Source: Methanocalculus alkaliphilus (GTDB lineage Archaea > Halobacteriota > Methanomicrobia > Methanomicrobiales > Methanocorpusculaceae). Taken from it: a DNA stretch of 64,000 nucleotides. Below, piece after piece: positions 1 to 64,000 of the stretch. The first letter of the stretch is position 1, and the number at the start of each line of letters is the position of its first letter. The notes under the pieces were generated by a model. That model searched no databases and had not been told where the DNA came from. It saw nothing but the letters and a program-made list of their open reading frames with translations. The translations under genes were made by a program, and so were the position numbers. The DNA lies in NCBI RefSeq assembly GCF_024170505.1, contig NZ_JALJYG010000012.1, positions 1-64,000 on the forward strand, written 5' to 3'.

Positions 1-255
1 GACAGGAAAAACCTCCAGGCGATATGCTGGTCTATTGAAAACTACCATCGTGCTCTGAAAGAGCTATGTTGCGTAGAAGATTGTAAAGTTCGAAAGGCAG
101 CTGGGCAGAAAAATCACATTAATTGCTCGATTCGGGCATATATCCGGTTAGAGGCTGTAAATCAACAGCAAGACATCACAATCTATCAGGCAAAATGGGA
201 GATCCAGTCTAATGCTATCGCCGACTACCTAAAGGATCCAAAGTATGCGCTCTAA
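1..255 (+). CDS. DDE transposase, C-terminal part (partial)
   Basis: This is the last 84 residues of a transposase, open from the first base to the stop at 253-255. WSIENYHRALKE near residues 14-25, followed by NHINCSIRAYIRLE, is the usual tail of IS4/IS701-like DDE transposases, where the catalytic Glu lies in the W-x-IE-x-YHR segment. The start codon and the two catalytic Asp residues are left of the window, so completeness of the gene cannot be judged. It lies within about 30 bases of the element end that breaks the neighbouring ATPase gene. The exact IS family is uncertain. Confidence 0.7.
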   Translation, partial: DRKNLQAICWSIENYHRALKELCCVEDCKVRKAAGQKNHINCSIRAYIRLEAVNQQQDITIYQAKWEIQSNAIADYLKDPKYAL

Positions 256-284
256 ATTTTTTTCGGAGGGTTATGCGTAAGTCC
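1..284 (+). mobile_element. Right end of an insertion sequence
   Basis: The window opens inside an insertion sequence. Its transposase tail (1-255) is followed by about 30 bases of non-coding end sequence, T-rich and then GGAGGGTTATGCGTAAGTCC. The next gene, on the opposite strand, loses its family-like reading exactly there: its last recognisable residues are YYWN and the final Arg-Thr-Tyr-Ala comes from the element end. The outer boundary is placed near 284 by that change. The left end and the target duplication lie outside the window. Confidence 0.6.
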
Positions 285-1431
285 TATTCCAGTAATAGGG
301 TGTATACCCACGCCTCCGCAATTCTATATAGACGAGATTCTCGGCACATCGCCCGGCATCTTTCGAAAATGAGAAAGAGACTGCGTTTCTGAGTCCGTTA
401 TCGATACAATAGATTTTCTTGTTGTTTCGTGCCTGCACATTCAGCGAGTAGCTGAAGTACTGAACCTCAAAGAGGATCTGTGCCATCTCTGCATATCGTA
501 TATATTCCTTGATCGTCTCCGGATCAACACCGAGGAGATCAACCAGTTTTCGGTACGAGTATGGTGATGTGAAATTCGTCATCAGGTACGCCAGAAGATC
601 ACCCAATGCCCGCTGGTTTCTCACATCATTCTCCCGGATGATATCACGGTAGACGATACTGTCATAGTACGCCCTGAGCTGATCCTCCCTGACCGAATCG
701 TTCTTCCGAAGGGCTGTCTGCGGAAAACCACCTTCATAGAGATATCTATGGAAAAGCTCCAAAATCTCATATTTTTTACTGGCGAGCAGGACAGGATCGG
801 CTATCCCGTCAATTCCGTGAAAGAGGAGATACTCTGAGAAATCAAGTGGATAGACCTGGAGAGAGAGGTATCTGCCACTGATCAGCTGTGAGACCTGTGA
901 GTCGAGGAGATAGGAGGAGGAGCCCGATATAGCCAGCCTGAACTGTTTCCGATCATAGACAGCCTTGATCCACCGCTCCCATCCGGGGATTGTCTGAATC
1001 TCATCAAAGACGAGGGTCGCACCCTCTCTGCTGTATACCTCTCTCCTATAGGTATCGAGTACCTGATCAAGCGGATTCTCAAGCTGTGTGATCGCAGGCT
1101 CATCACAATTGACAAAGAGGATCGAACGTGGATCTACACCCCTTTCATTGATCATGTCCTGAACCATCTGCATGAGGAGGGTGGTCTTGCCTGAGCGCCG
1201 CACCCCGTTCAGGACCACGATCTCCCCGGAGTCGTGATAGGCCCGAATCTTTTTGAAGTAGCGTTCACGGCAGATACCCGCCAGAGCTGAGAAGTCCCGC
1301 CCGCTCCACCACGGATTTTGAGCGACAAGGATATCGAGGAGCGGAGGAATGCCCAAGGGTGGAGGGGAGCCCGGAGATCTATGAGAGCCGGGGTTCCCGG
1401 AGGAGTCGGAGTGTGGAGGGGGGGAAGGCAT
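271..1431 (-). pseudogene. AAA_14/DUF4143 ATPase truncated by an insertion sequence
   Basis: The product is a P-loop ATPase of the archaeal AAA_14 plus DUF4143 type. Walker A is GVRRSGKTT at residues 76-84 and Walker B is VFDEIQ at 141-146. The DUF4143 part follows, with YEGGFP, YRDIIREN and a helix-turn-helix-like segment near 290-320. Intact members continue past the YYW motif into a short nuclease-like fold (xEVDF) and are about 40-60 residues longer. Here YYWN is followed by Arg-Thr-Tyr-Ala and a stop supplied by the insertion sequence at about 271-284. The first ~33 residues are Pro/Ser-rich and probably not conserved. No function in this cell is claimed; a truncated protein might still be made. 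Confidence 0.75.
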
Positions 1432-1439
1432 GATATTTT

Positions 1440-1524
1440 GATTGGTTATATCCCTGCATAAAGATATGTTTTCGATGGGTTATAACCCGTCAAAAATTGG
1501 TATCTTTGAGGGGTTATAGTCCTG
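1440..1524. promoter_or_regulatory. Three operator-like repeats at 34-bp spacing
   Basis: Three related 17-18 bp elements start at 1440, 1474 and 1508, exactly 34 bp apart. Each has a GA-x-GGTTATA core followed by a CCTG- or CCCG-like tail. The middle one contains the perfect 12-bp palindrome GGGTTATAACCC (1477-1488). They lie 9-93 bases upstream of the start codon of the ATPase gene at 1431, where an operator for that gene would be expected. A spacing of about three helical turns would put bound proteins on one face of the DNA. The regulator is unknown. Confidence 0.45.
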
Positions 1525-1777
1525 CTAAACTATTGAGCTCTCTGTTAATTCAAAGAATTGAAAAGGCGAATTGAACGAGGGGGAATCGATGAAATTGAGA
1601 TTGCTTTTAAAGAATCCTTTTGTTGCTTTCGAGTAATCCACTCAGGTATCTGTGATTAACCACTCCTTCCTCCTCCCAACCCATTTTCACGATCTTTATC
1701 ACACCAGCCATTCCTAATTAACATAAAGCCAATAAATCAAACTGTTTTCACAACCGCTCCCCCGGAGGACACACCCC
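1525..1777. other. Intergenic region, no gene seen
   Basis: This AT-rich stretch separates the divergent ATPase gene and the hsdR remnant. I see no credible coding sequence in it. A good ribosome-binding site, GGAGGA, lies just upstream of the ATG at 1778 and belongs to the old hsdR start. Confidence 0.5.
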
Positions 1778-2095
1778 ATGGATCTCACCGAACACCAGAC
1801 CCGCAAGCAGCTGATCGATCCCCTCTTACATGCTGCCGGGTGGGATGTGGTGCCATACAGGGAGGGGATACCCCTCGACCAGTACACCCGGTCTGCCATT
1901 GAAGAGTATCCGACGAAAAACGGTCCTGCCGACTACGCCCTCGCTCTCGATGGCGAGATCCTCGGCATCGTCGAGGCGAAGCGGCTGACGCTCGGGCCGC
2001 AGAATGTCCTCGCCCAGACAGAGCGGTATGCAGCCGGGGGTACAATATTACATAAAATTAGAGAGCAGAACTCGGTCCAGATGAATAAGAGATGA
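1778..2095 (+). pseudogene. Type I restriction subunit HsdR, N-terminal remnant
   Basis: The reading starts at ATG 1778 behind a strong GGAGGA site and gives a typical HsdR beginning: MDLTEHQTRKQLIDPLL, then PADYALALDGEILGIVEAKR, which carries the PD...E-x-K nuclease residues. Similarity to the family ends around residue 88 (QTERYAAGG, near base 2040). The remaining 17 residues look unrelated and a stop follows at 2095, while intact HsdR proteins are 700-1000 residues long. It belongs to a different HsdR subfamily from the complete gene at 3004-6165 and lies on the opposite strand. With the hsdS tail at 18107-18235 it appears to mark the left edge of an older type I operon. Confidence 0.75.
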
Positions 2096-2100
2096 TTCCA

Positions 2101-2241
2101 ATGTCCGACAGTGACAAGAACCTGATGCGAATCTACAATCCGGTAGCGGCAAATAATATGAAGTCCGCCAGAGATCCAGAAATATGCGCAGAAAGGGCAG
2201 ATAACCGGGTTGTGGGGCGCATCGTGAAAAAACCAGCGTGA
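2101..2241 (+). CDS. Possible 46-residue peptide, unrecognised
   Basis: An ATG at 2101 opens 46 codons (MSDSDKNLMRIYNP... ending RIVKKPA) to a TGA at 2239-2241. There is no convincing ribosome-binding site and I recognise no family. It sits at the junction between the hsdR remnant and the minus-strand restriction locus, so it may be a scrap of another gene. The Arg/Lys-rich tail suggests a piece of a nucleic-acid-binding protein, but that is only a guess. Confidence 0.2.
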   Translation: MSDSDKNLMRIYNPVAANNMKSARDPEICAERADNRVVGRIVKKPA

Positions 2242-2285
2242 TAATTACAGGAGGCAATAGAAATACTATCGGCCATTGACAGGAA

Positions 2286-3014
2286 TCATTCCTCCCAGTA
2301 CTCCTCTGTCAGTGGAATCTCCTTCAGCCCTTCCTTGTACCGGCGCCATCCCGGCATGAAGCCGTCCATCAATTCCCTGAACCGTTCATTATGCCGCCGT
2401 TCGATGAGATGGACCATCTCATGGAGGATGATATACTCAAGGCAGAGGGGATAGCGCTTCACCAGCTCCAGGTTTATCCAGATTCGGCGGGCATCAGTAT
2501 TGCAGGTTCCCCAGCGGGTCTTCATCCTCCTGACACCCCACTCTGACACACGGAGACCGGTGTTCTCTTCCCATTTGGCGATGAGTGGAGGTATCTGCTC
2601 TTTGAGCTGCTTCCGGTACCAGGCATAGAGGATCTCCTCCCGCTTCTCACGGCCGGTTCCGGGGCGGACCCTCAACTCCATTGTGGTCGTTCCCCGCAGG
2701 CATACCCGGGGAGGGAGATCTGCTTCAATGAGATCCAGCCGGTACCGCCTCCCCTGGAAGAAATGGGTCTCGCCTGTGATCATCTCCCGTTGGGACTGGC
2801 GATCCTGGTCGAGAAACTTCTTCTGCTGTTTTCTGATCCATTTCAGCCGGGAGATAATGGCAAGCCGTATCGCGTCGTCATCAAGGAAGAGCGGGGCGGA
2901 GACCCGTACGCGACCTTCAGGTGGATAGACCCCGAGGTGAAGGTTCTTAATCTTCTTCCTGGTGATCTCAACGGTAATGCCTGAGACCTCAATCCGATGC
3001 TTCTCAGTAGTCAC
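2286..3014 (-). CDS. M48/SprT-like zinc metallopeptidase (YgjP-type)
   Basis: This 242-residue protein belongs to the YgjP/DUF45 family of small predicted zinc metallopeptidases. The zinc motif HEMVH is at residues 198-202, preceded by the family signature RMKTRWGTC at 163-171 and followed by ERRHNERF. There is no signal peptide, so it should act in the cytoplasm. Its start overlaps the end of hsdR (stop at 3004) by 11 bases, indicating translational coupling as the last gene of the operon. YgjP-like genes are often found beside type I restriction genes; a role in turning over HsdR or another subunit is an inference. The substrate is unknown. Confidence 0.85.
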   Translation of the reverse strand: MTTEKHRIEVSGITVEITRKKIKNLHLGVYPPEGRVRVSAPLFLDDDAIRLAIISRLKWIRKQQKKFLDQDRQSQREMITGETHFFQGRRYRLDLIEADLPPRVCLRGTTTMELRVRPGTGREKREEILYAWYRKQLKEQIPPLIAKWEENTGLRVSEWGVRRMKTRWGTCNTDARRIWINLELVKRYPLCLEYIILHEMVHLIERRHNERFRELMDGFMPGWRRYKEGLKEIPLTEEYWEE

Positions 3015-6000
3015 GCTGATTCTTCACTATCTCAAAGATTCGCCCGATCAGCGGTTCATGATCGCCAAGGACCTGTCGGATGGCACCCAGCACTTCCCGT
3101 TCCTTGAATTTGTTCCCCCGCCATCCCGCCTTTTTCGTCTCCCTGATGGCGGTATCAAGGGCGATTGCCATCTCTGCACGCGGGTTTTCAGCCCTCCGAT
3201 CACCATACGGAGCAAGCTCGGCCAACGCCTGGTTCTCACCTGTTACAAGGTTATCATAGAGTGACCGGAGTGCCGGGGTGGTGAGTGCGGAAGGGTAGGA
3301 TACCTCTTTTTCAGGCTGGCTCACATTCCGTGCCAGCTCGACGATCTTTCCCAGGTATGCCCGGTAATCCAGTGCATGCTGCTTCCGTTCATGGATCAGA
3401 GAGTCCAGGAGCTCGGACATCTTCTCATAGTACTTCGGATTGACCGGCATCTCATCGAGGATGATCTTCCGGACATTGTTCTCGATCGTCTCTGCGACCG
3501 CCTCATGATCCCTCCTGATATCTTCCGGAAGCGCCTCGATCGCCGCTTCTCCACGGATATTGATCAACTGGACGAGCGTCAGATCATCGAATGCCGAGAT
3601 GACCTCACTCTCCTCTGCCCGGATATAGGTATCAAGGAGATGGCGCATCATCGGTTCATAGCGTTTCAGATCGATATAGTCGCCACTTGCCCGCATGATC
3701 TCCTCACGGAGCTTCTCGAAGTGGGCGACCTCACCCCTGATCACCCGTGCCTCCTGATCGGTATAGCCGGCCTCACGCATCTCTCCTGCGATGTCGGCAT
3801 ATCTCCGGAGAAATGTTCCGGCCCGCTTATAGAGATCGACACGGAGGGGCTCGGTTCGTTTCAGGGCAAGGGGATCATCGCTTGAACCACAGAAGTACCG
3901 GATATAGTCCCGGCTCGCACGGGGCGGCTCAACTGGTTCGCAGAGTGCCTTGATCGCCTCACGAATCTCTTCCAGGCGTTCACGCCCTTTCAGAAGCCGG
4001 TCTTTCAGGAGACCCCTGACATCATTTTCATCGAAATCCTCGAAGGCCCCTCCGGTATAGTCTTTGATCGAGCGTTCAAGAGACCTGAAGAGATCTTTAT
4101 AGTCGATGATATGGCCGTACTCCTTATCGTCCCCATCCAGCCGGTTCACCCGGCAGATCGCCTGGAAGAGGCCATGATCCCGCATCTGCTTGTCGATATA
4201 GAGGTAGGTTGCAGGCGGTGCGTCAAAGCCGGTCAGCAGTTTATCAACGACAATTAAGAGCTTCATCTGCCCCGGCTCATCGATGAACCGCCTCTTCACC
4301 TCTTTCTCAAAGATCTCGGCTTTATACATCGCCGTATCTTCTGGCTCATCGAAGTATTCGGCGAGCATCGTTCGATAGATATCATACTGCCGCAGCTTCT
4401 CGGTCAGCCCTTCCCCTGTCTCCTCGCCCTTGATATCCGCAGGTGAGGGCTTGTATGAGGTGATGATCGCAGATCTCCCTTTGAGATCGGTCTTCTGAAA
4501 CATCTCAAAGAACCGGCAGGCAGAATAGATGCTCCCCGAAACAAGCATCGCGTTTCCATGGCCGCTTCTCAGCCGGTCCCTCATCTCCATATCGAGGAGA
4601 ATGTCAGCGACGATCTTTTGGAGCCGATCCTGTGAGCTGAGGACCTTCTTCATCGTGCCCCAGCGTTTTTTAAGTTCTGCCTGTGCGAAATCGGTGAGAC
4701 CTGCTGTTTTTGCCTCGAACCACTGGTCGATCTTTACCTGGGAGGTGATGTTCTGGTCGATATCCCGTGCCTCATACCGGAGATCGAGGACCACGCCATC
4801 ATGGACCGCCTCATCATACTTGTAGGTATGAATATAGGGCCCGAAGATCTCAATGCTCTTCTTCTTGTCCTTCTTTAAAAGGGGCGTGCCGGTGAACCCG
4901 ATCATCATCGTATCCGGGAGGAGGGCCTTCACCGCCTCATGGAGCAGACCCGACTGTGTCCGGTGGCACTCATCGATGAAGACGAAGATCTCGCCTTTGG
5001 CACGGAAATTTTTGGGGAGATGTGCATGGATATCCCTGATGTACTGATCGACATCCTGTTCTGTGAGTTCCTCACCCCGTCCGAACTTATGAATCAGGGA
5101 GCAGATCAGCCATTCTTCGTTTGTATTGAGGACGTTGACGAGATCTGATCCGCTCTTTGCCCGATAGATCGCCTCGCTGACCCCGGTGAAGACCTTCTCG
5201 ATCTGCTCATCCAGTTCAATCCGGTCAGTGACCAGGAGAACCCGGGAACCTTTGATATGCTCCCTGATCCATTTGGCAAGCCAGACCATCGTCAGGCTCT
5301 TCCCGCTCCCCTGGGTATGCCAGATGATCCCGCCTTCACGCTGCCTTACCCGCTCCTGTGCGGCTTTTACCCCGAAGTACTGGTTGTGGCGGCAGGTCTT
5401 TTTGGTCCCGGCATCAAAGACGATAAAATCATGGATCAGCTCAAGGAGGCGCTCCTTCCTGCAGAGCTGGCCAAGTTCCCGGAGGAGAGGATTGTCGGCT
5501 GCATCCGGGTGTGCATCGGCCTCTTTCCACCGAAGATAGTACTTCTCCGGGGTTTCGATGGTGCCATACCGGACCCCTTCGGTCTCATTGCCTGCCATCA
5601 CCAGCTGAATGGTTGCAAAAAACGGCCGGATGAAGACCTTCTTCTGGTTGTCAAGGCTCTGCCGGATACCTTCCGTCACCGAGACGGTGGAGCGTTTCAG
5701 TTCCAGTACTGCAAGGGCGATGCCATTGACATAAAGGACGATATCCGGCCGCTTGGTATTCTCCCCGAATATGGTGACCTCTTCTGCGATGGCAAAGTCG
5801 TTCCTCCCAGGGTTCTGCCAGTCAATCGGCCAGACGGTGATATGCGGCTCCCCGATTGCAGGACGTACCTTCACGCCGTACCTGAGAAGGCTGTAGAATT
5901 CCCGGTTTGCATCATAGAGGGAACGAACACCCCCGACAGTCGCAGCTCTCCCGAGTTCATAGAGGACTTTTTCGATGATCCGATCCTCATGCCCCTGCCG

Positions 6001-6165
6001 GGAGAGCCGGTTCCGGAGCAGGGTCTCCTCGATACTGCCGTTTCTCTCTTTGTCATGCCAGTTACCGAGGCAGGTGTAGCCGAGTGTATCCCGAAAGAAG
6101 CCGATCACCCGTCCCTGTGCCCGTATCTCACGTTCGCCGACGCCCGTCATCCATTCATTCCTCAT
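3004..6165 (-). CDS. hsdR: Type I restriction endonuclease subunit R
   Basis: HsdR is the ATP-dependent translocase and nuclease subunit of the type I complex, working with HsdM and HsdS. The protein has 1053 residues, full length for the family. Residues 139-157 carry the nuclease core (RPDIVLYVNG, then LELK). Walker A is TQGSGKS at 284-290, the DECH box is near residue 400, and GFTGTP follows as helicase motif III. The C-terminal third is helical, as expected for contact with HsdM. The start at 6165 overlaps the upstream DUF4062 gene by 11 bases; an internal Met 15 bases later would remove the overlap. It is the penultimate gene of the island operon, far from hsdM and hsdS. Confidence 0.95.
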   Translation of the reverse strand: MRNEWMTGVGEREIRAQGRVIGFFRDTLGYTCLGNWHDKERNGSIEETLLRNRLSRQGHEDRIIEKVLYELGRAATVGGVRSLYDANREFYSLLRYGVKVRPAIGEPHITVWPIDWQNPGRNDFAIAEEVTIFGENTKRPDIVLYVNGIALAVLELKRSTVSVTEGIRQSLDNQKKVFIRPFFATIQLVMAGNETEGVRYGTIETPEKYYLRWKEADAHPDAADNPLLRELGQLCRKERLLELIHDFIVFDAGTKKTCRHNQYFGVKAAQERVRQREGGIIWHTQGSGKSLTMVWLAKWIREHIKGSRVLLVTDRIELDEQIEKVFTGVSEAIYRAKSGSDLVNVLNTNEEWLICSLIHKFGRGEELTEQDVDQYIRDIHAHLPKNFRAKGEIFVFIDECHRTQSGLLHEAVKALLPDTMMIGFTGTPLLKKDKKKSIEIFGPYIHTYKYDEAVHDGVVLDLRYEARDIDQNITSQVKIDQWFEAKTAGLTDFAQAELKKRWGTMKKVLSSQDRLQKIVADILLDMEMRDRLRSGHGNAMLVSGSIYSACRFFEMFQKTDLKGRSAIITSYKPSPADIKGEETGEGLTEKLRQYDIYRTMLAEYFDEPEDTAMYKAEIFEKEVKRRFIDEPGQMKLLIVVDKLLTGFDAPPATYLYIDKQMRDHGLFQAICRVNRLDGDDKEYGHIIDYKDLFRSLERSIKDYTGGAFEDFDENDVRGLLKDRLLKGRERLEEIREAIKALCEPVEPPRASRDYIRYFCGSSDDPLALKRTEPLRVDLYKRAGTFLRRYADIAGEMREAGYTDQEARVIRGEVAHFEKLREEIMRASGDYIDLKRYEPMMRHLLDTYIRAEESEVISAFDDLTLVQLINIRGEAAIEALPEDIRRDHEAVAETIENNVRKIILDEMPVNPKYYEKMSELLDSLIHERKQHALDYRAYLGKIVELARNVSQPEKEVSYPSALTTPALRSLYDNLVTGENQALAELAPYGDRRAENPRAEMAIALDTAIRETKKAGWRGNKFKEREVLGAIRQVLGDHEPLIGRIFEIVKNQRDY

Positions 6166-7663
6166 TCTTTATTGCAGCCAGCAGATCCCGGCCCTTCTTC
6201 GTCAGGCGGTATTTCTGCAATCGGCTTCTGGGTTTCTCCGGGATTGTCATCTCTACGAGGCCGGCATCAGTTGCGGGTTTGAGATACAATCTTCGGAAAT
6301 TAACGATCCCTTTCAGTTTCAGACGTTTCTGAAGATCCTGCCGGGATATCTCCTCTTCACAGAGTGACAGTATCTTTCTGACTTGGTCCGTGACTTGGTC
6401 CGTGACTTGGTCCGTGACTTGATCTGCCTTCTTCGATGGAGTGATTCCATCGCTTTTACTACGCCTTATCGTGATCATGAATCCGTCAGTGACCTCAAAT
6501 TCAGGCTCTGGTAGTCCGGCATCCACGCACCGCCTGATCATGTCCCGCGTCCCTGTTCCCATCCGTTCGATATACCGGGTCAGGTACATCGGTTCGGCGA
6601 GGAGCGGGTTGCCCGGCACCGACCCATGAGCAACCCGCAGCCTCTCAAGCGTCAGGGTTGGCGGGAGTCTTCCGGGATTCCAGACTTCCAGCCGGTCAGC
6701 AAAGAGCATCACCTGCACACTCCCGTTGCTCGTATAGTCCCGGTGGGCAACTGCATTTACGATCGCCTCTGTGACCACCTCTTTTGGGATCTCATAGCGG
6801 ACCGGGGCCTGCGGACCTTCTGCACGGGTGCCAACCCAGAGATTGATCTTGCTTAAGACGAAGTCAACCGCCTGATCAACGAGTTCAAAGACTGTACCTT
6901 TGTACACCTGGTAGGAAGGGATCGGTTTTGCGACCTCGGTTCCATGGAAGTGGGCGCATTTCACTTCAGAAGTAAGGAGAAAGTCCTGCGGCTTTCTGGC
7001 AAAGAGGAGAATAGATGCGTTTGTCAGATACCCATTGTCGATCAGTTTCAGGTGTTCAAGAACTTCCAGATGAGAGGCATCTTCTGGAAGTGGGAACTGT
7101 CGGGCACGCCTCGCAGTTCTCAGGAACCATGCGATCCGTTCGTGGTCAAGATCATCGGGTGTGGCTTTTTTGCAGGGAGCAGCATCGAAGGGACAGAAGC
7201 GGATCAGCTGTTTCTCTTCCAGATATTCGACAAGTGCCGCATAAAGACCGGCAACCAGCTCCGCAGATGTATTGAACCGCTTTCGGATAAGTCCCGCCTG
7301 CGCCTTGCCGATGAGAGCCTGCATCTTTGGATGGCGAACTGCATCGCTGGCTCCCTTCAGATAGATCAGACGGTATTTCCCTTCTGATGATGCAAAATCA
7401 AACTCATGCTCTGTGGCTGAGATCCCTTCTGCATCTTCATTGCCATACTCTTCACCAAAGAGGCCGACATATAAGTCAGACCGCCCCACCTCTTCCAGGT
7501 AGGTGGTATCGGGGCGGCGGTCAGCTGCGGGCAGATCTTCAAAGAGGAAGACCTCAAAGAACCGCCGCATCAGGGCATCCCCCCGAAGATAGTCACGGAG
7601 GGCGGCCCGCTCTTCGGCAAACTCCTCCTGCACGCTGCTTATGAAGATGCGGATTGGGATCAT
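6155..7663 (-). CDS. DUF4062 plus GHKL-type ATP-binding protein
   Basis: This 502-residue protein combines three parts. Residues 1-105 form a DUF4062 domain (IRIFISSVQEEFAEER, then YVGLFGEEYG), a TIR-like fold. Residues 200-400 are the ATP-binding domain seen in AlbA_2/RecG-like regulators, with EAIVNAVAHRDY as the GHKL N box and IERMGTGT as a glycine motif. Four tandem TDQV repeats at about 417-432 link this to a C-terminal winged helix. The AlbA_2 domain usual in such proteins is replaced by DUF4062. The start overlaps the previous gene by 4 bases (ATGA) and the end overlaps hsdR. An accessory or anti-phage role within the restriction operon is inferred from position. Confidence 0.75.
   Translation of the reverse strand: MIPIRIFISSVQEEFAEERAALRDYLRGDALMRRFFEVFLFEDLPAADRRPDTTYLEEVGRSDLYVGLFGEEYGNEDAEGISATEHEFDFASSEGKYRLIYLKGASDAVRHPKMQALIGKAQAGLIRKRFNTSAELVAGLYAALVEYLEEKQLIRFCPFDAAPCKKATPDDLDHERIAWFLRTARRARQFPLPEDASHLEVLEHLKLIDNGYLTNASILLFARKPQDFLLTSEVKCAHFHGTEVAKPIPSYQVYKGTVFELVDQAVDFVLSKINLWVGTRAEGPQAPVRYEIPKEVVTEAIVNAVAHRDYTSNGSVQVMLFADRLEVWNPGRLPPTLTLERLRVAHGSVPGNPLLAEPMYLTRYIERMGTGTRDMIRRCVDAGLPEPEFEVTDGFMITIRRSKSDGITPSKKADQVTDQVTDQVTDQVRKILSLCEEEISRQDLQKRLKLKGIVNFRRLYLKPATDAGLVEMTIPEKPRSRLQKYRLTKKGRDLLAAIKNEE
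6380..6427. repeat. 12-bp tandem repeat encoding TDQV
   Basis: Three identical copies of GACTTGGTCCGT (6380-6415) and one diverged copy (6416-6427) lie inside the DUF4062/ATPase gene. On the coding strand they give repeated TDQV in the linker before the winged helix. Because the unit is 12 bases, copy-number change would keep the frame and alter only linker length. Confidence 0.85.
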
Positions 7664-8163
7664 GATAGCCTGATCAACCCATGCTTTCTAGCCATCTTTT
7701 CATTCATTACAACAACCACATTGGCTCCCATCGCCCAGAGACGGATAGTTCGTCGAAGTCTCTGAAGCAGAGCATCCTGAAGCTGTGGGAGATCTGCATT
7801 CTCGCAGTCCCTGATGACAAGAACCAGTCGGAACCCGATGGCAGAGAGATCGGGATCCCGAAGAGGTGCGGGCAGTTCATTCTTTGCCAAACCATGACGT
7901 CCCAATCCTAATGCAAGCCAGAGATTCACCGCATTCTCAAGCTTCTCTCCGATTTCTGAGATATAGTTATTGAGACCGGATAGATTTGCCTCAGTATGTG
8001 GATTGCTTGATTTTGCCTCAACAACCCAAACAACAGGTGCAAAATCCCTCCTCTCCTTGAGAAGCAGGAAATCTGCCATCTTCACCTCTTTCTGTATTCT
8101 TTGGTAGAGACTGCTTCGATCGATACAGAAACAATGTTCCTCAGGAAAGGGTCCAAACTGCAT
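7660..8163 (-). CDS. PD-(D/E)XK-like protein paired with AAA ATPase
   Basis: A 167-residue cytoplasmic protein that I cannot assign to a named family. Residues 25-51 (EVKMADFLLL, then VVWVVEAKSS) match a PD-(D/E)XK nuclease core: Asp31, then Glu49-x-Lys51 at the end of a hydrophobic strand. The rest is compatible with a small alpha/beta fold ending in a basic helix (LLQRLRRTIRLW). It starts 26 bases after the stop of the AAA ATPase gene and overlaps the following DUF4062 gene by 4 bases. ATPase plus small nuclease-like partner is an arrangement common in two-component defence systems. Nuclease activity is inferred from three residues only. Confidence 0.6.
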   Translation of the reverse strand: MQFGPFPEEHCFCIDRSSLYQRIQKEVKMADFLLLKERRDFAPVVWVVEAKSSNPHTEANLSGLNNYISEIGEKLENAVNLWLALGLGRHGLAKNELPAPLRDPDLSAIGFRLVLVIRDCENADLPQLQDALLQRLRRTIRLWAMGANVVVVMNEKMARKHGLIRLS

Positions 8164-8189
8164 CCCTGATTCCTCAATGAAAACTGAAT

Positions 8190-9203
8190 TTAGCGGAATG
8201 CGAGCTTCACCTCTTCTTCATAAAGCCGGATTGATTCATCTATGATTTTATTCTCAGGCAGACCATCTATCAGATTCGCAGACTGCCACTCACCGTCTTC
8301 TTCGGCGATGATCCGTATTGGAACCTCATTCCTCTGGGCTATCAGGGCGAGTTTCTTCAGAACAAAGTATGAATGGCTGGCAAGGAATAACTGAATTCCT
8401 CTGCTGGCAAGGATCGAGATGATCTCAAGGAATTCTGAGACTGCAACCGGGTGAAGGGCAGCCTCAGGTTCATCGATGAAGATGATCGATTCCGTATCCA
8501 GGTACCGGTTGCCAAGGAGTGTATCGAGGATGGCGATCTTCTTGACTCCTTCTGATGTAACACCGATTAAGAATTTCTGTTTCCCCTTTTGAAAGACCCA
8601 TCTGGCGTCGTTTTCGTCATACTCAAGCCTTCCTCCGATGAGATCTTTGAGGCTCTTTCTGGATGTTGCAAACTCCGGGTAATTTCTGCCGGATCGGGTT
8701 GATCTGCTGAGTGCACGGGCAAGGTCAAGGTATGTATCATCAAATCCGAAGACCTGATCCTGCTCACGTGATTTGAGGATAATATGATGGATGGAGAGGA
8801 CCTCTTTGGCAGGAAGGAAGATCGAATTGCTCGTTCGTGATTCTCGTATCTCGGAGATCTTCTGGAACTTCTTCGTCGCATCCTTTCCAAAGCAGTACCT
8901 GAAGATCTCCTGGTTGAGGGTGATTGAGCAGGAGAGTGGATCAGACACCCCTTTGGTGACGAGATCACCTATTTTTTCTGCCTGAAAGGTCCAGTAGAGC
9001 TTCTCAGCAAGGATCTCAGATGCCAATCGCTGGTCATCCCCACGCCGATACTCTTCCATCGTCTTTACGGCTGAGTACAATGCCTTGAGGAGGAAGGTCT
9101 TGCCACTCCCGTTCCCACCGATTATAAGGTTTATTGAACCGATATCCTGCCAGTTTAGATGGGTGATCGGGCCGAAGTTCTTCAGTTCCACGGAATTGAG
9201 CAT
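8190..9203 (-). CDS. AAA_21/AAA_15 ABC-type ATPase
   Basis: A 337-residue stand-alone ABC-type ATPase of the group that includes OLD-like and AriA-like defence ATPases. Walker A is GGNGSGKT at 29-36, the signature region is TSEGVKK at 216-222, Walker B is IIFIDEPEAALHP at 240-251, and the switch His is in LASHS at 274-278. No TOPRIM or DUF4435 domain is present, so any effector must be another protein; the PD-(D/E)XK-like gene immediately downstream is the obvious candidate. The start at 9203 (MLNSVELKNFGPI) is typical for the family. Its place inside a type I restriction operon supports a defence role, which remains inference. Confidence 0.75.
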   Translation of the reverse strand: MLNSVELKNFGPITHLNWQDIGSINLIIGGNGSGKTFLLKALYSAVKTMEEYRRGDDQRLASEILAEKLYWTFQAEKIGDLVTKGVSDPLSCSITLNQEIFRYCFGKDATKKFQKISEIRESRTSNSIFLPAKEVLSIHHIILKSREQDQVFGFDDTYLDLARALSRSTRSGRNYPEFATSRKSLKDLIGGRLEYDENDARWVFQKGKQKFLIGVTSEGVKKIAILDTLLGNRYLDTESIIFIDEPEAALHPVAVSEFLEIISILASRGIQLFLASHSYFVLKKLALIAQRNEVPIRIIAEEDGEWQSANLIDGLPENKIIDESIRLYEEEVKLAFR

Positions 9204-9311
9204 CCTTTTAAATCCCCGTAGATCTTCATCACCCCAGGAGTTTATAAATGATTCCCAATGGAGAGGAGAGACCGGAAGGTGGTATCTCTTCTGGAATCCG
9301 CATCCGGCCGT

Positions 9312-9737
9312 CTATTCGACCTGATCGTCATTCCCTTCTATGATCTCCCAGTGGCCGCCTCTGTCTGGACCGATGCGTTGTAACCCCACCGTCTTCTTCA
9401 GCTGCTGAATCTACCACTCGATACCTTTTTGACTGATTCCAAGCCTCTTTGCCATTTCTTTCATGGTGATAGACGAATCCGCCTTTATCAGAGTGATGAT
9501 CTGCTCTCCGGTTTCTTCCCTCGCTATCACCCTGGTTTCTTCCCTAGTTTCTTTCCTGTTTTCTTCCCTAGTACCCCCCGATCTATCCTCCATTCTGTAT
9601 GGAAACTCCACCCAGAGACCGGCATCATCCATGCCGATATAGAGCCTGCCGCCCTGAGCATTGGCAAATCCGCAGATCCATTTGAGGTATTCGTCCCGCC
9701 AGGACTGTTTGTACTCGATGGATTCTGTCTCGGTCAT
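9312..9737 (-). pseudogene. AlbA_2-type ATP-binding protein, deleted and with amber stop
   Basis: The first 36 residues (ESIEYKQSWRDEYLKWICG, FANAQGG, YIGMDDAG) are the start of a Schlafen AlbA_2 domain. After DDAG the reading jumps to LWVEFPY, which belongs to the far C-terminal part of such proteins, so about 300 residues are deleted in frame. A linker rich in REET repeats follows, then a winged helix (MKEMAKRLGISQKGIEW). An in-frame TAG at 9411-9413 interrupts this domain; beyond it the same frame continues IQQLKK, RIGPDRGGHW to a TAG at 9312-9314. An intact homologue would be about 450-500 residues. The start overlaps the fragment upstream by 4 bases. Confidence 0.75.
9505..9567. repeat. 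Imperfect 12-bp repeats encoding REET linker
   Basis: Several imperfect 12-base units of the type GTTTCTTCCCTA lie in this stretch of the decayed AlbA_2 gene. On the coding strand they give Arg-Glu-Glu-Thr-like repeats between the former ATPase part and the winged helix. Copies differ by one to three bases. Confidence 0.6.
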
Positions 9738-9991
9738 GGGTGTGCATCTGCCAGGTCTTGATCTGGTATATCGGGCTTATCCAGTGTTACGGAGAGCAAT
9801 TTTAATTGGGTACTTTTCTGGGTACTTTTCAGGGTACTTTTTGGGGTAGTGATTGGGACAGTGATTGGGGTAGTTCTATCCTCACCCAAACCAGCTGCTT
9901 GCAGGTGCGAAGGATTCGCATGGAACGAGAGCATCAGACCTGCCATCCCGGACATATTGTAAGCGTCCTCGGATATCAAAGCAAGATTCAC
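9734..9991 (-). pseudogene. AlbA_2-type protein, C-terminal fragment
   Basis: A GTG at 9991 overlaps the stop of the DUF262 gene and opens 85 codons. The segment GLMLSFHANPSHLQAAG resembles the strand that closes the ATPase domain of AlbA_2-type proteins. It is followed by TTPITVPITTP and KSTLKSTQKSTQ, a linker typical of that family, but the winged helix that should follow is replaced by an unrelated tail (PDIPDQDLADAHP). I read it as the broken C-terminal half of a second such gene, different in sequence from the remnant just downstream. It could still be translated by coupling, but no function is claimed. Confidence 0.5.
9799..9868. repeat. 12-bp repeats encoding KSTQ and ITTP linkers
   Basis: Three 12-base units of the type GGGTACTTTTCT are followed by GGGGTAGTGATT-type units. 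They encode the KSTL-KSTQ-KSTQ and TTPITVPITTP linkers of the fragment at 9734-9991. The units are multiples of three, so changes in copy number preserve the frame. Confidence 0.75.
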
Positions 9992-11832
9992 CCCATGGTT
10001 ACTTCCAGATCATCCCTGTATTCGTACTCGCCACCCTCGGCAATCTGGCTCACGGATTTGCCAGTGACCCCCTCTATGAGTCTGCTTAACCTGACGCGAC
10101 GATCTTCGAGGAAAGCTTTAAAATCATCATTTCGTAAGAGCGTCGGGTTAAGTGCGTGGCTGGCAAGCAATGTGTCCATATCCTCATCTCTGAGTTGCAC
10201 CTGTTTCTCATTCTGGATACGTTGAAGATAGCTTGAAGGCGGATCTCCACCGATCTTGCGGTTTGCCTTGAAGGATATCGGCGTCTTGTTTAGGATACAA
10301 TCGTATTGTTCCTTTGGAATTCCTTGTTGCTGGCACCATGCCTGCGGGAAGATGTGATGAATGTCAAGTCTGATATCGTCGGCATCCAGCTCTTTGATTC
10401 CGGCTTTCCAGAACCAGTCCTGCGCACCCTGCCGTAAGAACAGTACATTAAGCCCTTTATATGCGGCACTCAGACGGGAGCGGAGTGTATTGAACCGATC
10501 CGGATGGAAGGTTGCATCGCGGACTGTGCGTGGTATTGCTGCATCATCTTCAAACCAGGCCAGCAGCTCTTCGTAATCATTTGCCATGCGGGTTTCAACC
10601 GCACCGCCATAGAGTTCGCCTAATACACCACACCAGAACCACCGGGAGAGTTTATCATAGATCCGCGGCTCAAGCCAGCGATCACCAAGTTGAGCCATGA
10701 CTGCCGCCAGAGGCACAAGCTGGGTACTATAGGGGAGTTCACGGCGGTGGTAGAAAAACTCCTTTCGCAGAAACCTCCCTGCGAGCTGAAAACCCTTTTC
10801 TACAGCATCAGCATATTTCTGCCAGGCGCTCAGAGGGAGTTTTAATACATCGACCCGTTTTGCACTTACCGGGCGTACCTGTTTATCGATTTTTCCTGCC
10901 TCAATATCGGACAATCTCAACTCATGCGTATGGAGGAGGGTTACAGTCTGTAAAAACTCGGGTGCTTCCAATTCTGTCAGCAATGGATCTGCGGCAATCC
11001 GTTTTTGTCGGGATTCCACATTGCGGATAGATGATCCAAACCAGTCATCACGAAGATTGTAGCCATCTGCCGCATAACTTGCCGTAACGAGTTCAAACAC
11101 AGACAGTTTGACACCGCCGGTGTTCACCTTTTCAAAAACAAGACAGACAGCTTCTTTTGAGGTTGCTTTTGTCAGCTGAATTACCGGCAACTGATACGTT
11201 CTGAATGAGTTGAGGATTTCATTGCGAAACGTCATATAGATGCCAAAATGTTCCGGTGCCACTTTATGCAATGTGTACTCCCACTGATCGGAGTTCATCA
11301 CCTGATCACAGGGAAAACAGAGCTGTTTGCACTCAAGTTCCTGTGTGGAGAGATCCAGCATCACATCACGGCCGAAATTGGTTCGGAGCTGCTTCTTCTC
11401 ATCCACTGCAATAATAGCGTCAGCCAGATCATAGGGGGCATCCACAGCTTTTTTGATGTCGAAATAATAATGCCGTTTAATCTTCTTATCCTTGGATGTC
11501 CGGGTATCGACGGGTTCTGTGAGAGAGAGTGCCTGCGTCAGGGTGGTAAGGCGCTGCTGACCATCAAGGATAAGCTTCTCCGGCTGCACCCCTCCATTCA
11601 ATTTCTTTTCAAGCCCTTCAACAGGCCGTGTCTGAAAACGCACTTCTCCACCGGTCTCAAGAAACATCACCGCACCCACCGGGAAGGAGCGGCTGATACT
11701 CACTAAAAGATCCTGGATATGATCGTCATCCCATACCCATCCTCGCTGAAAATCCGGCAACTGGATCTTCCCTGCACAGATATCACTCAAAATAGAGCTG
11801 AGTGAAGCTTTTGTACTATCAAAACTGCTCAT
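9988..11832 (-). CDS. DUF262/HNH protein, GmrSD-like
   Basis: A 614-residue protein of the DUF262 (ParB-like) family. The N-terminal domain has the conserved QLPDFQRGWVWDDDHIQDLL at about residues 23-42 and later LILDGQQRLTTL, which is the nucleotide-binding DGQQR motif. The C-terminal half carries the DUF1524 HNH nuclease signature DIHHIFP near residue 485, followed by the NK segment. Fused DUF262-DUF1524 proteins include GmrSD type IV restriction enzymes, which cut modified DNA, and related phage-defence proteins. The start (ATGA) overlaps the hsdS stop by 4 bases, so it is translationally coupled to the specificity subunit. All key residues are present. Confidence 0.85.
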   Translation of the reverse strand: MSSFDSTKASLSSILSDICAGKIQLPDFQRGWVWDDDHIQDLLVSISRSFPVGAVMFLETGGEVRFQTRPVEGLEKKLNGGVQPEKLILDGQQRLTTLTQALSLTEPVDTRTSKDKKIKRHYYFDIKKAVDAPYDLADAIIAVDEKKQLRTNFGRDVMLDLSTQELECKQLCFPCDQVMNSDQWEYTLHKVAPEHFGIYMTFRNEILNSFRTYQLPVIQLTKATSKEAVCLVFEKVNTGGVKLSVFELVTASYAADGYNLRDDWFGSSIRNVESRQKRIAADPLLTELEAPEFLQTVTLLHTHELRLSDIEAGKIDKQVRPVSAKRVDVLKLPLSAWQKYADAVEKGFQLAGRFLRKEFFYHRRELPYSTQLVPLAAVMAQLGDRWLEPRIYDKLSRWFWCGVLGELYGGAVETRMANDYEELLAWFEDDAAIPRTVRDATFHPDRFNTLRSRLSAAYKGLNVLFLRQGAQDWFWKAGIKELDADDIRLDIHHIFPQAWCQQQGIPKEQYDCILNKTPISFKANRKIGGDPPSSYLQRIQNEKQVQLRDEDMDTLLASHALNPTLLRNDDFKAFLEDRRVRLSRLIEGVTGKSVSQIAEGGEYEYRDDLEVTMG

Positions 11833-13142
11833 GCTTGCACCATGTTATTATGGTCACCAATCTCTTCCGGGGCGACCAGCCGCACCTTCCCGGTCAGGAG
11901 CTGCTGCATCATCCCCTGCTTAATCTCCTTGGACTTATCCCGGCGGCGTTCAAGGGCGGCGATCTCGGCGTCCATGTCAAGAAGAAGCTTACTTATTGCT
12001 AATTGCTCATCTATTGAAGGTAGCTCAACCTCAATTTGAGATAGACTTCGTGTACTTATGTGAACTATAGCATCTCCTTGAGCCATGCGTGCTTTTTGCA
12101 TTGTCACACTTTCATGATTCATGAGATGACCAAGGTATATTGAATTCTGACCCTCCGGGTTGAGAACAATAATATCTCCACCAGCATATGCTTGCTCAGT
12201 TCCAAGATAAGCAGCACATTGACCAATGTCTTCAGCAGTCTCTCCAGAGCCAGCAAAAAGTAAGTCCCCGGTTTTAATCGGCAAAGCATCTGAGGCAACG
12301 GAAGGTGAGATCCTTGAAACAGGAGAAGTAATGTAATTTTTATATGTCGTATACAACTCCCCATATCTGATACAAGCTAAGCCATTATCAGACACATCAT
12401 CCCTTTTAATTCCCCTGCCCTTTGAAAAGGTCCCTATAGCTCCAACTTTTACTGTAACCCACTCCCCCTCAAACCCCGGCAGCCTCGTCCTCCCGGTCAG
12501 AAGCTGCTGCATGGCGGCCTGCTTCATATCCCGCTTCTTGGTGATGAGGGCATCCAGCGCCCCGATCAGTCCATCGACATCGGAGAGGGCGGCGGCGATG
12601 GCGTGTTGTTCAGGGAGGGGTGGAGTTGGAATAAGAACACTATAAATACTTTTGTTCGATGTGTGCCGTACTGTTGTGCCTATTGCCCGCTCCTTAATAA
12701 CATCCAGATAAAGTCGGGAGAGTAAAAAATAAAATAGGTACGATTTAACAAGGCCCTTATTTTTTATTATAACTTTTCCAATACGCTGATTATGTAAAAT
12801 TATTTCCTCTGATAGAATAAAAGCGGGTTTACCAAGAAGATTGCACCCTGGAGTTAAATCAGTCATTACAATCAACAAATCACCAACACGAAAAATCATT
12901 TCAGAACTATAAACTCCAGAAAAACGCTTAGTATTTCGCTCCTCAAAATATAAACCGCCATCAAGCCTGAAATTACCAGGTGTAAGGATAATAGGACCTG
13001 AATATGAGAAGTATTTACTACTAAATGCGAATCCATTTTTTAGAGAGAATAAATCCCCAAGAGGGTGAATTTTCCAATCCTCCGGTATCACCCCGATCTC
13101 CGTCCGCTTATAGCCAGAAGGTACAGCACCCTGCTCAGTCAT
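11829..13142 (-). CDS. hsdS: Type I restriction specificity subunit S
   Basis: HsdS chooses the DNA target of the methylase and nuclease complexes. The 437 residues show two target recognition domains, each followed by a conserved spacer helix: PPLPEQHAIAAALSDVD through MQQLLTGRTRLPGFEGEW in the middle, and PSIDEQLAISKLLLDMD through MQQLLTGKVRL at the end. The first recognition domain (about bases 12640-13070) is visibly AT-rich compared with the GC-rich conserved segments, a sign of domain exchange by recombination. The gene overlaps the DUF262 gene downstream by 4 bases. The half-sites of the target cannot be read from the sequence. Confidence 0.93.
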   Translation of the reverse strand: MTEQGAVPSGYKRTEIGVIPEDWKIHPLGDLFSLKNGFAFSSKYFSYSGPIILTPGNFRLDGGLYFEERNTKRFSGVYSSEMIFRVGDLLIVMTDLTPGCNLLGKPAFILSEEIILHNQRIGKVIIKNKGLVKSYLFYFLLSRLYLDVIKERAIGTTVRHTSNKSIYSVLIPTPPLPEQHAIAAALSDVDGLIGALDALITKKRDMKQAAMQQLLTGRTRLPGFEGEWVTVKVGAIGTFSKGRGIKRDDVSDNGLACIRYGELYTTYKNYITSPVSRISPSVASDALPIKTGDLLFAGSGETAEDIGQCAAYLGTEQAYAGGDIIVLNPEGQNSIYLGHLMNHESVTMQKARMAQGDAIVHISTRSLSQIEVELPSIDEQLAISKLLLDMDAEIAALERRRDKSKEIKQGMMQQLLTGKVRLVAPEEIGDHNNMVQA

Positions 13143-13362
13143 CCGCTCCCCCTCCGACCAGAGTATGTTGGTCGATTACCGAATAAACCATATCAGGTGT
13201 CCCTCGCAATTGTGCCACCGCCGGTGTCACTTCTCCTGTTTCGCCCAGCCAGCCATCTGAACACCACATCCCCAAAACCGATTGCTCCGTATGCCAGCCG
13301 GAGATCAGATTATATGAACGCATATCTGCGGTTATATCCGGAATCTGTTCGGGGTCACGCAT
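13135..13362 (-). CDS. Small protein upstream of hsdS, unrecognised
   Basis: An ATG at 13362 (a TTG two codons earlier is also possible) opens about 75 codons ending 8 bases inside hsdS, consistent with coupling. The protein (MRDPEQIPDITADMRSYN..., ending QHTLVGGGADD) has no membrane segment, signal peptide or motif that I recognise. It could be a short accessory gene or the remains of a longer one. It follows the repeat-rich region at 13.4-13.9 kb, so it may start a secondary transcript for hsdS. Confidence 0.35.
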   Translation of the reverse strand: MRDPEQIPDITADMRSYNLISGWHTEQSVLGMWCSDGWLGETGEVTPAVAQLRGTPDMVYSVIDQHTLVGGGADD

Positions 13363-13472
13363 TTTCAAACGACTTCCTATGATGAGATATGAGCATTCAT
13401 GATTTAATATGGGTCTTTTTGCTGCCTCTTCTATTCATGTGACACACCCCTCATACAGATTTATGTGCGAAT

Positions 13473-13718
13473 TTATGTGCGCGAACATAAATCACCTGAG
13501 CAGGTATGTGCGCACACATAAACTTCCGAATGGAAATGTTCGGAGTTCAAAGACAAATGTTCGAAGCTCCCTGTCAAATGTTCGGAGCTTAAAACCAAAT
13601 GTTCGAACCTCTCTCTCAAATGTTCGGAGCTTGAAACCAAATGTTCGAAGCTCTCTCTCATATGTTCGGAGTTCAGCTTCGAACATATCCCACCTGCTCT
13701 AAACATTCTCACACCCAC
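13473..13718 (-). pseudogene. Repeat-linker remnant (SSEHL/FEHL repeats)
   Basis: On the minus strand this stretch is open for 81 codons and mostly consists of a 14-residue repeat of the type FEHLVLSSEHLRER. Repeats of the SSEHL type occur as linkers before the winged helix in AlbA_2/ATP-binding regulators, and two decayed members of that family lie nearby at 9.3-10.0 kb. I therefore read it as the linker of a third deleted gene, though it may be a non-coding minisatellite that happens to be open in two frames. No catalytic domain is present on either side. Confidence 0.35.
13534..13688. repeat. 21-bp minisatellite in alternating A/B units
   Basis: Seven contiguous 21-base units begin at 13534, 13555, 13576, 13597, 13618, 13639 and 13660. 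All start with (A/T)AATGTTCG or ATATGTTCG. Odd and even units differ in the second half, giving a 42-base higher-order period. The array ends in a perfect inverted repeat: ATATGTTCG at 13660-13668 pairs with CGAACATAT at 13680-13688. It lies in the gap between the 307-residue gene and hsdS. Confidence 0.9.
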
Positions 13719-13876
13719 GCAACCATTCTTTCTGGCTTTGCTGAAACAATACGTGATGGTTCCCGACGGCTGATCGCAGACTATGCATCCTTCATTCCAT
13801 TATTTAATATCAAGCACATACCGTGCTTCAACCTCATCGTTTCGCCTAATCAATCGAATATAGCTCCATCTCAATG

Positions 13877-13895
13877 TGCTACACAGTGTGTAGCA
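13877..13895. promoter_or_regulatory. 19-bp perfect palindrome
   Basis: TGCTACACA and TGTGTAGCA form a perfect inverted repeat around a single central G. It lies about 90 bases downstream of the 307-residue gene stop, in a gap that shows no gene. As RNA it would form a hairpin with an implausibly short loop, so a protein-binding site is the better reading; a terminator is the alternative, since a T-run follows on the plus strand. Confidence 0.4.
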
Positions 13896-13984
13896 ATTTT
13901 AAAAAGCGGGATATCCAAAGTAAAACAGCCTCGCACTGAGAAGAGTCGTCTGTAGCGAATCAAAAAAATCCCGGTCCATCGTCA

Positions 13985-14908
13985 TTATTCCACCCCATCC
14001 ATAAACTCAAATCCGGTAAGTGTGTATGTATGGTGTTTACTCATTCCAACACTCCTCTCCAGAAGATGAATGATCACCCGTTGATCCAGCTGTCGATTGA
14101 TCTTCCCGGCATCCTCAATTGAAGAATCAACCCTTCCTGAAATGACCTCGTCAGAATCACCCTTACGGAATTCAAATATTCGTTTATTCGGGAGATATCC
14201 AAGAAAAACACCTGTGAAGGTCACATCTTCTTCACGGATATTATCCTCACTGAGTCGCTTCTCACTCTGGCGAATCTGACCAACATCAGAAAAGCTGAAT
14301 GAATCCCTGCCGGACTGCAGAGTGCATACTGCCTCGTTATCAGCAAGGTACCTGACAAAGTCATGAAGCTCTTTGATTGCCCTCGGATCAGATTCAGAGA
14401 GAGCTTCATTTAACTCTTCATCAGTCTCAACAGATGCTTTGAGGATACTCATTGTTGTATGGATTGCTGATTCAAGGGGAGAAAACTCCTTTGTCAGCTT
14501 GTAATTCTCTGATGGTTCCTCAATAACAAATCCAAATGAACCTCTGGCAATCCCGGTTATCAACAGTTTATATTCCTCACGATTTGGAAGTGCCCCGCGT
14601 GATCCAAGAGTTTCGGTCTGACTTGTACCAATTGCCCGGACGGCATCAGCAAATTTTTTTAGAGCAAATCCTCCAAAATCAGCTTGAACTCCGTGATTGC
14701 CAAATATTGGAGCTCCACGAAACGTCAGACTGAACCGGGCCGGCTGACGAACAGGACCTTCCAGTGACGCAAGAGCTTTCTCTACATTGTTTCTTCGGGC
14801 TTCAAGGCTCATACGTTCGATTAAGCTGGATTCGGGAAGCATCGTGAGCATTTTATTAAGAGTGGACAGCTCCGCCTGTAAATAATCATACTGCTGAATA
14901 GTTGTCAT
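13985..14908 (-). CDS. Unknown 307-residue partner of NTase-like protein
   Basis: I do not recognise this protein. Residues 1-50 are strongly helical and likely coiled coil (YDYLQAELSTLNKMLTMLPE, then MSLEARRNNVEKALASLEG). The middle (RFSLTFRGAPIFG, then FGGFALKKFADAVRAIG) looks alpha/beta. A helical acidic segment follows near 150-200, and the C-terminal part is beta-rich (VTFTGVFLGYLPNKRIFEF). There is no signal peptide or membrane segment. Its ATG overlaps the stop of the NTase-like gene by 4 bases, so the two are co-translated and probably form one system. It lies between hsdM and hsdS, which are normally adjacent. Confidence 0.7.
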   Translation of the reverse strand: MTTIQQYDYLQAELSTLNKMLTMLPESSLIERMSLEARRNNVEKALASLEGPVRQPARFSLTFRGAPIFGNHGVQADFGGFALKKFADAVRAIGTSQTETLGSRGALPNREEYKLLITGIARGSFGFVIEEPSENYKLTKEFSPLESAIHTTMSILKASVETDEELNEALSESDPRAIKELHDFVRYLADNEAVCTLQSGRDSFSFSDVGQIRQSEKRLSEDNIREEDVTFTGVFLGYLPNKRIFEFRKGDSDEVISGRVDSSIEDAGKINRQLDQRVIIHLLERSVGMSKHHTYTLTGFEFMDGVE

Positions 14909-15498
14909 ACCGAATCTCCTCCACCCATTAACTCATCCAGATTTCTCTGAGCAACCGTATCATCATTATTGGACAGATCAATCTGTAAAAAACCTTTCCA
15001 TTGACCATCCCTTCGGTGAGACCAGAGGCTATACCAGTATGCAGCCGAATCAACCAGTATTTCTGGTGCACCCGCGTTCAACCGGACAAAATATGCATCA
15101 ACATGATATTTGCTTTTCAGGCTTTCATGGTTGAAGAGTCCGGGTGCAGAACCGATAATGCCCTCTTCGGTCACTCCATCAGGAATATGAAAGAAGGTGA
15201 CCAGATCAATATCCTCTGGATCCCGCTCTTCTATCCTCTCAATATCCTCAAGGAAACTCCCATCGATCCACTGAAAACCCTTGATAATACCCACTGTATA
15301 TAATGCAGAACGGAACTCCAGGAGCCCTTTCAGGATGGCCTGCCGACGAGGTGTGATTCCAAAGCGAAGGATGATATCCGTTAAAGAAATTGAATACGGC
15401 GATCGGTCGTGAGATATCGGATCATGCATATTAACCGGCGGTATCACCCCATCGCTATTCCATGGCGGTATCGCATCTCTCTCCATCCTCACTCCCAC
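14905..15498 (-). CDS. Nucleotidyltransferase-like protein (DUF6932-type)
   Basis: A protein of up to 197 residues with the polymerase-beta nucleotidyltransferase pattern: DGS at 79-81, then DID at 96-98 in PEDIDLVTFF, and a third carboxylate at Asp134 in HVDAYFV. The 14-residue space between GS and DID is occupied by a charged insertion (FLEDIERIEERDPE), as in the DUF6932 group. GTG 15498 overlaps hsdM; ATG 15486, four codons in, does not and has a GTGAGG-like site, so it may be the true start. The stop overlaps the 307-residue gene by 4 bases. Transfer of a nucleotide to RNA or protein is likely from the fold, but the target is unknown. Confidence 0.65.
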   Translation of the reverse strand: MGVRMERDAIPPWNSDGVIPPVNMHDPISHDRSPYSISLTDIILRFGITPRRQAILKGLLEFRSALYTVGIIKGFQWIDGSFLEDIERIEERDPEDIDLVTFFHIPDGVTEEGIIGSAPGLFNHESLKSKYHVDAYFVRLNAGAPEILVDSAAYWYSLWSHRRDGQWKGFLQIDLSNNDDTVAQRNLDELMGGGDSV

Positions 15499-17933
15499 TC
15501 AACCCCCATCCTCTTCAGATGCTCCTCGACCTTCGCCGCGTACTCCTCCACCTCATCCTCAAGCTTCGGCATTGGATCGGCATACCGCTCGTCCAGCTCC
15601 TTCACCCGGGTGGCGAGCCGCTGGGTTGCCTGCTGGACTTCGCCTTCGATTGCCGAGCAGATGGAGGCGAACCACTTGTCGTTAATGACGAGTGCCTTGA
15701 TCGCATCCTCGTTGAGCTTCGGGTACATGGCAAGCACCGCTGCATCAAGCGTCGCCTGGGCGGTCTTGACCGCCTTCGCCGCCTCTGAATCTGCATCCGT
15801 CAGGGAGAGGCAGCGGGTGAGGGCGTCCCGCTCGTCGGCATACTCGGGATCGCGGCCGATCTCTTTGAGCCTTTTGCTGAGATCGCCTTTTGTCATCTTC
15901 CCTGCCTCACTCTTTGCATCCTCAAGGAGCCCCTCCTCGCCGGTATGCTCCTCGATGAACTCCTCAAGCTCGCGGGCGGCATTCTCCTGCTCCATTCGGA
16001 GACGGTCGATTCCCTCCTGCTCATCTGCACAGTACCGGGAGATGATGAGAGAGGGGGGAACCAGATCCATCTTGTACTTCTTCCGGTTGACGACCAGATC
16101 CGGGGTCTCCTTAATCTTCCGCTCCTTATCCTCGATGATCCCACGGGGGCGGGCCGCCTCGACCCAGCCATCGGCGATGATCATCCCGGCATCATCCTGC
16201 ATCACTTCTGCCCAGTAGTCCATCAAGCGCTGATAGACATCGTACCTGCTCAGGAGCGGAAGGTTGGCATACCGCTTCAGGAGATCCTCGGAGAGGGTAT
16301 GGATCACCTCTTTCGTCTTATGTTCAGATGAAAGCCCGCTCAGCAGAGGCTCATGGGCGGATCGCCATTCCCTGAAGATCCCCGCAATCCGGGATGCATA
16401 TGCTTTAAACTCGGGATGGGCGAGGATCACCCCCCTGACCTCACGGGCTTCGACCTTCGGCTCCGAGTACCCGGGCCGGCCATTGCCTTTGAATAGCTCA
16501 TGCCGGAGCGTCGGGAAGACGGCCCAGTACTCCTCCAGGGCATCGATATCACGATCCGGGATGCCCCCGTTCATATGGGCATCGAGATCATGGAGATCTT
16601 CCGGATCACTGGAATCGATGTACCGGGGGATATTCAGGTTGTAGTCATTTGCCGGATCGGCAATCTCGGCAACCGGGACCATCCGGGAGTAGCCGGGAAG
16701 GTCGATCTGATGGTTGAAGACATCCACGATCTTATGGATATCCTGCGACCGGAGCCGATTCTTGTTTCCATCCTTGGCATACCCCTTTGATGCATCGATC
16801 ATGAAGATGCCGGTCCGGACATGGGCATTCTCCTTATCCACGACGATGATGCAGGCAGGGATGCCGGTTCCATAGAAGAGATTGGCAGGCAGACCGATGA
16901 TCCCTTTGATGTACCCCCGTTTGATGAGGTTTCTCCGGATATCACCCTCCTTGTTCCCCCGGAAGAGGACGCCATGCGGGAGGATGATCGCCCCCTTCCC
17001 TGTGCTTTTGAGGGATTTTATCAGGTGGAGGAGGAAGGCATAATCACCATTCTTTGACGGCGGTACACCGGGATCGAAGCGGCCAAATAGATCATGCTCA
17101 GGATCAAGGCCGCTCGTCCATGCCTTTGATGAAAATGGCGGATTGGCGACGGCAAAGTCGAAGGTCTTCAGGCCGCCGTCGTCGTCTTTGAAGTGCGGAG
17201 AGGAGAGGGTGTTCCCCCGCCAGATAACATGGGTCGGGTAATTGTGGAGGAACATATTCATCCGGGCAAGCGACCAGGTGGCATTGTCCATCTCCTGCCC
17301 ATAGATCGAGATGCCACGGGGTGCTTCTTCTGCCGCCTTCAGGAGCAGTGAGCCGGAACCGCAGGTGGGATCATAGATCGTCTGATCCTGGCGGGTATTG
17401 GGACCGATCCCGACCACCTTCGCAATGATCCTGGAGACCTCGGCCGGAGTATAGAACTGCCCTTTGCTCTTGCCGGACTCGGTTGCGAAGTTACGCATCA
17501 GGTATTCGTAGGCATCTCCAAGGAGATCGTCTCCTTCGGGGCCATTCGCACTGAAGTCAAGCGAATCAAAGATGGCGATCAGCTTCGAGAGCCGGTCCTG
17601 CATCTCCTTGCCGGTGCCGAGTCTGGACTCGTCATTGAAGTCAGCGAGATCGATGACACCCTTGAGATCGTTTGCCTCTGCAAGCCTGCTGATGATCTTG
17701 TTGATCCGATCCCCGATCTCCTTGTCTCCTTTCAGCCGGACCATATCGGAGAAGCCGCCGCCTTCGGGGACTTCGATCACCGAATTTGGATCACGCTCGC
17801 TCTTATCGGTGACATATTTCATGAAGAGGAGGGTGAGGATGTAATCCTTGTACTGCGAGGCATCCATCCCGCCACGGAGTTCATCGCAGCTCTGCCAGAG
17901 TGAGCTATAGAGTTGGGTCTTTTTGAGTGCCAT
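15489..17933 (-). CDS. hsdM: Type I restriction modification methylase subunit M
   Basis: HsdM is the N6-adenine methyltransferase subunit that, with HsdS, protects host DNA. The 814-residue protein begins with the HsdM N-terminal helical domain (LWQSCDELRGGMDASQYK). AdoMet motif I is DPTCGSGSLL at 188-197 and the catalytic NPPF is at 264-267. Residues from about 480 onward form a long charged helical extension with coiled-coil character, making it about 300 residues longer than classical HsdM. It is the first gene of the minus-strand operon, and hsdS normally follows directly; here five kilobases with other genes intervene. The start at 17933 is well supported by family length. Confidence 0.95.
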   Translation of the reverse strand: MALKKTQLYSSLWQSCDELRGGMDASQYKDYILTLLFMKYVTDKSERDPNSVIEVPEGGGFSDMVRLKGDKEIGDRINKIISRLAEANDLKGVIDLADFNDESRLGTGKEMQDRLSKLIAIFDSLDFSANGPEGDDLLGDAYEYLMRNFATESGKSKGQFYTPAEVSRIIAKVVGIGPNTRQDQTIYDPTCGSGSLLLKAAEEAPRGISIYGQEMDNATWSLARMNMFLHNYPTHVIWRGNTLSSPHFKDDDGGLKTFDFAVANPPFSSKAWTSGLDPEHDLFGRFDPGVPPSKNGDYAFLLHLIKSLKSTGKGAIILPHGVLFRGNKEGDIRRNLIKRGYIKGIIGLPANLFYGTGIPACIIVVDKENAHVRTGIFMIDASKGYAKDGNKNRLRSQDIHKIVDVFNHQIDLPGYSRMVPVAEIADPANDYNLNIPRYIDSSDPEDLHDLDAHMNGGIPDRDIDALEEYWAVFPTLRHELFKGNGRPGYSEPKVEAREVRGVILAHPEFKAYASRIAGIFREWRSAHEPLLSGLSSEHKTKEVIHTLSEDLLKRYANLPLLSRYDVYQRLMDYWAEVMQDDAGMIIADGWVEAARPRGIIEDKERKIKETPDLVVNRKKYKMDLVPPSLIISRYCADEQEGIDRLRMEQENAARELEEFIEEHTGEEGLLEDAKSEAGKMTKGDLSKRLKEIGRDPEYADERDALTRCLSLTDADSEAAKAVKTAQATLDAAVLAMYPKLNEDAIKALVINDKWFASICSAIEGEVQQATQRLATRVKELDERYADPMPKLEDEVEEYAAKVEEHLKRMGVEWE

Positions 17934-18106
17934 GGTGAGACCGTCGTAATCAGTGGATAGGTGATCTCTTCTTTTGAGGCAGGATTAAGGCTTCGGATTT
18001 GATGCGGTGATTCAAAAAGTGAGGGGGGAATTGAAAGAGTATCTGAATCGGATTTGTTCTATTGTGCTCAGTTATTGTAGATATCGGGGACGATGGAGCT
18101 GATAGC

Positions 18107-18235
18107 TCCCCCCCCGAACAAGAAGAAATCGTCCGCCGTGTCGATGCCCTCTTCGATTATGCAGATCGGATCGAAGCCCGCGTCAAAGCTACAAAAGAAC
18201 GCACCGAGCAGCTCCGGCAGTCAATTGTTGAGTAG
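18107..18235 (+). pseudogene. HsdS C-terminal remnant
   Basis: In the frame ending at the TAG 18233-18235, the sequence reads PPEQEEIVRRVDALFDYAD, then RIEARVKATKERTEQLRQSI. This is the standard C-terminal conserved region of an HsdS subunit of the EcoEI-like group. Nothing upstream in this frame looks like a recognition domain, so only the last ~43 codons remain. It is on the plus strand, opposite to the complete system, and together with the hsdR start at 1778 it brackets that system. Confidence 0.8.
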
Positions 18236-18332
18236 GCGTTCTCGGGGCGGTTGGTGGGAAGGGGATCGGAGATGGGTAGAATTATGATGGGTTAAAATGA
18301 CAATGTAGAGCTAAATTAAATGGATTTATCAT

Positions 18333-18626
18333 ATGGTAAAATTAATCTCAAATATGGGTTATGAAACTGGATTAATCAAATATATATTGTACACTCCTCT
18401 TACTGTAGTCGGAGCTGTTTCAATGTACATTTATGGGGGTTTTCTAATAACTATCTTCAAAACACTTCCATATTTGTTATCAAAAGACTATTTACAAGCA
18501 TTTATCGAGTATTTTATTTATAGCTCTTTACCGCCATCGTCTCTTGCTCATATCATTGGTCAAATTATAATAGGCACCCTTGCTGCTGGAATTAAATGGT
18601 ATTTAGCTATGACAATTTTGAGATAG
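18333..18626 (+). CDS. Small AT-rich membrane protein, unknown
   Basis: An open frame of 97 codons with two or three hydrophobic segments: residues 18-45 (YILYTPLTVVGAVSMYIYGG), 58-68 and 74-95 (IGQIIIGTLAAGIKWYLAM). I recognise no family. The region is strikingly AT-rich compared with its neighbours and has no clear ribosome-binding site, pointing to recent transfer. It sits between the hsdS remnant and tRNA-Ala at the edge of the defence island. It may be a leftover of a mobile element or a small membrane effector; neither can be shown. Confidence 0.5.
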   Translation: MVKLISNMGYETGLIKYILYTPLTVVGAVSMYIYGGFLITIFKTLPYLLSKDYLQAFIEYFIYSSLPPSSLAHIIGQIIIGTLAAGIKWYLAMTILR

Positions 18627-18743
18627 TATCAAATAGACCAATTGTTTGAATAAAATGGGGGATTTCAATCCCATTGTCAGAAGAGTGAAGAATTATTCAT
18701 ACTCATTACGCTCCGCTCCCACAACAAACCTTCAGAAAATCCA

Positions 18744-18815
18744 TGGACCGAGCGGGAATTGAACCCGCGGCCTCTACCATGCCAAGGTAGCGATCTACCC
18801 CTGATCTATCGGCCC
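18744..18815 (-). tRNA. tRNA-Ala (GGC)
   Basis: The minus strand folds as a 72-nt tRNA: acceptor GGGCCGA pairs with TCGGTCC, with the G3:U70 pair that identifies alanine tRNA. The anticodon loop is TTGGCAT, giving anticodon GGC, and the T loop is TTCAATT. The discriminator is A and CCA is not encoded. It marks the boundary between the defence island and the ordinary chromosome. Confidence 0.95.
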
Positions 18816-18963
18816 AGTGATACACACTGATAACCAGTGACAATAATGCTCACTGACCTTACTCTATTCGCTGGCGTCGCATAAATAGATTGTTTATCGT
18901 ACTCCCGGAAACCGGGGTGCCAGCACCTGTGGCACTGAGAACACACCCCTACCGAGCCGCCAT

Positions 18964-20133
18964 CTACCCTCTCAAATGCGGGCCGCCGCCCCCGTAGAGC
19001 TGCATCTCTTCGTCTGCCCGGCGGCGGGCGGCGTCGGCGGTTGTTCCGGTGATGATCCGGCCGTCCTGGATGCAGGGCTGGAGGAGGGGGACGGCCCCTG
19101 TTTCTCTCTCTGTCTCTGCCCCGGCCTCGGGGGGCTGTCTGCCTGCGGGGAGGGTGATCCTGTGGCCGCCGGGGAGCCGCCAGACCTGCTTTTGCCCGCT
19201 GCGGCGGCCCCGTTTGGCGATGGGGATGCCGTCTTTCTCGATGATGTCGGCGGAGAAGTCGATGACGGGCGCATTGGCGATGGCGCCGCCGACCCCGAAG
19301 GCATCGACGAGATCGCGGAGGGCGGCGACGTCGGCTGCGGTGACGCCGCCGGAGAGGAAGATTTGGACGTCGCGGTAGCCGTGGGTGTCAAGCTCCCACC
19401 GGACTTCGCCGATGATCGACCGGATATCGCCACGCCGGGACCGGGGGGTGTCGAGCCGGACCGCTGCACAGCCGATCCGGGCGGCGGCAAGGGCCTCGGC
19501 CTTCTCATCCGATAGCGTGTCGCAGAGCATGATCCGGGGGACCTCGGGATCGGCATGCTCTGCATATGCCGCCCACGCCGCCTCCGGGGTGTCGAAGGAG
19601 AGGACGAAGGCGTGGGGCATCGTCCCGGCGAGCGGGATATCCTCCGGGGCGGCGGTGTTGCTCACCGCTGCAACGCCCCCGATCCAGGCGGACCGCTCGA
19701 TCATGGGAGCTATCGCCGGGTGCTGCCGTCGTGAGCCGAAGGAGTAGATCGGCCGCCCCCCGGCAACCGAGACGACATGGGCGGCGGCGGTCGCGATCCC
19801 GGAGGCATGGCAGAGGAAGCCGAGGAGGGCCGTCTCGAACCGTCCGAAATCACGGTACTTCCCGGAGATCACCATCACCGGCTCATCAGGGAAGAAGATC
19901 GAGCCTTCCGGCATCGCAGAGACCGAGACCGGCATCCCGGCAAAGAGATCGAGGACCGCATCGAGGCCGGCCAGGATACCAAACCCAAGCGGCAGCGAGG
20001 CAACCGAGACCTCCATCACGACAGACGGGTTCACCCCGGCACGCTCAAGCACCGACTCGCATCGCGGGAAGTAGACATCAGTACACCCGCCGCTCTGTAT
20101 CAACTCCGGATCAAGGCTCCCAAACCGGCTCAT
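18964..20133 (-). CDS. pncB: Nicotinate phosphoribosyltransferase
   Basis: This enzyme joins nicotinate to PRPP to make nicotinate mononucleotide in NAD salvage. The protein shows the archaeal short-form features: QSGGCTDVYF at the start, GFLCHASGIATAAAH, FGSRRQHPAIAP, the LCDTLSDEK strand, and IFLSGGVTAADVAALRD, which binds phosphate near the C-terminus. I place the start at ATG 20133 (MSRFGSLDPELI), because a further 38 codons upstream are not family-like. That gives 389 residues. The GC content is high and the coding frame is clear. It appears to be a single-gene unit, with DUF61 upstream on the same strand 155 bases away. Confidence 0.9.
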   Translation of the reverse strand: MSRFGSLDPELIQSGGCTDVYFPRCESVLERAGVNPSVVMEVSVASLPLGFGILAGLDAVLDLFAGMPVSVSAMPEGSIFFPDEPVMVISGKYRDFGRFETALLGFLCHASGIATAAAHVVSVAGGRPIYSFGSRRQHPAIAPMIERSAWIGGVAAVSNTAAPEDIPLAGTMPHAFVLSFDTPEAAWAAYAEHADPEVPRIMLCDTLSDEKAEALAAARIGCAAVRLDTPRSRRGDIRSIIGEVRWELDTHGYRDVQIFLSGGVTAADVAALRDLVDAFGVGGAIANAPVIDFSADIIEKDGIPIAKRGRRSGQKQVWRLPGGHRITLPAGRQPPEAGAETERETGAVPLLQPCIQDGRIITGTTADAARRRADEEMQLYGGGGPHLRG

Positions 20134-20288
20134 GAGAGTACCAATGTATGCAACCGATACATAGATTGCGAAGCGTGACGGCGCCCCCTCCTGCCTTCGC
20201 TCTCCGCACTTGTTCTCCAGACACCCCTCTCGGGATACCGTTTCCACACACCTCTCCCCGAACCCTTTTCTCCGAACACCGCTCTCCC

Positions 20289-20720
20289 TCAGAAGATCAT
20301 CATCTGGACCGCGGTCGGGTACTTCAGCAGGATCGCGTATGCAATCGGGCGCGAGATCCAGAGCCGCCCCTTCTCCATCCGGTAGAGCGGCCCGAGCTCA
20401 CCCAGCATCTGCAGGGCGGTCACCGCCGCCTCGTCAGTGAGATAGACACCGCTCGCGACGGTCATATCCTGGCGAAAGAGGATTGGAAGCCGGAGCCGGC
20501 GGTGCATCTCGGGAGGGAGCTTCTCCCCGAGGGCGGCAAGGACCCTGCGGTCGAAGCGGTGCTCCCCGCCCCCCTTCGTCGCGGCAGTCGGTGCCACTTC
20601 GGCAAGCAGTTCAGCGAGGGTTCTGCGGCTGGTGACGATCCCCTTGTTCATCCTCCCAAACTCAAGGGCCATCCACTTCATCATCACCGACTCATCTGTG
20701 ATATCCGGCCGGTCACGCAT
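20289..20720 (-). CDS. DUF61 family protein (UPF0216)
   Basis: A 143-residue cytoplasmic protein of the archaeal DUF61/UPF0216 family. The characteristic parts are present: MALEFGRMNKGIVTSRRTLAE near residues 17-37, LPILFRQDMT near 79, and the C-terminal strand-helix GRLWISRPIAYAILLKYPT. No enzyme motif is known for the family and its role is undetermined. The start at 20720 fits the usual length. It is upstream of the nicotinate phosphoribosyltransferase on the same strand but the 155-base gap makes a shared operon uncertain. Confidence 0.8.
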   Translation of the reverse strand: MRDRPDITDESVMMKWMALEFGRMNKGIVTSRRTLAELLAEVAPTAATKGGGEHRFDRRVLAALGEKLPPEMHRRLRLPILFRQDMTVASGVYLTDEAAVTALQMLGELGPLYRMEKGRLWISRPIAYAILLKYPTAVQMMIF

Positions 20721-20890
20721 GGCGTACCTGCCCTTCAGGATGCCCTGCTATATTATCCAATCCCCTTCAGCAGGAGCCACCTGACAGATTTACGACCCGG
20801 CAGGAGTGCATACTCCCCCCCTCCACCAAACCTTTATCAACACACCCGGAAGAGGGGGGACTGCTGCACCTGGTGGCGGCGGAGGAGATG

Positions 20891-21097
20891 ATGATGGACT
20901 TCTTTGGATGGATGGACTCCCGGATGAAGATACTCGGATGGAAGGATATGGCACTCGTCAAGATCAGCGTCATGGGCTTCACCCTGATGATTGCAAAGCT
21001 TTACGCCCCGGTACTCCGGCTCAGGTGGTACTGGTATGCCCTTATCTTTGTTGCAACGGCGATACCTCCGATGCTCAAGATCTTTAGGCCACGGTAG
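20891..21097 (+). CDS. Small two-helix membrane protein
   Basis: A GGAGG at 20881-20885 precedes three consecutive ATG codons (20888, 20891, 20894); spacing favours the second or third. The product has about 67-68 residues with two hydrophobic segments, MALVKISVMGFTLMIAKLY and YWYALIFVATAIPPMLKIF, and a basic end (RPR). Small proteins of this shape occur widely in methanogens without known function. The good ribosome-binding site and membrane pattern argue that it is real. It converges on the acetyltransferase gene, with a hairpin terminator between them. Confidence 0.65.
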   Translation: MMDFFGWMDSRMKILGWKDMALVKISVMGFTLMIAKLYAPVLRLRWYWYALIFVATAIPPMLKIFRPR

Positions 21098-21163
21098 ACC
21101 CGGCAGAAGCGGGATGCCGAAAATAGAATCCGTGCATACAGGTTGGTCTGAAAAACCAATAAC

Positions 21164-21190
21164 TACTAATTTCTACGAAATTAGTATTTT
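21164..21190. terminator. Hairpin terminator between convergent genes
   Basis: TACTAATTTC (21164-21173) and GAAATTAGTA (21177-21186) form a perfect 10-bp stem with a three-base loop, followed by TTTT. It lies 67 bases after the small membrane protein gene and before the convergent acetyltransferase stop. The rest of 21098-21342 shows no gene. Confidence 0.55.
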
Positions 21191-21342
21191 ACGGAAAAAT
21201 GAATAATACTCTTTAAATCACTATCGGATAGATTATCGCTTGATAAGGCTTCGGAGCAATGAGGAACGCCACACCATTATGAACTATTCATGGACAGGAG
21301 GGAATGATCATAAAGGGTACCCTCTGCCACAATGCCAGTGGT

Positions 21343-22047
21343 TCACCTGGAAACGGTCTCAGCTCCTGTAATGACCCCCTCACCGAGACTCTTCACCATC
21401 AGGTCGATATCCAGATCACAGTCCGGCATCGGGGTTCTGCCATTCTGGGTGAACGAGCTCACAGACACACGATGGAGACATGTAAACCCGGCCTTCTCAT
21501 GAAGCCTGCGGGATGCCGGGCTGGTGCATTCCGCAAATACATACCGGAAGCCACGGCTCCCCGCCTCCGAAAGCGCCGTCTGGAGAAGGCGTGTCGCAAT
21601 GCCTGCACCTTCATACTCCGGTGCAACCCCGACCGCAGCCACGTGCAGGCAGGTACCTTCCCCCTGGGCGAGCCTCTCCTTCATGGGGCGGCCGATCTCC
21701 TCGAGGAGACCCATCGCGACCATAATCTTCTCGGCATCCATCTCACTGATGCCCTCCGGTATCCGGAGCTCGCCTGCCGCAACCGGATCGTCACAGGCGA
21801 TAATCCCAACGCCCCGGTTCTCTTCCGTACGATCCCGTGCAATCCAGCAGAGACCCTGCGACAGGAGATTATTTGATCCTGCATACAGATTCCTGGCGAC
21901 GAAGGCCATCTGCTCCTTCGTAAAGCCGATGCATCCCGTCAATGGTTCACGTTCATAAAAGAGATCCACGTACAGATCCAGAAATGCCTCGGTTTCATGG
22001 GTCGTGCATCGCTCTATTGAGATCGAATCACTATCTCCGGTCATCAT
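21343..22047 (-). CDS. GNAT family N-acetyltransferase
   Basis: A cytoplasmic acetyl-CoA-dependent acetyltransferase of unknown substrate. The acetyl-CoA loop motif is VGVAPEYEGAGIATRLL at roughly residues 140-156, followed by FAECTSPASRRLHEKAGF, the usual strand-helix at the end of the GNAT fold. The first half has a GNAT-like N-terminal helix and strands (ERCTTHETEAFLDLYVDLF). I place the start at ATG 22047 or the next ATG at 22044, because AGGAG lies just upstream; the open frame beyond is not conserved in style. The length is then 233-234 residues. No operon partner is obvious; pirin lies upstream on the same strand. Confidence 0.8.
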   Translation of the reverse strand: MMTGDSDSISIERCTTHETEAFLDLYVDLFYEREPLTGCIGFTKEQMAFVARNLYAGSNNLLSQGLCWIARDRTEENRGVGIIACDDPVAAGELRIPEGISEMDAEKIMVAMGLLEEIGRPMKERLAQGEGTCLHVAAVGVAPEYEGAGIATRLLQTALSEAGSRGFRYVFAECTSPASRRLHEKAGFTCLHRVSVSSFTQNGRTPMPDCDLDIDLMVKSLGEGVITGAETVSR

Positions 22048-22111
22048 GGTGCTCCTGCCGCGAGACAGTCCCCTCTGCTCGGGGATTGTTTCACACGAAT
22101 TAGGATATGCA

Positions 22112-22966
22112 TCAACTCCTGATAAACGTCCCGTCCCGGTACTCCGCAAACGCCTGCCTCAGTTCCGCATCCGTATTCATCACAATCGGCCCGCCCCAGG
22201 CTATCGGCTCACGGAGGGGCCTCCCGGAGAAGAAGAGGAACCGGACCCCCGCGTCACCGGCAGCGACATCCACCCTGTCCCCGGCAGAGCCAAAGAGGAT
22301 CATCCTCCTGTTTCCATGTTCTTCCCCCCTCTGTGGATCAAATCTCCCCGACCCTGCAAAAACATACGCACCCGCCATATAGCCGGGAGCCACCTGATGG
22401 GAAAAGGCCGCCCCCGGCTCAAGCGTCACATCAAGGTACTCCGGGTCGGCCATCAGATCCCGGACCGGACCGGCGACCCCGCCGACCGTGCCGCAGATGA
22501 CCCGGACGGCAGCACCCCCCGGCAGCGTCACCAGGGGGATTTCAGTCGCCAAAATCTCCTGGTACCGTGGCTTCATCATCTTATGGCTCCGTGGAAGATT
22601 CACCCAGAGCTGGAAGCCCCCCATCCGCCCGTTGACCGGCTTTGGCATCTCCTGGTGAATGATACCGGAGCCGGCGGTCATCCACTGGATCCCTCCGGCA
22701 GGGACGCTCCCGGCATGGCCCATGCTGTCGCCATGCTCGACCCTCCCCTCCAGCATATAGGTCACCGTCTCAATCCCCCGGTGCGGATGCCAGGGGAACC
22801 CGGCGAGATAATCCCCCGGATCATCGCCCCGGAAGTCATCAAACATGAGGAACGGGTCAAAACGTGGTATCTGGGCATGACCGAAGGCCCGGTGAAGCCG
22901 GACACCCGCCCCCTCCATCGTCTCACGGGCAATAAAAACCTCCTCTATCGATCTCGTCTGAGGCAT
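22112..22966 (-). CDS. Pirin family protein
   Basis: Pirins are cupin-fold, iron-binding proteins; some bacterial members have quercetin dioxygenase activity. The 284-residue protein has the classical N-terminal pirin signature: FDPFLMFDDF, then GFPWHPHRGIETVTYMLEGR with two metal-binding His residues, GDSMGHAG, and SGIIHQEMP with the third His and the Glu. The C-terminal pirin_C domain includes VAPGYMAGAYVFAGSG and RFLFFSGRPLREPIAWGGP. The start at 22966 gives normal family length. All four metal ligands are visible, so it should bind metal. The physiological role in archaea is unknown. Confidence 0.92.
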   Translation of the reverse strand: MPQTRSIEEVFIARETMEGAGVRLHRAFGHAQIPRFDPFLMFDDFRGDDPGDYLAGFPWHPHRGIETVTYMLEGRVEHGDSMGHAGSVPAGGIQWMTAGSGIIHQEMPKPVNGRMGGFQLWVNLPRSHKMMKPRYQEILATEIPLVTLPGGAAVRVICGTVGGVAGPVRDLMADPEYLDVTLEPGAAFSHQVAPGYMAGAYVFAGSGRFDPQRGEEHGNRRMILFGSAGDRVDVAAGDAGVRFLFFSGRPLREPIAWGGPIVMNTDAELRQAFAEYRDGTFIRS

Positions 22967-23089
22967 ACGCTCCGATATATGGTAAGAAGAATATAAATCT
23001 TCGCAGAAGTGTCCTGCGGTTCCGGGTACCCTATCGCAACCAGAAAAGCCGACAAGGAAAAATAACGGGAGGAATGGTGAAGATCCGTT

Positions 23090-23869
23090 TTACTCCTCAA
23101 TCAGAGGAAAGCCAGATTGCTGCTGTTCATACAGGGCACGCAACTCATCCTCGGAAAACGTCACCATATCATCATCAAGGTGTTCATCCAGGTATGCCTG
23201 GACATACATATCCAGTGGAAGGTACTCCAAAATCTCACTCCTGAGATCCTGAACCGTCATACCAGCCTGGCTCAGCTGTTCTTTCAGCATATCCTCACCT
23301 CCAAACTGCATCGCCAGATTGTCATACTCGGCATCAATATCCTCTTCATGAGCAATAATCCCCTGCTCAGCTGCCTTCTGGGTGATGAGGGTGGTTGAAA
23401 TAAGATTGTTGACTGCCTGGTGACGGAGCATTTCGAGCATCTCTTCACCATCATCTCCTTCAAAATCCATCCCCATCATCATGAGCTGCTGCATATCCTG
23501 CTCTTTTGCCTGGACCATCGTACTTCTGGTGATCTCCTCCCCATTCACAACAGCAACAACCGAATCATCAGCACCTCCATCGACTGCGGCATCATCAATT
23601 CGGATATCCGCCTGTTCGGTAAGATCTGTGAGATGTGCCTGGATCAGCTGCTGCTCAGCCTCCATACGCAACTGCTGCTCCAGATGGGGTCGGGCCTCCT
23701 GAAATCCGTCATCTTCGTTCATTTCCTGATCTGGCAGTTCAGATGATCCCGGATCCCCGATTACCATCGGATCATCGATTCCTTCAGGGCTTTCCCCGAC
23801 ACATCCCGCAAAGCACGCGGTGAAGAGCAGGAAGAGACCCATCATACATATCATCAATTCTCTTTTCAT
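23090..23869 (-). CDS. SurA_N-domain lipoprotein
   Basis: A 259-residue exported lipoprotein: a hydrophobic N-terminal segment ends in the lipobox-like FAGC at residues 19-22. An acidic linker follows, then a helix (EQQLRMEAEQQLIQAHLTDL, EQADIRID), then VVAVVNGEEITRSTM at about 104-118, the opening of a SurA N-terminal chaperone domain, which runs to about residue 225. There is no parvulin (PPIC) isomerase domain. The helix before the domain resembles the segment that normally closes SurA_N domains at the C-terminus, so the order may be permuted. It probably assists folding of exported proteins on the outer face of the membrane. Confidence 0.75.
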   Translation of the reverse strand: MKRELMICMMGLFLLFTACFAGCVGESPEGIDDPMVIGDPGSSELPDQEMNEDDGFQEARPHLEQQLRMEAEQQLIQAHLTDLTEQADIRIDDAAVDGGADDSVVAVVNGEEITRSTMVQAKEQDMQQLMMMGMDFEGDDGEEMLEMLRHQAVNNLISTTLITQKAAEQGIIAHEEDIDAEYDNLAMQFGGEDMLKEQLSQAGMTVQDLRSEILEYLPLDMYVQAYLDEHLDDDMVTFSEDELRALYEQQQSGFPLIEE

Positions 23870-24202
23870 CTCGTCATCTCCACATTTTTGAATCGACCAC
23901 CAGGGCGAAGGGATACCCCATCATCAACGGACGGCATCTCCATACCAGGTGATCAGAAGCAACCCGAACAACGATGACACAACACGTGCAGGGATTCGAA
24001 AAAGGATCTGTGAACCACAGGGCGTACTGATTCAACCTTTATATCCTGCTTATCATCGTAAAGGGTTCTCTCCCGTGTTTGGTCTCCGGTTTCAAGTATC
24101 TTCTGGTATCCATACCCGCTCCGGGAAAAACCGTCTCCTTCAATAATCCTGAGAACAGACAGTTCTTTCAATGGCAGTCAGATCAGCCACGGAGTGCAGG
24201 CT
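23870..24202. promoter_or_regulatory. Divergent promoter region
   Basis: This 333-base gap separates the divergent lipoprotein and phosphorylase genes. The only element I can point to is the AT-rich CTTTATATCC at about 24037-24046, which reads as a TATA box on either strand. I see no credible gene, repeat or structured RNA here. Confidence 0.35.
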
Positions 24203-24874
24203 ATGCTAGGCATCATCGGAGGAACAAGCCTCCTCTTTGCAGATCTCCCCCCGCTGAAGGAGGAGGTCGTCGCAACACCATACGGAAGAGCGGTCGTCCA
24301 TAGCGGGGAGATCTGCCTGGTGCCACGCCACCAGTACTCCCGGCCGCCTCATCGGATCAACCACAAGGCACACCTTGCGGCATTGAAGATGAAAGGTGTC
24401 GACCGGATCATCGCATTCGGATCGGTCGGATCACTCAGGGTGAAGTACCATCCCGGCTCCCTCCTCGTCCCGCAGGACTTCATCAGCTGGGGGGCGATCC
24501 CGACATTCCATGACGGGACGATCACTCATGTCATGCCCGGCCTTGACCATGATCTTATCATCACCCTCGGGGACATCCATGAGGATGCACAGATCGGGGG
24601 AACCTATGTCCAGACGACGGGCCCGAGATTTGAGACCGCCGCAGAGGTCCGGGCACTCGCAGAGGTCGCTGATATGGTCGGGATGACGGTGGCAAGCGAG
24701 GCGACACTTGCCAGTGAACTCGGCATACGGTTTGCCGCCATCTGCAATGTCGATAACTATGCAAACGGGATCGGTGACGAATCGATCAGTTATGAGACGA
24801 TTCTTGCCGCCGCAAAGGCAGGAAGCAGGCGCACAAGCATCATACTTCAGAAGATTGTTGAGGAACTTGCATGA
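24203..24874 (+). CDS. Methylthioadenosine/methylthioinosine phosphorylase
   Basis: An MTAP/PNP-family phosphorylase that splits a 5'-methylthio-nucleoside with phosphate, giving 5-methylthioribose 1-phosphate. LGIIGGTSLL opens the phosphate-binding fold; HRINHKAHLAALK, FGSVGSL, GGTYVQTTGPRFET, DMVGMTVASEATLASELG and NVDNYANG are the standard substrate-site segments. ATG 24203 is chosen because GGAG lies 8 bases upstream; GTG 24194 is the alternative. The length is 223 residues. The end overlaps the deaminase gene by 4 bases (ATGA). Because the partner converts methylthioadenosine to methylthioinosine, this enzyme may prefer the inosine form, as known for a Methanocaldococcus homologue. Confidence 0.85.
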   Translation: MLGIIGGTSLLFADLPPLKEEVVATPYGRAVVHSGEICLVPRHQYSRPPHRINHKAHLAALKMKGVDRIIAFGSVGSLRVKYHPGSLLVPQDFISWGAIPTFHDGTITHVMPGLDHDLIITLGDIHEDAQIGGTYVQTTGPRFETAAEVRALAEVADMVGMTVASEATLASELGIRFAAICNVDNYANGIGDESISYETILAAAKAGSRRTSIILQKIVEELA

Positions 24875-26175
24875 CAGACCAGGAGATACCATACAACCAG
24901 CGTTCATCCATCCTGATTCGAAACGCCACTCTGGACGGAAGAAAGACCGACATTCATATTGAGGACGGGATCATCAGATCCGTCGGTGACACGAAAGAGA
25001 GGGATGCGGAGATGACCATCGACGCAGCAGGCGATCTCGTCATGCCCGGCCTCGTCAATACTCACACCCATGCCGCCATGAGCCTGCTCCGGGGGTATGC
25101 AGACGACATGGTCCTCTTTGAATGGCTCTCAGAGAAGATCTGGCCGCTCGAAGCCCATCTCACCGGAGACGATGTCTACTGGGGAACACGGCTCGCCTGC
25201 CTTGAGATGATCAGGACAGGGACCATCGCCTTCAATGACATGTACTTCTTCATGGATCGGGCCGCCGATGCGGTGGAGGAGGCCGGGATCCGGGCATGCC
25301 TCTCCCACGGCTTCATCGATCTCTTCAATGAAGAGAAGCGGGAAGCCGAGATCAAGGCATCCATTGCATTTCATGAAAACATCAGGGCACGAAACAACCC
25401 AAAGCTCTCCTTCGCCCTCGGCCCTCATGCCCTCTACACCGTCTCCCCGGACGGTCTCCGGTGGTGTGCGGAGTACTCAGAGGAGCATGACTGCGGCATT
25501 CACATCCACCTCTCCGAGACCGAACAGGAGGTCAATGACTGTATCGCTACCCACGGCCTCCGGCCGGCTGCGTACCTCGATGCGCACGGCATCCTCACCA
25601 GCAGGACCGTCGCCGCCCACTGCTGCTGGCTCGACACCGATGAATGCAGGCTCCTTGGTGAACGGCAGACCGCGGCATCCCACAACCCGGCAAGCAACAT
25701 GAAGCTCGCGGGCGGCCGGGCGATCCCGTACGGTGATCTCAGGAATGCCGCCGCCCCCGTCACCCTCGGAACCGACGGCTGCGCCTCAAACAATAACCTC
25801 GACCTCTTTGAGGAGATGAAGATGGCAGCCCTCCTCCAGAAGTTTGCCACCCGCGACCCGACCATCCTCCCGGCCGCCGAAGCCCTGGAGATCGGAACAA
25901 AAGCCGGCGCCGAGGCCCTCAGGACCGGCGGAGGAGTCATCGCCCCCGGGTATGCAGCCGATATCATCCTTGTCGACAGGGATGCTATCTGCCAGACACC
26001 GTTCCATAACGGATCATCAAACCTCGTCTATTCCTGCAACGGCACTGTTGTAAAGACGGTCATCTGTGATGGCGCTATCCTCATGCATGACCGCCATATT
26101 CCAGGAGAGGACGAGATCCTTGAAAGAGCAGGGAAGGCGGCATCCGCACTCGTTGGACGAAGGAATGTGGAATAA
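24871..26175 (+). CDS. mtaD: MTA/SAH/5'-deoxyadenosine deaminase
   Basis: A zinc amidohydrolase that deaminates S-adenosyl-derived nucleosides. Metal ligands are visible: NTHTHAAMS near residue 65, FALGPHALYTVS near 180, IHIHLSETEQEV near 208-219, and LGTDGCASNNNLD near 300. The 434-residue length fits the MtaD/DadD family. The start ATG at 24871 overlaps the phosphorylase stop. Together they form a two-step route, deamination then phosphorolysis, clearing by-products of radical SAM enzymes, polyamine synthesis and methyl transfer. A T-run follows the stop directly. The choice among SAH, methylthioadenosine and 5'-deoxyadenosine cannot be read from sequence; archaeal members are broad. Confidence 0.92.
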   Translation: MTDQEIPYNQRSSILIRNATLDGRKTDIHIEDGIIRSVGDTKERDAEMTIDAAGDLVMPGLVNTHTHAAMSLLRGYADDMVLFEWLSEKIWPLEAHLTGDDVYWGTRLACLEMIRTGTIAFNDMYFFMDRAADAVEEAGIRACLSHGFIDLFNEEKREAEIKASIAFHENIRARNNPKLSFALGPHALYTVSPDGLRWCAEYSEEHDCGIHIHLSETEQEVNDCIATHGLRPAAYLDAHGILTSRTVAAHCCWLDTDECRLLGERQTAASHNPASNMKLAGGRAIPYGDLRNAAAPVTLGTDGCASNNNLDLFEEMKMAALLQKFATRDPTILPAAEALEIGTKAGAEALRTGGGVIAPGYAADIILVDRDAICQTPFHNGSSNLVYSCNGTVVKTVICDGAILMHDRHIPGEDEILERAGKAASALVGRRNVE

Positions 26176-26178
26176 TCC

Positions 26179-26185
26179 TTTTTTT
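26179..26185 (+). terminator. T-run terminator after mtaD
   Basis: Seven consecutive T residues begin three bases after the mtaD stop codon. Oligo-T runs like this act as transcription terminators in archaea. The convergent cupredoxin gene ends at 26201. Confidence 0.5.
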
Positions 26186-26200
26186 AAAAGACAGACCAGA

Positions 26201-26629
26201 TCAGTCTCTTCGCATTATAAGAAACGCAATGGCGGCAATCCCGATAATGGCGATGAGCAGCGCAAATCCGAATGGTCCGTTCGTATCCTCTGCATCTGCA
26301 GGAGGGATCGCATCGTCACCCGCAACAATGACCTCTCCGGTCATATAGGGGTGGGGGGTGGAGAAGTACGCATATCTTCCCGGCTCGGTGAAGGTGTACG
26401 CAAACGAATGGCCCTGCACAAGAGATCCTGAATCGAAGAGACCATCGTCGCTCGTCACCGAATGAACCGCGATATCCATATTCGTCCAGGTGACCGTCGT
26501 TCCCGGCTCGATCATAACAGAATCCGGTACAAAGGTGAAACGGACGATCTCGATGGATTCGGCTTGTACCGGGCTGATGAAGATTCCAAGAAGGAGAAGG
26601 AGATATAAGAGGGAGATGCCTGTTCTCAT
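26201..26629 (-). CDS. Membrane-anchored cupredoxin-like protein lacking Cys ligand
   Basis: A 142-residue exported protein: a signal peptide (LLYLLLLLGIFISPVQA), a cupredoxin domain at about 25-105, and a C-terminal transmembrane helix (GFALLIAIIGIAAIAFLIM) with basic end, which would anchor it to the outer face of the membrane. The domain has VTWTNMDIAVHSVTS, giving the first His ligand, and YFSTPHPYMTGEV, giving the second His and Met. In ordinary type 1 copper proteins a Cys stands three residues before this His; here the codon is TCC, Ser. The usual blue-copper site therefore cannot form, so a redox role is doubtful. Confidence 0.8.
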   Translation of the reverse strand: MRTGISLLYLLLLLGIFISPVQAESIEIVRFTFVPDSVMIEPGTTVTWTNMDIAVHSVTSDDGLFDSGSLVQGHSFAYTFTEPGRYAYFSTPHPYMTGEVIVAGDDAIPPADAEDTNGPFGFALLIAIIGIAAIAFLIMRRD

Positions 26630-26743
26630 GGTGTCATCAACTCACTCATTCCATACATTTACACGGAGGGGATCAATGTACTCTCTGATTCCTCCCGGGA
26701 ATCTTCATCTCTCCAATGCATTTATTTTATATAAGTTTTATTA

Positions 26744-27688
26744 TTACTTCTTCTCTCCTCTGATAATCGACCGCAACAACTCCTGCGTCTCCCCTGGTGT
26801 TTCGCACCTGGCGACGGTCAGGATCTCCACCCTGTCAAGCAGCTCCCGGTAATACTCCCGTCGGATCCCTGCCTTGTAGTCATTCTTTACCAGCAGATGC
26901 GGATTGAAGTACCGGTTCTCTTCAAGGATGGAGAGCGCCTCATCGGTGGTGACGTGCCGGTATGCCCTCTCCCCGTCGATGGTCAGGATCAGGATGCGGC
27001 GAAGGGTCGTCAGCGGGAAGATCCTCCCCTTCCCGATGGCATAGCGAAGATCCACTATCGCCCTTCCTTCCTCGTCGAAGTCGGCGCGGGTCATCAGGGG
27101 CTCAAACTCGGGCCACGCCGCGGCAAGATCCGCCCGGATGTAGAAGTTCTTCTCCGAAGAATAGGCGAGAGCGGCATCAGGAAAGATCCGGAAGAAGAAC
27201 CAGTCATCCGCGATCACCCGGATAGCCGGATCGAGGAGGAAGCCATAGGTCTGGGTCGTCTTCCCCGCACCCGACATCCCGATGATCGCAAACCCCTCCC
27301 CGTTCCGGTCGAGACAGGCCCCATGGCAGGAGGCGATTCCGTGCCCATCCTCCAGGATATCACCGCAGAGGCCGAGGGCTATCGACTTGACCCAGCCGTA
27401 ATAGGTCATGTTGAAGAGGAAGACGGTCTTAGAGACGGGATCATACCGTACGGCATTCTCCGGAAAGGTAGCATCATGCAGGACGTACAGCCGCCCGTGC
27501 GATCTAATCGACTGGGATGCAAAGAAGAAGTTCTCAGCGAAGCGATCCCTGACCGGCCGGGAATCAGTCATCAGTTTGACACAACAGCCATAGATCTCGG
27601 CACGGACCTCGTAGAGGATCGACTGGTTGATCCCGTCGAGGAGTGCATCTTTCGTATGGGAATCTATCAGTACACAATCATAGCCCAT
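26744..27688 (-). CDS. HPr kinase-like P-loop protein
   Basis: A 314-residue cytoplasmic protein with the fold of the HPr kinase/phosphorylase C-terminal domain. The Walker A loop is IIGMSGAGKTTQTYGF at about residues 134-149, followed by VIADDWFFF, the second conserved acidic strand. The N-terminal ~110 residues resemble the domain found in methanogen proteins annotated simply as HPr kinase-like or aldolase. There is no PTS system in view, so the true substrate is unlikely to be HPr. It is 38 bases downstream of the acyl-CoA synthetase gene on the same strand, suggesting co-transcription. A role in small-molecule or protein phosphorylation is inference. Confidence 0.65.
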   Translation of the reverse strand: MGYDCVLIDSHTKDALLDGINQSILYEVRAEIYGCCVKLMTDSRPVRDRFAENFFFASQSIRSHGRLYVLHDATFPENAVRYDPVSKTVFLFNMTYYGWVKSIALGLCGDILEDGHGIASCHGACLDRNGEGFAIIGMSGAGKTTQTYGFLLDPAIRVIADDWFFFRIFPDAALAYSSEKNFYIRADLAAAWPEFEPLMTRADFDEEGRAIVDLRYAIGKGRIFPLTTLRRILILTIDGERAYRHVTTDEALSILEENRYFNPHLLVKNDYKAGIRREYYRELLDRVEILTVARCETPGETQELLRSIIRGEKK

Positions 27689-27726
27689 AGCAGGAGATGT
27701 GAGGGAGGAAGTGAAGAACCCTTCCC

Positions 27727-29427
27727 TCAGGCGGTCTCCACCTTCTCGGCATCCTGAAGACCGAGCTCCTCAACCGCCACCTGCCGCATCTTGAACTTCT
27801 GGATCTTCCCGGAGATGGTCATCGGGAAGCTGTCAACGAACTTGAAGTACTTCGGCACCTTGTAATGGGCGATCTTTCCCTTACAGAACTGGCGTATATC
27901 CTCCTCGGTGACGGTCTTTCCACTCTCCACCTTCACCCAGGCCATCAGCTCCTCGCCATATTTGATATCCGGAACCCCGATGATGTACACATCGGCGATT
28001 GCAGGATGATGGTGGAGGAACTCCTCGATCTCACGGGGATAGATATTCTCCCCCCCACGGATCACCATCTCCTTCAGCCTGCCGACGATCCGGATGTACC
28101 CCTCTTCATCCATCACACCGAGATCACCGGTATGGCTCCAGCGGTTTGCATCGATCGTCGAATGGGTTGCACTCGGGTTATTGTAGTAGCACTTCATCAC
28201 CATGTACCCGCGTGCACAGATCTCCCCCCGCTCACCGCGTGGGACGATCTTCCCTGTTTTGGGATCGATGATCTTCAGCTCGGTATGCGGCATCGCCCTG
28301 CCGACGGTCGAGACCCGGCGTTCAAGCGGATCATCCACCGTTGACATCGTGACGCCGGGGGCGAGCTCGGTCTGGCCATAGACGATGATGATATCGGACA
28401 TATGCATCCGGGTATTCACCTCTTTCATCACCTCAATCGGGCAGGGCGACCCGGCCATGATCCCGGTTCTGAGGGTGTCAAGCTTGAAGTAATGGAAGTT
28501 CGGGAGCGACAGCTCGGCGATAAACATCGTCGGCACGCCATGAACCGCTGTGCACTTCTCATCCTGAATGGTCTGGAGGACCGCCTCAGGGTTGAAGACC
28601 GGGGAGGGGATGATCATCGTCGATCCATGCGTCACGCAGGCGAGATTGGAGAGGACCATCCCGAAGCAGTGGTAGAAGGGGACCGGGATACAGAGACGGT
28701 CCTTCTCGGTAAACCGCATCCCCTCACCGATGATGTAGCCGTTATTGACAATACTGTGATGGGAGAGGACGACCCCCTTTGGATACCCGGTCGTCCCGGA
28801 GGTGTACTGGATATTGATCGGATCATCAAACTCAAGGAGTGCCTCACGATCAGCCAGTTCGCCGGGGGTGATCCCCTCTGCCAGCTCCTGGACCTCATCC
28901 CACCGGTACATCCCGTTATAGGGGACATCGCCCATGAAGATGACATTCCTGAGGAAGGGGAATTTGTCTGACTTGAGCCTCCCTGCACGGGACTCAAAGG
29001 CCTCCGGGCAGGCTTCATAGAACATCCCGACATAATCCGATGTCTTAAACCGCCCCTGGATGATGAGGGTCTGGACCTCCGCCTGCTTCATCGCATACTC
29101 AAACTCATAGGTCCGGTATGCGGGATTGATATTCACCATGATGGCGCCGATCTTTGCGGTGGCGAACTGGACGATCACCCATTCGGCGTAATTAAGTGCC
29201 CAGATCGCGACACGGTTGCCGCGCTCCACCCCAAGCGCCATCAGGCCGCGTGCAAAGAGATCCACCTCAGCCAGAAACTCCCGGTAGCTGTACCGGAGCC
29301 CCTGGTGCACCGAGACGAGCGCGTCGTTATCCGGGTATTTGGAGGCGATACGATTGAGCATCTCCCCAACGGTCTCGCCTGTAAGGGGGGTCTCCGAGAC
29401 CCCGCATGTATAGCTGCCTTGCTCCAT
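27727..29427 (-). CDS. Acyl-CoA synthetase (AMP-forming)
   Basis: A 566-residue member of the ANL adenylating superfamily that activates a carboxylic acid with ATP and joins it to CoA. YTSGTTGYPKGVVLSHHS (P-loop, near residue 196), VYGQTELAPG (A5), HTGDLGVMDEEGYIRIVGR (A7) and KEMVIRGGENIYPREIE (A8) are all intact, and the catalytic Lys lies in TISGKIQKFKMRQ near the end. The arrangement fits medium- or long-chain fatty acid ligases rather than acetyl-CoA synthetase; many methanogens use such enzymes on 2-methylbutyrate-like or aromatic acids. Substrate cannot be fixed. It appears to be the first gene of a pair with the HPr kinase-like gene. Confidence 0.9.
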   Translation of the reverse strand: MEQGSYTCGVSETPLTGETVGEMLNRIASKYPDNDALVSVHQGLRYSYREFLAEVDLFARGLMALGVERGNRVAIWALNYAEWVIVQFATAKIGAIMVNINPAYRTYEFEYAMKQAEVQTLIIQGRFKTSDYVGMFYEACPEAFESRAGRLKSDKFPFLRNVIFMGDVPYNGMYRWDEVQELAEGITPGELADREALLEFDDPINIQYTSGTTGYPKGVVLSHHSIVNNGYIIGEGMRFTEKDRLCIPVPFYHCFGMVLSNLACVTHGSTMIIPSPVFNPEAVLQTIQDEKCTAVHGVPTMFIAELSLPNFHYFKLDTLRTGIMAGSPCPIEVMKEVNTRMHMSDIIIVYGQTELAPGVTMSTVDDPLERRVSTVGRAMPHTELKIIDPKTGKIVPRGERGEICARGYMVMKCYYNNPSATHSTIDANRWSHTGDLGVMDEEGYIRIVGRLKEMVIRGGENIYPREIEEFLHHHPAIADVYIIGVPDIKYGEELMAWVKVESGKTVTEEDIRQFCKGKIAHYKVPKYFKFVDSFPMTISGKIQKFKMRQVAVEELGLQDAEKVETA

Positions 29428-29523
29428 TCCTTTTATCGTACTGAGTACAGGAGAAAAAAGATATCGAATTTGTAGTTCGGAATCTTTAAATCAGGATAAA
29501 GTAATAACGTATATGACAGGATC

Positions 29524-29699
29524 GGGGTCGTGGCCTAGTCCGGTATGGCGACGGGCTCCAGCGGTCTTGGCGTATGATGAACAATCGGGTCTGCTGATTT
29601 GATGAGATGATGACCCGTTGGAGCGCTGACGCTTATGTCACCGCCCATACGCTTGTCGGAGAGACCCGTCGATCGTGAGTTCAAATCTCACCGACCCCA
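29524..29699 (+). tRNA. tRNA-Trp (CCA) with 102-nt intron
   Basis: Exon 1 is 29524-29561 and exon 2 is 29664-29699, giving a 74-nt tRNA. GGGGTCG pairs with CGACCCC, the anticodon CCA is at 29558-29560, and the T loop is TTCAAAT. The intron 29562-29663 begins after position 37. A canonical bulge-helix-bulge marks both cuts: CTCC (29556-29559) pairs with GGAG (29658-29661), with three-base bulges AGC and AGA cut after their second base. The discriminator is A and CCA is not encoded. Confidence 0.96.
29575..29639 (+). ncRNA. Box C/D guide RNA within the tRNA-Trp intron
   Basis: Box C is TGATGA at 29575-29580, D' is CTGA at 29594-29597, C' is TGATGA at 29600-29605, and D is CTGA at 29636-29639. 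The bases before D (TGGAGC) pair with tRNA positions 31-36, putting C34 opposite the fifth base upstream of D. The bases before D' (CGGGTCTG) pair with positions 35-42 across the exon junction, putting C39 at the fifth base. This matches the known archaeal intron guide that methylates positions 34 and 39 of tRNA-Trp. Confidence 0.93.
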
Positions 29700-29773
29700 C
29701 CTTTTCTTCTGAATGACTACTTCTGATTTATAGATGTACGATCCATACATATGTCCAAGGCAGGAATTTTGTT

Positions 29774-30964
29774 ATGTATTCAATAGGTGAAGCCTTAGTT
29801 GGCGATGGGCCGGAACTTGCGCACATCGACCTCCTTGTCGGAGATAAGAACGGCCCCGTCGGAACGGCATTTGCAAATGCTCTCTCGCAGCTCTCGGCGG
29901 GTCACACCCCTCTCCTTGCGGTCATCAGGCCGAACCTCCTGACAAAGCCGGCAACGGTGATCATCCCGAAGGTCACCATGAAGAAGGGCGAACAGGTGAA
30001 GGAGATGTTCGGCCCCGTCCAGGCAGCAGTCGCCAAAGCCGTGGCCGACAGCCTCGAGGAAGGCCTCTTCAACGGGATCAATATCGATGATATCGTCATC
30101 ATCGCAAGTGTCTATCTTGCACCCGATGCAGAAGATTACAATAAGATCTACCGGTTCAACTATGGTGCGATGAAGCTCTCTTTATCGCGCGCATTTGAAC
30201 AGTTCCCTGACGAGGCGACGATCCTCCATGAGAAGGACCGTGCAGCGCACGGTGTCATGGGATTCAAGGTTCACCGCCTCTGGAACCCGCCGTACCTCCA
30301 GGTCGCCATGGATCTCGTGGACATGAACCATATGGAACGGGTCTTACGCGAGCTCCCAAAGAACGACCACCTCATCATCGAGGCGGGCACCCCGCTCATC
30401 AAGCAGTTCGGCCTCTCCATCATAGGCGAGATCAGAAAGCTCCGGCCTGATGCCTTCATCATCGCGGATCTCAAGACCCTCGACACCGGAAACCTTGAGA
30501 CGAGGATGTGCGCAAACGCATCCGCAGACGCAGTCGTCATCTCAGGCCTTGCACCGATCTCAACCATTGAGAAGGCTGTCCTCGAAGCCCGCAAGACCGG
30601 GATCTATGCCGTCATCGATATGCTCAATGTCGAGTCGCCGGTTGCACTTGTTGAGGCACTCGCAAAGAAGAATGCACTCCCCCATGTCGTTGAGATGCAC
30701 CGGGCAATCGATGCCGAAGGAAGCGAGTACTCCTGGGGAGACATCCCGAAGATCAAGGAGGCTGCCGGCGGGAAGGTCCTCGTCGCAACTGCAGGCGGCA
30801 TCCGTGTGAATGTTGCAAAGAAGGCACTTGCTGCAGGTGCGGATATCCTCGTCGTCGGCCGTGCGATCACCGCAAGCAAGAACATCCAGCATGCGGCAGA
30901 AGAGTTCCTCGAAGAGATCGACTCCGAAGAGATCGATCAGTTCAGGATCATGACCGACTTCTAA
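29774..30964 (+). CDS. fae-hps: Fused formaldehyde-activating enzyme / 3-hexulose-6-P synthase
   Basis: A 396-residue bifunctional protein. Residues 1-160 are Fae, which condenses formaldehyde with tetrahydromethanopterin; GEALVGDGPELAHIDLLVG carries the catalytic His, and KPATVIIPKVTMK is typical. Residues 165-396 are hexulose-6-phosphate synthase, with LQVAMDLVDM at its start, ADLKTLDTG (acidic metal site) and LVATAGGIRVNVAKKAL near the end. In methanogens lacking transketolase, this pair makes ribulose 5-phosphate from fructose 6-phosphate for nucleotide synthesis, releasing formaldehyde that Fae captures. Both halves look intact. It stands alone, with a T-run terminator behind it. Confidence 0.96.
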   Translation: MYSIGEALVGDGPELAHIDLLVGDKNGPVGTAFANALSQLSAGHTPLLAVIRPNLLTKPATVIIPKVTMKKGEQVKEMFGPVQAAVAKAVADSLEEGLFNGINIDDIVIIASVYLAPDAEDYNKIYRFNYGAMKLSLSRAFEQFPDEATILHEKDRAAHGVMGFKVHRLWNPPYLQVAMDLVDMNHMERVLRELPKNDHLIIEAGTPLIKQFGLSIIGEIRKLRPDAFIIADLKTLDTGNLETRMCANASADAVVISGLAPISTIEKAVLEARKTGIYAVIDMLNVESPVALVEALAKKNALPHVVEMHRAIDAEGSEYSWGDIPKIKEAAGGKVLVATAGGIRVNVAKKALAAGADILVVGRAITASKNIQHAAEEFLEEIDSEEIDQFRIMTDF

Positions 30965-30969
30965 ACCCC

Positions 30970-30975
30970 TTTTTT
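30970..30975 (+). terminator. T-run terminator after fae-hps
   Basis: Six T residues begin six bases after the fae-hps stop codon, in a C-rich context (CCCCTTTTTT). This is a plausible archaeal terminator separating fae-hps from the sensor kinase. Confidence 0.45.
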
Positions 30976-31028
30976 CCTCACTCCCGGAAGACTTCGCGTT
31001 CCAGCATGGCACTTTTTGGATGAAAATG

Positions 31029-31047
31029 TTATCATTTCATATGATAA
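31029..31047. promoter_or_regulatory. Inverted repeat upstream of sensor kinase
   Basis: TTATCAT (31029-31035) and ATGATAA (31041-31047) form a perfect 7-bp inverted repeat with a five-base centre, ending nine bases before the start codon at 31057. The position suits an operator overlapping the transcription start. No regulator can be named. Confidence 0.4.
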
Positions 31048-31056
31048 TGATTAACC

Positions 31057-34000
31057 ATGCATCCCTCCGGGACCGATCAGGTGCAGGCCTCCCTCCTCTA
31101 TGTCGATGACGAGCCCGCCCTCCTTGAAATCGGTAAAATATATCTTGAAAAGAGCGGTGGTTTCAGCGTAACCACTGCACTGAGTGGAGAAGACGCACTT
31201 CGTCACCTGGCCGATCATTCATTCGACGCCATCGTCTCCGATTATCAGATGCCCGGAGGAATGGACGGCATCACCTTCCTCAGGCATCTCCGCTCAGCAG
31301 GGGATGAAACACCCTTCATCATCTTCACCGGAAAGGGGCGGGAGGAGGTCGTGATCGAGGCGCTGAACGGCGGTGCTGATTTCTATCTCCAGAAAGGAGG
31401 CAACCCGAAGGCGCAGTTTGCCGAGCTCTCCAATAAGATTCTGTATGCCATATCCAGGAGACGGGCCGAGGAGAGGCTTGCCCACTCCCACGATCTGATG
31501 CACTACATCATCGAGCACAATAATGCCGCCGTTGCGGTCCATGATCGGGATCTGCGCTACATCTTCGTAAGCCAGCAATACCTGGATATCTACGGGGTGA
31601 CGGAAGCCAGTGTCATCGGCAGGCATCATTATGAGGTCTTTCCGGATCTCCCTGTAAAATGGCGGGAGATCCATCGAAAGGTGCTTGCCGGCGAGGGTGT
31701 CTTCAGTGCAGATGACGATCCCTTCCCACGGAGCGATGGAAGGACAGACTGGACACGCTGGGAGTGCCGCCCCTGGTATGATTCAGATGGTTCCATCGGC
31801 GGGCTGATCGTCTATACCGAGATTACCACGGAACGCAAACTCGCTGAGGATGAGCTGAGGAGGAAGAACGAGGAGCTTGCAGCAGCAGAAGAGGAGGTGC
31901 GTTCGCAGCTTGAGGAGATCATTACGATTCGCGACAGGCTTACAGAGTCCAACGAGTACCTTGAGAATCTCATTACGCATGCAAATGCCCCGATCATCGT
32001 CTGGGATCAGGGATGCAGGATCACCAGGTTCAATGATGCACTCGCAGACCTGACCGGTATCGCCCCGGAGGACGCGATAGGATCTTCACCTGAGATCCTC
32101 TTCCCGTCTGATTCACGGGCTGCTGCAATGCAGCTCATCGAAGGTGCAACAACCGGTGAAACCTGGGATGCCATCGAAATTCCGATCCTGAACCGGACTG
32201 GTGGGATCAGAACCATCCTCTGGAACTCGGCAAGTATCAGGAGCAATGATGGTACGCGGATCATCGCAACCATCGCCCAGGGCCAGGACATAACCGAGAG
32301 AAAGCGATCAGAGGAGGCGCTTGCGGATGAGAAGGCACTCCTGGATGCGATCTTCTCCAGTGTCCCCGGGATGCTCTACCTCTATGATACTGAAGGGCAC
32401 CTGATCCGCTGGAATACAAATCACGAGCGGATGACCGGGTATTCTCCAGAGGAGCTATCGCAGATGAATCTCATGGACTGGTTTTCAGGGGATGCCACAA
32501 GCCAGGCTGCCGTACTGGAGGGTGTACGGAGAACGATGGAGGAGGGCTTTGGGGATGCAGAGGCCGACCTGCAGAGAAAGGATGGCACAACCATTCCCAT
32601 GTACTTCACCGCCTGCCCATTGACACTCCGTGGCATAAAGTATTTTACCGGGATGGGGTTTGACACCACACGGCGAAGAGAGGCAGAGCAGTCATTCCTT
32701 CTGAAGGATGCTGCCATCGAATCATCCAACAACGGCATCGCCATCACAGATCTCAATGGCATTCTCACCTATGTCAACCCCGCATTTCTCTCTCTCTGGG
32801 GATATGACAGCCATGCCGAGGTGATTGGCCGATCTGCCACCTCCTTCTGGATGTCGGAGAAGGCGGCGGAGGATGTCATCGCCACAGAGAAGCGGGATGG
32901 TACATGGTCCGGAGAGTTACAAGGGCGGCGAAAGGATGGCTCACCAATCGATATCCAGCTCTCCGCAAGCATTGTCAGGGATGCATCAGACCGTCCCGTC
33001 GCCATGATGGGCTCGTTCATTGATATCACCGAGCGGAAGCGGGCCGAAGCGGCACTCCGGGAGAGTGAGGAGAAGTTCAGGACCTTATTTGAGATGATGA
33101 CAGTGGGAGTCTTCTATCAGCAGTCTGATGGAACTCCGGTTGATATGAATTCGGCAGCATTGAGACTCTTTGGAATCACCAGGGAACAATTCATGGGCAG
33201 CGACTCCTATGATCCTCGCTGGAAGGTTGTCTCGGAGAATGGTGACCCTCTCCCCCCGGATCAGCATCCCTCAATGATCGCCCTCCGAAATGGCACAGCC
33301 GTCAGAGACACCGTTCTCGGTGTCTTTAATCCGGAGAGGGATGATCTCGTCTGGCTGCTTGTCAATGCCACTCCCCAGTTCAGGGAGGGTGAGACGACAC
33401 CATACCAGGTCTTTGTCACCATGTCGGATATCACCGGGGTCAAAGCCGCAGAAGAAGCACTCCATGCGGCACACAAAAAACTCCAGATCCTCTCACAGGT
33501 CACCCGCCATGACATTCAGAACAGGATTATGGCACTCCAGGGATACCTTATACTGGCAGAGGAGCTGAGTGACCATCCACAACAGAGGCACTATCTCGAT
33601 GAAGTAAAGCGTGCCTCGGGTATCATTCAGGATCAGATTGCGTTTACCGGCCAATACGAAGATGTCGGTATGAGAAAGCCGCTCTGGCTCCCTCTCTCCG
33701 CAATGATTGGGATAATTGAAAAAACGCGGATTCCAATCCGGAATCATTGCTCCAATCTCTCAATCTTTGCGGATCCGATGCTTGAGAAGGTCTTTGCAAA
33801 CCTCCTGGACAACAGCATCCGCTACGCGGATGGTGCAACGGGTGTTGAGATCCGATGTGAGGAACGGGATGGTGACCTCCTTGTTATCTGGGAGGATGAC
33901 GGACCCGGTATTCCGGATGATCAGAAAGAACTCATCTTTGAGAGAGGGTTTGGGAAGAATACCGGATTTGGGCTCTTCCTTGCCGTTGAGATCCTCTCCA

Positions 34001-34101
34001 TCACCGGCATAACGCTTCGTGAGGCCGGCATCTATGGCAGAGGTGCGAGATTTGAGATGCAGGTCCCGAAGGGGGGGTGGACGGCGTCTTCTTCTCCATA
34101 A
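31057..34101 (+). CDS. Response regulator receiver/multi-PAS histidine kinase
   Basis: A 1014-residue soluble sensor kinase. Residues 10-130 are a receiver domain with phosphoacceptor Asp62 in VSDYQMPGG, the switch Thr in FTGKG and Lys in LQKGG. About five PAS domains follow to residue 790, separated by typical ends such as DITERKRAEAALRESEEKF. The kinase part starts with TRHDIQNRIMALQGY, the methanogen-type H box, then the N box FANLLDNSIRYADG and the G boxes WEDDGPGIPDD and GFGKNTGFGLFL. No transmembrane segment is seen, so signals must be cytoplasmic. The ligand is unknown, and no partner regulator lies beside it; the N-terminal receiver may take phosphate from another kinase. Confidence 0.92.
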   Translation: MHPSGTDQVQASLLYVDDEPALLEIGKIYLEKSGGFSVTTALSGEDALRHLADHSFDAIVSDYQMPGGMDGITFLRHLRSAGDETPFIIFTGKGREEVVIEALNGGADFYLQKGGNPKAQFAELSNKILYAISRRRAEERLAHSHDLMHYIIEHNNAAVAVHDRDLRYIFVSQQYLDIYGVTEASVIGRHHYEVFPDLPVKWREIHRKVLAGEGVFSADDDPFPRSDGRTDWTRWECRPWYDSDGSIGGLIVYTEITTERKLAEDELRRKNEELAAAEEEVRSQLEEIITIRDRLTESNEYLENLITHANAPIIVWDQGCRITRFNDALADLTGIAPEDAIGSSPEILFPSDSRAAAMQLIEGATTGETWDAIEIPILNRTGGIRTILWNSASIRSNDGTRIIATIAQGQDITERKRSEEALADEKALLDAIFSSVPGMLYLYDTEGHLIRWNTNHERMTGYSPEELSQMNLMDWFSGDATSQAAVLEGVRRTMEEGFGDAEADLQRKDGTTIPMYFTACPLTLRGIKYFTGMGFDTTRRREAEQSFLLKDAAIESSNNGIAITDLNGILTYVNPAFLSLWGYDSHAEVIGRSATSFWMSEKAAEDVIATEKRDGTWSGELQGRRKDGSPIDIQLSASIVRDASDRPVAMMGSFIDITERKRAEAALRESEEKFRTLFEMMTVGVFYQQSDGTPVDMNSAALRLFGITREQFMGSDSYDPRWKVVSENGDPLPPDQHPSMIALRNGTAVRDTVLGVFNPERDDLVWLLVNATPQFREGETTPYQVFVTMSDITGVKAAEEALHAAHKKLQILSQVTRHDIQNRIMALQGYLILAEELSDHPQQRHYLDEVKRASGIIQDQIAFTGQYEDVGMRKPLWLPLSAMIGIIEKTRIPIRNHCSNLSIFADPMLEKVFANLLDNSIRYADGATGVEIRCEERDGDLLVIWEDDGPGIPDDQKELIFERGFGKNTGFGLFLAVEILSITGITLREAGIYGRGARFEMQVPKGGWTASSSP

Positions 34102-34152
34102 GAAAAGCCTTCAGTACCGTTCAGGCACTTATAGATTCAACCGGGAGAACCC

Positions 34153-34160
34153 AAAAAAAA
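34153..34160 (-). terminator. T-run terminator after FKBP gene
   Basis: Eight A residues on the plus strand give a run of eight T on the minus strand, 17 bases after the FKBP stop codon. It is a plausible archaeal terminator between the convergent FKBP and sensor kinase genes. Confidence 0.5.
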
Positions 34161-34176
34161 GGTGTTTTCTGAATAC

Positions 34177-34605
34177 TCAGAGGATCTCGACCAGCGTCAG
34201 TTCAAAGACGAGGGTCTTTCCTGCAAGAGGATGGTTTGCATCAAGGGTGATGGTCTCATCACCGATCTCACTGATCGTCACCTCGATGACCTGATCCTCT
34301 CCAACCTGCACCTGGAAGCGGTCACCAAGATTCGGGGTGACATCGGGGGGGAACTGGTCTTTTGGGACCGGGAAGATGATCTCATCGTTCCTCTCGCCAT
34401 AGGCACGGTCCGGCGGGATCTCGATCCGCTTCGACTCGCCCGGCTCCATTCCCTCAAGATTCTCATCAAAACCCGGAATGACCTGGCCTGCCCCGATAGT
34501 AAACTCAATCGGCTCACGGTCAAGCGAGGAGTCAAAGACCTCGCCATCTTCAAGTGTTCCGGTGTAGTGGACCCTGACAGAGTCTCCAATTGCTGCTCCT
34601 GTCAT
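34177..34605 (-). CDS. FKBP-type peptidyl-prolyl isomerase
   Basis: A 142-residue archaeal short-type FKBP that speeds proline isomerisation during folding. The N-terminal half has DSVRVHYTGTLEDGEVFDSS, FTIGAGQVIPGFDENLEGM and PPDRAYGERND, the flanks of the isomerase pocket. The inserted-flap chaperone domain of archaeal FKBPs follows (FPVPKDQFPPDV), then the closing strand DANHPLAGKTLVFELTLVEI. There is no signal peptide, so it acts in the cytoplasm. The start at 34605 gives a normal length. It is transcribed alone, divergent from the creatininase gene. Confidence 0.95.
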   Translation of the reverse strand: MTGAAIGDSVRVHYTGTLEDGEVFDSSLDREPIEFTIGAGQVIPGFDENLEGMEPGESKRIEIPPDRAYGERNDEIIFPVPKDQFPPDVTPNLGDRFQVQVGEDQVIEVTISEIGDETITLDANHPLAGKTLVFELTLVEIL

Positions 34606-34707
34606 ATCCCATGAAATTTGGGTCGAGGGTATAAGAAAGAATCCCTATTAACAGTCTTTTAAGAACATTTCAATACATTGATCAACGAGAGCATCCTTTC
34701 AGAATCT

Positions 34708-35466
34708 ATGGAGAAGAATCCCCGTCTCATCCAGCATCTGACTGCAGCCGACTATACCGCCGACCCTTTCCGGATGGTGATCCTCCCGCTCGGCTCACTC
34801 GAGAGCCATGGCGGCCATCTCCCCTTCGGAACCGATGCCCTCACTGCGGCCGCCCTCGCAGATGCGGTTGCAGCAGAGATCCCCGGTGCCGCCGTCCTCC
34901 CGGTCGTCCCCTATGGTGTCTCAGAGCATTACCGGGAGTTTCCGTTCACCATCTCCCTGAGCTTTCAGACTGAGATCACGATCATCACCGATATTCTTGA
35001 GTCGCTACATCGGGAAGGGATCAGGAGGGTCTTCATCCTCAATGGCCATGACGGCAACATCGCACCGATTGAGGTGGCGGCACGGACCGTCAAGGTCAGG
35101 CACCCGGAGATGCGGATCATCGCACTCGGTGCATGGTGGGAGAGTCTTGCCCCCCTTCTCCCTGACGGCTTCTTCGAGGTCTGGGGAGGCCTCGGTCATG
35201 GTGGCGAAGGCGAGATGTCCATCGGCCTTGCCCTCTTCGAGGAGCTCTGCCAGCCGGAACATGCAGAGGGCAGGGTTCCGGATCTCCCGGCGTTTGGGGA
35301 ACTGAAGTGGTGCTTCTCAGAACTGACCGACTGCGGGGCAACAGGGGACCCGACGAAGGGGAGCCGGGAGAAAGGAATGAAGATGAAAGAGGTCCTTGTC
35401 GGAGCAATCGTCTCGATGCTCAATGATGCCATGGAGCGGGACTGGAATTACGGACTGAACGGGTGA
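34708..35466 (+). CDS. Creatininase family amidohydrolase (ArfB-like)
   Basis: A metal-dependent amidohydrolase of the creatininase family. LPLGSLESHGGHLPFGTD carries the first Glu-His-Asp ligands, VFILNGHDGN carries the next His, and GHGGEGEMSIGLALFE the last Glu. In methanogens one family member, ArfB, deformylates the pyrimidine intermediate of riboflavin and F420 synthesis, so that role is possible here; creatinine itself is not a likely substrate. ATG 34708 gives 252 residues; TTG 34678 would add ten residues without an obvious ribosome-binding site. It converges on the TiaS-like gene, the two overlapping by 19 bases at their 3' ends. Confidence 0.8.
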   Translation: MEKNPRLIQHLTAADYTADPFRMVILPLGSLESHGGHLPFGTDALTAAALADAVAAEIPGAAVLPVVPYGVSEHYREFPFTISLSFQTEITIITDILESLHREGIRRVFILNGHDGNIAPIEVAARTVKVRHPEMRIIALGAWWESLAPLLPDGFFEVWGGLGHGGEGEMSIGLALFEELCQPEHAEGRVPDLPAFGELKWCFSELTDCGATGDPTKGSREKGMKMKEVLVGAIVSMLNDAMERDWNYGLNG

Positions 35467-36557
35467 TCCGGGTTTAAGAGGATCTCATCGGCGCATCCCT
35501 GGAGCGAGACTGCAGCAAGCGCCCCGATCACCCCGCGTCCCCCGATGAGCTGGATACCGGCCTCCATTGCCAGGGATTCTGCATCCCCGACAGGTACCGG
35601 CTCCCGCCGCACACGCTCACCAAACCCACGCAGCCCTTCATGCGGGGCCAGCCCTCTCCTGATGGCAATCCCCCACTCGGCTGAAGCAGACTCCCCGGCG
35701 ACGAATGCAATCGCCTGCTTCACGATCCCGGGGATCGCACCCTCCTCTGCTGCCAGCTCGATGAGGCTGCACGAGTTTCCGGCAGTCTTTTCATCGATTC
35801 CCGGATAGAGCATCGCAACCTTATGGGAGATCGGCATCACCCCCTCGCACCTTCCGAGCCGCTGGAGAAGGGCATAAGCAAGGGCAAATGTTGCACCATC
35901 CCCCCTGGAGTCGGTATCATCGATCCCGATGAGAATCCGCTGCAGTGCCTTAGTGTGGACATCTCCCTCAACGATGGTTCCGTTGCGGCGTGTCTCCACA
36001 GAGAGCACCCCCTCAGCACGTGACATCATCTCGGTGAGGGAGTAAGCCGGCCCGCCGAAGGATCGGATCGTCTGAATGATCTGATCACCCTCCCGTCGGA
36101 TTGCGACGACACCGACTGCAGGAAGGGGCGTGATCCCGACCTCTGCATCGACAGATCCGATATGCCCCATCTCACGCAGGAGCGTCCCGTCCCGCCTTAC
36201 ATCGGTCAGGACACCACCGGCACGCCCATGATGGTGTTTACAGAAGGCGGCGCATCCGCTGCTCATACATTCATGATAGATCTCGACGAGGTCGCCGTCG
36301 CAGGTCGAGAAGATCCGTTTACAGATCGTCTGGGGGAGGGCAGTACGAGCGATATACCGTGTGGGTTCCCTCCCCTTGCCCGGCGAGGAGATGATGATGC
36401 ACTCATCCTCGATGAGCCGGTTAATCCAGTCCTGTGCAGTACTTCGGGGGATATCGATCTGCTGCGCAATTTCTGCGATGGTAAAGGATCCCCTGTCCAG
36501 GGTGAGCCGGCGCATGAATGAGAGGATTTTATTTCTCTTCTCAAGAACGCCCGCCAT
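35448..36557 (-). CDS. Winged-helix protein with TiaS/mmp11-like domain
   Basis: A protein of about 369 residues. Residues 1-60 form a winged helix (FTIAEIAQQIDIPRSTAQDW). A Cys/His-rich stretch follows (YHECMSSGCAAFCKHHHG) that may bind metal. The C-terminal part begins ILIGIDDTDSRGDGATFALA, the IDDTD motif shared by the tRNA-Ile agmatinylcytidine synthetase TiaS and methanogenesis marker protein 11. It lacks the TiaS zinc-ribbon tail, so it is probably not TiaS itself. I chose ATG 36557, with AGGAA upstream; an upstream ATG at 36596 is also open. It overlaps the end of homoserine dehydrogenase by 17 bases, suggesting one transcript. Function is unknown. Confidence 0.6.
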   Translation of the reverse strand: MAGVLEKRNKILSFMRRLTLDRGSFTIAEIAQQIDIPRSTAQDWINRLIEDECIIISSPGKGREPTRYIARTALPQTICKRIFSTCDGDLVEIYHECMSSGCAAFCKHHHGRAGGVLTDVRRDGTLLREMGHIGSVDAEVGITPLPAVGVVAIRREGDQIIQTIRSFGGPAYSLTEMMSRAEGVLSVETRRNGTIVEGDVHTKALQRILIGIDDTDSRGDGATFALAYALLQRLGRCEGVMPISHKVAMLYPGIDEKTAGNSCSLIELAAEEGAIPGIVKQAIAFVAGESASAEWGIAIRRGLAPHEGLRGFGERVRREPVPVGDAESLAMEAGIQLIGGRGVIGALAAVSLQGCADEILLNPDHPFSP

Positions 36558-37527
36558 AATAATTCCTGATTGCGATGAGATCGGCGAGGATCGCACTTGC
36601 GGTCGGCTGGGCCCCTGCTCCCCTGCCGATGAAGGTCACGTGCCCTGCCATATCTGTGCAGACCTGTATTGCATTGAGCGTTCCATCCACCACAAGGGGG
36701 TGGTCGAGGGCAAGGACACGGGGTGAGACCCGGATGATCTTTCGTTCCGGGATGATCTCACCGATGAGCCGGACCGTCGATCCCTCATCCTCGGCAAGAT
36801 TGAGGGCCTCAACAGTGACGAGATCGATACCCGAGATATCGACATCAGAGAGGGTGACCTTCATCCCAAGGAGGGTATTTGCCAGGATGACCAGTTTGAT
36901 GGCTGCATCGATTCCTTTGACATCATAGGTCGGATCCGCCTCTGCATACCCGAGATCCCGGGCCTCCTGAAGTGCCTGCTGATAGGTGAGCCCTTCGTCG
37001 CGCATCCGGGTCAGGATGTAGTTGCAGGTGCCGTTTAAGATCCCATAGAGCGACCGGATAGTGTTTCCGGCAAGACCATTGCGAATCCCGTTGATCACCG
37101 GAACCGCTCCGGCGACCGTCGCCTCGTATCCAAGACCAACCCTCTGTTCATCGGCAATCGCTTTGAGCTCATGATACGCAGCGGCGATCGGCCCTTTATT
37201 GGAGGTGACGACATGCCTGCCGGAGAAGAGAACGGATCTGATGAGCGATGTTGCCGGCTCTCCGCCATTGGCATTCGTCGGTGAGGCCTCGACAAGAATA
37301 TCAAATGCACCGGATGCAAGGATATCCGCGGCGCTCTTCCCTTTGATACCACAGATGCCGGTCTCCCTCTTCTTAGCCAGGATCTCTTCGGGGTTGAGCC
37401 CCTCTCCATTGATGATCGCAGATCGCGAGTCCGCAACCGCTGTCAGGGTGAACCCATGGGATGGATCGGCAAGCACCCCGGCAACCCCCTGACCGACTGC
37501 CCCGAATCCTATGATAGCAACCCTCAT
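36541..37527 (-). CDS. hom: Homoserine dehydrogenase
   Basis: This enzyme reduces aspartate semialdehyde to homoserine on the way to threonine and methionine. The 328-residue protein has the nucleotide-binding IIGFGAVGQGVAGVL at the start, NKGPIAAAYHEL with the catalytic Lys region, YEATVAGAVPVINGIRNGL, GILNGTCNYILTRM and EADPTYDVKGIDAAIKL, all diagnostic. It lacks a C-terminal ACT domain; instead a separate ACT protein is encoded immediately upstream with a 4-base overlap, probably providing feedback control. All catalytic parts look intact. Start at 37527 (MRVAIIGFG). Confidence 0.95.
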   Translation of the reverse strand: MRVAIIGFGAVGQGVAGVLADPSHGFTLTAVADSRSAIINGEGLNPEEILAKKRETGICGIKGKSAADILASGAFDILVEASPTNANGGEPATSLIRSVLFSGRHVVTSNKGPIAAAYHELKAIADEQRVGLGYEATVAGAVPVINGIRNGLAGNTIRSLYGILNGTCNYILTRMRDEGLTYQQALQEARDLGYAEADPTYDVKGIDAAIKLVILANTLLGMKVTLSDVDISGIDLVTVEALNLAEDEGSTVRLIGEIIPERKIIRVSPRVLALDHPLVVDGTLNAIQVCTDMAGHVTFIGRGAGAQPTASAILADLIAIRNYYGGRS

Positions 37528-38027
37528 TCCATACCCTCCAGAGGCTCAAGGACCAGAATCTCTTTTCTTGCGGTGACCTCATGCAGGATCGAGATGGCAC
37601 GGCGCATATCCTCGGGAGACTCTGCCCGTATGGTGATCTTTGCCGTGGACGGTTCATTGATCGCCGGCATCACCATATGGAGTTCAGAGACCTCCGCAAA
37701 TCCGGTTTTGTCGATATGATCAACAGTATCAGTCAGATCGGTATGCATCAGGTGTCCGATCATGATCAGGGATCGCTTCTGGTGGAGCCTCTCCTTTCCG
37801 ATACGGACGACGCCACAACCGCGTTCCTGAAGTGTGGCAATTAAGGATTCGAGCTTATGCTCCGGAAGCTCGATGGTGATATCAACGATGAGCGTATTCT
37901 CAGCCGAGGTCCCATCCCGCTGATGGATGATCGTGATGATGTTCCCCCCGATATCAGAGATCGGCTTTAATGCGCCGAGGAGCTGCCCCGGTGTATCCTT
38001 CAGCTCAAGTTTCATCGAGACCCGCAC
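37524..38027 (-). CDS. ACT domain protein, likely regulator of homoserine dehydrogenase
   Basis: A 167-residue protein whose first 75 residues form an ACT domain (KLELKDTPGQLLGALKPISD, then GNIITIIHQRD), the usual amino-acid-binding regulatory fold. A second ACT-like half covers residues 85-160. No catalytic domain is attached. The stop overlaps the start of homoserine dehydrogenase by 4 bases, so the two are made together, and it most likely carries the feedback control, for example by threonine, that is missing from the short dehydrogenase. That pairing is common in methanogens; the ligand is inferred. Confidence 0.85.
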   Translation of the reverse strand: MRVSMKLELKDTPGQLLGALKPISDIGGNIITIIHQRDGTSAENTLIVDITIELPEHKLESLIATLQERGCGVVRIGKERLHQKRSLIMIGHLMHTDLTDTVDHIDKTGFAEVSELHMVMPAINEPSTAKITIRAESPEDMRRAISILHEVTARKEILVLEPLEGME

Positions 38028-38083
38028 GTTATCACACCTATGTGTACGTACTCGTCTGCAGGTGATATAATGATTCGGAGATC

Positions 38084-38090
38084 AAAAAAA
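38084..38090 (-). terminator. T-run terminator after DUF169 gene
   Basis: Seven A residues on the plus strand, three bases after the DUF169 stop codon on the minus strand, give a T7 run in the transcript. It separates this gene from the ACT-hom unit. Confidence 0.45.
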
Positions 38091-38093
38091 GAG

Positions 38094-38807
38094 TTATTTC
38101 TTCGATCCGGCTGCCCCGGTAACAATCGGCAGTGCTGCTGCGATCTCGGCAAGCAGCTCACCCGGAATGCCCATCACCATCTCGCTGTCATCAATTCCTG
38201 AAAACTTCCTTGATCCATCGCATCCTAGTGAGATATTCGGCTCCCCGCTGAGATAGACGGTTGCGGTCGCGTCAGAGCAGACCGACTGAATCCCTGACAT
38301 CTCCGGATACAACCGCCCGCCCATCCGGTACAGGAGACTCTGGGCGGCTTTCAGCATCGCTCTGGGCTCTGCCACGATCAGGACGACATGCGGGGAGAAG
38401 GGGGTTGTTTCAAGCGGGGAATAGAGTGTCGCCCATGTCTCCCCGGAGGGGAGGTGCGGAATGCGGTCGATGGTGCGGCGACAGGCGGCCCAGCTCTCGT
38501 ACTTGCCAAGCCTGAAGTAAAATTCGCCTGATCGAAGCGATGGCGTCCGTTCACGAAGGCCAAGCGCCCAGGCACCACCCATACACTGATGTTTTTCAGC
38601 GGTTGCATAGAAGCATCTCCCCTCCTTCCTGGCCATGGTGACCATCATACAGTGCTTGGTTTCATCACCGATCTCTTCGATTCCCGGAGGAATCTGCTCC
38701 TTCGATCCGGCGAGCTTAATGGCAACCGGGGATCCCTCCATCCCCAGCTCTCTCTTCAAAACAGCTGCTATCTCAGCATAATTCAGATCCGTTCTCATCT
38801 CATCCAT
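38094..38807 (-). CDS. DUF169 family protein
   Basis: A cytoplasmic protein of about 237 residues of the DUF169 family, common in methanogens and without known function. The family signature parts are LGMEGSPVAIKLAG, CMMVTMARKEGRCFYATAEKH, CMGGAWALGL, and the C-terminal SLGCDGSRKFSGIDDSEMVMG. Several conserved Cys residues (CMM, RCF, HQC, SVC, LGC) could bind a metal or cluster. I placed the start at the Met of MDEMRTDLNYAEI (38807), since 40 further upstream codons overlap the NAD kinase gene and look unconserved. It is 40 bases from the NAD kinase stop, so co-transcription is likely. Confidence 0.8.
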   Translation of the reverse strand: MDEMRTDLNYAEIAAVLKRELGMEGSPVAIKLAGSKEQIPPGIEEIGDETKHCMMVTMARKEGRCFYATAEKHQCMGGAWALGLRERTPSLRSGEFYFRLGKYESWAACRRTIDRIPHLPSGETWATLYSPLETTPFSPHVVLIVAEPRAMLKAAQSLLYRMGGRLYPEMSGIQSVCSDATATVYLSGEPNISLGCDGSRKFSGIDDSEMVMGIPGELLAEIAAALPIVTGAAGSKK

Positions 38808-38847
38808 AGATGATAGAGATTCATCGATACAATGATAAAACTGATCA

Positions 38848-39666
38848 TCAGAGACGCCGCAGCTTCTGATCAACCTTCTCAAAGAAGTTCCGTCCCGAAC
38901 TGATGAAGAGGGCCGGCTCCTCCGCACTCCGGACGGTGATGGAGGCGTAGAGTCCGAGTGAACAGATCTCTACACCATCGATGACAAGATGGGCGGGCTT
39001 GTCGCTGTCGAGCCGGATCTCAAAATCCCTCCCGGTTGAGATGAGATGGGGGCGGGATGAGAGCATATAGGGGGCCAGGGGAACGATCAGGACGCCCTCT
39101 ATTCCGGGATCGACAATCGGCCCGCCGGCACTCATCGCATATGCCGTCGAGCCGGTCGGGGTTCCGATGATCATTCCGTCCGCACGGAATGTCTCTGCCA
39201 CGATGCCGTCGATGACGATAGAGAAGCGGAGCATCTTCGCAGGGCGGGTGGTGACGATGAGCGCCTCATTGAGCGCCTCCCCCATCTCTTTGCCATCGAT
39301 CTGGAGGGAGAGACGCATCCTCTCCTCTACGGGAAAGTCTGGCCTCAGGTCTTTGAGGAAGGCAAGTGCATTCTCCGGTTCGAGATCGGCCAGGAACCCG
39401 ACCTCCCCCCGGTTTACCCCGATGATCGGGATCTGCCTCTTCATCTGTGCTACCGTACGAAGGACGGTTCCATCACCGCCGACCGCAACGATCAGGTCAG
39501 CAATATCCTTCGCATCACTGATCGAGACACCGGCCGATCCGAAGATTGCAGCAGATCCCTCCTCAAAGAAGACGGTATGACCTGCCCTGATCAGCTCCTC
39601 ACCAAGATGTTTTGCATATGCAAGGGTATCATCCCGGTCAATCCGGGGGGCAATAATATACCGCAT
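38848..39666 (-). CDS. nadK: NAD kinase
   Basis: NAD kinase phosphorylates NAD to NADP. The 272-residue protein has the GGDGTVLRT motif at about residues 63-71, NRGEVGFLADLEPENA, and the C-terminal NE/D-type segment DGMIIGTPTGSTAYAMSAGGP that binds NAD. There is no extra domain. The phosphatase gene lies directly upstream, its stop at 39670 leaving three bases between them. In Methanocaldococcus the two activities are fused in one protein (NADP phosphatase/NAD kinase), so the pair here probably controls the NAD/NADP balance together. Confidence 0.95.
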   Translation of the reverse strand: MRYIIAPRIDRDDTLAYAKHLGEELIRAGHTVFFEEGSAAIFGSAGVSISDAKDIADLIVAVGGDGTVLRTVAQMKRQIPIIGVNRGEVGFLADLEPENALAFLKDLRPDFPVEERMRLSLQIDGKEMGEALNEALIVTTRPAKMLRFSIVIDGIVAETFRADGMIIGTPTGSTAYAMSAGGPIVDPGIEGVLIVPLAPYMLSSRPHLISTGRDFEIRLDSDKPAHLVIDGVEICSLGLYASITVRSAEEPALFISSGRNFFEKVDQKLRRL

Positions 39667-39669
39667 CAG

Positions 39670-40455
39670 TCACCTCAGGTACTCGATCACTTTCCGGTGA
39701 ATCACCGCATTCGTCGCAATCAGACATCTCCCGACCGAGACATCCTCAGGAAAGCTGACCGGGGTTCCATCCAGACCGGAGACGATCCCTCCTGCCTCAC
39801 TGCAGATGAGCATTCCGGCGACGGCATCGATATTCCGAAGCGTATTTCGAAGATCGACAAACCCATCGATCCGGCCGCAGGCGACGTAACAGAGTTCAAG
39901 TGCCGATGCCCCGAGGAGCCGCCATCGCCGTATCTTCCTGCCAAGCTGCATTGCGCGTTCGGGATCGAACTTCCTGCCGTACAGGCTCATCGCGCTCTCC
40001 TCGAGCTGTGAGATGCCTGAGACTGTAATCGGTGTCCCATTCCGGTATGCACCTCCACCCAGGGCGGCATAGAACTCCTCACCTGAAGCGAGATCCTTGA
40101 CAAACCCTTCGGTGATGATTCCATCCTCAGCATAGGCAAGTGATAGTGCGTAGAAAGGGATGCCGGCAACGGCATTATAGGTGCCATCGATGGGATCGAG
40201 ATAGATCGTGCCCTTTGCACCAGTCAGGGGAATTCGGCCGGACTCTTCACTGATCACCTCTGAACAGATCCCGGCTTCGCGCAATCTGCTGATGACTGAT
40301 TCTTCGGCGATCAGATCGATCAGCTCAGTCGGGGTCTGGTCCGCACCCATCCGGATTATCGCCCCTCCACGCTTCGTACCAACAATATCATCTATTTCAT
40401 CGGCTACAAACCCGCCGATTCGCTGGCACGCATGGAGAAAGGGAGTCTCGATCAT
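39670..40455 (-). CDS. Inositol/fructose-bisphosphate (NADP) phosphatase
   Basis: A 261-residue Mg-dependent phosphatase of the inositol monophosphatase family. Metal and catalytic residues are visible in SEESGR, YLDPIDGTYNAVAGIPFYAL, and near the end GIVSGLDGTPVSFPED. Archaeal members hydrolyse fructose 1,6-bisphosphate and inositol phosphate, and some also NADP. The three-base gap to NAD kinase, and the fusion of the same two domains in other methanogens, make an NADP phosphatase role likely alongside gluconeogenesis. Start at 40455 (MIETPFLHACQ). It is divergent from IF5A. Confidence 0.9.
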   Translation of the reverse strand: MIETPFLHACQRIGGFVADEIDDIVGTKRGGAIIRMGADQTPTELIDLIAEESVISRLREAGICSEVISEESGRIPLTGAKGTIYLDPIDGTYNAVAGIPFYALSLAYAEDGIITEGFVKDLASGEEFYAALGGGAYRNGTPITVSGISQLEESAMSLYGRKFDPERAMQLGRKIRRWRLLGASALELCYVACGRIDGFVDLRNTLRNIDAVAGMLICSEAGGIVSGLDGTPVSFPEDVSVGRCLIATNAVIHRKVIEYLR

Positions 40456-40513
40456 CCTGCGGTGTGTTTATGTTCTCCTGATTCAATAAATTACTCCTGC
40501 GAGAAAGATTACT

Positions 40514-40894
40514 ATGAAAGAACAGACTGAAGTTGGGAAGCTGAGAGAGGGTCGGTATGTTGTCGTTGATGATGAACCATGCAAAATTCAGAGCATCTCT
40601 ATCTCAAAGCCTGGAAAACATGGATCTGCAAAGGCACGGCTTGATGTTGTCGGTATCTTTGACGGCATGAAGCGATCAGTCGTCTCGCCTGTCTCCCAGA
40701 AGATTTATGCACCTATCGTCGAGCGGAAGAGTGCACAGGTGATCACTATTGCAGCAAACACGGTTCAGTTCATGGACATGAAGGAGTTCACAAACTTCGA
40801 ACTGACCCTTGATGATGCCCAGCTCTCACATATCGAGCCTGGAAAGGAAATTCCGTACATCGAGTCTCTTGGCAAGAGAAAGTTAGACATCTGA
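40514..40894 (+). CDS. Archaeal translation factor IF5A
   Basis: aIF5A helps ribosomes make difficult peptide bonds and carries hypusine or deoxyhypusine on one lysine. The 126-residue protein is full length, with the modification loop SKPGKHGSAKARLDVVG at about residues 34-50; the modified Lys is the one in PGKHG. The C-terminal part forms the OB fold (VQFMDMKEFTNFELTL). It lies two bases before agmatinase. Since agmatinase makes putrescine, the precursor of the spermidine used for hypusine, the pair links the factor to its modifier's supply. Confidence 0.96.
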   Translation: MKEQTEVGKLREGRYVVVDDEPCKIQSISISKPGKHGSAKARLDVVGIFDGMKRSVVSPVSQKIYAPIVERKSAQVITIAANTVQFMDMKEFTNFELTLDDAQLSHIEPGKEIPYIESLGKRKLDI

Positions 40895-40896
40895 AT

Positions 40897-41751
40897 ATGC
40901 AGTCTTTTTCAAACTCTCTTTTTGCTGATGCCGAAGCCTCCTACGACGAGGCAGCGTATGTCATCTTTGGTGTTCCGTATGATGCAACGACATCATTCAA
41001 GGCAGGGACACGGGCAGCTCCAAATGCGATCCGTGCGCTATCGTACAATTTCGAGCCCTACATGCCGATGTACGATCTTGAGCTGACCGATATCCCCTTC
41101 GTCGATCTCGGTGATCTCTATCCCGAATGTGATCCGGAAGAGGTCGCAGGCCAGGTCGCGGACACTGTATCGATGATCCTTGGTGACGGAAAATGCCCGG
41201 TGATGCTCGGCGGGGAACACTCCATCACAATCGGTGCTGTTCGCGCGGCAAGGCCGGCATGGTATGTCGTCTGCGATGCCCATCTCGACTTCCAGGATGA
41301 GTACCGGGGGTCACGCTATAACCATGACTGCGTCACCGCCCGTGTCGAGGAGCTGGGTCTCCAGGGTATTATCATCATCGGCGGGCGGAGCGGCTCACGC
41401 GAGGAGTTTCAGCGTGCACGATCCCATCACCTCTTCACAGCCGACCAGGTGCATGACGAGGGGATCGACTCGATTATCAGACGGATCAGGGAACTCATCG
41501 GTGAAGAGAGCCTCTATCTCTCGATCGATGCGGATGCCATCGACTCCTGCCTCACACCCGGTCTTGGAACGCCTGATCCCTTCGGCATGACGCCCCGGGA
41601 TGTCCGGTCCGTCATCAGGGCACTGGCACCACAGGCGGTCGGGTTCGATTACGTCGAGGTCCTCCCCGATGATCAGGGGCAGACGGCGGCTGTTGCAGCA
41701 CATATGATCCGTGAGTTTATCGGCTGCCGGGCAAAGTCCCGTGGAATGTGA
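40897..41751 (+). CDS. speB: Agmatinase
   Basis: Agmatinase hydrolyses agmatine to putrescine and urea in polyamine synthesis. The 284-residue protein carries the ureohydrolase dimanganese ligands: MLGGEHSITIG (His), CDAHLDFQDEY (Asp-x-His-x-Asp) and SIDADAIDSCLTPGLGTPD (Asp-x-Asp). The start is two bases after the IF5A stop, and the two genes should be one transcript. The downstream DUF47 gene starts 114 bases later and probably has its own promoter. All active-site residues are intact. Confidence 0.95.
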   Translation: MQSFSNSLFADAEASYDEAAYVIFGVPYDATTSFKAGTRAAPNAIRALSYNFEPYMPMYDLELTDIPFVDLGDLYPECDPEEVAGQVADTVSMILGDGKCPVMLGGEHSITIGAVRAARPAWYVVCDAHLDFQDEYRGSRYNHDCVTARVEELGLQGIIIIGGRSGSREEFQRARSHHLFTADQVHDEGIDSIIRRIRELIGEESLYLSIDADAIDSCLTPGLGTPDPFGMTPRDVRSVIRALAPQAVGFDYVEVLPDDQGQTAAVAAHMIREFIGCRAKSRGM

Positions 41752-41865
41752 ATGGAAGGGTCTTTCATGATGTCTCTCACACAAAACGAATATCTCTGGT
41801 GGGGAAGAATCATGAACAAATCAAGACCTTTTTATCTTTCAATTACCTTGTAAGAGTGGTGTCTT

Positions 41866-42495
41866 GTGGGCTTACGAGACTGGATTATTCCAAACGACTA
41901 TATATTTTTTGATATCTTCGAGCAACTCGCAGATACAACAACCGAGGCTGGGCGTCTCCTCGTTGAGCTCGTCAATGATTATACCGATGTCGAGGTGAAG
42001 GTGAAGGAGATCAAAAATCTCGAGCACCAGGGGGACGCATTAGCCCACCGTGCCTATGCCGAACTGAACCGGAGCTTCATCACACCCCTCGAACCGGGGG
42101 AGATATCCAGACTGACAACCGCGCTTGATGATATTCTCGATTATATTGATGGGACGGCGCGGCTGATGCTCAATTACGGAATCGAAGAGACAGACGAATA
42201 CATGCAGGAGTTTGCCAAACTGATCTATCTCTCTGCCGCGGAGGTTGCTGTCGCTGTGCGGGAGATTCGTCGGATACGGGATCCGAAACTACTTGAACAG
42301 AAGTGCATTGAGATCAACCGGCTTGAGAACCTCGCCGACGATGTCCTCGCCCATGCGATCAAGGATCTCTTCTGTGGCACAGATGCAGTCCGTATCCTCA
42401 AACTCAAGGATATCTATGAGAACCTTGAGCTTGCCACCGATAAGTGTGAGGATGCGGCGAATGTCCTTGCAGATATAGCCATCCGTCATTCGTGA
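41866..42495 (+). CDS. DUF47 (PhoU-like) protein
   Basis: A 209-residue helical protein of the DUF47/TIGR00153 family, related to PhoU. Typical segments are FDIFEQLADTTTEAGRLL at the start, IKNLEHQGDALAHRAYAELN, and EINRLENLADDVLAHAIKDL. It starts with GTG at 41866 and ends six bases before the phosphate transporter gene. The fixed pairing with PiT transporters in bacteria and archaea indicates that it controls or assists phosphate uptake, most likely from the cytoplasmic side. The metal-binding E/D-rich motifs expected of PhoU-like proteins are present. Confidence 0.9.
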   Translation: MGLRDWIIPNDYIFFDIFEQLADTTTEAGRLLVELVNDYTDVEVKVKEIKNLEHQGDALAHRAYAELNRSFITPLEPGEISRLTTALDDILDYIDGTARLMLNYGIEETDEYMQEFAKLIYLSAAEVAVAVREIRRIRDPKLLEQKCIEINRLENLADDVLAHAIKDLFCGTDAVRILKLKDIYENLELATDKCEDAANVLADIAIRHS

Positions 42496-42501
42496 GCTGG
42501 T

Positions 42502-43674
42502 ATGGAGATCCTTATCATTGCGGGCATTACACTGGCCCTTCTCTTTAACTTCGTCAATGGGCTCAATGATGCGGCAAATATCGTTGCAACCACCATTGCA
42601 ACAAAAGTACTCACCCCGATTAAAGCCATCGGGCTTGCAGCAGTCTTTATTCTGATAGGTCCGCTCCTCTTTACGACTGCTGTTGCCAAAACTGTTGGAG
42701 AAGGAATTGTTGACAGTTCAATCCTCACGCCTTCGCTGATCCTGATCGGACTGGTCGGTTCGGTCTCGTGGCTCTACTTCTGCTCCCATGTCGGGATCCC
42801 AGTCTCAGCAAGCCACTCGCTCATCGGTGGCATCATGGGGGCCGGCATTGGAGCCGGAGGATTTGTTGCCCTCATTCTTCCAACAAGTGATGTTATCGCA
42901 GATTTCATCAGCTACGGTCTGATAGGAGTGATAGGTGGGGCTATCATTTTTGGCTCTCTCTCCTATCTCATCGGTGATCGAAACCCGATGTATCTGGTGA
43001 TGGGTGGACTGATTGGATTTGCTGCTGCAATACCGGCCTCAATGTTTCTGGGTCTTATCGAGATACGCGGGATATTCGCCGTGGCAATCTTCATCATCAT
43101 CTCGCCCGTGCTTGGATTTCTCGCTGCATACACGATGGCAGGGATGATCATGCGCTTCCTCTCTCGGGCAGGTACACCGGAACGGATGAACTATATCTTC
43201 AAGAAACTTCAGATCGGTGCCACAGCACTCCATGCCATTGGGCATGGTGCCAATGATGCACAGAACGCTATGGGTATCATCACCGCCATTCTTCTCTCTG
43301 CCGGCTATATCAGTACATTTGAGGTTCCGCTCTGGGTGATCATCGCCTCCTGCGGTGCCATATCACTTGGAACACTCCTTGGTGGCGTCAGGGTCATCGA
43401 TAAGATGGCACATAAGATCACAAAGATCGTACCATATCAGGGATTCTCCGCTTCCACATCCGGCGGCCTGGTCCTCTCTGCAATGTCGTCCCTGGGCATC
43501 CCGGTATCCACAACACATGCAATTACCGGGTCCATCATGGGTGTCGGGGCGACCCAGGGGGCATCGGCTGTGCGATGGGGGGTTGTCAGGGAGATCGTCG
43601 CCGCATGGATCATCACCGTCCCGGCAGCGGCCATCGTCTCATACTCCTTCTATATGTTCATCTCATTTTTCTGA
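42502..43674 (+). CDS. PiT family inorganic phosphate transporter
   Basis: A 390-residue integral membrane protein with about ten transmembrane helices. The duplicated PiT signature is present twice: NFVNGLNDAANIVATTIATK near residue 14, and GHGANDAQNAMG near residue 250. ASHSLIGGIMGAG and STTHAITGSIMGVGA are the matching second halves. It would import phosphate with a proton or sodium ion. It follows the DUF47 gene by six bases, forming a two-gene phosphate uptake unit. Its 3' end overlaps endonuclease III by 12 bases tail to tail. Confidence 0.95.
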   Translation: MEILIIAGITLALLFNFVNGLNDAANIVATTIATKVLTPIKAIGLAAVFILIGPLLFTTAVAKTVGEGIVDSSILTPSLILIGLVGSVSWLYFCSHVGIPVSASHSLIGGIMGAGIGAGGFVALILPTSDVIADFISYGLIGVIGGAIIFGSLSYLIGDRNPMYLVMGGLIGFAAAIPASMFLGLIEIRGIFAVAIFIIISPVLGFLAAYTMAGMIMRFLSRAGTPERMNYIFKKLQIGATALHAIGHGANDAQNAMGIITAILLSAGYISTFEVPLWVIIASCGAISLGTLLGGVRVIDKMAHKITKIVPYQGFSASTSGGLVLSAMSSLGIPVSTTHAITGSIMGVGATQGASAVRWGVVREIVAAWIITVPAAAIVSYSFYMFISFF

Positions 43675-44301
43675 ACGGATATAGGCACAGAGATCCTGTA
43701 TCACGCAGGTCGGGCAGGCAGGTTTCCTGGCGGAACAGACCTCCCTCCCATGCCTGATCAGGAGATAGGTGATCTCCCCCCAGAGATCCTGCGGATAGAG
43801 GGTCATCAGGTCCCGTTCGATCTTCTCAGGATCAGCAGTCTCTGAAAGACCGATCCGCTGTGAAAGGCGGCGGACATGGGTATCGACGGCGACACCGGCA
43901 TTGATCCCAAATGCATGATGAAGAACAATATTGGCGGTCTTGCGGCCGACGCCGGGGAGGGTGACGAGTTCCTCCATCTGATCCGGGACCGCACCGTCAT
44001 ACCGTGCGATGAGTGCCGCAGCAGCCCCGATGATATTCTTCCCTTTTGCATGGTAGAAGCCGGTCGGCCTGATGATCTCTTCAAGCTCGGCGGTATCAGC
44101 GGCTGCCAGATCCTCTGCCGTCGGGTATCGTTCAAAGAGTGCGGGTGCAATCCGGTTCACGGTCGCATCCGTCGTCTGGGCAGAGAGGATCGTCAGGATG
44201 AGGCACTCAAAAGCATTGGTGAATCCGAGAAAATGTGTCTCTGTATGGGGATAGATTACGAAAAGTCGATGATATATCAGAAGAGCGGTTGTCGAATCCA
44301 T
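43663..44301 (-). CDS. nth: Endonuclease III
   Basis: A DNA glycosylase/AP lyase for oxidised pyrimidines in base excision repair. The 212-residue protein has LILTILSAQTTDATVNR, the helix-hairpin-helix LPGVGRKTANIVL with the catalytic Lys, and VDTHVRRLSQRIG with the catalytic Asp. The [4Fe-4S] site is CSARKPACPTCVIQDLC near the C-terminus (C-x7-C-x2-C-x5-C as read here). The ATG at 44301 begins only seven bases after tRNA-Pro on the same strand, leaving no room for an independent promoter or ribosome-binding site outside the tRNA. Confidence 0.95.
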   Translation of the reverse strand: MDSTTALLIYHRLFVIYPHTETHFLGFTNAFECLILTILSAQTTDATVNRIAPALFERYPTAEDLAAADTAELEEIIRPTGFYHAKGKNIIGAAAALIARYDGAVPDQMEELVTLPGVGRKTANIVLHHAFGINAGVAVDTHVRRLSQRIGLSETADPEKIERDLMTLYPQDLWGEITYLLIRHGREVCSARKPACPTCVIQDLCAYIRSEK

Positions 44302-44308
44302 CTCAAAA

Positions 44309-44383
44309 TGGGGTAGCGCAGATTCGAACTGCGGTCAAAGCGTCCCAAACGCTCTAGGATGGACCAGGCTACCCTACTACCCC
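44309..44383 (-). tRNA. tRNA-Pro (TGG)
   Basis: The minus strand folds as a 75-nt tRNA: GGGGTAG pairs with CTACCCC, the anticodon loop TTTGGGA gives anticodon TGG, and the T loop is TTCGAAT between CGCAG and CTGCG. The discriminator is A and CCA is not encoded. TTTT follows the 3' end directly, and then the endonuclease III start codon. Confidence 0.95.
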
Positions 44384-44438
44384 GTGACCTAATAAAGTTG
44401 CAAGTCAGTCTTAAATAAGCTATCGGTTTTTCTGCCGC

Positions 44439-45143
44439 TCAAAGCGGCAGAACCTCTCCGGACTGCCCGGCAACAAGTGTGCCATGGAACTCACCGGTCC
44501 GGAGCGCGGCAATAATATTCTCCGGCCTCCTCCCATCCATAACCGCAAACGGGATTCCACTCCGCTCAACGATCTTGGCGGCGACGAGATCGACGATCAT
44601 ATTGGATCCGGCCCCCATCCGCTCCTTCATGATGATCCCGATGAGATCAGACGGGGTGATCAGGGAGAATCGCTCAGCATTGGGATCCTTCTTCGGATCT
44701 GCCGAATAGATCGCATCGACTGCTGTGGCATTGATGAGGAGATCGGCAGCGACCTCCTCTGCAAGGACCGCTGAGACGGCATCAGTCGTCTGTCCGGGTG
44801 TGATGCCGCCCATCACGACGATCCTGCCATGAAGTGCGGCCTCCTTCGCCTCCCTGTACGATGTGGCGACCGTCGGATACGCACTGTCGCCGAGTGCGGC
44901 GATGAGAAGGAAGGCGTTTATCCGGGTCACCATGATACCCAGTTCATCTGATGTCGCCTCATCAAGGCCGATATCCCGGCAGACCGAGATATAGCGCCGG
45001 GCCTCACCGCCGCCTCCACAGACGCAGAAGAGATGATAGTCCTGTGCAAGTTCCTTGAGCGTCGATGCCCATTCTTTGAGCTGATGAGATTCAAGTGAGG
45101 GAACAAGAACCGATCCGCCGACCGAGATAACTACCTTCTTCAT
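44439..45143 (-). CDS. pyrH: UMP kinase (archaeal type)
   Basis: UMP kinase phosphorylates UMP to UDP. The 234-residue amino acid kinase-fold protein has KKVVISVGGSVLVP at the start, CVCGGGGEARRYI, GRIVVMGGITPGQTTDAVSA, and NATAVDAIYSADPKKDPNA, the archaeal UMP kinase pattern. GSNMIVDLVAAKIVERSGI and the C-terminal EFHGTLV are also typical. Length and start at 45143 are normal. It is divergent from the radical SAM gene, with about 60 bases between them. Confidence 0.93.
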   Translation of the reverse strand: MKKVVISVGGSVLVPSLESHQLKEWASTLKELAQDYHLFCVCGGGGEARRYISVCRDIGLDEATSDELGIMVTRINAFLLIAALGDSAYPTVATSYREAKEAALHGRIVVMGGITPGQTTDAVSAVLAEEVAADLLINATAVDAIYSADPKKDPNAERFSLITPSDLIGIIMKERMGAGSNMIVDLVAAKIVERSGIPFAVMDGRRPENIIAALRTGEFHGTLVAGQSGEVLPL

Positions 45144-45203
45144 TATACCGTAATAATTTCATCATGGATCACTTATAATGCCCCGGTATCCGAAAGGAGA
45201 TGT

Positions 45204-46235
45204 ATGATGAGAGGGGATGATCCGCCAGCTCTGGCAGAGGCACGATTATGGCATCGGGAGGATGACGCAGTCAGATGCCGTCTCTGCCCGCATGGATGCC
45301 TGATACAGGACGACCATCGCGGCATCTGCGGGGTCAGGGAGAACCGGGGTGGACGGCTCATACCACTGACATACGGCCGCATAGCCTCAGAAGCCCTCGA
45401 TCCCATCGAGAAGAAGCCGCTCTTTCACTTCCTTCCCGGAACGACTACCTACTCTCTCGGCGGGATCGGCTGCAATTTCAGGTGCCGTCACTGCCAGAAC
45501 TGGGAGATATCACAGGCAAAGATTACTGATCTCCCCCTTCGGAGCCTCTCTCCGGAGGAAGGGGTCCGACGGGCGACGGGCTCCGGTGCCGCGAGTATCA
45601 CCTGGACCTATAACGAGCCGACGATCTGGCATGAATATGCCCTCGATATGGGAGTCATCGCACGAAAGAACGGGCTGAAGACGATCTATGTGACGAACGG
45701 GTACATCACCGAGGAGGCGCTCAATGAGCTCTCGCCCATGCTCTCGGCATTCCGGGTGGATCTCAAGGCTTTCAATGACGGGTTCTACCATTCGGTCTGC
45801 GGTGGTCATCTCCAGCCGGTTCTGGATGCCACAGCCCGCGCACACGAACTCGGAATGCATATCGAGACGGTGACACTGATCATCCCCGGCCAGAACGACG
45901 ATCCCAGGGAGATCGACGCAATGATCCGGTGGGTGATCGAGAACCTTGGGCCCGAGACGCCGATGCACTTCACCCGGTATCGCCCGGCGTACCGGATGAG
46001 TGTTCCCGCCGCAACCCCGGTGAAGCGGCTTGAAGAGATATATCATCGTGCACGGGAGCTTGGACTGGAGTATCCGTATCTCGGTAACATTCCGGGATCC
46101 CCCTATGAGGATACCCGGTGTCCGTCATGCTCTGATATCCTCATCAGGAGGATGGGATACAGAATAGAGATTACCGGCCTTGAAGGTGACCGGTGCACAA
46201 CCTGCAACCGGAAGATACCGATGATACGATCATGA
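45204..46235 (+). CDS. amrS: AmmeMemoRadiSam system radical SAM enzyme
   Basis: A 343-residue radical SAM protein of the AmrS group. The N-terminal part has CRLCPHGCLIQDDHRGICGVR, a Cys-rich segment typical of this family, and the cluster motif CNFRCRHCQNW (CxxxCxxC) near residue 90. TWTYNEPTIWHEY and TLIIPGQNDDPREI follow. The C-terminal end carries CPSC and CTTC pairs that may bind a second metal. The partner Memo and AMMECR1 genes are not in the window. The Mut7-C gene is coupled by a 4-base overlap. The chemical substrate of this family is not established. Confidence 0.88.
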   Translation: MMRGDDPPALAEARLWHREDDAVRCRLCPHGCLIQDDHRGICGVRENRGGRLIPLTYGRIASEALDPIEKKPLFHFLPGTTTYSLGGIGCNFRCRHCQNWEISQAKITDLPLRSLSPEEGVRRATGSGAASITWTYNEPTIWHEYALDMGVIARKNGLKTIYVTNGYITEEALNELSPMLSAFRVDLKAFNDGFYHSVCGGHLQPVLDATARAHELGMHIETVTLIIPGQNDDPREIDAMIRWVIENLGPETPMHFTRYRPAYRMSVPAATPVKRLEEIYHRARELGLEYPYLGNIPGSPYEDTRCPSCSDILIRRMGYRIEITGLEGDRCTTCNRKIPMIRS

Positions 46236-46723
46236 CTGATGAACCGATGTTCCTCGTTGACCGGATGCTCGGTCCCCTCACCCGGTACCTCCGGTTCCTC
46301 GGATATGACAGCGAGAGTGCAGCCCTCCTCCCCGAAGGTGATCCGGGGGAGGACAATCACCTGCTCAAGAAGGCAGAGGAAGAGGGGCGGCTCCTCCTCA
46401 CCCGTGATCGTGACCTTGCATCTCGTGCCGGCGAGCGGGGGATCTATATTGCGGATATTGATCTCCCTGATCAGATCCGGCTCCTGCATGAGAAAGGGCT
46501 CATCAGCCTCGATGTCCGTCTGATCCGGTGCTCGGTCTGTAACACGCTTCTGCGGGAGGCGGCGGCTGATGAGATAGCGGGGGCATCCTATGCCCCAAAA
46601 CCCTCTGATCTATTTACCTTCCTCTGGTGCCCGGGGTGCTCCCGGCTCTACTGGAACGGATCTCATACGGAGAGCATCATCAGGCGGATACGCGGGCTTT
46701 ATGAGCGCGGGAGATCACCCTGA
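46232..46723 (+). CDS. Mut7-C family RNase
   Basis: A 163-residue protein with the Mut7-C (DUF82) fold, a PIN-like RNase domain with a zinc ribbon. The acidic residues are in FLVDRMLGPLTRYLRFLGYD and LLLTRDRDLASRAGERG. The ribbon has CSVC near residue 100 and CPGC near 140. I chose ATG 46232, which overlaps the amrS stop (ATGA); the open frame further upstream is not conserved in style. It converges on and overlaps the flavodoxin gene by 25 bases. RNA cleavage is inferred from the family; the target is unknown. Confidence 0.88.
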   Translation: MTDEPMFLVDRMLGPLTRYLRFLGYDSESAALLPEGDPGEDNHLLKKAEEEGRLLLTRDRDLASRAGERGIYIADIDLPDQIRLLHEKGLISLDVRLIRCSVCNTLLREAAADEIAGASYAPKPSDLFTFLWCPGCSRLYWNGSHTESIIRRIRGLYERGRSP

Positions 46724-47373
46724 TCCCGCCAGTACTCATACTCGGAGATCCAGAGATCTTTATTGAAGGAGACGAGTTCGATCATCCTCTCCCGCATCAC
46801 CCGGTGCTCCTCCTCCTGATCGGGATACTGCCTCTTCTCTCGGATGGCCCTGACAAGATCGGATCCGAGCTCCTTTGCATCCGGGATCGCACGCTCCACT
46901 GCCATCGGATCTCCACAAATATTCACCCCGAGCGAGCCGGTTGTCGTCCCGCCAAGCACTCTGATGACGCTGTTTTGGTACTCTGCAACTCCCTCGGCAT
47001 TGGCTCCACCTGCTGTTGAGATACTACATCCATACGTTCCGCTGAGCCGCTGGGTATGAATCGCATCGGCGAGCCGATCAAAGAAGGTCTTCAACTGGGC
47101 GGTCACCGAGTTGATATACACCGGAGAGGAGAGGATAACCCCGTCTGATGTAAGGAGATGGTGGTAGAGTACCTCAAAGTCGTCACTCTGAAAACAGTGG
47201 CCTGTCCGGTAACAGCTTCCGCAGCCCGTGCAGTACCCGATATCAAGGTCACAGATATCAAACGTAACCTTTTCTGCCCCTTCAGCCAGCACTCCCTCAC
47301 AGGCGCCCTGAAGAAGACGTCGGGTTGCACTCTCCTCTCCACGCGGGCTTCCGTTGATCGCAAGAATTTTCAT
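46699..47373 (-). CDS. Flavodoxin-like NAD(P)H:FMN oxidoreductase
   Basis: A 224-residue iron-sulfur flavoprotein-like or NADPH-dependent FMN reductase. MKILAINGSPRGEESATRRL is the FMN phosphate loop, and SSPVYINSVTAQLKTFFDRL is the second flavin loop. A Cys-rich segment, CTGCGSCYRTGHC at about residues 48-60, is compatible with a [4Fe-4S] cluster as in archaeal iron-sulfur flavoproteins. The C-terminal ~50 residues form a helical extension. It is a single gene, divergent from the PAS protein. In methanogens such proteins act in oxygen and peroxide defence or in electron transfer. Confidence 0.82.
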   Translation of the reverse strand: MKILAINGSPRGEESATRRLLQGACEGVLAEGAEKVTFDICDLDIGYCTGCGSCYRTGHCFQSDDFEVLYHHLLTSDGVILSSPVYINSVTAQLKTFFDRLADAIHTQRLSGTYGCSISTAGGANAEGVAEYQNSVIRVLGGTTTGSLGVNICGDPMAVERAIPDAKELGSDLVRAIREKRQYPDQEEEHRVMRERMIELVSFNKDLWISEYEYWRDQGDLPRS

Positions 47374-47458
47374 AGATACTCCTTATCTCTCCTCCCTTTG
47401 AATCTTCCGATTGAGGATTTAATTTATAAATTGTCAGAAAGAAATGTACTTCCATATT

Positions 47459-48439
47459 ATGACCGGACATCAGTATCTTCATCAGCTCGATGATGGTATC
47501 CTGATCACAACACGGGACGGCACGATCCTATCGGCGAACCCTGCGTTCAGGAGACTCATACGGGGGGATTGGGAGTTACCCGGTGATCTTGCCTCCTTCA
47601 TCCCCTCTCTGCCCATCCCATTGGCCACAGAAAGAGATGATCTGAAAGACAAGATCATCCTGGCGATTCAGAATGGGAGTCCAGTCAGGAACCTGGAGAT
47701 CCATCTCGTCCGTCCGGATGGCGGGGAGGAATGGGTCGAGCTCTCGATGAAGAGGACCACAGATGAACACCTGATCTGGATCTTCCGGAGGATCACCCGA
47801 TGGAAACGGGCTGAAGGGGTGCTCAGGGAGCGTGAAGAAAGGTACCGGCTCCTCTTTCATGGCGGTAATGATGCTGTAGTCGTCTACCGGCTGACCCCGG
47901 AGGGCTATCCTGAGGAGTTCATCGAGGCGAATGAGATCGCTTATGGGCGCCTTGGATATAGCCGTGAGGAACTCCTTCGACGTTCGCCTGCTGATATCGT
48001 CCCCCCGGAGAGGGTCGGTGAGGTGCTTGGCATTGTGAAACAGCTCCTCATCAGGGATCATCTCAGGTTTGAGACCGAGCATGTCAGATCGAATGGGTCG
48101 CGGTTCCCTGTCGAGATCAATGCCCATCGGATAGTACTGGGTGATCAGGTTGCCATCCTCTCTATTGCACGGGATATTTCGGAGAGGAGAAGGAGCGAAG
48201 ATATACAGAAGAGGGCACTTCTGCAGATTGAAGAGAATATCGAGCAGTTTGCCATCCTTGGAGATCATATCCGAAATCCCCTTGGGGCACTCATCGGCTA
48301 TGCAGAATTCTGTGATCAGACGTATCTTGGAAAGATCCATGAACAGGCGGCTCTGATCCGGGGGTATCTTGATCAGCTTGATCATGGGTGGATCGAGTCG
48401 GAGAAGGTGCGGGAGTTTATCCGGCGCCATTACCGGTAG
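47459..48439 (+). CDS. PAS-domain protein without kinase ATPase domain
   Basis: A soluble protein of about 326 residues (ATG 47459; ATG 47444 adds five residues). Two PAS domains are visible: the first from GILITTRDGTILSANPAFRR, the second from VYRLTPEGYPEEFIEANE through SIARDISERRRSE. The C-terminal ~75 residues begin with a helix that resembles a methanogen H box (ILGDHIRNPLGALIGYAEF) and then end, with no HATPase domain. A histidine kinase of this type would need another ~120 residues. It may be a degenerate kinase or a protein that docks with separate kinases. No partner is adjacent. Confidence 0.75.
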   Translation: MTGHQYLHQLDDGILITTRDGTILSANPAFRRLIRGDWELPGDLASFIPSLPIPLATERDDLKDKIILAIQNGSPVRNLEIHLVRPDGGEEWVELSMKRTTDEHLIWIFRRITRWKRAEGVLREREERYRLLFHGGNDAVVVYRLTPEGYPEEFIEANEIAYGRLGYSREELLRRSPADIVPPERVGEVLGIVKQLLIRDHLRFETEHVRSNGSRFPVEINAHRIVLGDQVAILSIARDISERRRSEDIQKRALLQIEENIEQFAILGDHIRNPLGALIGYAEFCDQTYLGKIHEQAALIRGYLDQLDHGWIESEKVREFIRRHYR

Positions 48440-48501
48440 AGATAAGATGATAATACTTTTTGCGTTCTTCCAATTCAATTAATCAAATATTATTATTAAC
48501 A

Positions 48502-48514
48502 TTATATATAAATA
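48502..48514 (+). promoter_or_regulatory. TATA box for the rubredoxin gene
   Basis: TTATATATAAATA lies 77 bases upstream of the rubredoxin ATG, in an AT-rich stretch. It would place transcription start near 48540. A ribosome-binding site AGGTGA at 48581-48586 precedes the start codon. Confidence 0.5.
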
Positions 48515-48590
48515 ACTGACCACCAATTATGAAACTATGGTTGGGCAGGTGCACCGCCCTTGCTCCAACGAAGTGATCCAAGGTGAACAT

Positions 48591-48944
48591 ATGACAAAGA
48601 TGAAGAACTACCGGTGTGTTGAATGCGGATATATTTACTACCCATCCAGGGGTGAACCCAAGAACGGAATCCAGCCTGGTACGGCTTTTGAAGATCTGAC
48701 TGATGATTATGTCTGTCCCGTCTGTGCGGTGTATGCAAAAATCGGCAAGAGTGCCTTTGTCGCGATGGAATCAGATCTCTATCGCTGCGTCGCCTGTGGA
48801 TATCTCTATGATCCCGCCCGGGGTGAGCCGAAGAACGGGATAAAAGCTGGCACAGCGTTTGAAGATCTACCAAAGGAGTATGTCTGCCCTGTCTGTGGGG
48901 TCTATGCAAAAGTGGGCACAGAAGCCTTCGTTCCAACCCGCTGA
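48591..48944 (+). CDS. Double rubredoxin
   Basis: A 117-residue protein made of two tandem rubredoxin domains. Each has [10 protein letters not shown] or [10 protein letters not shown] and then [11 protein letters not shown] or [11 protein letters not shown], giving the four-Cys iron site twice. Spacing between the Cys pairs is slightly shorter than in classical rubredoxins and the loops between domains are nearly identical, so it arose by internal duplication. ATG 48591 is chosen because AGGTGA precedes it; an upstream ATG at 48537 would add 18 unconserved residues. It probably passes electrons to oxidative stress enzymes. A T-run follows the stop. Confidence 0.9.
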
Positions 48945-48950
48945 AGTGAC

Positions 48951-48956
48951 TTTTTT
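48951..48956 (+). terminator. T-run terminator after rubredoxin
   Basis: Six T residues start six bases after the rubredoxin stop. A separate hairpin, CAGAGGG pairing with CCCTCTG (48987-49004), follows but has no T-run on the plus strand. Confidence 0.4.
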
Positions 48957-49129
48957 AGGACCTCTTTTTCATTTTTGTCAATCCCACAGAGGGCTATCCC
49001 TCTGCTCCTTCTGACTATCGCCAATCAGGTAAGAAGAGGGTACCCCCCTCCCCTTACACTACATACGTATCTGACGATTGACACGATCTCTATACCTAAT
49101 ACCCCCTATGATCCACCTGTATTCCATTG

Positions 49130-51931
49130 ATGAAAGATCTGATCATCCGGGGTGCACGTGAACATAACCTGAAGAATATCGACCTCACCCTCCCCCGGGA
49201 TCGCCTCATTGTCCTCACCGGCGTCTCGGGATCAGGGAAGTCCACGCTTGCGTTTGATACAATCTATGCGGAAGGCCAGCGGCGGTATGTCGAGTCGCTC
49301 TCAGCGTACGCCCGGCAGTTCCTTGGCCTGATGAACAAGCCGGATGTCGATGCCATCGAAGGCCTCTCCCCGGCCATATCGATTGAGCAGAAGACGACAT
49401 CGAAGAATCCACGCAGTACCGTCGGAACCGTCACCGAAATTTATGACTATCTCCGCCTTCTCTATGCCCGGATCGGCGTTCCTTTCTGCCCGGATCACGG
49501 TGTCAGGATCGAGTCGCGATCCCCTCAGCAGATAGCCGATGAGATCGGGAAAGCCTCAGGGATGGTGACCATCCTCGCCCCGGTCATCAGGCAGAAGAAA
49601 GGGACGTATGGCCAGCTCTTTAAGGATCTCGATGCAGAAGGCTTCTCACGTGTCCGGGTTGATGGCACCATCCACCGGACCGATGAGGAGATACCGCTTG
49701 AACGGTATGTGAAGCATGATATCGAGATCGTCATCGACCGGCTCGACCCTGCTGAGCGCTCCCGCCTTGCCGAGGCGTGCGAGGTGGCTGTGAAGCGATC
49801 CGGCGGCCTCGTCATCGTCATCTTCGAGGACGGCCATGAGGAGACCTTCTCCTCCGAGCTTGCATGCCCGGTCTGTGGCTTCTCTTTCGAGGAGCTTCAG
49901 CCCAGGTTCTTCTCCTTCAACAGCCCGTTTGGTGCTTGTGAAACCTGCAGCGGTCTTGGTGTCCGGATGCGGTTCGATCCCGATCTGATCATCCCTGATC
50001 GGACGAAGAGCATCGCTGACGGTGCTGTTGCACTCTACAGGAACTTTCTTGACGGGTACCGGATGCAGTATCTGGCCTCGGTTGCCAAAGACGGGGGATA
50101 TGACATCTTCACCCCGATAGAGAACCTGACCGAAAAGCAGTTCCATACCCTGATGTACGGATCCGACAGCGAGATCAAATTCTCGATGAAGATGAAGAAA
50201 GGGGATGCGGAGTGGTCGCATAAAGGGGTCTGGGAGGGGCTCATCCCCCAGGCGGAACGGCTGTACCGGGATACAAAATCCGAGTTCCGGAGAGAGGAGC
50301 TTGAGAAGTTTATGCGTACCACCCCCTGTTCTGCCTGTAATGGAGCACGGCTGAAGAGGGAGGTTCTTGCCGTCACAATCGGTGATCACTCCATCGCGGA
50401 TCTCACCGATCTCTCGGTAGCCGATGCCCTTTCCTTCTTTGAAACACTCTCCCTGACCAGTAGGGAGGAGGATATCGCGCGGCAGGTCGTCAAGGAGATC
50501 CGATCCCGCCTCCTCTTCCTCCATCGTGTCGGCCTTGGATATCTCACCCTCTCACGAAATGCCGGCAGCCTCTCCGGTGGGGAGGCCCAGCGGATCAGGC
50601 TCGCCACACAGATCGGATCAAACCTGATGGGTGTCCTCTATGTCCTTGACGAGCCATCCATCGGCCTCCATCAGCGGGATAATCACCGGCTCATCGAGAC
50701 CCTGCAGCACCTCCGCGATCTCGGAAACACTCTCATCGTCGTCGAACACGATGAGGATACCATCCGTCAGGCGGATTATGTCGTTGATATGGGGCCGGGG
50801 GCAGGGATCCATGGGGGCGGGATCGTAGCTACCGGAACACCTGCTGAGATCGCAGCCGATCCCGATTCGCTCACCGGCCAGTACCTCTCCGGCACCCTGC
50901 ATATCCCGGTTCCCAAGGAGAGGAGGAAGCAGGAGGCATGCATCACCATCACCGGGTGCCGTGAACATAATCTGAAGGGCATCGATGTCAGGATCCCGTT
51001 TGGCCTCTTCACCGTCGTCACCGGGGTCTCCGGCTCAGGCAAATCCACTCTCATCTATGAGACCCTCTACCCTGCATTGATGAACCGGGTCTATCGGCAG
51101 CGGCAGAGTACCGGAGCATACGATACTCTCACCACGGATCGGGATATCGACAAGGTGATCGTCATCGACCAGAGCCCCATCGGGCGGACGCCCCGGTCAA
51201 ACCCGGCGACCTATACGAAGGTCTTTGATGAGATCAGAAAGATCTTCGCTGAGACGAAGGAGGCGAAGGTGCGGGGGTACGCACCCGGCAGGTTCTCCTT
51301 TAACGTCAGGGGCGGCAGGTGCGAGGCATGCCAGGGTGACGGGACCATCAAGATCGAGATGCACTTCCTCCCCGATGTCTTTGTTGAGTGTGAGGAGTGC
51401 AAAGGTGCCCGGTACAACCGGGAGACCCTTGAGGTCCGGTATCGTGGGAAGACGATCGCCGATGTCCTTGCTATGAGTGTCGAGGAGGCGCGGGAGCTCT
51501 TTGAGAATGTCCCTTCAATCCGGCAGAAACTTGAGACCCTCTGCCGGGTGGGACTTGGATACATTACGCTTGGGCAGAGTGCAACCACGCTCTCCGGAGG
51601 TGAGGCGCAACGGATCAAGATCACCCGCGAACTGGCGAAGCGGTCGACGGGCCGGACCCTCTATCTCCTTGATGAGCCCACAACCGGCCTACATTTCCAT
51701 GATGTCCGCAAGCTGATCGCGGTCCTCGATGATCTCGTCGGAAAAGGGAACACCGTCGTCGTCATCGAGCATAACCTCGATGTCATCAAATCTGCGGATT
51801 ATATCATCGATCTCGGTCCTGAAGGCGGGGATGCAGGCGGTGAGATCATCGCTGAAGGAAGGCCGGAAGAGATTGTGAACGTACCCGAAAGCCACACAGG
51901 CCGGTTCCTCCGGCCACTCCTTGGACGATGA
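49130..51931 (+). CDS. uvrA: Excinuclease ABC subunit A
   Basis: UvrA is the damage-sensing ATPase of nucleotide excision repair. The 933-residue protein has two ABC modules: Walker A GVSGSGKSTLAFDT near residue 30 with signature LSGGEAQRIRLA and Walker B LYVLDEPSIGLH, and a second set with GVSGSGKSTLIYET, LSGGEAQRIKI and LYLLDEPTTGLHFHD. Zinc fingers include CPVCGFSFEELQPR and CEACQGDGTIK...CEEC. ATG 49130 is preferred over TTG 49127. It is the first gene of the uvrA-uvrC-uvrB operon; a 4-base overlap joins it to uvrC. In archaea this bacterial-type system was acquired by transfer. Confidence 0.97.
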   Translation: MKDLIIRGAREHNLKNIDLTLPRDRLIVLTGVSGSGKSTLAFDTIYAEGQRRYVESLSAYARQFLGLMNKPDVDAIEGLSPAISIEQKTTSKNPRSTVGTVTEIYDYLRLLYARIGVPFCPDHGVRIESRSPQQIADEIGKASGMVTILAPVIRQKKGTYGQLFKDLDAEGFSRVRVDGTIHRTDEEIPLERYVKHDIEIVIDRLDPAERSRLAEACEVAVKRSGGLVIVIFEDGHEETFSSELACPVCGFSFEELQPRFFSFNSPFGACETCSGLGVRMRFDPDLIIPDRTKSIADGAVALYRNFLDGYRMQYLASVAKDGGYDIFTPIENLTEKQFHTLMYGSDSEIKFSMKMKKGDAEWSHKGVWEGLIPQAERLYRDTKSEFRREELEKFMRTTPCSACNGARLKREVLAVTIGDHSIADLTDLSVADALSFFETLSLTSREEDIARQVVKEIRSRLLFLHRVGLGYLTLSRNAGSLSGGEAQRIRLATQIGSNLMGVLYVLDEPSIGLHQRDNHRLIETLQHLRDLGNTLIVVEHDEDTIRQADYVVDMGPGAGIHGGGIVATGTPAEIAADPDSLTGQYLSGTLHIPVPKERRKQEACITITGCREHNLKGIDVRIPFGLFTVVTGVSGSGKSTLIYETLYPALMNRVYRQRQSTGAYDTLTTDRDIDKVIVIDQSPIGRTPRSNPATYTKVFDEIRKIFAETKEAKVRGYAPGRFSFNVRGGRCEACQGDGTIKIEMHFLPDVFVECEECKGARYNRETLEVRYRGKTIADVLAMSVEEARELFENVPSIRQKLETLCRVGLGYITLGQSATTLSGGEAQRIKITRELAKRSTGRTLYLLDEPTTGLHFHDVRKLIAVLDDLVGKGNTVVVIEHNLDVIKSADYIIDLGPEGGDAGGEIIAEGRPEEIVNVPESHTGRFLRPLLGR

Positions 51932-53478
51932 TCGACTACTCGCATATCCCGGAAGAGCCCGGATCCTACCTCTTCTCAGATGACGGGGGTTCGGTCATCT
52001 ATATCGGCAAGGCGAAGAACCTCAGGAAGAGGGTGCAGAGTTATTTCCAGAAGCGGGACCTCGATCCCAAGACCGCCGTCCTCGTCGAATCTATCGCCTC
52101 GGTCGATTTCATCGCAACCAGGGATGAGACCGAGGCGCTCATCCTCGAAAATACCCTCATCAAGCAGCACCAGCCGAAGTACAACATCGATCTCAAGGAT
52201 GCAAAGAGCTACGCCTTCATCCACCTCTCCGATGATCCCTTCCCGAGGATCGGGATCGCACGAAAGACCGGGGCGAAAGGGACCTACTTCGGCCCTTTCG
52301 TCTCCGGAAGGGAACGGGATCGCCTCCTTGCCGCGGCAAAGAAGATCTTCGGGCTCAGATCCTGCCGGCGTCTCCCGAAGCGTGCCTGTCTCCGGTACCA
52401 TATCGGGACATGCCCGGCACCATGCATCGGCGCGATCACCGAAGAGGCATATGGAGAGAGGGTTGACCAGGCGGTCGAGGTCCTGAAGGGGAGGGTGAAG
52501 GGGCTGATCACCCGGCTTGAGGAGGAGATGAAGGAGCGATCCGTTGCCTGTGACTTTGAGGGTGCAATCAGGCTCCGGGAGACGATCACTGCACTGACCC
52601 ATCTCTCAGGGCGCCGGATGATGAGACCGAAACGGGAGCATGAAGGGGATCTCATCAACTACCGGATAAGCGGGGGTGAGGTCTTCCTCCTCCTCTTCCA
52701 CCAGAGAAACGGGACTCTTGTAGATAAGGAGGAGTTCCGGTTCCCGGAATCCCCCGATTTCCTCTCCGAATTCATCGTCCAGTACTACAGTGACCATGAG
52801 GTTCCGGAGGAGGTGATCATCCCGGCTGCCGTCGATGACGCCATCAGCGGGTACCTGGCACGCCTCCGAGGAAAGAGCGTCGCTGTGACGGTTCCGAAGC
52901 AGGGGCAGAAACGGGATCTCCTTGAGATAGCTGCAAAAAATGTCGATCTCACCTGGTTTGCCGGGGAAGAGCGGGTACATGCCCTTAAAAAAGCCCTGAA
53001 ACTACCGAAACCCCCCGCCATCATCGAATGTTTCGACATCTCCCATCTTGCAGGAACCGCCACCGTCGGGTCGATGGTGCGGTTTACGAACGGCCGGCCT
53101 GATAAGAGGCAGTACCGGCGGTACTCGATCAAGACGGTTATGGGGATCGATGACCCCGCTGCGATCCGGGAGATCGTCTCCCGGCGGTACAGGCGGCTCA
53201 TTGATGAGGAGCGTGATCTTCCCGATCTCATCCTCGTTGATGGGGGGAAGGCACAGCTTGCGGCGGCATATGCAGCATTGCGCAAGCTTGACCTTACCAT
53301 CCCGGTAGCGGCCCTTGCCAAGCGGGAGGAGGAGATCTATCTTCCAAATATTCCCTATCCGATCCCGGTACCGCACGATGATCCCGCATCCCTCCTCCTT
53401 CAGGAGATCCGGGATGAGGCACACCGTTTCGCCATCACCTATAACAGGCTGAAGCGAAAGAAGAAGATTATACCATGA
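51928..53478 (+). CDS. uvrC: Excinuclease ABC subunit C (no HhH domain)
   Basis: UvrC makes both incisions around damage. The 516-residue protein has the GIY-YIG nuclease at the N-terminus ([20 protein letters not shown]), the Cys-rich [21 protein letters not shown], a UVR helix ([16 protein letters not shown]) near residue 210 and the RNase H-like nuclease ([22 protein letters not shown]). It stops right after [18 protein letters not shown], where bacterial UvrC continues with a helix-hairpin-helix domain of about 60 residues. The start overlaps uvrA by 4 bases and the end overlaps uvrB by 4 bases. Confidence 0.95.
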
Positions 53479-55403
53479 GGTTCACACTCCGGGCAGACTT
53501 CTCCCCACGCGGCTCCCAACCCGCTGCGATCCGTGGGCTGACGGAAGGCTTTGAATCAGGGATGACGAAGCAGACCCTCCTTGGGGTCACCGGCTCCGGA
53601 AAGACCTTCACCATCGCTAATGTGATCAACCGTATCCAGAAGCCGACCCTCGTCCTTGCCCATAACAAAACCCTCGCTGCCCAGTTATACAATGAGTTTC
53701 AGGATTTCTTCCCTGAGAACCGGGTGGAGTACTTCGTCTCGTATTATGATTATTATCAGCCTGAGAGCTATCTGCCGCAGAAGGATCAGTATATTGAAAA
53801 AGATGCGGATATCAATGCAAAGATCGAGCAGATGCGCCTCTCGGCAACCGCCTCACTCCTCTCCCGGCCTGATACCATCATTGTCTCGTCCGTCTCCTGC
53901 ATCTATGGTCTTGGAAATCCCGAGCATTTCGGAAACCTCGGCTTTGAGCTCCGGTGCGGGGAGCGGATCGCGAGGAGTGATCTCATCGGCCGGCTTGTTG
54001 AGATCCAGTTTGAACGCAATGATACAGAACTTGCACCCGGGAGATTCCGTGTCCGGGGCGACACCATCGAGATCATCCCGGGGTACTACAATGATATCAT
54101 CAGGATCGAGCTCTTCGGGGATGAGATAGACCGGATATCGGAGATTGAGAAGACCGGAGGCAGAAGGCTCAAGACGATGGAGTACTTCCATGTCTATCCC
54201 GCCCGTCACTTCGTCATCCCTGAAGAGGAGAAGAAACGGGCAATCACATCGATCAGGGCGGAGCTTGAAGAGGTCCTCCCGACCCTTGGGATGATCGAGG
54301 CGCACCGGCTGCGGCAGCGTACCCTCTTTGATATCGAGATGATCGAGGAGACCGGGAGCTGCAAAGGGATCGAGAACTACTCCCGCCACTTTGATGGGCG
54401 AAATGCGGGTGAACAGCCGTACTGTCTCCTTGATTACTTCGGGGATGACTTCCTGATGATCATCGATGAGAGCCACCAGACCCTCCCCCAGGTCAGGGGG
54501 ATGTATAATGGCGACTACTCACGGAAGAAGAGTCTCGTGGAGTACGGATTCCGGTTGCCAAGCGCCTTTGACAACCGGCCCCTGAAGTTCCATGAGTTCG
54601 AGGCATATATGAAGAAGGTCATCTTCGTCTCGGCGACCCCCGGCGGGTATGAGGGGGAGCATGCCGATCAGGTTGTCGAGCAGATCATCCGGCCGACGGG
54701 CCTCGTCGATCCGGTTGTGGAGATCCGGCCGATTGAAGGGCAGACACAGGATCTCCTTGCCGAGATTCGAAAAACCATTGATCAGGGTGACCGGTGCCTC
54801 GTCACCACCCTCACCAAGCGGCTCGCCGAAGAGCTGACCGACTATTTTGTAGAACAGGGGATCAAAACCCGGTACCTCCACTCCGAGATACAGACGCTCG
54901 AACGGACCGAGATCATCCGGCAGCTCCGGCTCGGGACTTTTGATGTCCTTGTGGGGATCAATCTGCTTCGTGAAGGGCTTGATATTCCTGAGGTCGGGTT
55001 CGTCGGGATACTTGATGCCGATAAGGAAGGGTTCCTCAGGAATGAAAAGAGCCTTATCCAGACGATTGGGCGAGCGGCACGGAACGTCAACTCACATGTC
55101 GTCCTCTATGCCGACCGGATGACCGACTCAATCCGGCGGGCCGTCGCCGAGACCGAGAGGAGACGAAGGATCCAGATCGCTTTCAATGATGAGCATGGGA
55201 TCATCCCTGCGACGATCCGAAAGCCGATCCGGGAGAAGGAGGTCGATCTCGATGATCTGGCTCACCTACCGAAGGCTGAGCTTCCAAACGTCATCATCCA
55301 GCTTGAAGCAGAGATGCGTGCCGCCGCCGAATCACTCGACTTTGAGCATGCAATAGAACTGCGGGAGGAGATCCGGCGGGCAAAAGAGATGATGGAGCAG
55401 TGA
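53475..55403 (+). CDS. uvrB: Excinuclease ABC subunit B
   Basis: UvrB verifies damage and loads UvrC. The 642-residue helicase-fold protein has Walker [12 protein letters not shown] near residue 38, the damage-binding hairpin [30 protein letters not shown] as Walker B, and [28 protein letters not shown] as later helicase motifs. The C-terminal UVR helix, [20 protein letters not shown], which contacts UvrC, is present. The ATG overlaps the uvrC stop, so all three subunits are translated together, which is unusual as a gene order. Confidence 0.97.
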
Positions 55404-55438
55404 GGGGTGTATTCCTGCTCCCCTCGACCTTATCATCC

Positions 55439-55666
55439 CTACTCCCCGGAATAGACCCCTGTCTCTTTCGGGTCATCCCCGGAGGGCATGATGAATAACG
55501 CGAGGATATAGACGATGAGCCCTCCCCCGCTGGTGAAGAGGGTTCCTATTACCCATCCCAGCCGGACAAGGGATGGATCCCATCCGAAATACTCTGCAAT
55601 GCCGCCACAGACCCCGCCAAGGAGTTTGTTTGTCGCTGATCTGGTCAGGCGTTCCTGCTGACTCAT
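55439..55666 (-). CDS. PspC domain membrane protein
   Basis: A 75-residue protein with a single PspC domain: RLTRSATNKLLGGVCGGIAEYFGWDPSLVRLGW, then a long transmembrane helix VIGTLFTSGGGLIVYILALFIM (in parts). PspC-like proteins are small membrane proteins linked in bacteria to envelope stress; archaeal members are common but uncharacterised. It is a stand-alone gene converging on uvrB. Start at 55666 gives normal length. Confidence 0.85.
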   Translation of the reverse strand: MSQQERLTRSATNKLLGGVCGGIAEYFGWDPSLVRLGWVIGTLFTSGGGLIVYILALFIMPSGDDPKETGVYSGE

Positions 55667-55750
55667 AGTCTGATTGATGGATGCCTAAGGTTGATGTACC
55701 TTTCCATACCCGGAAAAATGGTATACTCTGGAAAGCCATTATCTCCTACC

Positions 55751-56659
55751 ATGGATAGTGAGAAGAATCCGGAGACTCCGGAGGCGATCAGAAGCCTCCG
55801 GATGGAGATGCCGGCATCATATGCCGATATGGAGGCCGATGCCGTCCGGACGGTGGAGATGATCCTTGCGCCCTATCCGAAGGCGGGAAGGATCTGGGAT
55901 CTCCTCACCAGCGATGAGGAGGTCGCCGCCTACTGGAGGATGGCGAACTTCTTCACCGTCCGGCGGCTCGGGATGAATGATCATGGGGAGGTCCATGCTA
56001 AGATTGCGACCGCATCGGCGCTCACGATCCTCAGCCTCCTCATCGATGCAGGGGTTCAGCCCGATGTCGTCGAGTCGGGAGCGGGAGATCCCGATGATGC
56101 GGCTGTCGTCGTCCTCTCTGCAATGCTCTGCCATGATTTTGGCAATGCGGTCCATCGTGAGGCACACCAGGAGATCTCCGTCCCGGTTGCGCTGCCGGTC
56201 CTCAACCGTCTCCTCCCTGAGATCTATCCGGATGCGGGCAGAAGGGCGGAGATCCTCTCCTTCATCCTCTCAGCGATCTATACTCATCATGCAGAACCCC
56301 CTGCGCTGACCAGGGAGGCCGCTATCGTCTGCATCGGAGACTCCTCGGATATGACGAAGGGGAGGGGGAGGATGGCCTTTGATGCGGGGAACATCACCAT
56401 CCATACCGTCTCGGCGCTCTCGATAGAGGCGGTTGAGATCCGCCCGGGATGCGAACGGCCTGTGGAGATACGTATCATAATGTCAAACTCGGCCGGGATC
56501 TTTCAGGTACAGGAGGTCCTCGGGAGAAAGGTGGCTATCGGGCCCCTGAAGGAGTATGTTGATGTCATTGCCATCGTCCGTGAGGGTGACGGGGAAGAGC
56601 GGATCCTCGATGGCATCACGATGCGGGACGGCAGATGCCTCCCCTTTAAAAAAGAGTAA
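55751..56659 (+). CDS. HD-domain phosphohydrolase
   Basis: A 302-residue cytoplasmic phosphohydrolase. The metal site is recognisable: DHGEVHAKIATASAL, then LCHDFGNAVHREAHQE with the HD pair, and SAIYTHHAEPP with further His residues, GDSSDMTKGRGRM with the last Asp. Such proteins in methanogens are usually annotated only as HD domain proteins; the substrate, perhaps a nucleotide or cyclic nucleotide, is unknown. ATG 55751 is chosen because the residues before it are not family-like. A final strand-rich domain at 225-302 resembles a small-molecule binding module. Confidence 0.85.
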   Translation: MDSEKNPETPEAIRSLRMEMPASYADMEADAVRTVEMILAPYPKAGRIWDLLTSDEEVAAYWRMANFFTVRRLGMNDHGEVHAKIATASALTILSLLIDAGVQPDVVESGAGDPDDAAVVVLSAMLCHDFGNAVHREAHQEISVPVALPVLNRLLPEIYPDAGRRAEILSFILSAIYTHHAEPPALTREAAIVCIGDSSDMTKGRGRMAFDAGNITIHTVSALSIEAVEIRPGCERPVEIRIIMSNSAGIFQVQEVLGRKVAIGPLKEYVDVIAIVREGDGEERILDGITMRDGRCLPFKKE

Positions 56660-56677
56660 AAGGAATCTGAACCCGGT

Positions 56678-57106
56678 TCACTCGACGACGAGCGTCAGCG
56701 AGAAGGTCTCGGCGGGCTCGGCATCCGTCTCCCATGGTCGCATATACGCTCCTTCAATGGTGAAGGTGCCGGGGATTCCTGCGATCATCTCCCAGGTGCG
56801 GATGCCGGCAGCGCCAACAAGATCCGTCTCCGGGGCCGTGAAGTCATCCCCGGTCACAGTGATCCCATCAGGGGTAGCAAGTGTCCAGAGGTATCCGGTC
56901 GTCGGGTTCTCTGGGAGGCGAAGCCGTATCTCGGCTCCGACAGGGACGGTGTACGTCTCTCCGTCATTTGACTGATCAAAGATGACGAGCGTTCCAGGGG
57001 TGTGTGGCGTCTCCGGCGGCACCACCTCGGGCTCGTCACCGACACATCCGGCAAACAGTACCAGTGCGGCGAGCAGAAGGATGATGAGTGTTCTATTCCA
57101 CTTCAT
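56678..57106 (-). CDS. Chagasin-like (I42) protease inhibitor lipoprotein
   Basis: A 142-residue exported lipoprotein. The signal peptide LLLAALVLFAGC ends in a lipobox Cys at about residue 21. The domain matches the I42 chagasin family, cysteine protease inhibitors: LPENPTTGYLWTL carries the NPTTGY loop, VGAAGIRTWEMIAG the second loop, and YMRPWETDAEPAE the third, all three of which contact the protease. It should sit on the outer face of the membrane and inhibit exogenous or own cysteine proteases. Methanogens commonly encode such lipoproteins. It is next to the V4R regulator gene on the same strand. Confidence 0.88.
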   Translation of the reverse strand: MKWNRTLIILLLAALVLFAGCVGDEPEVVPPETPHTPGTLVIFDQSNDGETYTVPVGAEIRLRLPENPTTGYLWTLATPDGITVTGDDFTAPETDLVGAAGIRTWEMIAGIPGTFTIEGAYMRPWETDAEPAETFSLTLVVE

Positions 57107-57120
57107 ACCTGATTCAGAGG

Positions 57121-57903
57121 TTAAAGATCACGATAAAGGTTCTTCTCCGCCGTAATACCCCGAATCTCAAAACGACACCGGGGATCGCCTGCCGCATAGC
57201 ATTCAACCTCGACCGCGTCGACCGACTGGCTGAGGTGAAATGAGAAGAGGGTCGAGACGAAGCCGGCCTCAAACGAACAGGCCGGTTTCCCGAGGATCGG
57301 GAGCTCCACACATTCAAAGCAGTCATAGACGGAGAAGGTGATCGGATTAATCCCGACATCATCGATACGCCCAAGATGGTGGCGCTCAAAGAATGAAGCG
57401 AGATTTTCGGCAAATTCAGGAAGCGTATCTGCCGCAACTGCAGGATAGACCGCCCGGCCGACTGTCTCCCCGGCCTCTCTGAGGAGGGGATCAATTGAGA
57501 TGCCTTCGGAGAGGAGAGAGACCCGGAATGTCCTGTAGATTAACCTGTAAAGGGAGAAGGGATCTGCTGCCCCCTCACGGTATCCTTCCGCATAGGTGAC
57601 AAGATCGTCTGAGATACGCTCGGCAGGTGCGAGTTCACCCAGATAATGTGATCGCAGGAAGAAGTACTTCTTCCGCTCGTCATCATCACCCGGACGCGAA
57701 CCGATGATCCCCTCATCTGCAAGCGCTGAGAGATGTGCCGATATCGTCGATTTCGCCCTCCCCGACGAGGCGACAATCGACTCAAAACTCAGTTCCCCGC
57801 CTCTGAGGAGCAGAAGGATATGGCGCCTCACCGGGTTTCCGACTGCGCGTACACCCCCTTCGGTTCCGTATAATGAGAGTTCTCTCTTCTCCCCACCTTT
57901 CAT
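57121..57903 (-). CDS. msvR: MsvR-like ArsR/V4R redox regulator
   Basis: A 260-residue regulator with an ArsR-type winged helix at residues 15-85 (PVRRHILLLLRGGELSF, then SGRAKSTISAHLSALADEGI) and a V4R domain at about 120-255. The V4R part has Cys residues at YDCFECVELPILGKPACSF and VECYAAGDPRCRFEI. Those match the pattern in MsvR of methanogens, where redox-active Cys residues control DNA binding to oxidative stress genes. The gene is divergent from methionine sulfoxide reductase B, sharing a 108-base promoter region with a perfect TGTTCGAACA palindrome, so msrB is a likely target. The identification as MsvR is by architecture. Confidence 0.75.
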   Translation of the reverse strand: MKGGEKRELSLYGTEGGVRAVGNPVRRHILLLLRGGELSFESIVASSGRAKSTISAHLSALADEGIIGSRPGDDDERKKYFFLRSHYLGELAPAERISDDLVTYAEGYREGAADPFSLYRLIYRTFRVSLLSEGISIDPLLREAGETVGRAVYPAVAADTLPEFAENLASFFERHHLGRIDDVGINPITFSVYDCFECVELPILGKPACSFEAGFVSTLFSFHLSQSVDAVEVECYAAGDPRCRFEIRGITAEKNLYRDL

Positions 57904-57951
57904 TTATTACTCCTGTATCTGTATCATTTGTCGGGTAATAGTAAATAATAT

Positions 57952-57961
57952 TGTTCGAACA
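57952..57961. promoter_or_regulatory. Palindrome between msvR-like gene and msrB
   Basis: TGTTCGAACA is a perfect 10-bp palindrome in the intergenic region 57904-58011 shared by the two divergent genes. It contains TTCG on both strands, similar to the TTCG element reported for MsvR binding. Only one such element is present here. Confidence 0.5.
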
Positions 57962-58011
57962 TAATAGAACTATCGTCTGTTTTATTATGATCAAGGATCA
58001 AAATTCCGGTT

Positions 58012-58470
58012 ATGCCCCCGATACCGATCTATTCTGTTGCCGATGGCAGATACCATGATCGCCTGACCATCAGGAGAAGTGAGCAGGAATGGAGAGAGCT
58101 CCTTCCCTCCGAGGTATTCTTTGTTGCACGCAGGAAGGGAACGGAGCCTGCCTTTACAGGGAAGTACCATGCCTGTAAGAATCCCGGTGTGTATGTCTGC
58201 GCATGCTGCGACACCGATCTCTTCCTTTCAGATGACAAATTTGACTCAGGCACCGGATGGCCCAGCTTCACAAGGCCGGTATCTGAGAAGAATATCAGGA
58301 TTGAAGAAGACAGCAGCTATGGCATGATCCGTGATGAGGTCCTCTGCGCCGTCTGTGATGCGCATCTTGGCCATCGTTTCGATGACGGGCCCCCACCAAC
58401 AGGCATGCGATATTGTATGAACTCTGCTGCTCTCCGGCTGCGATCGAAAACTGATGGTTTTATTACCTAA
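58012..58470 (+). CDS. msrB: Methionine-R-sulfoxide reductase B
   Basis: MsrB repairs oxidised methionine. The 152-residue enzyme has the two zinc Cys pairs CACC and CAVC, the GTGWPSFTRPV substrate loop, GHRFDDGPPPTGMRYCMNS with the catalytic Cys, and the final SAALRL. The start at 58012 gives normal length. A strong hairpin and T-run follow at 58500-58570. It is divergent from the MsvR-like regulator, which likely controls it. Confidence 0.95.
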   Translation: MPPIPIYSVADGRYHDRLTIRRSEQEWRELLPSEVFFVARRKGTEPAFTGKYHACKNPGVYVCACCDTDLFLSDDKFDSGTGWPSFTRPVSEKNIRIEEDSSYGMIRDEVLCAVCDAHLGHRFDDGPPPTGMRYCMNSAALRLRSKTDGFIT

Positions 58471-58499
58471 TATCAAGTATCAATAAGTGGATACCTCAT

Positions 58500-58570
58500 G
58501 TCTGCTGTACCAGAATGTAAGGGATGGAACATTCCAGTCGTAGCAGACTTTTTCTTTTTCTTCTTTAGAT
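58500..58570 (+). terminator. Hairpin plus T-tract after msrB
   Basis: GTCTGCT (58500-58506) pairs with AGCAGAC (58542-58548), and inside it GAATGT (58513-58518) pairs with ACATTC (58529-58534), with internal loops of 6 and 7 bases and a 10-base apical loop. A T-rich tract with short runs (TTTTTCTTTTTCTTCTTT) follows. It is larger and more structured than an ordinary archaeal T-run terminator. Confidence 0.6.
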
Positions 58571-58571
58571 A

Positions 58572-58597
58572 GGGAGACCGCTATAGCCTGGTCTCCC
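58572..58597 (+). promoter_or_regulatory. Hairpin in leader of symporter accessory gene
   Basis: GGGAGACC (58572-58579) and GGTCTCCC (58590-58597) form a perfect 8-bp stem around a 10-base loop, 35 bases upstream of the small protein start at 58632. It could be an RNA leader element or a protein-binding inverted repeat. Confidence 0.45.
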
Positions 58598-58631
58598 GTG
58601 CAGTGATTGTGAGGTACCGGAGGTTATCACC

Positions 58632-58754
58632 ATGTTTGGTATTCCTGATCCCTATATCTGGGTGGCATATCTGCTCATAATTGCGCTTGCAGGCGCATGT
58701 ATACTGTATGGTCTGGTAAACTGGAATTCTGGAGAGGGTGATCTTGGCAGTTGA
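58632..58754 (+). CDS. Symporter small accessory protein
   Basis: A 40-residue peptide, MFGIPDPYIWVAYLLIIALA, continuing through GACILYGLVNWNSGEGDLGS. It has one transmembrane helix. GGAGG is at 58620-58622 in reach of the ATG (CCGGAGG spacing 9). Its end overlaps the GTG start of the sodium:solute symporter by 17 bases. Small one-helix partners of this form precede SSS transporters in many methanogens, and the conserved FGIPDPYIW start is typical. It probably stabilises or regulates the transporter in the membrane. Confidence 0.85.
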   Translation: MFGIPDPYIWVAYLLIIALAGACILYGLVNWNSGEGDLGS

Positions 58755-60300
58755 TCCCCTGATCACAGGGCTTGTGGTCGTCGCATACCTGGCGATGATC
58801 ATCGGTCTTGGGATCTATGGATACCGCAAGACGAAGATTGCCGAAGATTACATGGTCGCAGGGAGGAACAGCCACCCCCTCGTTATAGCCCTCTCATATG
58901 GGGCGACCTTCATCTCAACCGCTGCCATCGTCGGGTTCGGCGGTGTTGCAGCAAATCTTGGGATGGGGCTCATCTGGCTGACCGTCTTAAATATCGGTAT
59001 CGGCGTTCTCCTTGCCTTCGTCGTCTTCGGAAAACGGGTCCGGAGGATCGGCAAGAAGCTTGGTGCGTTCACCTTCCCCGACCTGATGGGGAAATGCTAC
59101 AACTCGCCCTTCCTCCAGTATGTCAGTGGTATCATCATTCTCCTCTCGATGCCGATCTATTCTGCCGCAATCCTTATCGGCGGCGCCCGCTTCATTGAAG
59201 TGACCCTCGGCATCCAGTATACGACGGCACTCCTTGGATTTGCCCTTCTTGTTGGCTTGTATGTCGTCTTCGGCGGTCTCATTGCCGTCATGTATACTGA
59301 CGCTGTACAGGGCGCCATTATGGCGGTCGGTATGGGACTTCTGCTGGTGCTGACCTATATCAAACTCGGTGGAGTGACGGTGGCGCATTCCGCACTCACG
59401 GGAATGTCAGAACTCGTCCCGGCGGCACTCACGGCACAGGGGCATATGGGATGGACAGCGATGCCCGCATTCGGATCACCGATCTGGCTGACACTTGTGA
59501 CGACGATGGTACTTGGTGTCGGTATCGGTGTCCTTGCACAGCCACAGCTCATCGTCCGGTTCATGACGGCACGTGACGACCGGTCGATGAACCGGGCAAC
59601 ACTCATCGGCGGTCCGTTCATTCTCCTGATGACCGGGGTAGCGTTCACCGTCGGTGCGCTGACCAATGTTTACTTCTACCAGAGGAGTGGAGAGATTGCC
59701 CTCACCGCAGCTGGCGGAAACATCGACTCCATCATCCCGCTCTACATCACCAGCGCGATGCCGGATCTCTTCGTCATCATCTTCATGCTCACTCTCCTCT
59801 CTGCGGCGATGTCAACGCTCAGCTCACTCTTCCATACGATGGGAACGGCACTCGCCTGCGATGTCTGGGGTCGCGGCCGGGCATGTGCCCTCTCCCTCAG
59901 GGCAAATAAGCGCGGTATCCTGATCATGATGGTCATCTCCATCATCGTTGCCCTCCTCCTTCCGGGGAGCATCATCGCAAGGGCGACCGTCATCTTCATG
60001 GGTCTCTGCGCCTCTGCGTTCCTTCCGGCGTTTGTCAATGGGATCAGCTCACAATCCCCCTGCCTTATTGGTGCAAAGGCATCCATGCTCTCAGGCGCAA
60101 TCATATGGGCGATATGGACCGCATTTGTTCACGCAGCTGAATCGGGTGCGATCGGACTTTCTCAGCTGATATTCGGCGCTCCGTCGGTCCTGGGTCTGCC
60201 ATACAGTGCGATCAATCCGCTCGTCGTCGCACTTCCGGTATCGCTCATTGTGATGGTCGTCTTTCAGATCCGGCATAACCGGAATCTGAAAGCAGAATAA
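58738..60300 (+). CDS. Sodium:solute symporter (SSS family)
   Basis: A 520-residue membrane protein with about 13 transmembrane helices, starting at GTG 58738 behind GGAGAGG. It has GIYGYRKTKIAEDYMVAGRN, the SSS N-terminal signature, and GLYVVFGGLIAVMYTDAVQG, the central signature used for sodium binding, then RFMTARDDRSMNRA. It would import an organic solute with sodium; the substrate cannot be told, but the family includes proline, pantothenate and acetate carriers. The accessory gene overlaps it. A T-run follows the stop, and RlmH converges on it. Confidence 0.9.
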   Translation: MILAVDPLITGLVVVAYLAMIIGLGIYGYRKTKIAEDYMVAGRNSHPLVIALSYGATFISTAAIVGFGGVAANLGMGLIWLTVLNIGIGVLLAFVVFGKRVRRIGKKLGAFTFPDLMGKCYNSPFLQYVSGIIILLSMPIYSAAILIGGARFIEVTLGIQYTTALLGFALLVGLYVVFGGLIAVMYTDAVQGAIMAVGMGLLLVLTYIKLGGVTVAHSALTGMSELVPAALTAQGHMGWTAMPAFGSPIWLTLVTTMVLGVGIGVLAQPQLIVRFMTARDDRSMNRATLIGGPFILLMTGVAFTVGALTNVYFYQRSGEIALTAAGGNIDSIIPLYITSAMPDLFVIIFMLTLLSAAMSTLSSLFHTMGTALACDVWGRGRACALSLRANKRGILIMMVISIIVALLLPGSIIARATVIFMGLCASAFLPAFVNGISSQSPCLIGAKASMLSGAIIWAIWTAFVHAAESGAIGLSQLIFGAPSVLGLPYSAINPLVVALPVSLIVMVVFQIRHNRNLKAE

Positions 60301-60302
60301 TC

Positions 60303-60308
60303 TTTTTT
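60303..60308 (+). terminator. T-run terminator after symporter
   Basis: Six T residues start two bases after the symporter stop codon and overlap the end of the convergent RlmH gene. Confidence 0.35.
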
Positions 60309-60777
60309 ACCTGTGGTACGGCTCGCCACGGATGATCCGGAATGCCCTGTATATCTGTTCAAGAAGAAGAAGGCGGGCAAAAGTATGGGGAAACGTCATC
60401 TCTGAAAGGGAGAGGAGGAGATCTGAGCGCTCTCTCACCTCATCAGAGAGGCCATCCGGCCCGCCGATGAGAAAGACGAGATCACCGGTACCCGCAATCT
60501 CCCTCTCCCTGATCAGATCAGCAAATGCCTCGCTCGGCATTTTTCTTCCTGCGGGATCAAGGGCGATGAGGAGGGCCGGATTCTTCGATGCTGTAAGGAG
60601 CAAGGCCCCCTCACGCTCTATTGCCCGCCGTTTCTCCCCCTCCGAGGAGCACTTCTCCTCGGAGATTTCCGTGATGGTGAGCCGGGTATACGGACGGAGC
60701 CGGGAGAGGAGATCCCCGGTTCCTTCCTTCATCCAGGGGTCCTTCAGCTTCCCGATGGCGATGATACGGATATGCAT
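60307..60777 (-). CDS. rlmH: 23S rRNA pseudouridine-1915 N3-methyltransferase
   Basis: RlmH is a SPOUT methyltransferase that methylates the pseudouridine in helix 69 of 23S rRNA. The 156-residue protein has MHIRIIAIGKLKDPWM at the start, IALDPAGRKMPSEAFADLI, the AdoMet knot VFLIGGPDGLSDEVRERSD, and LSLSEMTFPHTFARLLLLEQIYRAFRIIRGEPYH at the end. It starts three bases after the TPR protein stop, so the two genes are probably co-transcribed. The enzyme is mostly bacterial, so its presence here suggests transfer, but it is intact. Confidence 0.95.
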   Translation of the reverse strand: MHIRIIAIGKLKDPWMKEGTGDLLSRLRPYTRLTITEISEEKCSSEGEKRRAIEREGALLLTASKNPALLIALDPAGRKMPSEAFADLIREREIAGTGDLVFLIGGPDGLSDEVRERSDLLLSLSEMTFPHTFARLLLLEQIYRAFRIIRGEPYHR

Positions 60778-60779
60778 GT

Positions 60780-63700
60780 TCAGAGATCCGGATCAAGACT
60801 CAGTGCCTCAGAGAGGCAGCGGAGCGCCTCCTGTCGATCTCCGATACTATCGAAGATGCGGGACTTCCGGTACCAGGCGAGCGCATGTTCAGGATTCTCC
60901 TCAAGAATATGCTCAAAGCATCCCATCGCCTGCTCTTTCTTCCCGACATAATCGAGGATCACACCCTTGCTGTACCATGCGTTCAGATCATCACGGGAGA
61001 GATCAATTGCCCTGTCAAAGGACTTCAGGGCATCATTGTACCGGGCGAGTGTGACGAGGAGTTCACCACGCGCACTCCAGAGTGGTCCATTCTTTGCATC
61101 GAATGAGAGAGCTTTCTCATAGTACTCCAGTGCCTCCTCATATCTGCCGAGCCGTTCAGCAAGAACACCCCGCCTGACGAATGGGGCAGGATCATTTGGA
61201 TGAGCCTCAATAATCTCATCAAACTGCCGGGCAGCCTCACGGTATTGCCCCATATGAGTGAGGAGTGAGCCTATGGCATACATCGTTGCCTTTGTATCAG
61301 GCTCCTCCTTCCGGAGGTGGGTATAGATCTCGACCGCCTCGTGGTACCTGCCTGCGGCATCAAGTGCCGAGGCATAGCCGCGTGCGAGGGTGTGATCATC
61401 CCTTCTGATATGAACTGCCCTGGAGAAGGCATCAATCGCCTCCTCGTACCGACCCATTCTAAGGAGGAGGGTCGCCGAGAATTTCAGGTATTCGATATCT
61501 TCGGGGTCTTCCTCAAGCAGGGTCTCAATCCGGGAGAGGGCCTGTTCATCCTCACCGAGGAGGGCAAGGGTCCGGGCCTGGGCAAAGCCTGCACCAGGTA
61601 CGCCTGAGGCCTTCCGGTATCCCTTCTCAGCCAGTTTCAGATCGCCGACCGTCTCAGCAAGCCTCCCGAGTTCAAACCAGGCACTCACGTCCTCCTCCTC
61701 CCGCTCAAGGTATAAAGAGAGGGAAGAGGCTGCTTCCTTTCTTTTTCCAGCCAATGCCAGCGCTTCTGCCCTTCTCTGATAGACCCGTGGGCTTATATCA
61801 CCAATTGAGAGGGCACGGTCATATGCCTTGATCGCCTGTGTATACTCTCCATCCGAGGTGAGTGCATCTCCCATTGCAGAGAAGATCCCGGAATTGTCTG
61901 GATGCTTCTCTCCTGCATCTTCGAGATGCCGTAATGCCTCTGCCGGATTTCCTGCCTTGATGAAAGAATCTCCGGCTTCAAGGACGAGCACCGGATCATC
62001 GGGTTCGTTGGCGAGAGCTTCCCGGTATGCATTTGAGGCCTTCTCATAGTCCCCGAGCATAGCGGAGAGCCGGCCAAGCTGCCGATAGATCATTCTGATA
62101 TCAGGATACTGGCTGATGATCGCCTCACAGATGTCGCTTGCATCTTCGATCCTTCCAAGACGTTCAAGAATTCGCTCCATATCAACAAGAAGGCCGGCAC
62201 TCTCTGCGCCATGGTTCATCGCCTCCTGAATTGCATTTCCTGCAAGCTCCTCTTTTCCAAGATGCTCAAAGAGAGATGCACGGGTAATCCATCCCCCGAT
62301 ATCCTCCGGATGCTCATCACAGTACCGGCTGAGGATCTCATCGGCCCTGTGATACTCTCCTGTTGCGCTAAGGAGACTGCCGAGGCGGAAAAGGGCATCC
62401 GGCAGATGATCGCCGATCTTCTCGAAATGTGAGATGGCAGCCTGATATCTTCCGAGCTGCTCTGCTGCAAGCCCGGCATAATAGATCGGCATCGGATCAT
62501 CTCCGTCACTCCCCCTCTCGAGAAGTGCCAGAGCCTCGCCATACTTCCCTGATCGGAGAAGTGCCTCCCCGACAAGGGAGGGAGCAGCCATGCCCTGCTC
62601 AAATGACCCTGCGGCTTCGGTATAGCGGCCGGTCTGCATCAGGAGGGTCCCTGCCTCGATGGAGAGATGGCGAAGTGATGGATCGACTGACCGAGCCCCC
62701 TCGAGATCTGCGAGTGCCTCTTCATATCGTCCAAGACGCTGATATACGGATGCCCGACCGATGAGAGCAGATATATTCTTTGGAGAACGGGAGAGTGCCT
62801 CGGTGAATGCTGATACTGCCTCCTCCCAGGATCCGCGTGTTTTCAGGAGTTCGGCATGAAGGAGCGGGAGTTCTCCCTGATCGTCTGCCAGCCTCCGCAG
62901 TGTGGCAATTGCTCTCTCTGAACGCTCCGGATCGCCGGTATTTAATGAAACTGCTGCTTCAAGGAGGAGGGCGAGCCCATTCTGTGGCTCCTCGTCAAGA
63001 ACTCCCCTGAGTTCTGCGAGTGCCTCGTGCATATGGCCGAGACTGTTCAGCGCACGTGCTGATAGTAACCGGATATATGAGCGCTTTTGCAGATTTTCCG
63101 GGAGGGTTCCAATGAGGGAGAGGGCTTGTTCAGCCTCGCCGGTGAGAAGATAGAGTTCGGCTGAGAGGCTTGCGGCATGCCGGTCGGTTGGGGCGATCCC
63201 GCATATCCTGATGAGATCATCGAGTGCGGATCGGAGATGGCCCTGCCGCAGGCTGGCTTCTGCACGTTTGCGAAGTGCCTCGACATTATCCGGCTCTTCC
63301 GAGAGAATCTCACCGAACATAGTGGCTGCTTCCTGGTATTTTCCACTTTTAAGAAGAATCTCTGCTCTGAGTCGCCTGGAATTCGCATCATCACCATATT
63401 CTCTTCTGTAGGTCTCAAGATGCGCCATCGCAGCAGAGTGCTGGCCGAGCGCTGCCTCCCCCTCAGCAGATATAAAGAGCAATGCCGGGTTCTTCTTCTC
63501 TTCCATTGGAAGCCTGCTGATCATCTTCAAGGCATCTTCGTACCGACCGAGACCGGCAAGTGCCCGCGCCTGAAGGGCGATGACGACGAGATTTTTTGAA
63601 TCGATCTCGATGGCTTGTGGAAGATCTGATGGTGCAGTATCATATGAACGCCCAAAGAGACTCATCTCTCCGTCGCTTGCAACCCAGGCGACCTTGCCTG

Positions 63701-64000
63701 CCCCCTCCGGGTTCTGCATCCTCTGGAAGCTGTCTAAGGCATCCTTGTAGTGCCCAAGATTCATCTTTGCAAGGCCGCGCCGGTACCAGGCGTTTATATT
63801 GGTGGAATCATGTTTGAGAATATGTTCGAAGCATTCTGCAGCGCGTTTCATCCTCCCAAGCCGCTCGGAGGTGACTGCAAGAAGGTACCATGCCGGTATG
63901 GATCCGGGATGTTTTGCGACGATCTTCTCAAACCCGGATGCTGCATCCTCGTACTTTCCTGCCATGAAGAGGCAGTGGGCACGGGCAGTCCCCGCAGCCG
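60780..64000 (-). CDS. Giant TPR-repeat protein (5' end outside window)
   Basis: At least 1072 residues of tandem tetratricopeptide repeats, about 30 copies of a 34-residue unit with the A-x3-LG-x-Y-x2-A-x3-F pattern (for example GRYEEALEYYEKALSF and GRYEEAIDAFSRAVHI). The frame continues open to the last base of the window, reading ARAHCLFMAGKYEDA, so the true start lies beyond it; ATG 63965 is not the start. No other domain is seen in this part. TPR arrays bind proteins and this one may act as a scaffold. Its stop lies three bases before rlmH. The missing N-terminus could hold a catalytic domain. Confidence 0.85.
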   Translation of the reverse strand, partial: AAGTARAHCLFMAGKYEDAASGFEKIVAKHPGSIPAWYLLAVTSERLGRMKRAAECFEHILKHDSTNINAWYRRGLAKMNLGHYKDALDSFQRMQNPEGAGKVAWVASDGEMSLFGRSYDTAPSDLPQAIEIDSKNLVVIALQARALAGLGRYEDALKMISRLPMEEKKNPALLFISAEGEAALGQHSAAMAHLETYRREYGDDANSRRLRAEILLKSGKYQEAATMFGEILSEEPDNVEALRKRAEASLRQGHLRSALDDLIRICGIAPTDRHAASLSAELYLLTGEAEQALSLIGTLPENLQKRSYIRLLSARALNSLGHMHEALAELRGVLDEEPQNGLALLLEAAVSLNTGDPERSERAIATLRRLADDQGELPLLHAELLKTRGSWEEAVSAFTEALSRSPKNISALIGRASVYQRLGRYEEALADLEGARSVDPSLRHLSIEAGTLLMQTGRYTEAAGSFEQGMAAPSLVGEALLRSGKYGEALALLERGSDGDDPMPIYYAGLAAEQLGRYQAAISHFEKIGDHLPDALFRLGSLLSATGEYHRADEILSRYCDEHPEDIGGWITRASLFEHLGKEELAGNAIQEAMNHGAESAGLLVDMERILERLGRIEDASDICEAIISQYPDIRMIYRQLGRLSAMLGDYEKASNAYREALANEPDDPVLVLEAGDSFIKAGNPAEALRHLEDAGEKHPDNSGIFSAMGDALTSDGEYTQAIKAYDRALSIGDISPRVYQRRAEALALAGKRKEAASSLSLYLEREEEDVSAWFELGRLAETVGDLKLAEKGYRKASGVPGAGFAQARTLALLGEDEQALSRIETLLEEDPEDIEYLKFSATLLLRMGRYEEAIDAFSRAVHIRRDDHTLARGYASALDAAGRYHEAVEIYTHLRKEEPDTKATMYAIGSLLTHMGQYREAARQFDEIIEAHPNDPAPFVRRGVLAERLGRYEEALEYYEKALSFDAKNGPLWSARGELLVTLARYNDALKSFDRAIDLSRDDLNAWYSKGVILDYVGKKEQAMGCFEHILEENPEHALAWYRKSRIFDSIGDRQEALRCLSEALSLDPDL

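Follow-up and report, generated by a model that had tools for sequence, protein, structure and literature searches.

A fixed two-gene module of a DUF6932 nucleotidyltransferase-fold protein and an OB-fold partner, found in type I restriction–modification operons and prophages

Introduction

The anticodon nucleases linked to restriction–modification (R-M), PrrC/EcoprrI and RloC, are encoded by extra gene(s) in type I R-M operons, and PrrC is released upon inhibition of restriction (PMC3874165; PMC2610378). The MenT and AbiEii toxins are small nucleotidyltransferases (NTases) coupled to a partner gene, and MenT extends tRNA acceptor stems (PMC10435456). HepT-MntA (HEPN/MNT) likewise joins a minimal NTase to a second gene, with MntA silencing HepT by adenylylation (PMC7641770). 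In PD-lambda-2, a HigB-like toxin comes first and an antitoxin-like HTH-peptidase gene second (PMC9519451); one of the 21 systems in that study contains a DUF6575 protein. A further system is PDC-M63AB, a phage defense candidate in PADLOC that consists of a DUF6932 protein and a partner of about 306 aa and is itself a prediction. The only published test of it that we found is its deletion from a prophage of E. coli NILS69, which brought no change against 10 phages (PMC12409345). No paper dealing with DUF6932 by name was found in the literature searched.

Here we describe two genes, A and B, in a type I R-M operon of the archaeon Methanocalculus alkaliphilus. They lie in a 64,000-nucleotide stretch (contig NZ_JALJYG010000012.1, positions 1 to 64,000), referred to below as the window. 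The pair resembles each of the above systems in part. As extra genes in a type I R-M operon A and B recall PrrC and RloC, but PrrC is a single ABC-ATPase/anticodon nuclease, whereas A-B combines an NTase-fold protein with an OB-fold protein and carries no such motifs. With MenT/AbiEii and with HepT-MntA, the module shares the linkage of a small NTase to a second gene. However, AbiEii (PF08843) is not among the Pfam matches of A with E values up to 1, B has no family match to known antitoxins and no HEPN features, and the pattern of disruption reported below speaks against a toxin role for B. The gene order is that of PDC-M63AB, although the two enterobacterial PDC-M63AB pairs that we examined follow a repressor-like, phage-type gene, whereas the window pair sits in an R-M operon.

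Results

The locus and its operon

The earlier note on this DNA had placed two ORFs in the interval between hsdM and hsdS, and the sequence confirms them there, on the minus strand. The features of the operon are as follows.

3004-6168, minus strand: hsdR, restriction subunit (HSDR_N, SWI2_SNF2, T1R_D3-like)
6155-7687, minus strand: DUF4062 + HATPase_c_4 + Fic-like_C protein, 14-base overlap with hsdR
7660-8163, minus strand: HEC-02B, embedded in the R-M operon (E 2.7e-50)
8190-9203, minus strand: HEC-02A ATPase, embedded in the R-M operon (E 1.2e-154)
9988-11832, minus strand: GmrSD_N protein, 614 aa, single, in the R-M operon, 4-base overlap with hsdS
11829-13142, minus strand: hsdS, specificity subunit (Methylase_S, E 4.3e-23)
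13534-13671, no strand: 42-bp tandem repeat, 3.3 copies, 89% match, within the gap between B and hsdS
13985-14908, minus strand: gene B, partner protein, 307 aa (phrog_18731, AF2, Foldseek)
14905-14908, minus strand: 4-base stop/start overlap of A and B, read from the sequence
14905-15498, minus strand: gene A, DUF6932 NTase-fold protein, 197 aa (PF22014, PDC-M63A, conservation, AF2)
15489-17933, minus strand: hsdM, type I methyltransferase, directly upstream of A (N6_Mtase, E 9.7e-102; HsdM_N)

The candidate defense pair HEC-02A/HEC-02B also occurs at the Methanocalculus chunghsingensis locus (L011).

The pair had been described as tied together by four-base overlaps; there is one such overlap, between A and B, with the ATG of B at 14908. 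At the hsdM end, initiation of A at the GTG at 15498 would produce an overlap of 10 bases, while a start at the in-frame ATG at 15486, four codons on, gives a protein of 193 aa and a 2-base gap to hsdM. Most homologs favor the ATG, which is the likelier start. On the other side, B does not abut hsdS and lies 842 bp from it. A scan for promoters and terminators gave signals no more frequent than expected by chance.

A Schlafen AlbA_2 fragment (9411-9737) beside a short overlapping ORF (9411-9991) resembles a decaying Schlafen-type gene. These fragmented ORFs, together with the repeat-bearing gap before hsdS, could be taken to mean that the locus is partly decaying or carries nonfunctional cargo in this archaeon. 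We consider this highly improbable, as A and B are intact with all of their conserved residues, and both genes are 94-95% identical to a copy in the same place in M. chunghsingensis.

Gene A and its active site

A belongs to Pfam DUF6932 (PF22014, E 5.9e-33) and also matches PADLOC PDC-M63A (E 3.7e-13) and phrog_9194. The pattern GS-x-DxD is general to the nucleotidyltransferase superfamily, and the motif spacing of A agrees with it. A has the features of this (Pol beta) superfamily, namely GS, DxD, and a third carboxylate on the next strand. The residues to which the earlier note had pointed, GS (G80, S81), DID (D96, I97, D98), and Asp134, are all present, and they are conserved across the family: G80, S81, P94, D96, D98, H161, W167, K168, and G169 are found in 100% of 63 A proteins, and D134 in 98%. 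Poor conservation of the NTase residues, which the note had named as telling against its proposal, is not what the family shows. The third Asp is absent from some divergent archaeal A proteins (L102, L104). The AF2 model of A is confident (pLDDT 92.5). Its best Foldseek match in the PDB is a putative NTase, a weak match (E 3e-3), and CdnC, FAM46C, and minimal NTases appear lower in the list, all of them weak. Low-scoring archaeal PF22014 matches (L105-L113), which are short and partial, were set aside as other NTases because the A and B profiles both fail to recognize them; L125, confirmed neither by either profile nor by tblastn, was also set aside.

Gene B, its fold and its relatives

Gene B had been noted as having no recognizable family. 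This holds for Pfam and NCBIfam, and profile searches with the window B gave no PADLOC family match either, but B matches phrog_18731 with an E value of 6.5e-64, and PDC-M63B is matched by 10 of 72 B relatives (best E 1.8e-5; the window's own B is unmatched). Conversely, in two enterobacterial genomes the B profile picks out the PDC-M63B protein, which in both lies directly downstream of a DUF6932 gene. Because B relatives and the B profile match M63B, and A matches PDC-M63A, the window pair is, judged by sequence, a divergent relative within the PDC-M63 superfamily. With A in a named Pfam family and the pair a distant member of PADLOC's PDC-M63AB, the module is thus not wholly undescribed; the earlier note had called it the best candidate for an undescribed one.

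The AF2 model of B (pLDDT 92.2) has three parts. The N-terminus is a helical hairpin (4-48), whose helices (4-23 and 29-48) are modeled with high confidence and bear out the coiled-coil start seen earlier in the sequence. The middle is an alpha/beta core, in which the GSFGF loop (123-127) is invariant, and the C-terminus (about 224-302) is a beta barrel of the OB fold, for which Foldseek returns the OB folds of RPA32, Stn1, RecO, and SSB with a probability of about 1 and an E value of about 0.01. Over nearly its full length, B resembles a phage DUF6575 protein in fold (Foldseek E 3.3e-13). We did not adopt DUF6575 as its family, as this is a match of fold only, and the 25 families listed for the 72 B members at E values up to 5 do not include PF20215, nor do those for the window B. 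DUF6575 genes are few in the sampled genomes.

The conserved polar residues of B are mostly Arg, Glu, Ser, and Thr. Conservation of 70% or more is reached by a single Asp and by no His or Cys, and there is no Asp cluster; B also has no HEPN Pfam match, and no conserved catalytic set is evident. Given this residue composition, a binding or sensing role appears to fit B better than that of an enzyme.

A and B as a fixed pair

A genome scan with the B profile retained 80 loci, enlarged to 90 with four plasmids and genomes of the same phylum, and these span archaea, Proteobacteria, Planctomycetes, Verrucomicrobia, Chloroflexota, Chlorobi, Chlamydiae, and others. A recognizable A immediately precedes B in 88 of the 90; one of the two exceptions is cut by a contig edge, and the other retains a remnant of A. 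The spacing between the genes is -4 in 47 of the 88 loci and -8 in 16. The pair also occurs as such far outside restriction loci, and its homologs are not mostly apart, the outcome that the earlier note had named as telling against a module.

Searches starting from A agree. In 295 archaeal genomes of the window's phylum, all 10 full-length DUF6932 genes precede B or a divergent B. In 299 genomes of another phylum, nine loci have a clear B and one (L114) a marginal B, the other DUF6932 loci being one with a cut B (L124), two with a different partner (L115, L119), and the unconfirmed L125. Viral contigs retrieved by A alone carry B in 57 of 57 cases. The scan of viral sequences for B worked with an alignment-based query and not with a single sequence; with tblastn, neither A nor B matched any named phage, yet copies are numerous on viral contigs. 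Pairwise identities of A and of B are correlated (Mantel r 0.886, with 0 of 2000 permutations as high). The pair is also present on plasmids. In archaea, bacteria, and prophages alike, A-B forms a fixed module of two genes, and as two small co-translated genes inherited together it has the layout expected of a toxin–antitoxin (TA) system.

Disruption pattern and partner exchange

Two further observations resemble those of a TA system, as the earlier note had proposed. First, at eight independent loci (L026, L027, L057, L060, L072, L087, L088, L138), A is broken inside the contig and B is intact, while motif scans of 164 loci, with truncations at contig edges excluded, found none in which B is broken. 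The asymmetry of 8 versus 0 has a length-weighted p of 5e-4; because B is longer than A, random damage predicts the opposite bias. Misassembly of metagenome-derived genomes could account for some of the A breaks and may thus inflate the count. A reverse case, L124, in which A is intact and B is truncated after the hairpin, was counted against reading A as the effector.

Second, at L115 (1420-3374) and L119 (130-2038), DUF6932 is followed by an HTH_3 + M78 (IrrE-like) peptidase protein, and B is absent. By its domains, this is an alternative DUF6932 module, in which DUF6932 occupies the position of the toxin in PD-lambda-2 and the peptidase protein resembles the second gene of that system; the toxin fold differs from that of PD-lambda-2, however, and the window pair has B in place of the HTH-peptidase.

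Together, the breaks in A beside an intact B and the exchange of partner favor A as the effector and B as its inhibitor. They also argue against the reverse assignment of roles, in which A, as in HepT-MntA, would be an adenylylating MNT-like antitoxin that silences a B toxin. Such an arrangement has a precedent in MntA (PMC7641770), and A is indeed small, has an intact NTase site, and is coupled to a second protein. Yet B survives intact at the eight loci at which A is destroyed, B has neither a HEPN motif nor another conserved catalytic set, and DUF6932 can exchange B for an HTH-peptidase protein, which together make this assignment improbable.

Restriction-operon and prophage contexts

Besides the window, 25 database loci have A-B in a type I R-M operon. 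About 30% of the chromosomal copies lie co-directionally inside such operons; as neighboring genes were called with a crude ORF caller, the context counts are approximate, and one distant "RM" match (L069) was left out. The R-M ORFs recognized around the pair, 84 of 84, run in the same direction as it does. The commonest order is hsdM-hsdS-[A-B]-hsdR, and in several R-M-embedded copies the pair overlaps, stop to start, with hsdS or with the gene that follows. A divergent archaeal copy (L207) also sits in an R-M locus. When mapped onto a tree of 87 B proteins, the R-M label needs 13 changes, at least 7 of them forced by well-supported branches; compared with shuffled labels it is clustered, but it clearly does not reflect a single event. 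We found no description of this recurrent embedding in the literature searched. The majority of chromosomal copies are found outside such operons, and hence R-M is not a general requirement of the module.

In three of the R-M operons, an Abi_C gene (PF14355) directly follows B and precedes hsdR (L017:8912-9691, Halomonas; L018:8897-9658, Hydrogenophilales; L044:7022-7789, Magnetococcales), and it is a possible third component there. Upstream of chromosomal copies there are also two nucleotidyltransferase-domain proteins and two NTase_sub_bind proteins, from which MNT/HEPN-like pairs appear to share some of the A-B loci.

The viral copies have a different setting. None of 56 distinct copies on viral contigs has R-M genes within 5 kb. 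Of 90 proteins scanned upstream of viral copies, 26 match phrog_4 and 18 the CI-like phrog_6201, so that prophage copies often follow a CI-like or related repressor, the counts being approximate.

These contexts bear on two other explanations. In one, A-B would be a selfish addiction module or a general stress TA system, with A as toxin, B as antitoxin, and no guarding of restriction, and its presence in R-M operons and prophages would reflect nothing more than the mobile, mutually stabilizing nature of both. The pairing and the disruption data support this as well, as do the plasmid copies and the location of most chromosomal copies outside R-M operons. The uniform direction of the neighboring R-M ORFs and the recurrent, overlapping position between hsdS and hsdR nevertheless suggest something beyond co-residence, and the position behind CI repressors recalls exclusion genes. 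We regard pure addiction as a credible explanation, though an unlikely one.

In the other, A-B would be an accessory or regulator of its host element, tuning restriction or affecting lysogeny by transferring nucleotides to one of that element's proteins or RNAs. The close integration into the operon beside hsdS and hsdR, the frequent position behind a phage repressor, and the PDC-M63AB knockout without a phage-resistance phenotype (PMC12409345) are all consistent with such a role. However, because the family occurs in unrelated contexts (R-M operons, prophages, plasmids, and stand-alone loci), a single dedicated target in the host element is unlikely, and we hold this explanation to be distinctly doubtful.

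Discussion

We consider A-B to be a mobile module of the toxin–antitoxin or abortive-infection type, in which A would be the effector and B its inhibitor or sensor, perhaps also a guard of the R-M system; we give this reading a probability of about 0.5. Most likely, A would act as a compact, metal-dependent nucleotidyltransferase that, once free of B, transfers a nucleotide to an essential cellular target. By analogy with the MenT toxins, tRNA 3' ends would be the first guess for that target. The MenT toxins are the nearest functional analog of A, which itself lies outside their family. B, co-translated with A, would keep it inactive and might sense its trigger through the OB fold and the core domain.

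The trigger may differ with the setting. Prophage copies, which often take the lysogenic position downstream of a CI-like repressor, could serve to exclude superinfecting phages. Within type I R-M operons, the module is embedded as PrrC is, and it may be a guard that is released upon inhibition of restriction; position is the one basis on which such PrrC-like guarding of the R-M enzyme by A-B is suggested. A bolder version of this idea would make A-B the first of a novel type of restriction guard, in which an NTase toxin would be silenced by an OB-fold sensor of the R-M complex or of phage DNA, inhibited restriction would lead to a shutdown of translation or another core process, and the same cassette would be reused behind prophage CI repressors for superinfection exclusion. 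We consider this version, taken as a whole, unlikely and put it forward as speculation. The negative result for PDC-M63AB concerns a prophage copy only and not the R-M-embedded form.

What is new here is the extension of DUF6932/PDC-M63 to a widespread family that is repeatedly embedded in type I R-M operons. For a named but unstudied family this defines an anatomy and a role that can be put to the test, and its two contexts, within R-M operons and behind CI repressors, offer concrete candidate triggers. As insertion into type I R-M operons recurs on several branches, many restriction loci may harbor an additional, NTase-based layer that present annotation overlooks.
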